From assembly GCA_030655535.1 (NCBI GenBank), contig JAURVK010000001.1, positions 1-38,289 of the forward strand: a DNA stretch of 38,289 nt, written 5' to 3'. The stretch is from Methylobacter sp. GTDB taxonomy: Bacteria; Pseudomonadota; Gammaproteobacteria; Methylococcales; Methylomonadaceae. Position 1 is the first letter of the stretch. Each line of letters starts with the position of its first letter. The position numbers were made by a program, and so were the translations under genes. Below are positions 1-38,289 of this stretch, one piece after another. The notes beneath the pieces are model-generated. The model was not told the origin of the DNA. It did not search any database and saw nothing but the letters and a program-made list of their open reading frames with translations.

Positions 1-729
1 GCTGAGATTATTTTCATCTGTAGCCGTAACGGATTCTGCATCTTGTAGGGGCGAATTTTTTCGCCCAGGGCGAATAAATTCGCCCCTACAATGTTGCCCT
101 CTTTTCCACAGTGCAAAAGCGCAGCCTGCAATCAGCAGACACAGCAGCAGATAGCCGACGCTCCAGTAATTTTTCTGGTTAGCCAGTCCGATATTGGGTT
201 CAAGCAGGAACGGGTAACTCAGCAAGGCAATCAGGCTGCCGGTATTGCTGGCCGCATAGAGATAATAAGGGTCGTGACTGGTATGGTGGCCGACATTGGC
301 GAACCATTTTTGGATCAGCGGCGCGGTGGTGGAAACTACGAAAAAAGGCAGGCCTATAGCAAGAAATAAAGTCCAGAGCAGCCAGAAGGTTGGATTGCTG
401 TCGGTCGGCGGGACGGTGTTTTCCGGCAAGGCTAAAGGCAGCGCCAAAAAACTGATCAATATGAGCGCGGTATGAATCAGTATTTGACGGTGCTGTGTGT
501 GGCGCGTAGAAAGATAATGCGCATAAAGATAACCCAGAAACAAGATGCTCTGGTAAAACACCATGCAGGTGTTCCAGACTGCCGGCGAACCGCCGAGTAA
601 AGGTAATAAAATCTTCCCGAACAGGGGTTGCAGCACAAACATCAGCGATGCACTGGTAAACAAGGTCGCGGCAAACAGGAAGATCAGGGGTAAATTGCGG
701 TCGGTTGCGGCTTTTGGATGGTGGCTCAT
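1..729 (-). CDS. Spermidine synthase-like MFS-type membrane protein, N-terminal part (partial)
   Basis: The frame opens at an ATG at 729 and stays open for 243 codons to the left edge, so the C-terminus is missing. The protein begins MSHHPKAATDRN and then shows about six or seven hydrophobic segments, with stretches such as LMFVLQPLFGKILLPLLGG, FFVVSTTAPLIQKWFA and DPYYLYAASNTGSL. These are typical of the membrane half of fused MFS/spermidine synthase-like proteins, where a Rossmann aminopropyltransferase-like domain would follow outside the window. At codons 213-229 the frame runs straight through a palindromic repeat (43-91) that adds the unrelated residues CRGEFIRPGRKNSPLQ. After it the frame continues open as DAESVTATDENN. 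Whether the gene is functional past the repeat cannot be judged here. The family call is by recognition of these motifs; the enzymatic role is unknown. Confidence 0.65.
   Translation of the reverse strand, partial: MSHHPKAATDRNLPLIFLFAATLFTSASLMFVLQPLFGKILLPLLGGSPAVWNTCMVFYQSILFLGYLYAHYLSTRHTQHRQILIHTALILISFLALPLALPENTVPPTDSNPTFWLLWTLFLAIGLPFFVVSTTAPLIQKWFANVGHHTSHDPYYLYAASNTGSLIALLSYPFLLEPNIGLANQKNYWSVGYLLLCLLIAGCAFALWKRGQHCRGEFIRPGRKNSPLQDAESVTATDENNLS
43..91. repeat. TGTAGGGGCGA-type palindromic repeat, in frame within a CDS
   Basis: Inverted repeat with 13-bp arms TTGTAGGGGCGAA (43-55) and TTCGCCCCTACAA (79-91). The central part holds further GCGAA/TTCGC pairs. It shares the TTGTAGGGGCGA end with copies near 7203, 13461, 15128 and 17853. 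It lies inside the open frame of the partial membrane protein gene and adds no stop codon. Confidence 0.85.
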
Positions 730-875
730 TATTTTTATAGGTAGCCCTAGGGGCTTTTAATTTTTAATGGGCTAATGATAAAGCATTTGTTGGCGTATGG
801 GGCAGTTGAAAATAATGCAGGGTTGAAAAAAGCGTTTTAATCGTCTCGGGTCGAAGCGGGTTTGAACTGAGCCGT

Positions 876-914
876 GCTGGATGGGGATTTGCGATTCCAT
901 CCAGCAGGCTTTTT
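876..914. terminator. Hairpin downstream of the cytochrome c4 gene
   Basis: A 9-bp perfect stem, GCTGGATGG (876-884) with CCATCCAGC (897-905), with a T5 run shortly after it on the plus strand. It sits just past the stop of the minus-strand cytochrome c4 gene. The T-run is on the wrong side for that gene, so termination is only a possibility. The rest of 730-936 shows nothing else clear. Confidence 0.35.
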
Positions 915-936
915 ATGTGAATAGGTAATCGCTTTC

Positions 937-1503
937 TTACAACGACCCAAAATAAGCCGCTAATGCTTTAAAATCTGCCTCGGACAAGTTGGCGATAATG
1001 GCTTGCATCGGCCCGCTCTTACGTGAGCCGTCCTTGAAGGCTTTTAATTGTTGCACAAGGTATTCAGGATGCTGTCCGGCAAGCCTTGGGAATTGGCCGT
1101 TACCTTCAGCCGTGGCACCATGACATCCCATACACATGCTTGCTTTGGCTTCGCCTGATTTTGCCAATGCCGGGTCGCCGCCAGCTTTGACAGGTTTCTG
1201 GCTGGAAAAATAAGCGGCAAGGTTGTTGATGTCTTTATTGCTCAGGTTGGCTGTCATTGATTGCATCATGATATTGATGCGGTCTCCGGCTTTGAATGCT
1301 TTGAGTTGGTTGGACAGATAGGTCGATTGTTGTGCCGCCAAGATGGGCCATTGCGCGTTGCTGCTGTTACCGTTTGGGCCATGACAGCTGACACAGGAGC
1401 TTGCTTTTTGTTCGCCGCCTGCACTATCTGCTGCTAAAACCGGCAATGTAAAAAAAACAGCCAGAAAGGAAGATAAGATAAGGGATTGTTGTAGTAAGTT
1501 CAT
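937..1503 (-). CDS. Cytochrome c4, diheme periplasmic electron carrier
   Basis: 188 residues with a Sec signal peptide (hydrophobic residues about 7-24, ending VLAAD). Two similar class I cytochrome c domains follow, each with one heme site: CVSCH at 37-41 and CMGCH at 124-128. Each half ends with the repeated pattern MQxxxANLSxxDxxxLAAYF (M80 and M166 align and are candidate axial ligands). Size and tandem layout match cytochrome c4, which carries electrons between bc1-type complexes and terminal oxidases in the periplasm. The bc1 operon on the same strand 1.7 kb away fits this role. The start is supported by a strong AGGAGGTGAACC upstream of the ATG. It is a single-gene unit with its own probable promoter. 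Confidence 0.9.
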   Translation of the reverse strand: MNLLQQSLILSSFLAVFFTLPVLAADSAGGEQKASSCVSCHGPNGNSSNAQWPILAAQQSTYLSNQLKAFKAGDRINIMMQSMTANLSNKDINNLAAYFSSQKPVKAGGDPALAKSGEAKASMCMGCHGATAEGNGQFPRLAGQHPEYLVQQLKAFKDGSRKSGPMQAIIANLSEADFKALAAYFGSL

Positions 1504-1581
1504 GGTTCACCTCCATAGGATAGGGTTAGCTATCTGTTAGGCGGGCTATTGAAAGAAGCTGCCTTTTCAGATAGGAGTTTC

Positions 1582-1610
1582 ACTATACAACCAAAAAGAT
1601 TAACTGATAA
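1582..1610 (-). promoter_or_regulatory. Candidate sigma70 promoter of the cytochrome c4 gene
   Basis: On the minus strand, TTATCA (1610-1605), a 17-bp spacer, then TATAGT (1587-1582), about 80 bp upstream of the cytochrome c4 start. The -35 match is partial (4 of 6), the -10 is good. Seen by eye only. Confidence 0.4.
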
Positions 1611-1667
1611 CAAAAAGTTAGAGAAACTTAGGATGGGTGTTGATTTCAGGGAATGTCATTTATTTTT

Positions 1668-1751
1668 ACCATGAAGAGCACGAAGGGCATAAAGAATTTG
1701 CTGCATTTACTTTCTGCGTTTTTTCTTCATTATCTTCATGTCCTTCATGGT
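1668..1751. repeat. Inverted repeat, ACCATGAAG/CTTCATGGT
   Basis: ACCATGAAG at 1668-1676 pairs with CTTCATGGT at 1743-1751. The flanking TTTTT/AAAAA and inner GAAG/CTTC parts extend the pairing imperfectly. It resembles the CACGAAAGxCACGAAA-type repeats seen near 8740, 18304 and 18733. It fills much of the 408-bp gene-free stretch 1504-1911, which otherwise holds the cytochrome c4 promoter and a tiny ORF at 1834. Confidence 0.6.
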
Positions 1752-1833
1752 AATAAAAAACAAGCCATAAACTCAATAATAGACAATGTTACGCATCAGC
1801 ACTCCTTAGGATCGAATTTGCAAGGGAGGTGAA

Positions 1834-1893
1834 ATGTCTATGTGTTGTACGCAGGAGAAGAGACCAAGGGGTTGTTATGTCCGGAACTCCTGA
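1834..1893 (+). CDS. Possible 19-residue leader peptide (uncertain)
   Basis: ATG at 1834 follows a near-ideal ribosome site (AAGGGAGGTGAA) and encodes MSMCCTQEKRPRGCYVRNS, three cysteines in 19 residues. A second short frame starts at 1877 with AAGGGG in front of its ATG and runs antisense into the end of sspB. The ribosome site is the only real support. It could be chance, or a relic of a longer gene. No function is proposed. Confidence 0.25.
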   Translation: MSMCCTQEKRPRGCYVRNS

Positions 1894-1911
1894 ACATAGC
1901 AAGAATTACCG

Positions 1912-2295
1912 TTATTTTACGATGCGTAAATTGGGCTTGGCTGTCGGTTTTTTTACTGGCGGCGGTGGTTCATCGTCGCCATCGTTGTCTTCCTGATCGA
2001 AGATCATGCCTTTGCCGTTTTCTTTAGCGTAGATTGCCAATACTGCGGTTATTGGTGTGGCAATGTGCATGGGTTTTCCGCTAAACCGGGCATTGAACTC
2101 AATTTCATCGTTGCCGAGAGAAAGTCCCTGTATGGCTTCCGGCCTTATATTCAAAACGATTTTTCCGTCTTCAATAAATTCGGTCGGTAAAATTGCGCGG
2201 GTATCTTTTGCATCCACAAGCAGATGCGGTGTCAGGTTGTTGTCAATAATCCATTCGTAAATTGAACGAATTAAATAAGGCTTTAGAGAAGTCAT
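1912..2295 (-). CDS. sspB: SspB, ClpXP specificity-enhancing factor
   Basis: 127 residues starting MTSLKPYLIRSIYEWIIDNN, the typical SspB N-terminus. The folded domain (about 1-105) contains HLLVDAKD and NDEIEFNARFSGKPMHI, lining the family's SsrA-tag groove. A flexible acidic linker (DNDGDDEPPPP) follows, ending in the short motif LRIVK that in the family docks on the ClpX zinc domain. SspB delivers ssrA-tagged products of stalled ribosomes to ClpXP. It is the last gene of the petABC-sspAB string, 11 bp after sspA. Length and every landmark are normal. Confidence 0.95.
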   Translation of the reverse strand: MTSLKPYLIRSIYEWIIDNNLTPHLLVDAKDTRAILPTEFIEDGKIVLNIRPEAIQGLSLGNDEIEFNARFSGKPMHIATPITAVLAIYAKENGKGMIFDQEDNDGDDEPPPPVKKPTAKPNLRIVK

Positions 2296-2306
2296 GTTGC
2301 TAAGGT

Positions 2307-2939
2307 TTATTTTAAAGGCTCGATCATTTCTTTTTCGGCTTCGCTTAGGCTGCGTTTAAATGCGGCTCTGTTGAATATGCGCTGGGCATAATTGGTGATG
2401 ACTTCACTTGGTGTTGATATGTCAATACCTATGCTCGGTAGACGCCATAATAAGGGCGCGATGACGCAGTCTATCAGTGAAAATTCATCACTCATAAAAT
2501 AGGGTCTGGCGGCAAAAATAGGCTCGGCAGACAAGATGCCCTCCCTGAGCATTTTCTTAGCGCGGGCTGATTTTTTCTCGCCGGAAAATAAAATTTCATC
2601 CAGTAACTGATACCAGTCCTGGTCGATACGCTTGATCAGCATTCTGGCATTTGCCCGTGAAACCGGATCCATTTGGTGTAATGGGGGGTGCGGAAAACGT
2701 TCGTCCAGATATTCCATAATGATGCGCGAGTCATAGAGAACCAAGTCCCGTTCAATCAGTGTTGGCGACGTACCGTTGGGATTTAGCTCTAGTAAATCCT
2801 CAGGCGGCTCAGTCGGGTCGTAATATTCTATGTCTGCGACAACTCCTTTCTCGTGCAAAACAAAGCGGGCGCAGTGGCTCATCGCGCATGTTGGAGATGA
2901 GAAAAGCGTCATTACAGATTTACGAGTAATATTTGTCAC
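2307..2939 (-). CDS. sspA: SspA, stringent starvation protein A (GST fold)
   Basis: A glutathione S-transferase-fold protein of 210 residues. The N-terminal thioredoxin-like part includes KSVMTLFSSPTCAMSHCAR, the NPNGTSPTLIERDLVLYDSR stretch and EYLDERFPHPPL, followed by an all-helical C-terminal domain. SspA binds RNA polymerase and is a regulator in starvation and acid stress; the family is not an active GST. I place the start at the GTG at 2939, because AAGAGG lies nine bases upstream and the resulting N-terminus aligns with the E. coli protein; a TTG at 2948 is the longer option. It follows petC after 223 bp, a gap holding a strong hairpin. Confidence 0.93.
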   Translation of the reverse strand: MTNITRKSVMTLFSSPTCAMSHCARFVLHEKGVVADIEYYDPTEPPEDLLELNPNGTSPTLIERDLVLYDSRIIMEYLDERFPHPPLHQMDPVSRANARMLIKRIDQDWYQLLDEILFSGEKKSARAKKMLREGILSAEPIFAARPYFMSDEFSLIDCVIAPLLWRLPSIGIDISTPSEVITNYAQRIFNRAAFKRSLSEAEKEMIEPLK

Positions 2940-3055
2940 GAATAACAACCTCTTTAAGACGTGTAGGGCGGAAAAAAGGCCATTATAACAGGTTGGTGAG
3001 GTTTTTATTTGCAGATGTTAGGATAGAAAAGCAGCTCTATCGTTTACGATGACTG

Positions 3056-3076
3056 AACGGGGCACGATGCCCCGTT
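3056..3076. terminator. GC-rich hairpin between petC and sspA
   Basis: AACGGGGCA (3056-3064), a 3-base loop, then TGCCCCGTT (3068-3076): a perfect 9-bp stem. No T-run follows on the minus strand, so it may slow or stabilise transcript ends rather than terminate. It marks the boundary between the bc1 genes and sspAB. Confidence 0.4.
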
Positions 3077-3162
3077 CGAAGCGTTTTGAGTAGGTTTCTG
3101 TCTCTGCTGAATAAAACTGCCGCTTAGCGCAGAAAGGATGCCCACTCAACATGACTCAAGAA

Positions 3163-3885
3163 TTAATGGATGTTCTTCCAGTATTCTTTCTTCAGCAGAT
3201 AAGCTAAAACGATAAACATTAAAATAAAAAATATCACATATTTTCCGATGCGCTGTCTTTCAATCTGCACCGGTTCACCGACATACACCAAGAAATTAAC
3301 CAAGTCATTGACGAAAATTTCAAACTCTCCTTCGGACAAGGTACCCGGTTCTTTAAGAACTAAGTTGGTATATTCATGACCCCATATATTTTTTCTAGGT
3401 TCTGCATACTGTTCGCCTTGCAATTGCCAGAGCGGGTTAGGCATAGCGGTATCCTCGAAAACCAGGTTGTTGACTCCTCTAGGGCTTTTGGGATCGATAT
3501 AGTAACTTTTTAAATAGCTGTACAGCCAATCCGCACCACGCGATCTGGCAATTAACGACAAGTCGGGCGGTTGCGTACCAAACCATTTTTCAGCATCATG
3601 CGCATTCATAGCGCTGTGCATTTGATCATAGATATTGGCTCCTTCCGGTGCAATGTCTTTTAACACCTTTTTAGGGTCGACATCGACATCAAGGGCAATA
3701 CGCAAATAACGGATATGTTTGATCGAATGGCAGCCCAGACAATAGGTGACAAAGTGTTTTGCACCGCGTTGCAATGAAACATTATTGGAAAGATCAATAT
3801 TCGCTTCTTGCAGCTGAATACCTTCCGAGGCGACAACCCCAAAAGACAGTGATAACAATAAAAGCAATGCTGTTAAATTTTTCAT
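3163..3885 (-). CDS. petC: Cytochrome c1 subunit of the cytochrome bc1 complex
   Basis: 240 residues. A signal peptide (1-20, ending VVAS) is followed by the heme c site CLGCHSIKHIRYLRI (Cys49, Cys52, His53). DTAMPNPLW supplies the probable Met axial ligand (M148), and a C-terminal membrane anchor lies at about 215-232, followed by KKEYW. This is the standard layout of cytochrome c1, which takes electrons from the Rieske centre and passes them to soluble cytochromes c on the periplasmic side. Its ATG lies one base after the petB stop, so translation is probably coupled. The size is normal for a gammaproteobacterial protein. Confidence 0.96.
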   Translation of the reverse strand: MKNLTALLLLLSLSFGVVASEGIQLQEANIDLSNNVSLQRGAKHFVTYCLGCHSIKHIRYLRIALDVDVDPKKVLKDIAPEGANIYDQMHSAMNAHDAEKWFGTQPPDLSLIARSRGADWLYSYLKSYYIDPKSPRGVNNLVFEDTAMPNPLWQLQGEQYAEPRKNIWGHEYTNLVLKEPGTLSEGEFEIFVNDLVNFLVYVGEPVQIERQRIGKYVIFFILMFIVLAYLLKKEYWKNIH

Positions 3886-3886
3886 A

Positions 3887-5293
3887 TTAATCCAGACTCC
3901 CTTTTACATTTTTTGCTAACCGGCTGATAAGGTTTTTTATGCCTTTTGGATTAGGTCTTATGGCAAAAAAAGAGCTTTTAAAAGCTGGATGACCAATTTC
4001 AGTAGATCCTGGTTTTATTTGGGTAATTTCCTCGATTAACGCAGGCAATTGCTCTTCAAGACTATGTACTGAGGTTAAGCGTTTTGGCACCGGCTTGGTT
4101 TTTTCCCAACGGGTATAGAGCGGCATCAACAGGAAGAAGCCGAAATAAATTGCAGTAAAAAATCGCGCGACGATTGTCGCTGTCGGCGTCGCAGGTTGCG
4201 TGCCTAAATAGCCTAAAGCTATAAAACTGATCACAAACAGCACCAAGGCTTTTTTGTAGATGCCGCCGCGATAACGAATCGATTTGACCGGGCTGCGATC
4301 CAGCCAAGGCAACAGGAACAATACGACAATCGCGCCACCCATGCCGATAACCCCGGCAAATTTATCGGGAATCGCTCTTAAAATGGCATAGAACGGCGTG
4401 AAATACCAGACTGGCGCTATGTGCTCCGGGGTTTTCATCGGGTCGGCAGGGATGAAATTGGCGGGCTCGAGAAAATAACCGCCCATTTCCGGCATGTAAA
4501 AAATAACCGTGGCGAAAAACAACATAAACACGCCGACGCCGACCAGATCTTTGACGGTGTAATAGGGATGGAACGGAATGCCGTCCACAGGATGGCCCCA
4601 GGGGTCTTTGGAATCCTTGATTTCAATGCCGTCGGGGTTGTTTGAACCCACTTCATGCAAGGCCACGATATGCAGGAATACCAACATGACCAAAGCCAGC
4701 GGTACAGCAATAACATGAAAGGCGAAGAACCGGTTCAGGGTGGCATCGGAAACCACATAGTCGCCTCTGAGCCAGAGTGATAACTCATCGCCGACCACGG
4801 GAATGGCGCTGAACAGCGAGATAATAACCTGTGCGCCCCAGTATGACATTTGTCCCCAAGGCAACAGATAGCCCATGAAAGCTTCGGCCATCAAGGCGAC
4901 AAATAACAGCATGCCGAAAATCCAGATCAGTTCACGGGGATGCTTGAACGAACCGTAAAGCAAGCCCCTGAACATGTGCAAATAAACTACGATAAAAAAT
5001 GCCGATGAACCGGTCGAGTGCATGTAGCGAATCAGCCAGCCCCAGTTCACATCGCGCATGATGTATTCTACGGAATCGAATGCCAGTTTGGCATCCGGTT
5101 TGTAGTTCATCGTTAAAAATATGCCGGTCAGAATCTGGTTGACCAGCACCAGCAAAGCCAGTGAACCGAAAAAATACCAGAAATTAAAGTTCTTGGGCGC
5201 GTAATAATGCGCCATGTGTTCATTCCAGAGTTTGGTTAGCGGAAAACGCGCCAAAAACCACTCGTTACATTCAGTTATGCGGTTACGTTTCAT
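3887..5293 (-). CDS. petB: Cytochrome b subunit of the cytochrome bc1 complex
   Basis: 468 residues with eight or nine membrane segments. It carries the typical paired histidines in the second and fourth helices (for example YMHSTGSSAFFIVVYLHMFR and FFAFHVIAVPL...FLHIVALHEVG). The quinol-oxidation site reads PVWY rather than PEWY, a variant known in beta- and gammaproteobacterial cytochromes b. After the last helix there is a soluble tail of about 65 residues (VPKRLTSVHSLEEQLP to NVKGSLD). Cytochrome b carries both b hemes and the two quinone sites of complex III. It overlaps petA by 4 bp (ATGA) and ends 1 bp before petC. The tail may be a local extension; otherwise nothing is odd. Confidence 0.96.
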   Translation of the reverse strand: MKRNRITECNEWFLARFPLTKLWNEHMAHYYAPKNFNFWYFFGSLALLVLVNQILTGIFLTMNYKPDAKLAFDSVEYIMRDVNWGWLIRYMHSTGSSAFFIVVYLHMFRGLLYGSFKHPRELIWIFGMLLFVALMAEAFMGYLLPWGQMSYWGAQVIISLFSAIPVVGDELSLWLRGDYVVSDATLNRFFAFHVIAVPLALVMLVFLHIVALHEVGSNNPDGIEIKDSKDPWGHPVDGIPFHPYYTVKDLVGVGVFMLFFATVIFYMPEMGGYFLEPANFIPADPMKTPEHIAPVWYFTPFYAILRAIPDKFAGVIGMGGAIVVLFLLPWLDRSPVKSIRYRGGIYKKALVLFVISFIALGYLGTQPATPTATIVARFFTAIYFGFFLLMPLYTRWEKTKPVPKRLTSVHSLEEQLPALIEEITQIKPGSTEIGHPAFKSSFFAIRPNPKGIKNLISRLAKNVKGSLD

Positions 5294-5889
5294 ACGCTTT
5301 CTTCCTCTGTAGATTCACCAATAATCAGCTGGGTATCGGTAATATAGCGGTAAGGAGGAATTTCCAGGTTGGTAGGCGCCGGTACTCCGCGATAAACGCG
5401 ACCGGCCAGATCAAACCAGGAGCCATGGCACGGACAGAAAAAACCGCCTTTCCAGTTGTCGCCAAGATCATTGGGGGCTATTTCAGGGCGAAATGTGGGT
5501 GAGCAGCCTAAGTGGGTACATAAACCCACGGCTACAAAAACTTCCGGCTTAATGGAGCGCACCGGGTTTTTGCTGGAATCCGGTTGTATCGATTCCAGAG
5601 AAAGAGGGTCTCTGAGTTCATTGTCCAGGGTTGGTAGTGTTTCAAGAACCTGAGGGGTTCTGTTAAGTATCCAGACCGGTTTGCCTCGCCATGCGACTCT
5701 GATTAATTGGCCGGGTTCCATTTTGCTGATGTCAACTTCAACAGGAGCGCCGGCGGCCATGGCCTTGGCGCTAGGTTGCATTTGAGCAAGAAAAGGAACG
5801 GCCAAATAGCCCGTGCCGACTGCGCCAACCACGGTCAAGGCCGAGGTTAAAAACTGGCGTTTGGACTGATCGACGCCTTCATTATTCAT
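5290..5889 (-). CDS. petA: Rieske iron-sulfur subunit of the cytochrome bc1 complex
   Basis: 199 residues from the ATG at 5889, chosen because AGGAGAG lies seven bases upstream; a TTG at 5949 would add 20 residues without support. A Tat-type N-terminal anchor (about 10-34) is followed by a soluble domain with the two cluster motifs CTHLGC (124-129) and CPCHGSW (152-158), which hold the 2Fe-2S cluster through two Cys and two His and carry the disulfide cysteines. The signal reads SKRQFLT, Lys-Arg instead of the usual twin Arg. It is first gene of petABC and passes electrons from quinol to cytochrome c1. The downstream overlap with petB indicates a single operon. Confidence 0.96.
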   Translation of the reverse strand: MNNEGVDQSKRQFLTSALTVVGAVGTGYLAVPFLAQMQPSAKAMAAGAPVEVDISKMEPGQLIRVAWRGKPVWILNRTPQVLETLPTLDNELRDPLSLESIQPDSSKNPVRSIKPEVFVAVGLCTHLGCSPTFRPEIAPNDLGDNWKGGFFCPCHGSWFDLAGRVYRGVPAPTNLEIPPYRYITDTQLIIGESTEEESV

Positions 5890-6097
5890 TATAGAACTCT
5901 CCTGATTAAGTCTGCGCTTCTTTAAGGGCGCATTATTTTCTAGCGCCAATATACCATTAGAGCTTATAAGATTTGAAGTGCTTATGCCGCCGGTTTAGCT
6001 ATTAACAAGGATTTGGTATGCGACGTGGCGTGCAATTATATGATATTGTAATAGATTATTGTTTTTAAAGGCGCGATAACGCCGTTAATTTTTTTAT

Positions 6098-7186
6098 TTA
6101 TGGGGCGCCTAGGCTTTTTGTTAGTGCGGCAATAAACGCTGTATTTTCTTCAGGTTTGCCGATGGTTACCCGCAGGCAATCGGCCAGCAAGCCGCCTTGA
6201 GTGCTAAGATTTTTGATTAAAACGCCTTGTTGTTTTATCGACGCAAAGATGTCGTTTGCCCGGTTTGCAGGTGTTTTAAAAAGAATAAAATTTGCGGAAC
6301 TGGGATAAGCAGTCATGCCGTTCAGCGCGTTAAGCCGGTTAAAGACGACCGACCGTTCAGCGCAAATTTGTTGCGTTTGCTGATCGAACAGGGCTTTATT
6401 GGATAGGGCAAAATCGGCGGTGATTTGGGTTAGGCTGTTAATATTATAGGGCAGGCGAATTTTATGCAGTTGTTCGATGATGGCAGGCAGGCCTGCGACA
6501 TAGCCGAGACGTAAGCCCGCCAGGCCCAGTTTCGATACGGTGCGCATCACTAACAGGTTGTCGTATTGTCCCAGGCTGCTGATAAAGCTGGCGTCGGCAA
6601 AAGGGGCGTAGGCCTCATCAATCACCACCAAGCCTTTGGCGGTTTTTACGATGTCCCGAATCGACGCTTCGCAAAATAAATTTCCGGTAGGGTTGTTGGG
6701 GTAGGCCAGAAAAATGACTGCAGGCTGGTATTTTTCTATCGCAGATCGCATGGCGGGTAAATCCAGGTCGAAGCTGTCTGCTAACAACGGGATGCCGTGG
6801 TAGTTGAGTCCTAGGCACAGACTAAGCTGTTTATACATCACAAAGCCAGGATCGGGCGCCAATACGCAGGCGCTGGCAGGCAGCGCCATTAACAATAATT
6901 GAATGATTTCATCGGAACCGTTGCCCAGCAGCACATCGAACTGATCGGGTATTTGATTCAGGCGTTTGATGGTTGCCGTCAGCTGTCTTGCTTCAGGGTC
7001 GGGATAGCGATTCAATGGACAGTCTCTCAACGTTTCCAGCCAGTCTGTCTTGATGTTTTCAGTCCAGCTGTAGGGGTTCTCCATCGCATCCAGTTTGATC
7101 AAGCCGGTAGCATCTGCAACTTTATAGGCAGACATTGCCAGGACTTCTTTGCGGAAGATGGAGGAAAGTAGATTGGATTGTGTCAT
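6098..7186 (-). CDS. hisC: Histidinol-phosphate aminotransferase
   Basis: 362 residues, a fold-type I PLP aminotransferase that converts imidazole-acetol phosphate plus glutamate to histidinol phosphate. The N-terminal stretch LSSIFRKEVLAMSAYKVADATGLIKLDAMENPYSW is split by family habit into a leader and the substrate loop. Then come GNGSDEIIQLLL, YPNNPTG, VIDEAYAPF and the PLP lysine in TVSKLGLAGLRLGY. Full length. It follows hisD after 212 bp, a gap filled with nested repeats (7203-7366), so the two may be uncoupled or only partly co-transcribed. The first ATG is kept because the family motif needs that N-terminus. Confidence 0.94.
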   Translation of the reverse strand: MTQSNLLSSIFRKEVLAMSAYKVADATGLIKLDAMENPYSWTENIKTDWLETLRDCPLNRYPDPEARQLTATIKRLNQIPDQFDVLLGNGSDEIIQLLLMALPASACVLAPDPGFVMYKQLSLCLGLNYHGIPLLADSFDLDLPAMRSAIEKYQPAVIFLAYPNNPTGNLFCEASIRDIVKTAKGLVVIDEAYAPFADASFISSLGQYDNLLVMRTVSKLGLAGLRLGYVAGLPAIIEQLHKIRLPYNINSLTQITADFALSNKALFDQQTQQICAERSVVFNRLNALNGMTAYPSSANFILFKTPANRANDIFASIKQQGVLIKNLSTQGGLLADCLRVTIGKPEENTAFIAALTKSLGAP

Positions 7187-7202
7187 GTTTACATTCTAAA
7201 GC

Positions 7203-7231
7203 TGTAGGGGCGACCGGCCGGTCGCCCTAGG
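7203..7231. repeat. TGTAGGGGCGACCGG-type palindromic repeat
   Basis: Near-perfect palindrome TAGGGGCGACCGG/CCGGTCGCCCTA between hisC and hisD. The right arm lacks one C relative to the 38-bp copy at 15126. Same family as copies at 43, 13461, 15126 and 17853. Confidence 0.8.
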
Positions 7232-7239
7232 CATAAAGG

Positions 7240-7366
7240 CAATGCCGTTAAGTTAAGCGATTTAGTTCACATGAGAAATAAATCGCTGGAGTGCAAGCTC
7301 TGCTTGCGTTAGCAGGCGGAGCCTGCACTCCAAATGCCGAAGGCTTTTCTTAACTTAACGGTATTG
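7240..7366. repeat. Nested inverted repeats in the hisD-hisC gap
   Basis: Outer arms CAATGCCGTTAAGTTAAG (7240-7257) and CTTAACTTAACGGTATTG (7349-7366) match at 17 of 18 bases. Inner arms are GGAGTGCA (7288-7295) and TGCACTCC (7324-7331), enclosing AGCTCTGCTTGCG...GCAGGCGGAGCC. A second copy of the inner unit lies at 18633-18676. The whole looks like one dispersed hairpin inserted inside another. Confidence 0.75.
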
Positions 7367-7398
7367 GGCATAAAAGACGACCCGCCTGTCGCCCGTGG

Positions 7399-8703
7399 TT
7401 ATTTAATCCTGAACTCCGCAGATTGGGCGTGGGCGGTCAGACTTTCGCCCCGTGCTAATATTGACGCGGTTTTACCCAGCGTATCCGCACCCGCTGCAGA
7501 GCAGTTGATCAAGCTGGAGCGTTTTTGAAAATCGTAAACGCCCAGCGGTGAAGAAAAGCGTGCGGTGCTGGAGGTCGGTAACACATGGTTAGGCCCTGCA
7601 CAGTAGTCGCCTAAGGCTTCGGCGGTATAGCGGCCCATGAAGATGGCCCCTGCGTGGCGAATGTTTTTGCACAAGGCTTCCGGATCTTCAACGGAGAGTT
7701 CCAGATGTTCAGGCGCAATAATGTTGACCACATCGACGGCGGTATTTAAGTCGCCGACCTTGATCAATGCACCGCGTGTCGTCAGCGATGTTTTGATGAT
7801 TTCGGCGCGTTCCATGGTAGGCAATAATTTGTTAATGCTTTGTTCAACTGCGTCCAGATAGGCTGCGTCGGTGCTGATTAATATGGCCTGGGCATTTTCA
7901 TCATGTTCCGCTTGCGAAAACAGGTCCATCGCAATCCAGTCGGGATGGGTTTTACCGTCGCAGATAATCAGGATTTCAGAAGGCCCGGCAATCATGTCGA
8001 TACCCACTTGTCCGAATACCAGTTTTTTGGCGGTAGCCACATAGATATTGCCGGGACCTACAATTTTTGCCACGGCTGGAATGGTTTCTGTGCCGTAAGC
8101 CAGCGCGGCAACGGCCTGTGCGCCACCCAAGGTAAATACGCGGTCTACGCCGGCCAGATAGGCGGCCGCCAGCACCAGTTGATTGGTTTCGCCGCCAGGC
8201 GCGGGCACAACCATGATCAATTCGCCGACACCCGCGACTTTGGCCGGTATCGCATTCATCAACACCGAAGAAGGGTAGGCGGCTTTTCCGCCGGGCACAT
8301 AAAGACCGACGCGATCCAACGGGGTGATTTTTTGTCCGAGAACGGTGCCGTCAGCCTCGGTGTATTGCCACGACTCCATTTTCTGGTGTTCGGCATAGGC
8401 GCGAATACGGTCTGCGGCTGTTTGCAATGCCTGAGCTTGCTCAGCCGGTAAACCATTCCAGGCCGATTCAAGAATTTCCGGGGATAATTCCAGTTCGGAG
8501 GCTCGCGTGACCGTGCGATGATCGAAGCGGTTGGTGTATTCGATAACCGCTTTATCGCCGTTGTTGCGTACATCGGCAATAATAGCCAAAACGCGCTGAT
8601 GAATTTCCAGATCGTCTGCATCATCAAAGGCCAGCAAATTTTGTAATTGCCGGTCGAAATCAGCTGATGAGGCATCGAGTCGGGTAATATTTATATCGGA
8701 CAT
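7399..8703 (-). CDS. hisD: Histidinol dehydrogenase
   Basis: 434 residues, the zinc-dependent enzyme that oxidises histidinol to histidine in two NAD-linked steps. It shows the family landmarks in order: [26 protein letters not shown], the [21 protein letters not shown] nucleotide region, [19 protein letters not shown], the [13 protein letters not shown] stretch, [13 protein letters not shown] with active-site His, and IAPEHLEL and [13 protein letters not shown] near the C-terminus. Length is normal. It lies 200 bp after hisG; that gap contains a repeat unit (8740-8890). Confidence 0.96.
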
Positions 8704-8739
8704 AAGATAAGCAAAATTTTAGGATGTGTTGATGTTATG

Positions 8740-8892
8740 TACTGTCCGGGAAATCCATGAAAAAACATTTGTCACTCTATGTATTATATCGTTCCTACGC
8801 GTTTGTGCGATGTGCATCTTTAACTTAATGGCAGTGACGCAGCGCGTGGGAACGAGAAAATATTTCGTGATTTTCGTGTCTTTCGTGGACAG
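8740..8892. repeat. Repeat cluster in the hisG-hisD gap
   Basis: Contains TCGTTCCTACGCG (8789-8801) facing CGCGTGGGAACGA (8843-8855), an inverted pair with one mismatch. It encloses TTTAACTTAATGGCAGTGACGC, a sequence that recurs inverted at the right edge of the window (38251-38289). Flanking it are ACTGTCCGGGAAATCCATGAAAA and TTTCGTGATTTTCGTG-type runs, which also recur at 18304 and 18733 as ACTGTCCACGAAAAGCACGAAA and its complement. Confidence 0.7.
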
Positions 8893-8903
8893 TAAACGAG
8901 TTG

Positions 8904-9533
8904 CTAACTTCTTTTCGCCAGCGTCTTTTCAAACTGATCAAGCAGCGATTGAATAGCCTGATGCTTCATTTTCATCGCCGCTTTGTTGACCACCAGTCTG
9001 GAGCTGATATTCATAATCAGATCGCGCGGTTCCAGATCGTTGGCCTTTAGCGTATTGCCGGTATCGACCAGGTCGACGATGCAATCGGCAAGACCGACCA
9101 GCGGTGCCAGTTCCATTGAGCCGTACAATTTAATGATTTCAGCCTGTATGCCGAGGCTGGCAAAATAACGCTGGGTTATTTTAACGTATTTGGTCGCAAC
9201 GCGAACGCGACCGGCAATCGGCGGCGCATCTTTGTGTGCTGCCGTCATTAGCCGGCAACAGGCGATATTCAAATCCAAGGGTTCATACAGGCTTTCTGCG
9301 CCGTGTTCCAGCAGAATGTCTTTTCCGGCGATGCCCATGTCGGCGGCGCCATATTCGACAAAGGTCGGCACATCGGTGGCGCGGATGATGACCAGTTGCA
9401 CGTCATCCCGGGTGGTTCGTAAAATCAGTTTGCGGCAGGTAAGCGGGTCGTCAATCGGCGTAATGCCGGCCTCTGCCAATAAGGGTAGGGCATCTTCATA
9501 AATCCGGCCTTTGGATACGGCTATGGTTATCAT
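8904..9533 (-). CDS. hisG: ATP phosphoribosyltransferase, short form
   Basis: 209 residues starting [19 protein letters not shown], the first enzyme of histidine synthesis, joining ATP and PRPP. Motifs include [23 protein letters not shown] and the PRPP-binding stretch [18 protein letters not shown]. The protein stops where long HisG forms would have a C-terminal regulatory domain. This short class works in the family with HisZ, a paralogue of histidyl-tRNA synthetase that supplies activity and feedback control. No hisZ is present in this window. It begins 12 bp after murA ends. Confidence 0.95.
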
Positions 9534-9545
9534 AATAATAAAACC

Positions 9546-10817
<1,272 letters not shown>

Positions 10818-10825
10818 TCAGGTTT

Positions 10826-10945
10826 AAGATTCAAGGTTCAAGGTTCAAGGTTCAAGGCGAAAGGAAAAAGACGAAAGGAAAAAGACGAAAGAAACTAAAC
10901 GCTTGCATCTAAGCTTTCACCTTGAACCTTTTTCCTTGAGCCTTC
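10826..10945. repeat. Short tandem AAGGTTCAAGG / GACGAAAGGAAAAA repeats
   Basis: The 83-bp murA-mlaB gap and the end of mlaB hold tandem copies of AAGGTTC and of AAAGGAAAAAGACG, with a partly inverted counterpart CACCTTGAACCTTTTTCCTT near 10919. Related low-complexity units (AAGGTGCAAGGTAAAAGG) sit at 12502-12535 and (AAGGTAAAAGGTAAAAGG) at 31622-31648. The C-terminal codons of mlaB overlap this unit. Confidence 0.6.
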
Positions 10946-11245
10946 ATTATTAAAATGGCTAGATTGATCAAAGCCGCTGAGTTTTGCAAGGTTGAGCAAT
11001 TGTTCGGGGATATTTTTGAAGATTATATGCGTTCTATTGTGCCGGGAATATTTTATCCATTCAATCATTAGCGCCAATCCCGCACTGTCTGTAGAGGGAA
11101 CGCGGCCCAGATCTATGGTGATTTCTTTTGCCGATTTTAGGAAAGAAAATGATTTGAGGGTCTGTTTGTCGATGGTAGCAAAAGTTAAATCACCATCAAT
11201 AACAAAATTCCCGGAGCCCTCTTTAATGATATTCAATTGACTCAC
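10895..11245 (-). CDS. mlaB: MlaB-like STAS-domain subunit of the Mla lipid ABC transporter
   Basis: 116 residues forming one STAS domain: a four-strand core with the signature VPSTDSAGLALMIEWIKYSR (Ser-Thr-Asp at the anti-sigma-antagonist phosphosite position). MlaB binds the ATPase MlaF and tunes the complex that moves phospholipids between inner and outer membranes. The GTG start at 11245 overlaps the mlaD stop (GTGA). The last residues (KKVQGESLDASV) come from sequence resembling the tandem repeat that follows, so the tail may have been replaced. Adjacent to mlaD with no mlaC between. Confidence 0.85.
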   Translation of the reverse strand: MSQLNIIKEGSGNFVIDGDLTFATIDKQTLKSFSFLKSAKEITIDLGRVPSTDSAGLALMIEWIKYSRHNRTHIIFKNIPEQLLNLAKLSGFDQSSHFNNEGSRKKVQGESLDASV

Positions 11246-11709
11246 TTTTTTTCTTCAGCCGATTTAAACAGAAACTGGCCGATCGCCTTTTCCAAAATAA
11301 TCGCAGATTGGGTGATTTCAATTTCCCCTCCATCTTTTAAGCGCTCATCCGAGCCGCCCGCTTCCAGGTTGACGTATTGTTCGCCTAGCAGGCCGGCGGT
11401 AAACACGCTGGCGGTGGTGTCTTCGGGCAGGGTATCGTATTGCGAATCAATATTCAGCTGCACAACCGATTGATAGGTTTTAGGGTCGAAGCTGATAGCG
11501 CTGACCCTGCCGATTTTAACGCCGGCCGCTGAAACCGGCGATTTAACCTTCAATCCGCCGGAGTTCTCAAAACGGGCAGTAATCGTATAGCCATCATGCT
11601 CGGTAAAAGAGCCTAGATTGCTGACTTGCATCGCAAGAAAAAACAAGCCGACTATGCCTGATGCGACAAAGAGTCCGACAAGCGTATCCTGAGTATTGGT
11701 GTGTTGCAT
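11242..11709 (-). CDS. mlaD: MlaD, MCE-domain lipid-binding subunit
   Basis: 155 residues from the ATG at 11709, preceded by GGAGAT; a TTG at 11724 is the longer alternative. One N-terminal membrane helix (about 9-28, VGLFVASGIVGLFFLAMQV) is followed by an MCE domain with YTITARFENSGGLKVKSPVSAAGVKIGRV and GLLGEQYVNLEAG, the usual core. MlaD forms a hexameric ring in the periplasm through which phospholipids pass. It starts one base after mlaE stops and overlaps mlaB by 4 bp. Confidence 0.94.
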   Translation of the reverse strand: MQHTNTQDTLVGLFVASGIVGLFFLAMQVSNLGSFTEHDGYTITARFENSGGLKVKSPVSAAGVKIGRVSAISFDPKTYQSVVQLNIDSQYDTLPEDTTASVFTAGLLGEQYVNLEAGGSDERLKDGGEIEITQSAIILEKAIGQFLFKSAEEKK

Positions 11710-11710
11710 G

Positions 11711-12493
11711 TTAATTATCTCCAAACATGAGTGCGGTCAGAATAAAATCAAGACCTAAAATACTAAAAGCCGAATTGACTACGGTACGCGTGGTGGCGCG
11801 ACTGACCCCTTCAGAAGTCGGTATTGCGTCATAACCTTCAAACAGCGCTATCCAGGAAGCGACAAAGCCGAACACGATGCTTTTGATGACGCCATTGATA
11901 ATGTCATCCTGAAAATCCAGTTTGGCTTGCATTTGCGACCAGTAAGCGCCTTCATCAACGCCTAACAAGCCTGAGCCAACCATTTGTCCTCCAATAATAC
12001 CCACAGCACTGAAGAGTGCTGCAAGTAACGGCATGGACAAGAATCCGGCTAAAAAGCGCGGAGAAATAATGCGTTTAATCGGGTCGACGGCCATCATTTC
12101 CATGCCCGATAGCTGTTCTGTTGCTTTCATCAGACCAATTTCCGCCGTTAACGCAGAACCGGCTCTTCCTGCGAATAACAGCGCCGCAACCACGGGGCCG
12201 AGTTCCCTGACCAATGAGGCCGCAACCATGACTCCCAGCGTTTCTTCGGCGCCGAAATCGGAGAGTATGTAATAGCCTTGCAGGCCCAGAACCATGCCGA
12301 CAAACAGCCCCGAAATGGTGATAATCAGAAAAGATAGCACGCCGACCGAATACATCTGGTTAAACAGCAGTCTGGGGCGGGCCAATACACTGAGTATGCC
12401 GGAAAGAGTTTGTAGCAGGAAAAAAGAGCCGCGGCCCAATTTGGTAAAGCCGGTTCGGGTGTTTTTGCCCAAATGCTGTAGAAATTCAATCAT
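11711..12493 (-). CDS. mlaE: MlaE, permease of the Mla lipid ABC transporter
   Basis: 260 residues from the ATG at 12493, which equals the usual length. The longer frame to a TTG at 12517 would add residues encoded by a dispersed low-complexity repeat and is unlikely. The protein has an amphipathic first helix and five or so membrane segments, with the family signature VREHG-like [21 protein letters not shown] and [18 protein letters not shown]. It forms the inner-membrane channel of the MlaFEDB complex. The region upstream of the ATG is the repeat and shows no clear ribosome site. Confidence 0.94.
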
Positions 12494-12545
12494 TTTAAAG
12501 TAAGGTGCAAGATGCAAGGTAAAAGGTGCAAGGTAAAATTGAACT

Positions 12546-13373
12546 TTAATAACGTTTTCCAGTCGACAATAAGTCGTCGATATAATCTTTTGCCGGATAA
12601 TGAAAATGCGCCGGGCCGTCGGCAGCGCCGGTCATGAATTGCTGCACCCAGTCCGATTCGGATTGTTCAATTTCCTTAGGGCTGCCTTGCCCGACAATTT
12701 TTCCTTCGGAAATGACATAAATGTAATCGGCTATGGCCGCCGTTTCCTGAACATCATGAGAGACAACGATACTGGTCAGTCCCAAAATAGTATTCAGCGA
12801 CTTGATCAGATGAACCAATGCCCCTTTGGAAATAGGATCCTGGCCGGTAAAAGGTTCATCGTACATGATCATCATCGGATCCAGTGCAATGGCCCTGGCC
12901 AACGCAATACGCCTAGCCATGCCGCCGGAAAGTTCGTTGGGCATCAGATTACGCGCCCCTCTCAAGCCGACTGCCTGTAATTTCATCAGCACCAAGGTGC
13001 GAATCATCGATTCGGGAAGATGAGTATGTTCGCGCAACGGGAAAGCCACATTATCAAAGACGTTCATATCCGTTAATAACGCGCCGCTTTGGAACAACAT
13101 GCCCATGCGTTTACGCAGATTGTACAGCTCGGAACGGCGTAAGCGGTGGACATTGTTGCCATCGACGCTAACCGTGCCTTGTTCAGGAAACAGTTGTCCG
13201 CCGATCAGTTTTAACAGCGTCGTTTTGCCCGTGCCGCTAGGTCCCATGATGGCAGTAATTTTACCGCGCTCAAATTCCAGCGAAATATCGTCAAATATTT
13301 TCTTGTTACCGCGAGAAAACGACAAGTTTTTAACAGAAACCAGGCTGTTTTGCGGGGAGACGCTGTTATCCAT
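12546..13373 (-). CDS. mlaF: MlaF, ATPase of the Mla lipid ABC transporter
   Basis: 275 residues, an ABC ATPase: Walker [17 protein letters not shown] (around 44-59), Q-loop near [14 protein letters not shown], signature [21 protein letters not shown], Walker [11 protein letters not shown] (with FTGQDP), and H-loop VVSHDV. The C-terminal extension ending [13 protein letters not shown] is typical of MlaF and contacts MlaB. It drives phospholipid transport with MlaE, MlaD and MlaB. First gene of the minus-strand run; 52 bp separate it from mlaE, filled by the tandem repeat. Its promoter should lie in 13374-13460. Confidence 0.95.
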
Positions 13374-13460
13374 GCGTAGTTCGAGATAATGTGAAAATTA
13401 AACAGGCTATTTTGTATGACTACTCCCTGTTAAGTCAATCTATTGTGCAGTTAGTCTGAA

Positions 13461-13487
13461 TTGTAGGGGCGACCGGTCGGTCGCCCA
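13461..13487. repeat. TGTAGGGGCGACCGG-type palindromic repeat
   Basis: TTGTAGGGGCGACCGGTCGGTCGCCC, a copy with its right arm cut short, in the gap between mlaF and the Hsp70 gene. Same family as at 43, 7203, 15126 and 17853. Confidence 0.8.
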
Positions 13488-13731
13488 TTATGCAAACGTT
13501 GAATTCGCGTGATCCTTGCGGATGTTTTGGCACTATGTTTGTCAGGATTGTCGGTATATTTGCTGTAGTAACGACCATCGACAGCCATTATCGATATAGG
13601 GGTGATGTAAATCTAAAATATTTCGTGTATCCTTTTTTAGTAACCAAGCCAACCATCAGGGACACGAAGTCGTTGAACGTTTCGTTTATACAGTTATCGG
13701 CTTATTTATCAGATAGAAGACAATAAAATCC

Positions 13732-13874
13732 GTAACTACTCAGCCATCAATATAATAATAGAACGCAGATGACGCTGACCATTAAGATCAAATAAGATTT
13801 TTTTTGAGCTATCCGCGTTTATCCTATTTATCAGCGTCATCTGCGTTCCATTTTTCTAACTACTGAGTAGTTAC
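13732..13874. mobile_element. 143-bp MITE-like element with 8-bp target duplication
   Basis: Terminal inverted repeats GTAACTACTCAG (13732-13743) and CTGAGTAGTTAC (13863-13874). Inside them is an 18-bp perfect inverted pair, GAACGCAGATGACGCTGA (13761-13778) and its complement (13831-13848). Immediately outside, TAAAATCC occurs at 13724-13731 and 13875-13882, the picture of a target-site duplication. No coding capacity. It occupies part of the 572-bp gene-free stretch 13374-13945; the rest holds the 13461 palindrome and no clear gene. A related end (CTAACTACTGAATAGGTAC, minus strand) occurs near 31595-31613. Confidence 0.75.
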
Positions 13875-13945
13875 TAAAATCCTTTATTCATGGAAAGAGA
13901 CGATTGATAATGTCTTGAACCGTCTCATAAAACTGCAATATCATT

Positions 13946-16831
13946 GTGAAAAAACTTACCCAAAACTATCTAGTCGGCATCGACCTTGGCACAACGCATA
14001 CCGTTATCGCTTACGCTAAAGCCGATAATACCAACCAGGAAATACAAATCTTTCAAGTCGAGCAATTGATCGCTCCCGGCCAAGTTGCCGCAAGACCGTT
14101 GTTGCCGTCGGTGCGTTATCATCCTGCGGCCGGCGAATTGTCAGAGGCCGACCTTTCGTTCCCCAGCGGTACGGAATTATCGGGTGATACCGCCGTTATT
14201 GGCGAGGCCGCACGTCTGTTGGGTGCCAAAAGCAAAGGCCGATTTGTTACCAGCGCCAAAAGCTGGCTATCGCATCCGTCGGTTGATCATGGTGCTGACA
14301 TTCTGCCGTGGGGCAGCAACGATGACGTCGCCAAGGTTTCGCCTATAGCGGCCAGCGCCAGTTATTTGGCTCACATTCGTACCGTCTGGGGACATCAATT
14401 TCAGGATGCGCCGCTGGAAAAACAGGATATTGTGATTACCGTTCCCGCCTCGTTCGATGAGGCGGCCAGGTCCCTGACGCTGGAGGCGGCGAAGCTTGCA
14501 GGATTGTCTAATGTCCGGCTGCTGGAAGAGCCCCAGGCGGTTTGCTACGACTGGTTAAGACGCAATACCGGCACCATTAAACAGGCGTTGGCTAATGTGC
14601 ATTTATTGCTGGTTTGCGATGTCGGCGGCGGCACTACCGATTTGACGCTGATCAAAGTAGAGCAGGGCGAGCAGGAGCCTAAATTAACCCGCATCGGGGT
14701 CGGCGACCATTTAATGCTGGGCGGCGACAATATCGATCTGGCCTTGGCGCATCTTGCCGAAAGCCGCCTGGGTAACGGTGAAAAACGCTTGTCGGCGGCG
14801 GATTTGTCGCAGCTGATCGAACAATGCCGGATTGCCAAAGAGCGCCTGTTGGCAGTCGATGCGCCGGAGCAAATCAAGGTCACTTTACTGGGCGGCGGCT
14901 CCAAACTGATCGGCGGCTCCCGTTCTGTTGCGCTGTCTAAGGATGAAGTCAGGAGCATTGCGCTGGACGGTTTTTTTCCCTTGTCGGGTCTTGATGAATT
15001 GCCGGACAGAAAACGTAGCGGCGTGGTCGAGTTCGGCTTGCCGTATGCAGCAGAACCGGCGGTCAGCAAACATATCGCCGCGTTTTTAAAACTGCACGGC
15101 AGCGCATCCCGCGAGGCTTTTGCCGCGCTTGTAGGGGCGACCGGCCGGTCGCCCCTACAAGCGGCATACACACCATCCCTGGCGATCGCCGCGCCGGTTC
15201 CTGACCGGCCTGCGGCATACACACCATCCCTGGCGATAAAAGGGGAAGACAGTGTGCCGGATGCATTGCTGCTTAACGGCGGCGTGTTTCGCAGTCAGCC
15301 GATTACCCAGCGCATGGTCGATTTAATCCAGTCATGGCGCTCCAGTCCGCCGGTATTGCTGGAAAACAGGCATCCTGAATTGTCGGTCGCGTTCGGGGCG
15401 GTCAGTTATGCGCTCGCGAGGCGGGACAAGAAGCTCAAAATAGGCGGCGGCTCGGCGCGCAGTTATTTCCTGCTGGTCGATACCGACGATTCTGCCAAGC
15501 AGCAAGGCATCTGCATCTTGCCCAAAGGCAGTGAAGAAGGCGATGAAGTTGTCTTGAAAGACCGGCGTTTTGCGTTGCGCTTGGGCGTACCAGTGCGTTT
15601 TCATCTGGTTTCATTGTCCGGTGACGGCGACTTCAAACCGGGCGATGTGACCGACATTACCGACTTGTTTCATTCCCTGCCGCCGCTGGCTGTGGCGTTT
15701 GAAGGCGATGACAGCAAGCCGAACGCCGAGGTCATTGTCGAACTGGCGGTTACCCAAACCGAAGTCGGTACGCTTAAGATTCAATGCATTGCTGTTGAAG
15801 ACGGCAGCCAGCGTTGGGATGTAGAGTTTCAAATCAGGAAAAAGGCGGCCGGTTTGCCAATAGATGCGGCTTTGCCCGGCAATTTTAACCAAATTGCCGA
15901 ACGGATACAGGCTGTTTTTGGCGCCAAATCCAGGCAGATTGACCCCAAAGCGGTAAAAAACCTGCGCGCCGATTTGGAAAAACTCATCGGTGTAGCCCGT
16001 ACCGAATGGACGACGCCGTTGCTGAGAGCTATGTTCGCGGTCTTGCTGGAGGGAGGGAAATACCAACGCCGCTCAGAAAATCACGAACGCGTCTGGCTGA
16101 GTCTGGCCGGTTTTTGCTTGCGTCCCGGTTTCGGTTATCCGCTGGATGACTGGCGCGTCGAGCAGCTCTGGAAAAACTATCCGCAAGGCATTCAGTTTGT
16201 TAACGAAACCCAAAACTGGACGGAATGGTGGACGCTGTGGCGACGAATTGCGGGCGGCCTGGATGCGGCGGCGCAGGAACGGATTTTTACCGATATTGCA
16301 AAATTCCTGAACCCGGCAGCGGCAAGACAACCCGGCGTTATCAAGCAAATCAAAAATCGCGGTTACGACGATATGGTCAGGCTGGCGGCGGTTTTGGAGC
16401 GTCTTCCGGTTGCCAGGAAAATACAACTGGGCGAATGGCTGTTAAAGCGTCTGGAAAAAGCCAGCGAACCCAATCAGACTTGGTGGGCCGTGGGGCGCAT
16501 CGGGGCAAGAATGCCGTTTCACGGCAGCAGCCATAATGTTATTCCCGCTAACATCGTCTGTTTGTGGTTACAACAGATGTTGGCGGCAGACTGGAAGAAA
16601 ATTCCGCAGGCCGGTTTTGCTGCTACACTCATTGCGCGTATGAGCGGCGACAGGGCGCGGGATATTGATGAAACTACGCGCCTGCAAATCATCGAAAAAC
16701 TAAAGTTGAGTAAAGCGCCTGCATCCTGGATAGACATGGTCGAGCAGCAAAAAGAGCTGGATGAAAGGGAAGAAAAACAGATTTTTGGCGAAGCATTGCC
16801 GCCGGGATTAAAGCTTATTATTGAAACATAG
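13946..16831 (+). CDS. Large divergent Hsp70-family protein with in-frame repeat insertion
   Basis: 961 residues from a GTG at 13946 (no clear ribosome site). The N-terminal Hsp70/actin-fold nucleotide-binding domain has phosphate 1 GIDLGTTHT (11-19), KDIVITVPASFDEAARSLT, phosphate 2 CDVGGGTTDLTL (around 224-235) and the adenosine motif LLLNGGVFRSQPI (around 440). A substrate-binding-like region follows. The C-terminal half (about 600-961) is unlike DnaK and resembles the long tail of the DUF3731-type Hsp70s of gammaproteobacteria; that family label is by recognition. Residues about 394-431 derive from a 38-bp palindrome plus two 26-bp direct repeats (AAYTPSLAI twice), inserted between a helix and the adenosine motif. 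The frame is kept, so the protein may still fold with an extra loop. Client and role are unknown. No DnaJ or GrpE gene is nearby. Confidence 0.88.
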   Translation: MKKLTQNYLVGIDLGTTHTVIAYAKADNTNQEIQIFQVEQLIAPGQVAARPLLPSVRYHPAAGELSEADLSFPSGTELSGDTAVIGEAARLLGAKSKGRFVTSAKSWLSHPSVDHGADILPWGSNDDVAKVSPIAASASYLAHIRTVWGHQFQDAPLEKQDIVITVPASFDEAARSLTLEAAKLAGLSNVRLLEEPQAVCYDWLRRNTGTIKQALANVHLLLVCDVGGGTTDLTLIKVEQGEQEPKLTRIGVGDHLMLGGDNIDLALAHLAESRLGNGEKRLSAADLSQLIEQCRIAKERLLAVDAPEQIKVTLLGGGSKLIGGSRSVALSKDEVRSIALDGFFPLSGLDELPDRKRSGVVEFGLPYAAEPAVSKHIAAFLKLHGSASREAFAALVGATGRSPLQAAYTPSLAIAAPVPDRPAAYTPSLAIKGEDSVPDALLLNGGVFRSQPITQRMVDLIQSWRSSPPVLLENRHPELSVAFGAVSYALARRDKKLKIGGGSARSYFLLVDTDDSAKQQGICILPKGSEEGDEVVLKDRRFALRLGVPVRFHLVSLSGDGDFKPGDVTDITDLFHSLPPLAVAFEGDDSKPNAEVIVELAVTQTEVGTLKIQCIAVEDGSQRWDVEFQIRKKAAGLPIDAALPGNFNQIAERIQAVFGAKSRQIDPKAVKNLRADLEKLIGVARTEWTTPLLRAMFAVLLEGGKYQRRSENHERVWLSLAGFCLRPGFGYPLDDWRVEQLWKNYPQGIQFVNETQNWTEWWTLWRRIAGGLDAAAQERIFTDIAKFLNPAAARQPGVIKQIKNRGYDDMVRLAAVLERLPVARKIQLGEWLLKRLEKASEPNQTWWAVGRIGARMPFHGSSHNVIPANIVCLWLQQMLAADWKKIPQAGFAATLIARMSGDRARDIDETTRLQIIEKLKLSKAPASWIDMVEQQKELDEREEKQIFGEALPPGLKLIIET
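15126..15163. repeat. 38-bp perfect palindrome inside the Hsp70 gene
   Basis: CGCTTGTAGGGGCGACCGG followed by its exact reverse complement. It is the best copy of the family also found at 43, 7203, 13461 and 17853. It encodes ALVGATGRSPLQA in frame. Confidence 0.93.
15161..15237 (+). repeat. Two 26-bp direct repeats, 51-bp period, inside the Hsp70 gene
   Basis: GCGGCATACACACCATCCCT plus GGCGAT occurs at 15161-15186 and 15212-15237. The period of 51 bp (17 codons) keeps the frame and gives AAYTPSLAI twice. The first copy abuts the palindrome at 15126-15163. Confidence 0.93.
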
Positions 16832-16849
16832 CATTTAAAGAAGGTCACA

Positions 16850-17206
16850 ATGAAGTTAGTCAGTATCGTCATCATCGTAGGACTTATCCTGCTGTATTTT
16901 ATAGATTCGGCATTTAAACTTAACCCGTTTAATGTGGAAATGTTAATTCATAGTGGTCTGAGGTTTCTTACCGGCTTTGTGGTTCTCGGAATCGGGGTTT
17001 TTTATGCTCATCAAATCAAACTCAAATATGCGGTTTGTCTGGTATTGCTACTTGCCTTGGGCGATGACATTTGGGATTACACCAGAGATGTCAACAGTTT
17101 CAGGCTTGAAGTCATGCTGCACAGCATATATATGTTGGCATGGGGGGCTTTGACAGGATATTTGCTTATGAAGGGATTGATGACTGGGGTTCGTAGGTCG
17201 GAATAA
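16850..17206 (+). CDS. Small four-helix membrane protein, unknown
   Basis: 118 residues with four hydrophobic segments (about 3-20, 33-52, 58-73, 90-110) and a conserved-looking acidic patch LGDDIWDYTRDVNS between the third and fourth. AGAAGG precedes the ATG. It begins 18 bp after the Hsp70 gene and is probably co-transcribed with it. The last codons (VGVRRSE-like, ending TCGGAATAA) are formed by the left arm of a dispersed inverted repeat (17200-17352), so the natural C-terminus may have been replaced. I do not recognise the family. Confidence 0.65.
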   Translation: MKLVSIVIIVGLILLYFIDSAFKLNPFNVEMLIHSGLRFLTGFVVLGIGVFYAHQIKLKYAVCLVLLLALGDDIWDYTRDVNSFRLEVMLHSIYMLAWGALTGYLLMKGLMTGVRRSE

Positions 17207-17352
17207 GCCACCCAATTCCGTCCTGAGTGAGTCCTTCGGCTTTTGCCCAGAAGAGCCTTGTCGAAAGGCGTAGCGCGTGGTCGCGTTTCCGGCGGATTCG
17301 GGTGGAACACCGGAAACGCCTGTTTTTGCTTACGCGCTAACTGGCTTATTCC
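17200..17352. repeat. Large nested inverted repeat providing the upstream gene's stop
   Basis: Outer arms GGAATAAGCCA (17200-17210) and TGGCTTATTCC (17342-17352); inner arms GCGTTTCCGG (17283-17292) and CCGGAAACGC (17310-17319); TAGCGCGT/ACGCGCTA pairs lie between them. A long hairpin of about 150 bp, which also could act as a transcription end for the upstream pair of genes. Confidence 0.75.
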
Positions 17353-17544
17353 TGTCTACTTGGCTACCGGCACCATGACCGGCAGAAACAAAAAACTCGA
17401 TATTGTTTGTTGCCGGTTCTGTTGGCGTTGGATACATGACAATCAACTTCGCTTGTTTCATAGTTTTTTCATATCGATTATTAATTAGGAGTGCTTATAT
17501 AAAGCTTATTGGTAAGGTTTGTAAAATACCCGCTTGCTATGAAA

Positions 17545-17563
17545 CAATAGGCTTTGCCTATTG
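17545..17563. promoter_or_regulatory. CAATAGGC-TTT-GCCTATTG palindrome before the LysR remnant
   Basis: A perfect 8-bp inverted pair with 3-base loop, containing ATAG-N7-CTAT, the half of the OxyR-type operator. It lies 13 bp before the first codon of the decayed LysR gene and could be the relic of a self-regulating site. A second CTAT lies 6 bases before it. Confidence 0.35.
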
Positions 17564-17765
17564 ATAAGGAATTTCCATGGAAATGCATCATGGCTGTTTG
17601 CGATAAGGGATGTTTACCCGCGGCGCAATTCGTCTATGTATCCCAACCTTCTTTGACGCCAGCGATTAAGAAACTTGAACTGGGCGGTGAGTTGTTTAAC
17701 CTGAAAACCGCAGTTAGTCCAGGAAAGACACGAAAGAAATCAGTATGTTGTATTTCGCAGCCATT

Positions 17766-18020
17766 CACCCTTTGGGCATAGCTATCTACACAAGTTTTCC
17801 TGAATTATGCGTTTCCACGCTCCCGCGTGGGAACGAGAGAACACACGATAAATTGTAGGGACGACCGACCGGCCGGTCGCCGATTGAACAACGCATTATT
17901 GACTGACTGGGCGACTAAAGTCGCTTCCACAACCCTGTCCATGCGTCAACTTAATGGTGGTGACACTCTTGCGTAAAAGCGAGCGAATAACTTGTGTAGA
18001 TAGCTATGCCCTTTGGGTGA
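17766..18020. repeat. 255-bp composite repeat bounded by inverted 23-bp arms
   Basis: GGGCATAGCTATCTACACAA plus GTT at 17774-17796 is inverted exactly at 17989-18011; the pairing loosely extends to CACCC/GGGTG. Inside sit at least three other repeats: CGTTTCCACGC/GCGTGGGAACG (17810-17835), the TTGTAGGGACGACCG family (17853-17882) and GCGACTAAAGTCGC (17910-17923). It lies within the LysR remnant. Confidence 0.75.
17853..17882. repeat. TGTAGGGACGACCG-type palindromic repeat
   Basis: TTGTAGGGACGACCGACCGG followed by CCGGTCGCC, an imperfect copy of the family found at 43, 7203, 13461 and 15126, nested in the 17766-18020 composite. Confidence 0.75.
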
Positions 18021-18250
18021 CGATCTACAACTTGGTATCTCTTTGAATATTTTCGTGCTTTTTGTGTTTTTCGTGGATCAAATGATTTTTCTAGGTTTAA
18101 GCGGGACAGGGCAGGCTGCCAGTTAACGGCATTAGGCCGCATCTGACAGGGCCTGGAAGTAGTCGTAAGATTTACGCGATTTACAGGCAGTCGATATCGA
18201 CAGAACCTGAGTTGCAGGCGTTGATTTCAAAATTGGGTTTGGGCGTTTAG

Positions 18251-18891
18251 TAGGCATCTTTCCTAAATAGTCGATACCAAGATTAATCTCTGATGTTACG
18301 CACTGTCCACGAAAAGCACGAAAGCCACGAAAAAATGTAAAGCCCTCTATTTCTCGACTGACGGTGTAATGCCGAATTATTCATTCATGTCATATCAATG
18401 TGACTGGAACCGGCATTCATGCCGGCATGACGATACTAGCCAAGGTTCATTGTCATCAGGATGTATTTTCGACAGGCTTCCAGTACTCAGTCAATTTTAT
18501 TCTGACGGTTACGCAACTGGATGTGGGAGCGACGCAAGCCGCCCCCCACAGTTACAGGAATCCGTCATTTCTAAATTGACTAAGGAATGAGCATGAAATA
18601 ACGTGAACAACTCGCGCCATAAGTTTGTAGCGGGAGTGCAAGCTTTGCTTGCGTTTGCACGGGATGCCTGCACTCCGGCTATTGGAAACTTGCTCACTTT
18701 ATTTCGTGCCTGTTCCTAAGTATTAGGTACCCCGTTTGTTTTTCGTGCTTGTTGTGTTTTTCGTGGGCTACGATTTTTTATAGGTACGCGCGTAACATCA
18801 GTTAATCTTTTGATGTTATATCCATGTGGGAGTTATGCTCTTATCGCGACGAGGGCGTCGCTCCCACAGGGGCATCACTCCCGCATGGGTT
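18251..18891. repeat. Gene-free stretch of assorted short repeats
   Basis: No gene seen. Contents in order: ACTGTCCACGAAAAGCACGA (18305); ACTGGAACCGGCATTCATGC with its inverted half GCATGACGA (18400-18433); GTGGGAGCGACGCAAGC (18523); GGAGTGCA...TGCACTCC (18633-18676), a copy of the hairpin at 7288; TTTTTCGTGCTTGTTGTGTT (18739); and GTGGGAGTTATGCTC...GTCGCTCCCAC (18826-18867). The last unit runs up to the stop codon of ftsH. Confidence 0.65.
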
Positions 18892-20844
18892 TCAACTCCC
18901 AAGCAATGTAAGCATTTCGTCCCTACTAATCACCTCTTTCTCTTGTAACAAATCGGCCAGTTTTTCCAATGCCGATCTGTTGGCAACGATGATTTCACGC
19001 GCACGTGTCTCACCTTCTTCGACCAGCGCTATTATTTCGGTATCGATAAGACGGGCTGTCACATCGGAGTAATTACGATACTCTGAAACTTCTGTTTCCA
19101 AAAACTGAAGCTGTTGGCGCTTGCCGTAGGTCAATGGCCCCATTTTTTTGCTCATGCCCAGATTGCAGACCATGTTGCGGGCAATCTCACTGGCCTTTTC
19201 CAGGTCATTCTGGGCGCCGGTTGAGATACTTCCTAAAACAATTTCTTCGGCTATGCGTCCGCCCAGCAATATGGCTATCTGGTCTTTCAGTTCATCTTCT
19301 GTCGATAAAAACTTTTCCTCTACCGGCAATTGCAAAGTGAATCCTAATCCCGATACGCCACGGGGAATAATGGAAATTTTATGCACCGGCTGTCCGGTCG
19401 GCACATGCTCGGCGACCATTGCGTGTCCTGCCTCGTGAAAAGCCACTCTGCGCTTTTCGTTGGGGTTTAAAACCCGATTCTTCTTTTCCGGTCCGGCCAA
19501 TATGCGATCGATAGCCGACTCGAAGTCTTCTTTTTCGACTTGATTGTGATCGACCCGTATCGCCATTATCGCCGCTTCATTGGCTATGTTGGCAAGATCT
19601 GCACCGACCAGTCCCGGCGTGCGTCTGGCAATGATCGACAGATCGATATTTTCAGCCAGCGTCAGTGCTTTGGTATGCAATTTAAGAATCTCGATACGGT
19701 CTTGCAAATCCGGTTTATCGACAACAATTTGACGGTCGAAGCGTCCGGAGCGCAACAGCGCTTTATCAAGCACTTCAGGGCGATTGGTTGCCGCCATAAC
19801 TACCACGCCGACCGATGTATCGAAACCGTCCATTTCGGTCAGCAGTTGGTTCAAGGTCTGTTCGCGCTCGTCATGTCCGCCGATCATCATCGGGCCGCCA
19901 CGGCTACGACCAATGGCATCGAGCTCATCAATAAATATGATGCAGGGCGCTTGATTTCGTGCCTGCACAAAAAGCTCACGCACGCGGGCTGCGCCAACGC
20001 CGACGAATAGTTCAATAAATTCCGATCCGCTGATGTTAAAAAACGGCACCTGCGCTTCGCCGGAAACAGCGCGCGCCAGCAGGGTTTTTCCTGTTCCGGG
20101 AGGCCCAACCAACAGCACCCCTTTGGGCATGCGTCCGCCTAATCTCTGGAATTTTTCCGGTGTTTTTAGAAAATCGATGGACTCTTTAAGTTCTTGTTTG
20201 GCGCTATCGGCACCGGCTACATCGTCAAAGGTGATTTTGGCTTGGGTGTCCTGATGAATGTGAATTTTGTCGCCCAAATTAAGAAAAGACTGCGCGCCAC
20301 CGGCTGTGGTACGGCGCATGACCCACGACCAAATAAGCACCAGGATTAACATCGGGATAATCCAGTTGAAAAAAAGATTGCTTAGCCAGTTCTCGCTGCT
20401 TCTGACTACAAAATCAACCTTGTTTACGGCCAACATTTCAGCAAGATCGGTTTGCCACAACGGAATGGTCATGAAATTTTTGGCCGGCTGCTTGGCGTCA
20501 TCCGACTTGATAACACCGGTAATAAACCGCTCGGTTACTATCGCCTTATCGATTTTGGCATCTTTGACAAGATTAATAAATTGACTGTAGGGGATTTCGT
20601 CACGCTGCACTTCCTGAACACTATTAAATAAGGCCAGCATCACGATGAATAGCAACGCAAAGTAAATGATTTTTCGTTGTCTGGAGTGGGTGGTTTTTTT
20701 ATCTAGCGGTTTATTCAGTTCCCGCTCCGGCTCCTGTTTGGATAGATAAGCAAAACCCGTCAGCAATAAATTTTTCAGATAGACGAATAAATTACCCAGC
20801 AAGGTGAGTACGGTTCTAATAATGCTGTTCTTTGAATCATCCAT
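18892..20844 (-). CDS. ftsH: FtsH-type AAA+ zinc metalloprotease with N-terminal extension
   Basis: 650 residues of a membrane-bound ATP-dependent protease. Two membrane helices (about 58-74 and 158-176) flank the periplasmic domain. The AAA+ module has Walker A GPPGTGKT (247-254), pore FVGVG (280-284), Walker B IIFIDELD (302-309) and arginine fingers in SGRFDRQ. The peptidase has HEAGH (470-474) with third zinc ligand D547 in [12 protein letters not shown]. Unlike E. coli FtsH, about 55 residues precede the first helix and include a hydrophobic stretch (9-33). The ATG overlaps the upstream M41-like gene by 8 bp, so the two are translationally coupled. This context differs from the housekeeping ftsH, which normally follows rlmE, so it is likely an additional paralogue. 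Confidence 0.93.
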
Positions 20845-21583
20845 AATGATGCTGCCTAGCCCTGATTCTTCTATTTTGAAAATGTTCTACCGACTGATCG
20901 AGCATTGAAACAACCTCGTCACAGCCAATAATATTTTTACTGCTGTCAAAAATGTAACGAGCCAGATGGGTGATTGCCGCCCAGTTTGTATCATCATTGA
21001 CAAAATCAAATGCTACGGTAAACAACTCGTCCAGTTTTTTATCTTTTTGTTGCTTATCGGCAGAGAAACTGTGTAAATATTCATTAGTCAAGGCAAGATC
21101 GGAGCTGCCGCCATAATTTTTTAGCGCTTTCAGATTGACTAAGCGATGGTTAAATAGCTCATCATCAGCGTCAGCGACATGTTTAGCTTCAGCTAACGGC
21201 CCGATGAGCAGATTAATAATATCCGCCTCAAAGGCTAACATATAATCCTTGACCAATTGCATCGTTGTATCATTGTGTTCCGTTAATTCATCTGCCAAGT
21301 CTTCAATAGAAGATGGCAACAATTCAATTAACCGGCCGCCTTCGACTTGAGCAATACAATCGTCATGGGTTGTTTGATAAGCCATGATCTCCGCAGCTGC
21401 CACGCTGCTCATCTCCTTGAAAATAATTTTAAAAAAAACCGGCGGCAGCTGTCTGGCTTTGTTATTTAAATGAATGCCCGCCGCATGCCCAGCCTCATGA
21501 TACGCAATGCGTTGTTTATGCTCTATTAATTTGTCCTGGTCGAGGGTTTCAATCATCTTGTTTCGTTTCATAGTAAACACCAT
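20837..21583 (-). CDS. Stand-alone M41-like (FtsH protease-domain) protein
   Basis: 248 residues with no AAA+ module and no membrane helix. It shows the hallmarks of an FtsH peptidase domain: RIAYHEAGHAAGIHL (HEAGH 29-33), LLIGPLAEAKH (125-135, matching FtsH LLGGRxAEE) and GGSSDLALTNEYL (158-170, matching GAxNDLxxAT), so D162 can be the third zinc ligand. A catalytic zinc site is therefore plausible. The rest is helical and unfamiliar. It overlaps the downstream ftsH by 8 bp and starts 34 bp after the DUF2934 gene. It could be a soluble peptidase fed by, or an adaptor/decoy for, the FtsH hexamer; this is inference. The start may be M1 or M5; neither has a good ribosome site. Confidence 0.8.
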   Translation of the reverse strand: MVFTMKRNKMIETLDQDKLIEHKQRIAYHEAGHAAGIHLNNKARQLPPVFFKIIFKEMSSVAAAEIMAYQTTHDDCIAQVEGGRLIELLPSSIEDLADELTEHNDTTMQLVKDYMLAFEADIINLLIGPLAEAKHVADADDELFNHRLVNLKALKNYGGSSDLALTNEYLHSFSADKQQKDKKLDELFTVAFDFVNDDTNWAAITHLARYIFDSSKNIIGCDEVVSMLDQSVEHFQNRRIRARQHHYG

Positions 21584-21617
21584 TCATTTACGCTAATAAA
21601 TATTGTGAAATAAGGAA

Positions 21618-21815
21618 TTACTCAACATCCTGGAACCAGTAGAAGTATTGATTTTTAATTTCCCATTCGGCTTCAAGCCAGTCTTCCATCTCATGCCCGG
21701 CAACAAAACCCCTTTTTTCGGATTTGCAGTAAGCCCGTTCGGCAATCATTTTTTGAAACCTGTCCTCGTTAATGTCCCCCTTATTTATTTTCCGCCCTGT
21801 ATTGAACTTGACCAC
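21618..21815 (-). CDS. DUF2934-domain small protein
   Basis: From a GTG at 21815, with AAGGGGG upstream, about 65 residues. The C-terminal part reads MIAERAYCKSEKRGFVAGHEMEDWLEAE, the recognisable DUF2934 motif (IAxxAYxxxExRGxxxGxDxxDWLxAE), whose function is not known. The longer frame to 21917 begins with TTG inside what looks like a -35 box and is less likely. It is the first gene of the probable DUF2934 / M41-like / ftsH operon. Confidence 0.75.
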   Translation of the reverse strand: MVKFNTGRKINKGDINEDRFQKMIAERAYCKSEKRGFVAGHEMEDWLEAEWEIKNQYFYWFQDVE

Positions 21816-21889
21816 AACCCACCCCCTTGCGCATTTCGAAAGAATGCCCTTCACTGTGCATTTTATGTGCAAAGGGAATAGCGCAACAA

Positions 21890-21917
21890 TTCGTATGAAT
21901 ACGTAGTATGCAGTCAA
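21890..21917 (-). promoter_or_regulatory. Candidate promoter of the DUF2934-M41-ftsH operon
   Basis: TTGACT (21917-21912), 16-bp spacer, TACGAA (21895-21890) on the minus strand, about 75 bp before the GTG start. Inside the spacer lies TACTACGTA, similar to the TACxTAxGTA units at 24634-24686. Confidence 0.4.
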
Positions 21918-21993
21918 TCTAGCATGAAAAGTGAGGTGAAATAAGTCGTATAAATACCTACTCCCTCTTTATTTTTAGGAATTCAGGCGGTAA

Positions 21994-24129
21994 TCAATCT
22001 GTTTGAATCTGAAAAAACATCGTTTGCTTCATTAATTGTTGAAAAATACTTGACCAAGGTAAGACAGGAGAGCCGTATAAATAACCTTGCCCTTCATCGC
22101 AACCTAAGTTCGCTAAGCAATTTTGCTGGGCTTTCGATTCAATCCCCATCGCAATAACCTGTAAATGCAAGCCATGGCCTAAGGCTATCACCGCACGGGT
22201 AATGTCCTCATTATTGGCGTTAGTCAATACATCGACTACAAATGAGCTATTAATTTTCAATTTTTTGACCGGAATACGATTTAAGTTATTAAACGAAAAA
22301 CAGCCCACGCCAAAATCATCAATAGTCAAATTTATTCCCGCTGCAACCAACTGATTAAGCGCCTTGATGGTTTGTTCGGAATTGTCCATAAAACTGCCGC
22401 CGGTAAGTTCAAGTTCAAGATAAGACGGCGCTAGCCCGCTCGAATGTAATATCCGCTCAACCGTTGCCACAAAATCGGAGCGTGAAAACTGAATCGCAGA
22501 TACATTAACGACCATTTTATTGACTTGCAATCCCTCATTCAACCAGCGGCGCATCTGCATGCAAGCGTTTTGCAATACCCATTCACCCAGTGGAACAATA
22601 AACCCGCTTTCCTCGGCTATGGGTATAAACTGCTTGGGTGACATCAATCCCAGCGATGGATGCATCCAACGCACCAAGGACTCAACTCCCACCAGTTTTC
22701 CGGTTTTAAGGCAGACCTGCGGCTGGTAATATAAAATCAGTTCATGTCGCTCTAATGACTGACTTAATGCGCATTCCATCGACATTTTTTCGAAAGCTTC
22801 CGTGTTTAACTCCAGGCTATAATATTGAAAGTTATTGCGTCCTTCATTTTTGGCTCGGTACATAGCAGCATCGGCATTCTTAATCAAAGTATCCGTATCC
22901 TTGCCATCCTGTGGAAACAGGCTTATGCCCACGCTGGTCGATATTTTCAATCGATAGCCTTTAATATAAACGGGAGCATTAAAGGTATCTATCAGCTTTT
23001 GTGCGAGCTTGGCAGGATTTTTAGCATCGGAAATACTTTCCATAAACACCACAAACTCATCGCCGGCATAACGTGAAACCGTGTCTTCTTTTCTGACCAA
23101 GTTTTTTATGCGTTTTGCCGCCTCCCTTAACAAACCATCGCCGACAGCATGTCCGTAAGTATCATTAATGCCCTTAAAACGATCAAGATCGAGAAATAAT
23201 ACGGCTGCCTGCGAACCCTCCCGCAGTGCATTTTGCAATGAATGATCAATACGATCCTTCAATAACAGTCGGTTTGGCAATTTAGTCAATGGGTCGTGGT
23301 AGGCTAAGAATCCCAGATGATCCTGAGTCTTCTTAAAATGCGTTATATCCATAAATACATGGACATAATGAGCTACATTGCCGCTTGAATCCTTTACCTC
23401 GCTAACGGTAGTCCATGATGGGAAATCCATGCTGATTTTATGACGACGCCATATCTCACCCTGCCAGCTATTTACCTCTCTTGCACCGTTGTGTAATTCA
23501 TCGTCAATTTTTAGGTTGTTTTTCTTTGAGTGTAAAAAATGAGAGTTCTTCCCGTAAACATCCTGCTGGGTAAATCCGGTTATGGTGGTAAACGCCTCAT
23601 TAATTGAAATTATCTTTTTGTCTTTGTCGGTAACAAATATACCTTCCCCTATATTATTAAAAATGACAGATGCCATACTCAGCTTGCCTTCGGACTGCTT
23701 TTGCCGGGTAATATCGGTTAATGTCATTAATATCTGATGAGGTTGGTGTTCGTCCCCCCTGAATTCAGGTACTGAATGAACGGCAACCCAGATATAACTT
23801 TGCCGTTCAGCATTAAACAGTCCCATAACCACACTTTCCACAGGCTTTCCAGTACGTAAGGTCAATAGCAAAGGCTGTTGTTCTTCGGGGAAAACCGAGC
23901 CATCTTCCTTGATAACGTTAAAGCAGGAGTCAACAAACTTACGTCCTATAAGCATGTCGCGAGGCAGGCCAAGAAGTTGTTCGGCTGCCTGATTGACGGC
24001 CATTACCACTCCTTTCGCATCCAGATAAATGACGCTTTGATCGATATTTTCAAATAGACTGCGATATTTGGCCTCACTAATCCGTAAGGTATCGATAGCC
24101 AGTTTGCTATTTGTTAATTGCTGCATCAT
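21994..24129 (-). CDS. PAS-PAS-GGDEF-EAL cyclic-di-GMP protein, EAL probably inactive
   Basis: 711 residues. PAS domain 1 is at about 17-142 and PAS 2 at 150-265. The GGDEF domain (270-440) has signature AGDEF (355-359) and an RxxD inhibitory site R346-KE-D349, so diguanylate cyclase activity is plausible. The EAL domain (445-700) keeps E483 (as ESL), N542 (NVS), E574 and D604-D605. The usual second Glu of ExTE is Gly577, the LKID Asp is Asn627, and the first Glu of AEGVET is Met661, so hydrolysis of c-di-GMP is doubtful. No membrane helix, so it is cytosolic. The ATG at 24129 lacks a ribosome site; a better start (AAGGAG, then MFEKFKEDFGILASFF) lies upstream in another frame, joined by an A8 tract (24130-24137). 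A missing base there could hide the real N-terminus. Confidence 0.9.
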   Translation of the reverse strand: MMQQLTNSKLAIDTLRISEAKYRSLFENIDQSVIYLDAKGVVMAVNQAAEQLLGLPRDMLIGRKFVDSCFNVIKEDGSVFPEEQQPLLLTLRTGKPVESVVMGLFNAERQSYIWVAVHSVPEFRGDEHQPHQILMTLTDITRQKQSEGKLSMASVIFNNIGEGIFVTDKDKKIISINEAFTTITGFTQQDVYGKNSHFLHSKKNNLKIDDELHNGAREVNSWQGEIWRRHKISMDFPSWTTVSEVKDSSGNVAHYVHVFMDITHFKKTQDHLGFLAYHDPLTKLPNRLLLKDRIDHSLQNALREGSQAAVLFLDLDRFKGINDTYGHAVGDGLLREAAKRIKNLVRKEDTVSRYAGDEFVVFMESISDAKNPAKLAQKLIDTFNAPVYIKGYRLKISTSVGISLFPQDGKDTDTLIKNADAAMYRAKNEGRNNFQYYSLELNTEAFEKMSMECALSQSLERHELILYYQPQVCLKTGKLVGVESLVRWMHPSLGLMSPKQFIPIAEESGFIVPLGEWVLQNACMQMRRWLNEGLQVNKMVVNVSAIQFSRSDFVATVERILHSSGLAPSYLELELTGGSFMDNSEQTIKALNQLVAAGINLTIDDFGVGCFSFNNLNRIPVKKLKINSSFVVDVLTNANNEDITRAVIALGHGLHLQVIAMGIESKAQQNCLANLGCDEGQGYLYGSPVLPWSSIFQQLMKQTMFFQIQTD

Positions 24130-24227
24130 AAAAAAAACGAAGCCAATATTCCAAAATCTTCCTTAAATTTTTCGAACATTGCATGTCTACTCCTTGGGTA
24201 ATAAAAATATCCAGCATTTGACTGGGT

Positions 24228-24479
24228 TTATTCTTTACGGGAACAATCTGCCCAGCTCATTTGCTGTTCAGCGAAAAACCTGGTTTTTTTATTTTCCGCA
24301 TGCGAATTTTTCTTTGATTTGGTTTTTACCTCCTTGTAATATTCAAGCTCGTCATTCATAAACTGCTTTTCTTTTAGTTCAATATCAATCCTGGGGATTC
24401 TGTATCGGTAGTTTTTATCCAACTGTTGCCTATCGTCTTCTATCCAAGTTGCCATATTGCTCGCCAGACTTTCTATCAT
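24228..24479 (-). CDS. Possible small charged protein, unknown
   Basis: 83 residues, rich in Lys, Glu and Asp, with RYRIPRIDIELKEKQ and LEYYKEVKTKSKK. It lies upstream of the GGDEF-EAL gene on the same strand and before that gene's better ribosome site. No clear ribosome site of its own and no recognised family. It may be chance. Confidence 0.3.
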   Translation of the reverse strand: MIESLASNMATWIEDDRQQLDKNYRYRIPRIDIELKEKQFMNDELEYYKEVKTKSKKNSHAENKKTRFFAEQQMSWADCSRKE

Positions 24480-24633
24480 CGGTCTTGTAAAAATTGACTG
24501 GAATCATTTTAATTTTCAGATAATTGCCGTTAGCAGTTGTAGCTGTCGAAAATTCGAACCTACAACCCGCGCCGTCAACGTATGATTAGGCTAAAGTCTA
24601 TAACAAAGAAAACAACTGCAAAATTCGTACGCA

Positions 24634-24686
24634 TACCTAAGTAGTTTTACTTATGTATTTCTACTTATTAATGTCGTACCTTATTA
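24634..24686. promoter_or_regulatory. Phased TACYTAxGTA repeat array (operator-like)
   Basis: TACCTAAGTA (24634-24643), TACTTATGTA (24648-24657) and TACTTATTAA (24662-24671) are spaced exactly 14 bp, with a weaker TACCTTATTA at 24677-24686. The array lies in the 338-bp gene-free stretch 24480-24817, between divergent genes, about 20 bp before a TATAAT box (24705-24710). Placement and dyad character suit a FixJ/NarL-type response regulator such as the one encoded downstream. Confidence 0.5.
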
Positions 24687-24704
24687 ATGAGTTGTTACAA
24701 TAGA

Positions 24705-24710
24705 TATAAT
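24705..24710 (+). promoter_or_regulatory. TATAAT -10 box before the sensor kinase gene
   Basis: A perfect TATAAT about 110 bp before the GTG start, with only a weak -35 (TTATTA). That fits a promoter that depends on an activator bound at the array just upstream. AAGGAGGG follows at 24717, but no start codon lies behind it. Confidence 0.4.
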
Positions 24711-24817
24711 GTGAAAAGGAGGGTTAAAAAATAAAATAAAGATTGATCTCGTAAGCCCCGGCATATTATGGAAAGAACTGAGCAAGGTAAGCTGTTGATA
24801 CTGCGAGAGAATGGCAT

Positions 24818-26788
24818 GTGTATTCTTCAGTATCGGCTTGTTTTATCGACTCGCAGAAACAGATATTAGTTATGAGTAAATCACCTGATGGACACCTGAT
24901 GACTGAAAGCCTTGACAGGAAAGCAGAGGCATTCTTGGATGAGCACCGTGAAATTATCCGAAAACAGGCAGAAATCATGCTTGCTCACTCCGGTGCCGAT
25001 ATTGCCCGAATGTCCACTGAAGACATTCAAAAGCTGCTGTTTGAATTTCAGGTTCACCAAATAGAACTGAAAATGCAAAACGAGGAATTAAACCGGGCGC
25101 ATCAGGAGCTGACTGCGTCCCGTGACAGCTATGCGCAACTTTATGATGCATCGCCAATCGGTTATCTGACGTTAAATGAATCCGGGATCATTCAAAAAGC
25201 CAATGTTGCGGCAGCAAGCCTGTTGGGTTGTCTAAAAGCAGAACTTATCAACAAGCGCTTGGGGCAGTTTATTCACTCTTCGGATCAGGATAATTATTAC
25301 TTGTTTCTACATGGCCTTTTAGCCCAAAAAACCGAGCAAGTCCTCAGTGCCAAAATCAGGAAGTCGTGTGACTCACCCACTCATCCAGAATGCCAGTACG
25401 TTAAATTGTGTGAGGAGACGCGTTTGTCTCAACCCTGCGATAAAAACAACAATATAACGTATATTGAATGCTGCGCAAAAGTCATTTACAACGATAAAAG
25501 TGTGTTACAGATATGCCTGATTATTCATAACGTAACCGAACGTAAGCAAGCGCAAGAAACCATTGCCTGCCTTAATGATAAACTGGAAGCAAAGATTCGC
25601 AGACAGACCAACGAACTGACCTTAACTAATCTGAGTTTAGTGAAGAAAGTTGAAGAGCTCCGCCATTCCAAACGACAATTAGCGGAACGGGAAGCCAAGC
25701 TCAACTCCATTTTTAATGCGTCAGTGGAGGGCATTATCACCATTGACATGGCCGATATTATCGTATCGGCTAATGCCGCAGTAGAAACTATTTTCGGCTA
25801 TAAACCGGAAGAGTTGATAGGGTGCAATATCAACAAGCTCATGCCGTCATTACCCAGAGAAATGAATGACTGCAACGTGTCCCGTACAGTAAAAATGGCC
25901 GATCAAATTCGGGAGATTGAAGGCATATGCAAAAATGGTTCCATAGTGCCCCTGGATTTGTCCGTGGCCGAATTTTCAATCGATAATGCGCACTATTTTA
26001 CCAATATTGTCCGTGATATAAGTTTACGCAAACACCAGGAACTGCAAGACAAGGAACATCTGGACGAACTCGCCCATGTCACTCGCCTTGGACTGATGGG
26101 TGAAATGGCCTCGGGCATTGCCCATGAAGTCAATCAACCTCTGGCGGCGATTTCCAGCTATACGCAAGCCAGTCTAAACCTTATTCGCACTGAAAATCCT
26201 GACAAGATAAAGCTCGCCGAGATTTTATACAAAACTCAACAACAGGCATTAAGAGCGGGGCAAATCATTCATCGCATGAGAGAATTTGTTAAATCGCATT
26301 CAAAACATCGTTTAACCGCCGACACTAATGCTTTGATTCATAATGCTGCCGACTTATGTATTGCCGAACTTAAACAAAACGACATAAGGCTGACACTTAA
26401 ACTGGAAAACAATTTGCCGCCGATCGATGTCGATCATATACAAATTGAGCAGGTTCTCATAAACCTGATCCGGAACAGCGTTGACGCCTTAAAAGGCTTA
26501 CCTGCAAAACAGCAACGTCAGTTATCCATCTATAGTGACTTAATTCCCAACAATGGCATACAGGTCAGGGTGAAGGACAATGGGCCGGGGATTGATGAAG
26601 ACCGACAACAAAAAATATTGACGCCTTTTTACACGACTAAGGCAGACGGTATGGGCATGGGGCTGTCCATCAGCCGTTCGCTTATCGCAGCCCATGACGG
26701 TAATTTGCATTTCAATAGCCAGCCTGGCAAAGGCACCACTTTTTATTTCACTCTACCCGTACGGAGAAAATCTAATGAGCGTAATTAA
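24818..26788 (+). CDS. FixL-like PAS sensor histidine kinase
   Basis: 656 residues from a GTG at 24818 (GAGAG nine bases before); an ATG at 24872 is the shorter option. An N-terminal helical segment (about 30-100) is followed by PAS 1 (100-242), which has a Cys-rich insertion (C184, C192, C198, C207, C218, C219), then a coiled coil (245-290) and PAS 2 (292-402). The kinase core has the H-box GIAHEVNQPL with His436, N-box INLIRNSVDAL (549-558), G1 DNGPGID, F-box PFYTTK and G2 GMGMGLSIS. PAS 2 resembles the FixL heme PAS but has Asn-Asp where the FixL heme His-Asp lies (REMNDC), so heme binding is unlikely. No membrane helix. Its stop overlaps the response regulator by 14 bp, which makes them a pair. 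Confidence 0.9.
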   Translation: MYSSVSACFIDSQKQILVMSKSPDGHLMTESLDRKAEAFLDEHREIIRKQAEIMLAHSGADIARMSTEDIQKLLFEFQVHQIELKMQNEELNRAHQELTASRDSYAQLYDASPIGYLTLNESGIIQKANVAAASLLGCLKAELINKRLGQFIHSSDQDNYYLFLHGLLAQKTEQVLSAKIRKSCDSPTHPECQYVKLCEETRLSQPCDKNNNITYIECCAKVIYNDKSVLQICLIIHNVTERKQAQETIACLNDKLEAKIRRQTNELTLTNLSLVKKVEELRHSKRQLAEREAKLNSIFNASVEGIITIDMADIIVSANAAVETIFGYKPEELIGCNINKLMPSLPREMNDCNVSRTVKMADQIREIEGICKNGSIVPLDLSVAEFSIDNAHYFTNIVRDISLRKHQELQDKEHLDELAHVTRLGLMGEMASGIAHEVNQPLAAISSYTQASLNLIRTENPDKIKLAEILYKTQQQALRAGQIIHRMREFVKSHSKHRLTADTNALIHNAADLCIAELKQNDIRLTLKLENNLPPIDVDHIQIEQVLINLIRNSVDALKGLPAKQQRQLSIYSDLIPNNGIQVRVKDNGPGIDEDRQQKILTPFYTTKADGMGMGLSISRSLIAAHDGNLHFNSQPGKGTTFYFTLPVRRKSNERN

Positions 26789-27425
26789 CTCGACATCTGT
26801 TGTTTATTTAGTTGACGATGAATTCGCAATACGTGACTCGTTAACGCTGTTGATTGAATCGACAGGGAAAAAAGTCAGGAGTTTTGAATCCGCCGAGGCC
26901 TTCTTGAATAATTATGACTCTAAGTATCCGGGGTGCCTGCTCTTGGATGTTAGAATGCCGTTAATGACCGGTCACGAACTTCAGGCCGAATTATTGAACA
27001 GAGGTATCAGTATTCCCATCATTTTTATCAGCGGCCATGCCGATATTCCAGACTCGGCAAAAGCGTTCAGAGCCGGCGCCATCGATTTTCTGGAAAAACC
27101 GTTCGATAACGAAATGTTGCTGGAACGAATCAATGAAGCCATTCAAAAGGACGTTGCATTCAGAGACGAGTCTATCAAGAAACGCCGTATACAAGACCGT
27201 ATCGATCATTTAACAACGAGAGAAAAAGAAGTGCTGGGCCTGATAGTCAAAAGTCATTCCAACAAGGAATCCGCAAAAATACTCAATATCAGCAATCGCA
27301 CCGTAGATGTACATCGGGCGAGTATTATGGAAAAAATGCAGGCTGAAAATGTCGCCGAATTGATAACGATGGTCATGTATTGTGAAGCGTTGGGCAGTAG
27401 TTCATTGCAAGAAAGGTTTCATTAG
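26775..27425 (+). CDS. FixJ-like response regulator
   Basis: 216 residues from the ATG at 26775, preceded by GGAGA; the frame extends upstream but without support. The receiver domain (8-125) has D14/D15, phospho-acceptor D58 in LLLDVRMP, S86 in FISGHAD and K108 in LEKPF. The LuxR-type helix-turn-helix (145-205) reads LTTREKEVLGLIV...NISNRTVDVHRASIMEKM. It is the probable partner of the overlapping FixL-like kinase and a candidate to bind the TACYTAxGTA array in front of the pair. Full length and all key residues present. Confidence 0.93.
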   Translation: MSVINSTSVVYLVDDEFAIRDSLTLLIESTGKKVRSFESAEAFLNNYDSKYPGCLLLDVRMPLMTGHELQAELLNRGISIPIIFISGHADIPDSAKAFRAGAIDFLEKPFDNEMLLERINEAIQKDVAFRDESIKKRRIQDRIDHLTTREKEVLGLIVKSHSNKESAKILNISNRTVDVHRASIMEKMQAENVAELITMVMYCEALGSSSLQERFH

Positions 27426-27534
27426 TTTTGTAGTTCCGTACGCTTATATTCCACACACCATAACACCTGAGGGGAACTCCAATTCCGTTCTGCCTGGAAT
27501 TTTAACCACTCACACCCTGCTTTCAGGAGCTAAC

Positions 27535-27972
27535 ATGCCAAACCCCGTCACCCCTTTGTTGGCAGCCGATATTTTAATCGAACTGATCGATCAACCTGGT
27601 CGTCCCTTTGTATTGATCGAACGCGCCTATCCGCCCTACGGCTGGGCAGTACCGGGCGGTTTTGTCGACGTTGGCGAAACCCTGGAACATGCCGCAATTC
27701 GCGAGGCCAAGGAGGAAACCTGTCTCGATATTACCCTGACGGCTTTGCTGGGCATCTACTCCAATCCCGAACGCGATTCCCGCAACCATATCGTTACCGC
27801 CATCTATATTGCCGAGGCCGTCGGAATGCCGCAAGCCGCCGATGATGCAAAAAATTTCGGTATTTTTACTTTTGACAATCTTCCCGCCGTGCTGGCATTC
27901 GACCATGCCCAGGTTGTGGCAGATTTTCAAAATTATCGAATGACCGGAAAAGTCACGCCGTTGCGGGTGTAA
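27535..27972 (+). CDS. Nudix hydrolase
   Basis: 145 residues from the ATG at 27535, with CAGGAG eight bases upstream; longer frames have no ribosome site. It shows the Nudix box GGFVDVGETLEHAAIREAKEET (residues about 39-60), with C in place of the final Gly of REUxEExGU. WAVPGG, just before the box, is typical of the ADP-ribose / NUDIX NTPase group. It hydrolyses nucleoside-diphosphate-linked substrates; the exact one cannot be read. It stands apart from the response regulator by 109 bp. Confidence 0.9.
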   Translation: MPNPVTPLLAADILIELIDQPGRPFVLIERAYPPYGWAVPGGFVDVGETLEHAAIREAKEETCLDITLTALLGIYSNPERDSRNHIVTAIYIAEAVGMPQAADDAKNFGIFTFDNLPAVLAFDHAQVVADFQNYRMTGKVTPLRV

Positions 27973-27995
27973 ATGTAAGCAGATTGATGCGTAAT

Positions 27996-28016
27996 GTGGG
28001 CAAAAACCCTGCCCAC
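27996..28016. terminator. Hairpin between convergent genes
   Basis: GTGGGCA (27996-28002), 7-base loop, TGCCCAC (28010-28016), lying between the ends of the Nudix gene and the Uma2 gene. It could end transcription in either direction. No strong T-run. Confidence 0.4.
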
Positions 28017-28021
28017 CCTGT

Positions 28022-28636
28022 CTATTCATCATCAAACGATTCAAATACTTCGCTTAAATCAATCGTTAGCTCAGGAAATAAATGCGGTATTGCCACGCCG
28101 TTATTTGCATACATATCTTTTAATTGATAACGCCCATTAGCGTCTAAGACAAACTGATAGACTGCTTGCTCATAGGGATAAACCAGCCAGTATTCGCTTA
28201 CCCCACTTTCGGCATACAATTCATACTTGATCTGCATTTCTTTTTTAGAATTGCCTTTCGATAAAATTTCAATAATCCAGTCAGGCGCACCGTTACAACC
28301 TTGTTCATCCAGTTTTTGTGTATCGCAAATCACACACAAATCAGGCTGTACCACTGTGTGGATTTCTTTATTGGCTAAGATAGATTTTTTTCGGTCATAT
28401 AAACGCACATCAAACGGCGCGGCATACACACGACATTTTTTATTTTTGAAGAACGCTGACAATGGCCGTGTCAGGTTCATAGAAATGTCTTGATGCTTCA
28501 CATTCGGCGCGGGCGACATCAACATAATTTTGCCTTTGATCAACTCTACAGTCTCATCAAATTGCCAGGTCAAGTAATCGGCATAACTGTAGGTTTTATC
28601 TAAATCTAATTGGGAAAGATGGGTTATTTTGGGCAT
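28022..28636 (-). CDS. Uma2-family (DUF820) putative endonuclease
   Basis: 204 residues starting MPKITHLSQLDLDKTYSYAD. It carries the Uma2 pattern: YLTWQFDETVELIKGKIMLMSPAP, the acid residues in VQPDLCVICD, then APDWIIEILSKGNSKKEMQIKYELYAESGVSEYWLV, a PD-(D/E)xK-like core (Asp, Glu, then Lys on KYELY). The family is widespread in cyanobacteria and some methanotrophs, often in many copies, and its biological role is not settled. It lies on the same strand as, and 62 bp after, gcvP. It has no obvious toxin or antitoxin partner. Confidence 0.9.
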   Translation of the reverse strand: MPKITHLSQLDLDKTYSYADYLTWQFDETVELIKGKIMLMSPAPNVKHQDISMNLTRPLSAFFKNKKCRVYAAPFDVRLYDRKKSILANKEIHTVVQPDLCVICDTQKLDEQGCNGAPDWIIEILSKGNSKKEMQIKYELYAESGVSEYWLVYPYEQAVYQFVLDANGRYQLKDMYANNGVAIPHLFPELTIDLSEVFESFDDE

Positions 28637-28698
28637 GCGGATAAACTCAAGGTAGATTTAATACGGTGTTCGGGATAATAACACAAGCAACCCTGTGG

Positions 28699-31587
28699 CT
28701 ACATGTCCAACGGCGGACAGCGGCAAAACACATGCCGGTCGCCGTACACATTATCGATACGCCCGACCGGCGGCCAGTATTTATCATCATGCTGATCGAT
28801 GTTGGGGAAAAAAGCCTGTTGTTTGGAGTAAGGCAGCGTCCATTTTTCCAGCAGTAAGCGGTGGGTATGCGGTGCATTGTGCAGCAGATTATTTTTGGCA
28901 TCGGCCTCGCCGGTTTCTATGGCTTTTATTTCTTCACGGATGCCGATTAGTGCGGCACAGAACCGGTCAATCTCGGCTTTATTTTCGCTCTCCGTGGGTT
29001 CGATCATCAAGGTGTCGGCGACCGGGAATGACACGGTGGGTGCATGAAAGCCGTAGTCGATCAGGCGTTTGGCGATGTCTTCCACAGTAACATTGCAGGT
29101 CTTTTTGAATTCATGGCAATCGATGATGCATTCATGCGCCACCCAGCCGTTTTTGCCGGTGTATAAAATCGGGTAATACGGGGCTAGCCGTTTGGCGATG
29201 TAATTGGCGTTCAGGATCGCTGTCAGTGTCGCACGCTTTAAACCGGCTGCGCCCATCATCGCGATATATGCCCAGGAAATGGTGTAGATACTAGCCGAAC
29301 CCCAGGGCGCAGCGGACACCGTGCCGATGGTGCCGTGTATATTTTTAGCAGGGTTAACGCCTTCGACTACCGGATGGTCGGGCAGATACGGGGCAAGGTG
29401 CGCGCCAACTCCAATAGGCCCGACACCGGGGCCACCGCCGCCATGCGGGATGCAGAAGGTTTTATGCAGATTAAGATGAGCGACATCGACGCCTATTTTG
29501 CCGGGACGGCTCAAGCCTACCAGCGCATTAAAGTTGGCGCCATCCAGGTAAACCTGTCCGCCGTGCCGGTGGATCAGGTCGCAGATTTCGCGGAACGCTT
29601 GTTCAAACACGCCGTGCGTGGACGGATAGGTAATCATTAACGCGGCCAGGGTGTGTTGATATTCGGCTGTTTTCGCGCGCAAATCATCCAGGCTGACGTT
29701 GCCGTTTTCATCGCAGGCGACGACCACGACCTTAAGCCCCGCCATCGTTGCGCTGGCCGGATTGGTGCCGTGCGCGGAAGCGGGTATCAGGCAGATGTTG
29801 CGTTGCGCCTGGCCCCTGACTTCATGGTATTTGCGGATGACTAAAAGCCCGGTGTATTCGCCTTGAGAACCGGCGTTGGGTTGCAGGGAAAAAGCATCGA
29901 AGCCGGTCAGGTCGCAGAGCATATCTTCCAGTTCGGCAAACATCTGCTGATAGCCGTGGGTCTGGTATAGCGGCGCGAATGGGTGTAGCGCATTGAATTC
30001 GTAATAGGAAATGGTCTGCATTTCCGTCGCCGCATTCAGCTTCATGGTGCAGGAACCCAGCGGTATCATCGAGCGATCCAATGCTATATCGCGTCGGGCC
30101 AAGCGGCGCATATAACGCATCATTTCGGTTTCCGAATGATAGCGGTCGAACACCGGATGTTGCAGGATTGGGTCGCTCCGCAACAAGGCTTCCGGGATGC
30201 ATTCGCCGACAGTCGCATCCAAGCCATTGATGTCGGGGAGGTCTGCTACCGGGGATGCAAAAACCTGCCAGACATCCCTTAAGTTTCCCCGCGTGGTGGT
30301 TTCGTCCAGCGATATGCCGATATGATCCGCATCGATAACACGCAGGTTGATATTGGCTTCCGTGGCTTGGGCGGCGATGCGTTTCGCGCGGTTCGGAGTG
30401 CTGATAATCAAGGTATCGAAATAACACTCGCTCAACACTTGATGGCCCAGTTGGGTAATGCCTGCCGCCAGGATTTGCGTGTAACGATGCACCCGGCCTG
30501 CAATCAGGCGCAAGCCTTCCGCGCCGTGATAAACCGCATAAAATCCGGCGATCACCGCAAGCAGCACCTGGGATGTGCAGATATTGCTGGTGGCCTTGTC
30601 CCGGCGGATATGTTGCTCGCGGGTTTGCAGCGCCATGCGCAAGGCAGGCTGTCCGTGACTGTCTTTGGACACGCCGATAATGCGGCCGGGTACCGAGCGC
30701 TTGTATTCGTCCTTGGTGGCAAAATAGGCGGCATGAGGCCCGCCGTAACCCATCGGCACGCCAAAACGCTGGGAGTTGCCGACCACTATATCGACGCCGA
30801 ATTCGGCAGGCGGCTTAAGCAACACCAGCGCCAACAAATCCGCCGCTACCGTGATCAACGCCGATTTGGCCTGGGCTATCGCAGTGACAGCGGTCAGGTC
30901 TTTTATTTCGCCTTTGCCGCCGGGATATTGCAGCAGCAGCGCAAAAAAATCGTATTGCTCCAGGTTTTGATAGGGATCGGCGACGATAAGCTCGTAACCC
31001 AAAGAGAGGGCGCGGGTCTTGATCACGGCTATGGTCTGCGGATGGCAGTCCCGATCCACGAAGATGTTGTTGGAAGCGCTCTTGGACAAGCGCCGCGACA
31101 TGGCCATGGCTTCGGCCGCCGCTGTGGCCTCATCCAGCAGCGATGCGTTGGCAAGCGCCATGCCGGTTAAATCGATAATGACTTGCTGAAAGTTAAGCAA
31201 CGCCTCCAGCCGTCCCTGGCTGACTTCCGCCTGATAGGGCGTGTAAGCCGTGTACCAGGCGGGATTTTCCAGCACATTGCGTTTTATCACCGCAGGCATG
31301 ACGGTGTCGTAATAGCCCATGCCGATCATCGAGGTGAACACCTTATTGCGTTCGCGCATTGTGCGCAGATGCTTGATCACCGCGCGTTCGCTGACCGTTT
31401 CGGTCAGTTTTAACGGTTCATGATTCAGGATATTGGCCGGAATGGCCAGATCGATAATATCTTCCAGTTCGTTTAAACCCAGCTCTGTCAACATGGCTTG
31501 GGTTTGCTGCGGATTGGGGCCGATATGGCGGTTGATGAAATTACCGCGCATTTCCAGTTGAGCCAGGCTAGGACGAGATGGGGGCAT
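28699..31587 (-). CDS. gcvP: Glycine dehydrogenase (decarboxylating), P-protein
   Basis: 962 residues, the pyridoxal-phosphate subunit of the glycine cleavage system, which decarboxylates glycine and loads the aminomethyl group on the lipoyl arm of GcvH. The two halves are homologous. The N-terminal half begins with FINRHIGPN and has [12 protein letters not shown]. The C-terminal half has the PLP lysine in [23 protein letters not shown] (near residue 705) and the [11 protein letters not shown] motif. Length is normal. It lies 103 bp after gcvT, a gap with tandem repeats. No gcvH lies in the pair. Confidence 0.97.
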
Positions 31588-31599
31588 GGTTTGTACCTA

Positions 31600-31648
31600 T
31601 TCAGTAGTTAGGGAAAAATATAAGGTAAAAGGTAAAAGGTAAAAGGCG
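31600..31648. repeat. Tandem AAGGTAAAAGG repeats in the gcvT-gcvP gap
   Basis: AAGGTAAAAGGTAAAAGGTA in at least three tandem units (31622-31648), next to a sequence matching the end of the 13732 MITE (minus strand CTAACTACTGAATAGGTAC). Similar tandem units lie in the murA-mlaB and mlaE-mlaF gaps. Confidence 0.6.
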
Positions 31649-31690
31649 AAAAACTAGACTTCAGCATGGCCAATCTTCGCCTTGCGCTCG

Positions 31691-32773
31691 TCATTTATAA
31701 TAGCGGTGGGGGACAAAAGGCAAGGGTGTCACGGTAACCGTGATTCGGTGGTCACGAACCTTGGCGTATAAGGTATTGCCCAGGTTGGCAGAAGTCCGTG
31801 CCAGCAATGCCATCGCAATCGGCTGCCCCAAACTGGGAGAAAAACCGCCGCTGGTAACATGGCCTACGGCAATATCCTCGCTGTTGAAAATTTCACTGCC
31901 ATCCCGCACCGGTATTTTGCCTTGCACCAGCAAACCTGCGCGGATCCTTTCCGAACCGTGCTGCAACTGAGCCAGAATTTTGTCGGCTCCGGGAAATTGA
32001 TTATGACCTTTTTTAAACAACCATTGGAGACCTGCTTCTACCGGCGTAATCGATTCATCGATTTCATGACCGTACAGGCATAGACCCGCTTCCAGGCGCA
32101 AGGTGTCTCTGGCCGCCAAACCTATAGGCTCAACATCGTCTTCAGCCAACAGCAGGCGGGCAAGTTGTTCCGCATCATGATGGCCTACCAAAATCTCGAA
32201 ACCGTCTTCGCCGGTATAGCCGCAACGACTGATATTGCACTTTATACCTTTGATGTAGGTTCCGCAGGCTTGCATAAAGGAGAGTTCCGCCGCTTGCACA
32301 GAAAGCTTTTTCATGACCGATGCGGCGGCAGGTCCTTGCAAGGCGAATAAAGCCTGCCCGGTCAGTTCATTGAAACAACATCGGCCGGATATTTGCTTAT
32401 ACAGGTAGTTAAAATCTTTGTCTTTGCAGGCGGCATTGACAATAATCATCACCCCCGACTCGATGCGGGTAATCATGATGTCGTCCATAATTCCACCCTC
32501 GCTGTTGGTTAATACCGTATATTTCTGCTCGCCGGGTTTAAGCTTGGCAATATCGCCGGGTATCAGTTGTCCAAGTTCCTGAACGGCATCGTCGCCCAGA
32601 ATCAGACACTGCCCCATGTGGGAAATATCAAAGAAACCGGCGTGGTTACGGCAATGCAGGTGCTCTTTCAGTGTGCCGTTACCGTATTGCAGCGGCATAA
32701 GATAACCGGCAAAGGGCGCCATTTTGGCACCCAGTTCAAGATGGAGATTATAAAGTGGAGTCTGTTTTAACAT
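31691..32773 (-). CDS. gcvT: Aminomethyltransferase, T-protein of the glycine cleavage system
   Basis: 360 residues. The T-protein takes the aminomethyl group from GcvH and makes methylene-tetrahydrofolate and ammonia. It shows family motifs: LGAKMAPFAGYLMPLQY, NHAGFFDISHMGQ, EGGIMDDIMITR, QGPAAASVMKKL, SRCGYTGEDGFEILV, RDTLRLEAGLCLYGHE and GHVTSGGFSPSLGQPIAMALL. Full length. First of the gcvT-gcvP pair; its promoter should lie in 32774-32970, which also serves ychF in the other direction. I see no glycine riboswitch in that stretch. Confidence 0.96.
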   Translation of the reverse strand: MLKQTPLYNLHLELGAKMAPFAGYLMPLQYGNGTLKEHLHCRNHAGFFDISHMGQCLILGDDAVQELGQLIPGDIAKLKPGEQKYTVLTNSEGGIMDDIMITRIESGVMIIVNAACKDKDFNYLYKQISGRCCFNELTGQALFALQGPAAASVMKKLSVQAAELSFMQACGTYIKGIKCNISRCGYTGEDGFEILVGHHDAEQLARLLLAEDDVEPIGLAARDTLRLEAGLCLYGHEIDESITPVEAGLQWLFKKGHNQFPGADKILAQLQHGSERIRAGLLVQGKIPVRDGSEIFNSEDIAVGHVTSGGFSPSLGQPIAMALLARTSANLGNTLYAKVRDHRITVTVTPLPFVPHRYYK

Positions 32774-32970
32774 GTCCGTATTGATTTTGGCGTGTAAGCT
32801 ATAAAATTACAGTGTAGTTATTTGTTCGATTATTTGCCACGAACAGCGCGAAAAACGTGAAGAAAGAATCTAACGACTCGGTTCTCACCCTAACACGGAT
32901 TAGGCGAGACTTCATACAGGTTCGCCACCAATAACTTGTTTTTAGTTTTTTAGATTAAAGCCATAGCTTG

Positions 32971-32976
32971 TATAAT
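32971..32976 (+). promoter_or_regulatory. TATAAT -10 box of ychF
   Basis: A perfect TATAAT 66 bp before the ychF ATG, with TTG directly in front of it and a poor -35 (TTTTAG, 17-bp spacer). Confidence 0.5.
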
Positions 32977-33041
32977 CCCTGCTTTGTTTCGGCTTGATTC
33001 ATCTTGCTGCATTCACTTCTTCTAAAATCTCAGAGAACTCT

Positions 33042-34133
33042 ATGGCGCTGTATTGTGGAATCGTTGGTTTACCCAACGTTGGAAAATCGACCTTATTTAA
33101 TGCATTAACCCGTGCGAAAATCGCGGCCGAGAATTACCCTTTCTGCACCATTGACCCCAATGTAGGCGTAGTTCCCGTACCTGACCCTAGAATGGATAAG
33201 CTGGCGGAGATTGTAAAACCCGAGCGCGTGTTGCCTACCACGATTGAATTTGTAGACATCGCAGGTTTAGTTGCGGGCGCGTCGAAAGGCGAAGGCTTGG
33301 GCAACCAGTTTTTAGCCAATATTCGTGAAACGGATGCGATTGCTCATGTGGTGCGTTGCTTTCATGACGACAATGTCATCCATGTCGCCGGAAAAATCGA
33401 TCCGCTCTCCGACATTGAAATCATTAATACCGAATTAGCCTTGGCCGATATGGCTTCCGTTGAAAAAGTGCTGTTACGTGCGAGTAAAGCGGCCAGAACC
33501 GGCAACAAAGATGAACAAGCTAAAAAAGATGTGCTGGAAAAGGTATTTAAGCAATTGGACTCGGGAGAGCCCGCACGAACCCTGCCTTTAACCGAGGATG
33601 AAAAAGCCTTGATTAGAGATCTGTGCTTGATGACGCTCAAACCGGCCATGTACATTGCCAATGTTCAGGATGACGGTTTCGAGAACAATCCCTTACTGGA
33701 TAAGGTACAAGCCCTGGCCGACAAAGAAGGCGCGACGGTCGTGCCGATCTGTGCCGCGATAGAGGCGGAAATAGCCCAGCTGGATGAAGCAGAAAAACAG
33801 GAATTCCTGGACGATCTGGGACTGGAAGAACCCGGTTTGAATCGCGTCGTAAGAGCCGGATATAAGCTACTGAATCTGGCGACCTATTTTACGGCGGGTG
33901 TAAAAGAAGTCAGGGCCTGGACTATTCCGGTCGGTGCGACCGCGCCCCAGGCGGCCGGCGTGATTCACAGCGATTTTGAAAAAGGCTTTATTCGCGCCGA
34001 AGTCATCGCTTACCAGGATTTTATCGACTATAAAGGCGAGCAGGGCGCAAAAGACGCCGGAAAATGGCGGTTAGAAGGCAAAGACTATATCGTTAAAGAT
34101 GGTGACGTCGTTCATTTCAGATTCAACGTTTGA
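33042..34133 (+). CDS. ychF: YchF, Obg-family ATPase
   Basis: 363 residues from the ATG at 33042, exactly the usual length; the longer frame from 32994 adds an unrelated stretch. The P-loop [14 protein letters not shown] (around 8-21), switch region [12 protein letters not shown]3 [20 protein letters not shown] and YchF's G4-like NVQD (E. coli has NVNE) are all present. The C-terminal TGS domain reads [19 protein letters not shown]...[15 protein letters not shown]. YchF binds ATP rather than GTP and associates with ribosomes in stress regulation. The start has only AGAGAA in front of it. It is followed by a hairpin and a tRNA. Confidence 0.96.
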
Positions 34134-34139
34134 CAAAGG

Positions 34140-34168
34140 AAGAGCGGGTAATTATAATTCCCGCTCTT
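34140..34168 (+). terminator. Hairpin after ychF
   Basis: AAGAGCGGG (34140-34148) pairs exactly with CCCGCTCTT (34160-34168), 11-base loop. There is no T-run beyond the TT of the stem. It separates ychF from the tRNA. Confidence 0.5.
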
Positions 34169-34185
34169 CAAAGAGCCGTTTACAT

Positions 34186-34262
34186 GGCGATGTAGCTCAG
34201 CTGGTTAGAGCACGGGATTCATAACCCCGGGGTCGGTGGTTCAAGTCCACCTATCGCCACCA
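34186..34262 (+). tRNA. tRNA-Met (CAU), elongator type
   Basis: 77 nt including the encoded CCA. The acceptor stem is GGCGATG/TATCGCC with one G-U at its base. The D-arm is GCTC...GAGC, the anticodon loop TTCATAA, the variable loop GGGTC, the T-arm GGTGG TTCAAGT CCACC, and A is the discriminator. The CAU anticodon could also mark tRNA-Ile2 (lysidine-modified); the G1-C72 pair and overall sequence resemble elongator Met of gammaproteobacteria. The anticodon stem CGGGA/CCCCG ends in an A-C mismatch next to the loop. Confidence 0.93.
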
Positions 34263-34545
34263 AACACTTCTTAACTGATTATTCAGCACCATCCGTACTA
34301 AACGCCTGCTTAATTATGGTATGCGTTTTATCGGCATCGAGCACAGCAACACCAATCCCCAGCTCAAGCCAGCAACTCTAAGAATACAACAACTTTCACC
34401 GGTAAATAAAAGGTCAATCAGTGGTAAACTGAGCCTGAAAATCAACAAAACCCTTTGAAATGTTTGTCCTTGAACTGACAAATATCAGCATCGTAAACAG
34501 CGTTCCTAGTACAATAGTTAACAGTCTTATTATTGAGGAACTCCC

Positions 34546-35748
34546 ATGCAAACTTATCTGCCCTTTATCAAAGCGCTTTTTTCCGAATGGTATCTTTTGA
34601 CCCTGAACAATCCGTTGTACGCCGCGGCATTGACGTCAACCGTCTGGCTGCTGACCGCCTTGCTTTACAGTATCCGAATTGCCTCGATAAAAAGAGCAAA
34701 AGTTGCCAGCGATAAGGCTGGTATCGGAAAGCTCAATGCCGCACAACAACAGTTACAGCACAGCCAAGAGGAATTGGCGGAGGCTGTTGTGCACATGGAA
34801 AAAGCCCAATCGGCCGCTCAAAATGAAACACAACGGGCTTTAACGCTGGAACAGCTGATTTATCAACGTAACCAGCAGATTGCCGGAATTATTCAGACAC
34901 TGGCGACAAGTTTCGATCTTGGCGAACGGCCATTACTGGCCAGTGAAGATGTTAAGGCGGACTCATTGTGGCAGCAGCATGATAAAGTCATTACGCAATT
35001 AACCGAGCGTTTGCGTACCGAGCAGCAAGCAAAAATCGAGTTACAACAAGCCTGTCAGGCGGAGACGGCAAAACGGGTCGAAAAAGAGGTGCTGATTAAG
35101 GCTCTGCAAACGACGTTAGACAACCACACCAGTCAGCTTTCCAGGCTAGAGGTGGCGTTTGAAGAACAAAAAACAATGCTGCAACAGCAGCAGGATAATG
35201 CACGCCAGGTTTTATCCGATACCCTGAAAAAATACCAGGCGGATATGACCCGCCCGGTAGAGTCGGAACAGGAAACGATTAAGACGGTTACGACTTCGCA
35301 ACAACCGATAAGCTTGGAAGAAAGCCCAGCTATTGAAGAGCCCCTGATGGCACAGCCGGAACCGGATAGCCCGGTCATTCAGGTTAATGACGTACCGCAT
35401 GCAGCGGTTAGCTGGCAGAAAGAAGCTCCGATTGAATTAGTAGCGAATGAAGAAGCGCTTGCGCCAATGCCGTCAGCCATAAAGCCTCAAGCGGCGGTTG
35501 AAGATGCGCCTTCTGTAGCAGCGGACATCGATCAGCAACCGGTTATTCCCGCTAAAGGATCGCTGGGAAAATTCAAAAACCTGTTCGGTAAAAAACAACA
35601 GCCGATTAAAACAGAGCCGCAGTGGGCAGACATCAAGTCGGATGAACCGCTGTTATCGGATGAGAAACAACAGTCTGATCAGGAAGTCAAAAAAGAGTCG
35701 GGAAAACTGAAAGGCTTTTATAGTAAGTTCGGATCGAAAGGTAAATAA
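34546..35748 (+). CDS. Membrane-anchored coiled-coil protein, unknown
   Basis: 400 residues with GAGGAA in front of the ATG. One N-terminal membrane helix (about 24-45, YAAALTSTVWLLTALLYSIRIA) is followed by long coiled-coil segments (about 60-235), rich in Gln, Glu and Ala. Then comes an acidic, proline-rich disordered linker (240-335). Two short basic amphipathic motifs close the protein, LGKFKNLFGKK (about 338-348) and SGKLKGFYSKFGSKGK at the very end. The layout suggests a tethered spacer with a basic tail that could touch membrane or nucleic acid; this is inference. I do not recognise a family. It is a single gene between the tRNA and the flavoprotein. Confidence 0.8.
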   Translation: MQTYLPFIKALFSEWYLLTLNNPLYAAALTSTVWLLTALLYSIRIASIKRAKVASDKAGIGKLNAAQQQLQHSQEELAEAVVHMEKAQSAAQNETQRALTLEQLIYQRNQQIAGIIQTLATSFDLGERPLLASEDVKADSLWQQHDKVITQLTERLRTEQQAKIELQQACQAETAKRVEKEVLIKALQTTLDNHTSQLSRLEVAFEEQKTMLQQQQDNARQVLSDTLKKYQADMTRPVESEQETIKTVTTSQQPISLEESPAIEEPLMAQPEPDSPVIQVNDVPHAAVSWQKEAPIELVANEEALAPMPSAIKPQAAVEDAPSVAADIDQQPVIPAKGSLGKFKNLFGKKQQPIKTEPQWADIKSDEPLLSDEKQQSDQEVKKESGKLKGFYSKFGSKGK

Positions 35749-35853
35749 GCCGCTTCAACACAGGGCAGTTTAAGGTGATTTTCGTGGATTCATGATTGGA
35801 AATCACCTAAGCCTTGCGTGTATCCATTCTTGAGTGGGAAGAACGGATTCAAA

Positions 35854-37032
35854 TCAACAGTATTGCCCTGCACACCAGGCTGACGACCAGGCCCACTGAA
35901 AATTATAACCGCCCAGCCAGCCGGTAACATCCAGCACTTCACCGATAAAATAAAGTCCCTGCACTTGTTTGCTTTCCATGGTTTTGGAAGAAACAGCATC
36001 GCAGTCAACCCCGCCGGAAGTCACTTCAGCGGTACGATAGCCTTCAGTGCCGTTGGGTTTAACCGTCCAGTTATTAATCTGATCGGCAACTAGCTGAATC
36101 TGTTTGTCCGATAAATCCTGCATCGACACATCCAGCAAATCATCCGGCAGGAAACTAGCGATCAGCCGCTTCGGCAAATAGCCTTCCAGGATCGTTTTTA
36201 ACTTGTTTTTAAGCTTTTGTTGGCGCTTCGATTTCAGCTCCGCCTCCAGATTTACCTGCGGCAACAAGTTAATCATAAGCTCCTCTCCGGCATGCCAATA
36301 GGATGAAATCTGCAAAATCGCCGGGCCGCTTAAGCCGCGATGCGTGAACAAGATATTTTCACTAAAACTCTGCCGTTTATTGCTGACCAAACAAGGCACG
36401 GCAATACCCGATAACGCCGAGAATTTTTCTTTATCTTCCGGCTGCAAGGTAAACGGGACCAGACCTGCGCGGGTAGACAGCACATTAATACCGAATTGCT
36501 GGGCAATTTTATAGCCCAGAGGCGTCGCGCCCATTTTGGGTATCGACAAGCCGCCGGTCGCAACCACTAATGACTGACAGCTAAAATTGCCATGGTTGGT
36601 TTTAACAGGGAATCGGTTATCTAGCCGTTCAATTGAATCAATGTCGGTACTCAATTGCACAATCGCCCCTGCCTTAGCGCATTCCGCCAACAACATATCC
36701 AGAATATCCCGGGCGCTTTCATTGCAAAACAATTGCCCGTGATCCCGTTCATGAAAAGGAATCCGGTATTTTCCGATTAACGCCAGAAAATCCCATTGGC
36801 TATAGCGACTCAGCGCCGACTTGCAAAAATGCGGGTTTTGCGAAATAAAGTTATCCGGCTCAATAGAATAATTGGTGAAATTGCAACGACCGCCGCCGGA
36901 CATCAGAATTTTTTTTCCCGCCTTATTGGCATGATCCAGAACCAGCACCTTACGTCCGCGCTTGCCCGCCTCAATGGCGCACATCAGACCCGATGCTCCG
37001 GCCCCAATAATAATGATGTCGACCTCAGTCAT
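35854..37032 (-). CDS. BaiN/HI0933-family FAD-dependent oxidoreductase
   Basis: 392 residues. The N-terminal FAD-binding GAGASGLMCAIEAGKRG (residues 9-25) is followed by KKILMSGGGRCNFTN, the signature of this flavoprotein family. A central LVVATGGLSIPKMGATPLGY and the C-terminal AEVTSGGVDCDAV and YFIGEVLDVTGWLGGYNFQWAWSSA complete it. The family reduces unknown substrates with NAD(P)H; BaiN-like names come from bile-acid-modifying relatives. It overlaps the small protein upstream by 8 bp. Confidence 0.93.
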   Translation of the reverse strand: MTEVDIIIIGAGASGLMCAIEAGKRGRKVLVLDHANKAGKKILMSGGGRCNFTNYSIEPDNFISQNPHFCKSALSRYSQWDFLALIGKYRIPFHERDHGQLFCNESARDILDMLLAECAKAGAIVQLSTDIDSIERLDNRFPVKTNHGNFSCQSLVVATGGLSIPKMGATPLGYKIAQQFGINVLSTRAGLVPFTLQPEDKEKFSALSGIAVPCLVSNKRQSFSENILFTHRGLSGPAILQISSYWHAGEELMINLLPQVNLEAELKSKRQQKLKNKLKTILEGYLPKRLIASFLPDDLLDVSMQDLSDKQIQLVADQINNWTVKPNGTEGYRTAEVTSGGVDCDAVSSKTMESKQVQGLYFIGEVLDVTGWLGGYNFQWAWSSAWCAGQYC

Positions 37033-37207
37033 TGTTTTCCTTTAAAACGTTGTTAGGCAAAGCCTGCATAGATAAATTGATTTTGTCGTATTGGTCTCGT
37101 TGCCATGCGCTGTGCCGCGAGTCGCGAAAATCGGATGGCTGCGTCGCTACGGCTATAAAAAAGATGGTGACGGCGATTGCGGTTAAGCTGAGAATTATGT
37201 CGAGCAT
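37025..37207 (-). CDS. Small single-helix membrane protein
   Basis: 60 residues, one membrane helix at the start (LDIILSLTAIAVTIFFIAVA), then a soluble tail with FRDSRHSAWQRDQYDKINLSMQ. The ATG at 37207 has AGGGG nine bases upstream. It overlaps the flavoprotein gene by 8 bp, suggesting translational coupling. The family is not recognised. Confidence 0.5.
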   Translation of the reverse strand: MLDIILSLTAIAVTIFFIAVATQPSDFRDSRHSAWQRDQYDKINLSMQALPNNVLKENND

Positions 37208-37509
37208 GGCATGAACCCCTGCAATTTAGGTATAAAAAACAGAACTATAGATTAAGCAATGATTGTAAATCAACCATTTTGATGGGTTTTATAGCAAGAC
37301 TATGACCCGTCGGTAGGCATCGCGTATTTTTTTAAAACCTTCCGGTCCATCAAATCCCAAAAAAAGGCAGGCTGCAGATCCATTAAACCTGATTCCCCGG
37401 ATTCCGGCTCTTGATTTTTCAGCCGCACTTTAATGGCGGGTAAAATCCTGGGTCGAAACTCATTTCGTGTAGATGAATCCGCCAATCAATAAATCACTTA
37501 AAAAAAGTG

Positions 37510-37537
37510 TTGACTTTTTTCGGCGTATTGCTAATTT
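37510..37537 (+). promoter_or_regulatory. Candidate sigma70 promoter of the 80-residue gene
   Basis: TTGACT (37510-37515), 16-bp spacer, TAATTT (37532-37537), about 95 bp before the ATG at 37632. The remainder of the gene-free stretch 37208-37631 shows nothing clear beyond a run of weak frames. Confidence 0.45.
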
Positions 37538-37631
37538 AATTACGTTATTTGTTGAATAACAGGCCTGGGTTTAGGCTTTTGCATGGCATAAGGATTATTG
37601 CCCAACACTCCTAAAAGATAAGGGGGGCGCC

Positions 37632-37874
37632 ATGAATAAAATAACTCCACACCTATTACGCGATTTACACAAAACACTTCCGGAAGGCACAGAATGCTAT
37701 CTCTGCGCGGCTGTCAGGAGAGCTTTGGCTATATACCGCAAGGGTCGCGAACCAGCAGCTTTTTTGCAAAAAGATGAGGCTTTGTCTGTCTTGCCGCAAA
37801 AGCTGGGTCGGGGTCTAAAACGTTTTTTCATCAACGATATTCAAGCGGCACTGGATGCCATACCGGAAAATTAA
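37632..37874 (+). CDS. Small protein, unknown, 80 residues
   Basis: ATG preceded by AAGGGGGG at a good distance. The sequence MNKITPHLLRDLHKTLPEGTE...CYLCAAVRRALAIYRKGREP is mostly helical, with a Cys-x-x-Cys pair (CYLC) and basic helices; then LPQKLGRGLKRFFINDIQAALDAI. I do not recognise it. The stop codon lies in the left arm of a small hairpin. It has its own probable promoter. Confidence 0.65.
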   Translation: MNKITPHLLRDLHKTLPEGTECYLCAAVRRALAIYRKGREPAAFLQKDEALSVLPQKLGRGLKRFFINDIQAALDAIPEN

Positions 37875-37892
37875 GCCCATAAAAGGGCTTAA
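37871..37892 (+). terminator. Hairpin at the end of the 80-residue gene
   Basis: TTAAGCCC (37871-37878) with GGGCTTAA (37885-37892), 6-base loop. No T-run. The strong terminator at 37951 is a likely second stop. Confidence 0.45.
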
Positions 37893-37950
37893 CTTACCCT
37901 GCTGACATTGCTTCCACTCCTGCGGGAGAGAAGTCACACTTATTTCCTAT

Positions 37951-37978
37951 ATCCCCCTCTTCGCAGGGGGATTTTTTT
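37951..37978 (+). terminator. Strong rho-independent terminator
   Basis: ATCCCCCT (37951-37958), loop CTTCGC, AGGGGGAT (37965-37972), followed by six more T. A textbook hairpin plus T-run, 77 bp past the 80-residue gene. It could also belong to a dispersed repeat. Confidence 0.75.
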
Positions 37979-38250
37979 GCGGCTCTCAACGTATATTCTG
38001 TGCGGGCAATGCGCGAAATACAGACCTAAAAAACACATGACGCGGTGCGTGTGTCCGATATTTGCCATTTCTAACGTCCTTTTTTACAGTCAAGTAAGGT
38101 AACAGGTGATTTACAAGCAAATAGTTGATGGTCATTTTTGACGCACTGTACTGGAAAAGCCGGTAACTTTTCCACGCTTTTTGACAACCTCAAGTAGGGA
38201 AACTTCTTGTGGCGTTCGACTGAGAATACCTTAAGTTGGCGTTTGTTTCC

Positions 38251-38289
38251 TCGTTTCCACGCGCAGCGTCACTGCCATTAAGTTAAGGA
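38251..38289 (-). repeat. Copy of the hisG-hisD gap repeat, cut by the window edge
   Basis: TCGTTTCCACGCGCAGCGTC to the edge is the reverse complement, with about three mismatches over 39 bp, of 8817-8855. In the gene-free stretch 37875-38289 I see in addition a small hairpin GGAAAAG...CTTTTCC near 38153-38173. Confidence 0.75.

Follow-up and report, generated by a model that had tools for sequence, protein, structure and literature searches.

How did a perfect palindrome and a pair of direct repeats come to lie in frame within the gene of an Hsp70-family chaperone? The gene (13946-16831, forward strand; 961 aa) lies in a stretch of Methylobacter sp. DNA 38,289 nucleotides long, which was analyzed as a whole and is hereafter called the window; it has a C-terminal DUF3731, and its ORF matches PF00012 (E 5.6e-18) and PF12531 (E 9.8e-110). 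It is in Rickettsia that selfish repeats residing in frame within genes are best known. REPs located inside genes have been reported for some free-living species (PMC3733652). Judged by sequence comparison, methanotrophs possess a distinct in-frame element, one that works like the Rickettsia palindromic elements (RPEs) and differs from them in length, architecture and target. Our explanation, to which as a whole we give a probability of about 0.85, is that the Hsp70 insert represents a tandem pair of copies of a mobile element that is 51 bp long, non-autonomous and restricted to one bacterial family. The comparisons behind it concern dispersed copies, presence or absence of exactly 51 nt, a target motif, covariation of the hairpin arms and a bias in reading frame.

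Architecture of the Hsp70 Insert

The first-pass annotation of this DNA had described a perfect 38-bp palindrome and two 26-bp direct repeats in the Hsp70 frame, and these are indeed present: the palindrome at 15126-15163 (two 19-nt arms, 100% identical and gapless) and the identical repeats at 15161-15186 and 15212-15237, with a spacing of 51 nt, the first of them overlapping the final three bases of the palindrome. The insert had been put at about 110 bp and 38 residues; it is in frame, but anchor-to-anchor lengths across the orthologues show that its true extent, relative to the empty allele, is 15121-15237 on the forward strand, that is 117 nt or 39 codons (approximately residues 393-431). 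In it, a 51-bp element occurs twice, head to tail. Unit 2 (15187-15237, forward strand) is canonical, with a hairpin at 15188-15216 and a fixed tail ending in GGCGAT. Unit 1 (15121-15186, forward strand; 66 bp), when compared with unit 1 of locus L042, is the same 51-bp unit in which the tip of the hairpin has been replaced by a second repeat, a 32-bp palindrome (15129-15160; TTGTAGGGGCGACCGG and its complement), with a gain of 15 nt. The 38-bp palindrome is this 32-bp sequence with its flanking CGC and GCG. The 26-bp repeats, which had been viewed as a local duplication, are instead the 3' halves of the two units, each containing a conserved 20-nt core (15164-15183 and 15215-15234, both forward); local duplication was rejected because the repeat is part of a unit found throughout the genome. 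Composites resembling unit 1 also occur at L131, L234, L319, L320 and L324. An Rfam search of positions 15000-15350 gave nine weak matches, all far under the gathering scores.

The Insertion Site in Hsp70 Orthologues

A short loop is normal at this position, as had been supposed: 101 of the 110 Hsp70 loci have the same short loop length, and alignment shows that the residues of the insert are absent from most orthologues. Residues of the unit are found in only six of the 110 loci (the window, L012, L039, L040, L042 and L047, of which L012 and L039 apparently come from one genome), all within or beside Methylobacter and with common DNA; among these loci the same residues were not seen in distant genera with unrelated DNA. 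With L013 left out, empty orthologues have 72 nt between the anchors, L040 has 123, L042 has 174 and the window has 189, which defines the allele states empty, +51, +102 and +117. The carriers at this site are scattered in the tree and do not form one clade, and therefore hot-spot gains, losses and gene exchange are all possible. The AU test speaks against a single origin of the insert (p 6e-07), with the caveat that the seven rows scored as "insert" include L051, a locus with only three extra codons and without the unit.

These data bear directly on whether the insert could be a functional Hsp70 loop maintained by selection. The same site is occupied in several species, and in the structure model it falls in a single loop between a helix and the strand bearing the LLLNGG motif, as such a function might lead one to expect. 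Nonetheless, we find this improbable: the short loop is shared by the great majority of loci, the length added in the carriers is variable (30, 48, 51, 102 or 117 nt), their phylogenetic distribution is scattered, and the same peptide is found in unrelated proteins. Residues 396-432 moreover have a pLDDT below 50 in a model that is poor throughout (mean 66.5); the insert is probably a disordered loop, as far as a prediction of this low quality can indicate. Locus L010, from another genus, has a longer loop made of unrelated residues, and hence this loop tolerates length generally.

A Dispersed 51-bp Element

The mobile element favored here has a simple structure. A single hairpin, confined to the first 30 bases, is followed by the fixed tail ATACACACCATCCCTGGCGAT, which ends in GCGAT. 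The hairpin has an outer stem GCCGC/GCGGC, an inner stem that is variable yet paired, and the loop TCCCG; folded as a single strand (z -3.6) the unit forms this one strong hairpin and a second, in the tail, of only 3 bp. The core 20-mer, with up to three mismatches allowed, has 35 matches in the window's own genome, G000 (13 + 22), and the half-site of the palindrome (at most one mismatch) also has 35 (17 + 18; full palindromes count on both strands). Chance is excluded for both palindrome and repeats because of these many matches and because the reversed controls gave 0. The core is present in 67 of the 237 genomes and 16 of the 29 genera of the family, and among 398 genomes sampled from the phylum it was matched only in the window's own genome, the other 397 having none.

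The arms of the hairpin covary. When units with more than two core mismatches were dropped, 145 of 154 were kept, among them 133 distinct ones, and in these 87.2% of the cells are paired (1276 observed versus 1104.6 +/- 7.3 expected from 500 shuffles). One base pair of the arms, for example, is TA in 49 units, AT in 36, GC in 15 and CG in 11.

Insertion Targets and Reading Frames

Among the genes that harbor the unit in frame are those of RNase R, pyruvate dehydrogenase E1 and CobW. Eighteen carriers were compared with their orthologues; two (L128 and L144) had no aligned orthologue and one (L120) was uninterpretable. The remaining 15 include one (L143) that lies upstream of the coding part. 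In nine of the 15 the occupied and empty forms differ by exactly 51 or 102 nt, and four of these nine were re-measured. Identical unit sites are found in aceE, rnr and other genes of sister species, and congeners have both empty and occupied alleles. By eye, no target duplication is visible when occupied and empty orthologous sites are compared. The insertion target is the loose sequence GCNNT^AWA: among 86 distinct sites, the set in which both ends were clear, position -4 is C in 68, position +1 is A in 85 and position +2 is A or T in 79; the G, the T and the third A each occur in only about one site out of two. Genic (58) and non-genic (28) sites show the same pattern.

Once places closer than 200 nt to the end of a locus had been dropped, along with repeats sharing a flank, 75 of the 113 sampled arrays were inside ORFs; random spots gave similar proportions (0.61-0.79 by group), a control that rules out a gene-enriched insertion. 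The reading frames are another matter. From the target motif one would predict that 16.9 of the 75 ORF-borne arrays read IARDGVYAASQSGTGAA and that 30.6 fall in the three rarest frames, yet 38 and seven, respectively, do so; when each combination of gene family and frame is counted once (49 counts), the bias has a Monte Carlo p of 8.5e-05. From this bias beyond the target motif we infer, by an indirect argument, that the unit is translated in its host genes, and the cells probably make slightly lengthened core proteins. Many units (75/133, versus 6% of shuffles) are open in all six frames, and this openness is not a sign of selection, because genic (46/84) and non-genic (29/49) units are alike; its interpretation as an adaptation is thus unsupported.

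It could also be imagined that the insert is transcribed and then either removed from the RNA or skipped by the ribosome, as the byp elements of yeast mitochondria are. A hairpin with a fixed tail that folds well as a single strand would suit this purpose, and so would the identical sites in aceE and rnr of sister species. But a skipped element needs neither lengths that are multiples of three nor a preference for certain peptides: in the coding carriers compared, all length differences are multiples of three except at the C-terminal end of RibF, ahead of hemL the copy shows length variation in steps of 2 nt (66/68/64), and the frames are biased beyond the target's own bias. Removal or skipping is therefore very unlikely.

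Because the core is so widespread among the genera, and because empty and occupied alleles of aceE and rnr exist in congeners, three questions are testable in culturable hosts: the way in which proteins cope with an additional 17-34 residues, the means by which hairpins this short are moved, and the frequency with which element insertion gives a protein a new loop.

Tandem Arrays and the Palindrome Family

Among 39 pairs of tandem neighbors, 27 differ at one or more of 12 arm positions, 10 of them by only one or two bases, and 12 are identical; since so many are identical or nearly so, slippage may build some of the arrays. The first-pass annotation had envisaged a mobile palindromic repeat that became protein and was also present in intergenic DNA: mobility and in-frame residence hold, but the principal mobile entity is the 51-bp unit, the palindrome belongs to a second family, and the intergenic relatives at 7202-7227 and 13461-13486 (both forward strand, the latter upstream of the Hsp70 gene) share with the palindrome just its left 26 nt, their right sides being different. 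Palindromes are depleted in ORFs (10 of 32 places versus 0.68 of random spots; a place counted as inside when the ORF was 150 aa or longer and left 25 codons to either side), 22 of the 32 places being outside ORFs versus 0.32 of random spots. In at least five of eight other G000 ORFs compared, the palindrome replaces host bases (clearly in L006, L299, L304, L308 and L309, less clearly in L005, L301 and L313), which contradicts a clean insertion. With regard to the relative upstream of the Hsp70 gene, 12 orthologous loci were scanned for GTAGGGG-type sequence; L051 has one such sequence, at -1642, and the other 11 have none.

A purely local origin, in which replication slippage gave rise to the repeats and template switching to the palindrome in the absence of any mobile element, would be in keeping with the identical inner stems of 12 of the 39 tandem pairs and with the ragged sites at which palindromes replace host bases. 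Such processes can explain the growth of arrays and the palindrome swap, but not the first copy: the same 51 bp recurs at many places unrelated to one another (113 arrays in the sample), with empty orthologous sites, and we regard a local origin as highly improbable.

Relation to Known Elements

The palindromic elements of Rickettsia and Wolbachia are among the closest known systems. The RPEs are short hairpin repeats that occupy conserved, mutually unrelated protein genes in frame and intergenic DNA as well (PMC2229807, PMC10969869), with lengths of 105-146 bp and a long stem formed by terminal inverted repeats (PMC2229807). The 51-bp unit resembles them in being in frame in protein genes (75/113 arrays in ORFs; 9/15 exact 51/102-nt differences), and the parallel drawn by the first-pass annotation is sound for behavior and extends no further, as judged from published descriptions. 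The unit differs in its single 5' hairpin with a fixed tail, its loose target GCNNT^AWA, its tandem arrays, its arms that covary between copies and its methanotroph hosts. That it is a member of the RPE families, or was acquired from Rickettsia, is scarcely credible in spite of the shared behavior, hairpin DNA that resides in frame within genes of no common kinship (PMC2229807, PMC10969869, PMC3733652), given its length of 51 rather than 105-146 bp, a hairpin at the 5' end rather than a stem closed by both ends (PMC2229807), and a core without a match in the 397 other genomes sampled from the phylum.

GTAG- or CGTC-tagged REPs are small palindromes, some of them intragenic and also known in free-living species, that are described as mostly intergenic with head-to-head dimers (PMC3733652). 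The 32-bp palindrome (TTGTAGGGGCGACCGG), with GTAG at the foot of its hairpin and a location mostly outside ORFs, fits the GTAG class. The 51-bp unit does not: the consensus of 133 units has neither GTAG nor CGTC on either strand, its frequency in ORFs is about that of random spots, and its multiples are head-to-tail. Some copies of MITEs such as Correia/NEMIS and ERIC are fused in frame to genes (PMC2229807), and the unit is likewise non-autonomous, dispersed and sometimes in frame; its ends, CGCCGC and GGCGAT, however, are not terminal inverted repeats that could join, and its sites have no visible target duplication (occupied versus empty, by eye).

Mobilization

IS200/IS605-type elements have an end hairpin, make no target duplication, insert beside a short preferred sequence and have an element end that resembles the target. 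The unit shares a hairpin near its end, the lack of a visible target duplication, a preferred short target and a target-like end, and differs in having only 51 bp, with one strong hairpin and a 3-bp second one in the tail; our search found neither a transposase nor a full-length parent of the unit.

We propose that the element integrates at loose GCNNT^AWA sites without a visible target duplication. The GCGAT at its 3' end is similar to the target's left half, and each insertion should rebuild the site and so allow head-to-tail arrays by re-insertion. Genes would receive it as a mild in-frame peptide (17 codons, often stop-free), and selection would remove the copies in bad frames or places. 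In the Hsp70 gene one unit would have become two, and the tip of the first hairpin would then have given way to the second repeat. That the hairpin is recognized by its shape is proposed because the arms drift in pairs and the tip is exchangeable for an unrelated palindrome. More tentatively, and at the level of a guess, the element may move in single-stranded form through the action in trans of a transposase of the Y1 type (IS200/IS605- or RAYT-like), with the hairpin recognized by shape and not by sequence and the GCGAT tail rebuilding the target at each insertion; were this true, tandem in-frame growth of core proteins would be ongoing in these methanotrophs.

A search for a link between the unit and RAYT/Y1 genes gave none. 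No unit was near Y1_Tnp in the fetched flanks of the 10 loci examined of 12 matches in G000, and by inspection there is no evident relation to copy number: all 23 genomes of the genus have Y1_Tnp matches whatever their unit count, and two of them, one devoid of units and one with 24 unit matches, have a single Y1 match each. A related palindrome lies about 1 kb from one of the 10 Y1_Tnp loci examined (L151).

The Hsp70 insert as two dispersed units

The Hsp70 gene (ORF 13946-16831, + strand) encodes 961 residues, an Hsp70 domain with a DUF3731 tail, and its best-matching named orthologues are those of Methylobacter, such as M. tundripaludum SV96. The perfect 38-bp palindrome and the two identical 26-bp repeats that the first-pass annotation had described within it were found at 15126-15163 and at 15161-15186 and 15212-15237, the repeats lying 51 nt apart. 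Its proposal that these residues are an insertion was borne out by the orthologue alignment: the insert is absent from most loci, the same short loop standing before NGG in 101 of 110 (a set in which some genomes, the window's own included, are represented twice). Residues of a 51-bp unit, a hairpin with a fixed tail ending in GCGAT, occur in six of the 110, namely the window's own locus, L012, L039, L040, L042 and L047; longer loops of other residues occur in L010, L051 and L118.

The distance from AAFLK to LLLNGG is 72 nt in 10 of the 18 loci read as DNA, 123 nt (72 + 51) in L040, 174 nt (72 + 102) in L042 and 189 nt (72 + 117) in the window; it is 81 nt in L051, 87 nt in L118 and a decayed 120 nt in L047. 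SV96 (L039, the same as L012) has 102 nt and reads DAAYTSIAI, which is taken for a unit remnant. L042 carries two plain 51-bp units, and positions 15121-15237 of the window correspond to these two units, except that in the first hairpin 18 nt are swapped for 33 nt of palindrome, a gain of 15. The carriers are scattered on the tree of the flanks, and grouping them in one clade was rejected (p-AU 6e-07; L051 was wrongly counted among the carriers). The site may have been filled once in an ancestor and emptied again in some lineages, hit repeatedly, or passed on by gene exchange.

On the question whether the insert is a surface loop, the AlphaFold2 model (run on 40 sequences) is poor overall (mean pLDDT 66.5), with DnaK structures as its best PDB folds. 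Residues 396-432, between helix 385-398 and strand 440-444, have a pLDDT below 50 and no secondary structure, which fits, if weakly, a floppy loop; the model is equally poor in other stretches, e.g. 39-104.

Units inside other genes

When the units of the window's own genome (G000) are translated through, long proteins of familiar kinds result. Pfam matched 17 of the 18 carriers submitted (none for L130), the domains including RNB with the RNase R winged helix, CobW, T2SSE, Competence, Glyco_transf_9, YkuD and the pyruvate dehydrogenase E1 middle domain; the names TtcA, GspE, GspL, ComEC, RibF and HemL are our own presumptive assignments from sequence. Orthologue comparisons rest on three congeners (G065, G083 and G110), against which 15 of 18 carriers were interpretable. 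For nine of these, the length gap between some occupied and some empty orthologue is precisely 51 or 102 nt: TtcA, RNase R, CobW, the alpha/beta hydrolase L125, L130, GspE, GspL, the heptosyltransferase L142 and AceE (measured twice for TtcA, RNase R, AceE and GspL). For the others, either all congeners had some form of the unit or the lengths were not exact multiples. AceE has no unit in G110 and G065, one in G000 and two in G083. No target duplication was seen by eye at the sites compared among the three congeners. The hemL unit lies upstream, in DNA that is not coding; the region compared at that place measures 66, 68 and 64 nt, with indels not in threes; the C-terminal RibF copy in G083 has a 2-nt gap.

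The unit is tolerated in genes, and its frequency in ORFs is close to the chance level. Of 113 arrays of tandem units (28 of G000, 28 single loci of other family genomes and 57 of four congeners), 75 lie inside an ORF that is 150 aa or longer and extends for 25 codons to either side, against an ORF fraction of 0.61-0.79, by group, at random spots in the same loci; an enrichment in ORFs was rejected by this control.

Two carriers deserve separate mention. A methyltransferase-domain ORF (L144/L145; G000:C177:1447, 1652) has two single units, separated by about 200 nt and each read in its own frame; the first (L144) could be located ahead of the real start codon. In the CopD-like L120 (G000:C39), the sequence RIGSLPIATLLTAMDGGNADDYRK just after the unit (query about 245-292) matches many places in the three congeners and is probably another dispersed, translated repeat.

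Dispersal, target and tandem arrays

The 20-mer core of the unit, GCATACACACCATCCCTGGC, has 35 matches at up to three mismatches in the draft genome of the window (2.76 Mb, 179 contigs, 87.8% complete) and its reversed control none. In the family search (one position permitting A or C, at most two mismatches) it turned up in 67 of the 237 genomes, which belong to 16 of the 29 genera, with at most 61 matches per genome and one match of the reversed core across all 237. Other assemblies of the genus also carry units (19 matches in G110), and in the phylum sample the core was found, at up to one mismatch, only in the window's own genome (1 of 398).

Both ends are clear at 86 distinct sites. In the left flank, position -4 is C at 68 of them, -5 is G at 43 and -1 is T at 45; in the right flank, +1 is A at 85, +2 is A or T at 79 and +3 is A at 46. 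Sites in genes show the same pattern as those outside. GCNWT precedes 21 of the 86 sites versus 1.2% of random positions preceding an A, among which C at -4 occurs in 27%. The unit's own 3' end, GGCGAT, fits the left half of this target; each insertion would rebuild the target, and a second copy could land behind the first. Inner stems of tandem neighbours differ in 27 of 39 pairs (17 of these at 3 or more of 12 positions), which favours the building of arrays by re-insertion; the 12 identical pairs also allow slippage. The unit is probably a mobile element.

Fold and reading frame

The unit is predicted to fold with five outer pairs, six inner pairs, a loop of five and a two-base bulge, its tail forming a small second hairpin (CCA-TCCC-TGG); single-strand folding of two plain units gave z of -3.6 and -3.7. 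Across the 133 distinct units, 87.2% of cells keep this fold, with 1276 paired cells observed versus 1104.6 +/- 7.3 in shuffles, which ignore relatedness, and the counts are not independent events because the units share descent. With partners slid, 24-46% of cells pair. One inner pair is TA in 49 units, AT in 36, GC in 15 and CG in 11. Such variety, among genes and frames that are unrelated to one another, speaks for selection that acts on the fold and not on the protein.

The six consensus frames, RRASSRLACGIHTIPGD, AAPVPDWLAAYTPSLAI, PRQFPTGLRHTHHPWRS, IARDGVYAASQSGTGAA, SPGMVCMPQASRELARR and RQGWCVCRKPVGNWRGD, are used 19, 11, 0, 38, 6 and 1 times of 75, where the expectation from a target matrix (28 non-genic sites), applied to the carrier ORFs at 73 loci, is 16.1, 11.4, 11.5, 16.9, 12.8 and 6.3 (p 7e-09). 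The bias persists when each gene family is counted once per frame (47 families, 49 counts): 14, 6, 0, 24, 4 and 1 (Monte Carlo p 8.5e-05). The bias suggests that harmful peptides have been removed by selection and is thus indirect evidence of translation; part of it could still be target preference, since the matrix rests on 28 sites.

The palindrome family

The 32-bp palindrome, with GTAG at its foot, forms a separate family and lies in ORFs at 10 of 32 places versus 0.68 for random ones. Besides Hsp70 and ComEC it occurs in eight other ORFs of G000; compared with the three congeners, it clearly replaces host bases in five (net gains include +15 in L308 and +21 in L304) and less clearly in L005, L301 and L313; some of these eight ORFs carry it in a congener as well. 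In L308 (G000:C7:19849), presumably isoleucyl-tRNA synthetase-like from its sequence, it sits at DKVGATGRSPLHFPADL, replacing host bases with a net +15 nt relative to the three congeners. L299 (G000:C101:6689) differs by 17 nt from G110 and G065, in which the two halves of the ORF are in different frames. At L299 and L343 (G083) the palindrome stands where two frames of G110/G065 form one continuous ORF in G000/G083, and it may have fused two genes.

The palindrome takes the place of the unit's hairpin in Hsp70, ComEC (L131), a G083 gene that we name as an L,D-transpeptidase paralogue (L234) and L324, which we take from sequence to be squalene-hopene-cyclase-like, and near the N-terminus of L319 and L320, which to us read like dihydropteroate synthase; L318, L321 and L323 have shorter forms. 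A plain unit follows the composite in the window, L131, L319, L320 and L324. One swap that then spread and repeated swaps are both possible. A hairpin at window positions 43-91 shares the palindrome's foot (TTGTAGGGGCGA) but has another tip; the family seems to vary its tip too.

Known systems and other repeats

Rickettsia palindromic elements of 105-146 bp are described as in-frame fusions within 19 reading frames, an active guanylate kinase among them (Delihas 2007, PMC2229807), and a REP survey (PMC3733652) places REPs within genes in several species. Bacterial genes with translated palindromic repeats are thus already known (for MITEs, see the review PMC10969869). The 51-bp unit looks like a new form of such repeats by its size, one-sided hairpin, target and arrays, and no earlier description of it was found in the literature searched, from which subscription papers were mostly absent.

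The window holds further repeats. A 44-nt inverted repeat (91%) at 8817-8860 and 38246-38289, its second copy at the contig end, is perhaps another dispersed repeat. A 47-nt direct repeat, 85% alike, lies between genes at 7285-7331 and 18630-18676, and an inverted repeat, also intergenic, whose 41-nt arms are 80% complementary is found at 13751-13858, just upstream of the Hsp70 gene.
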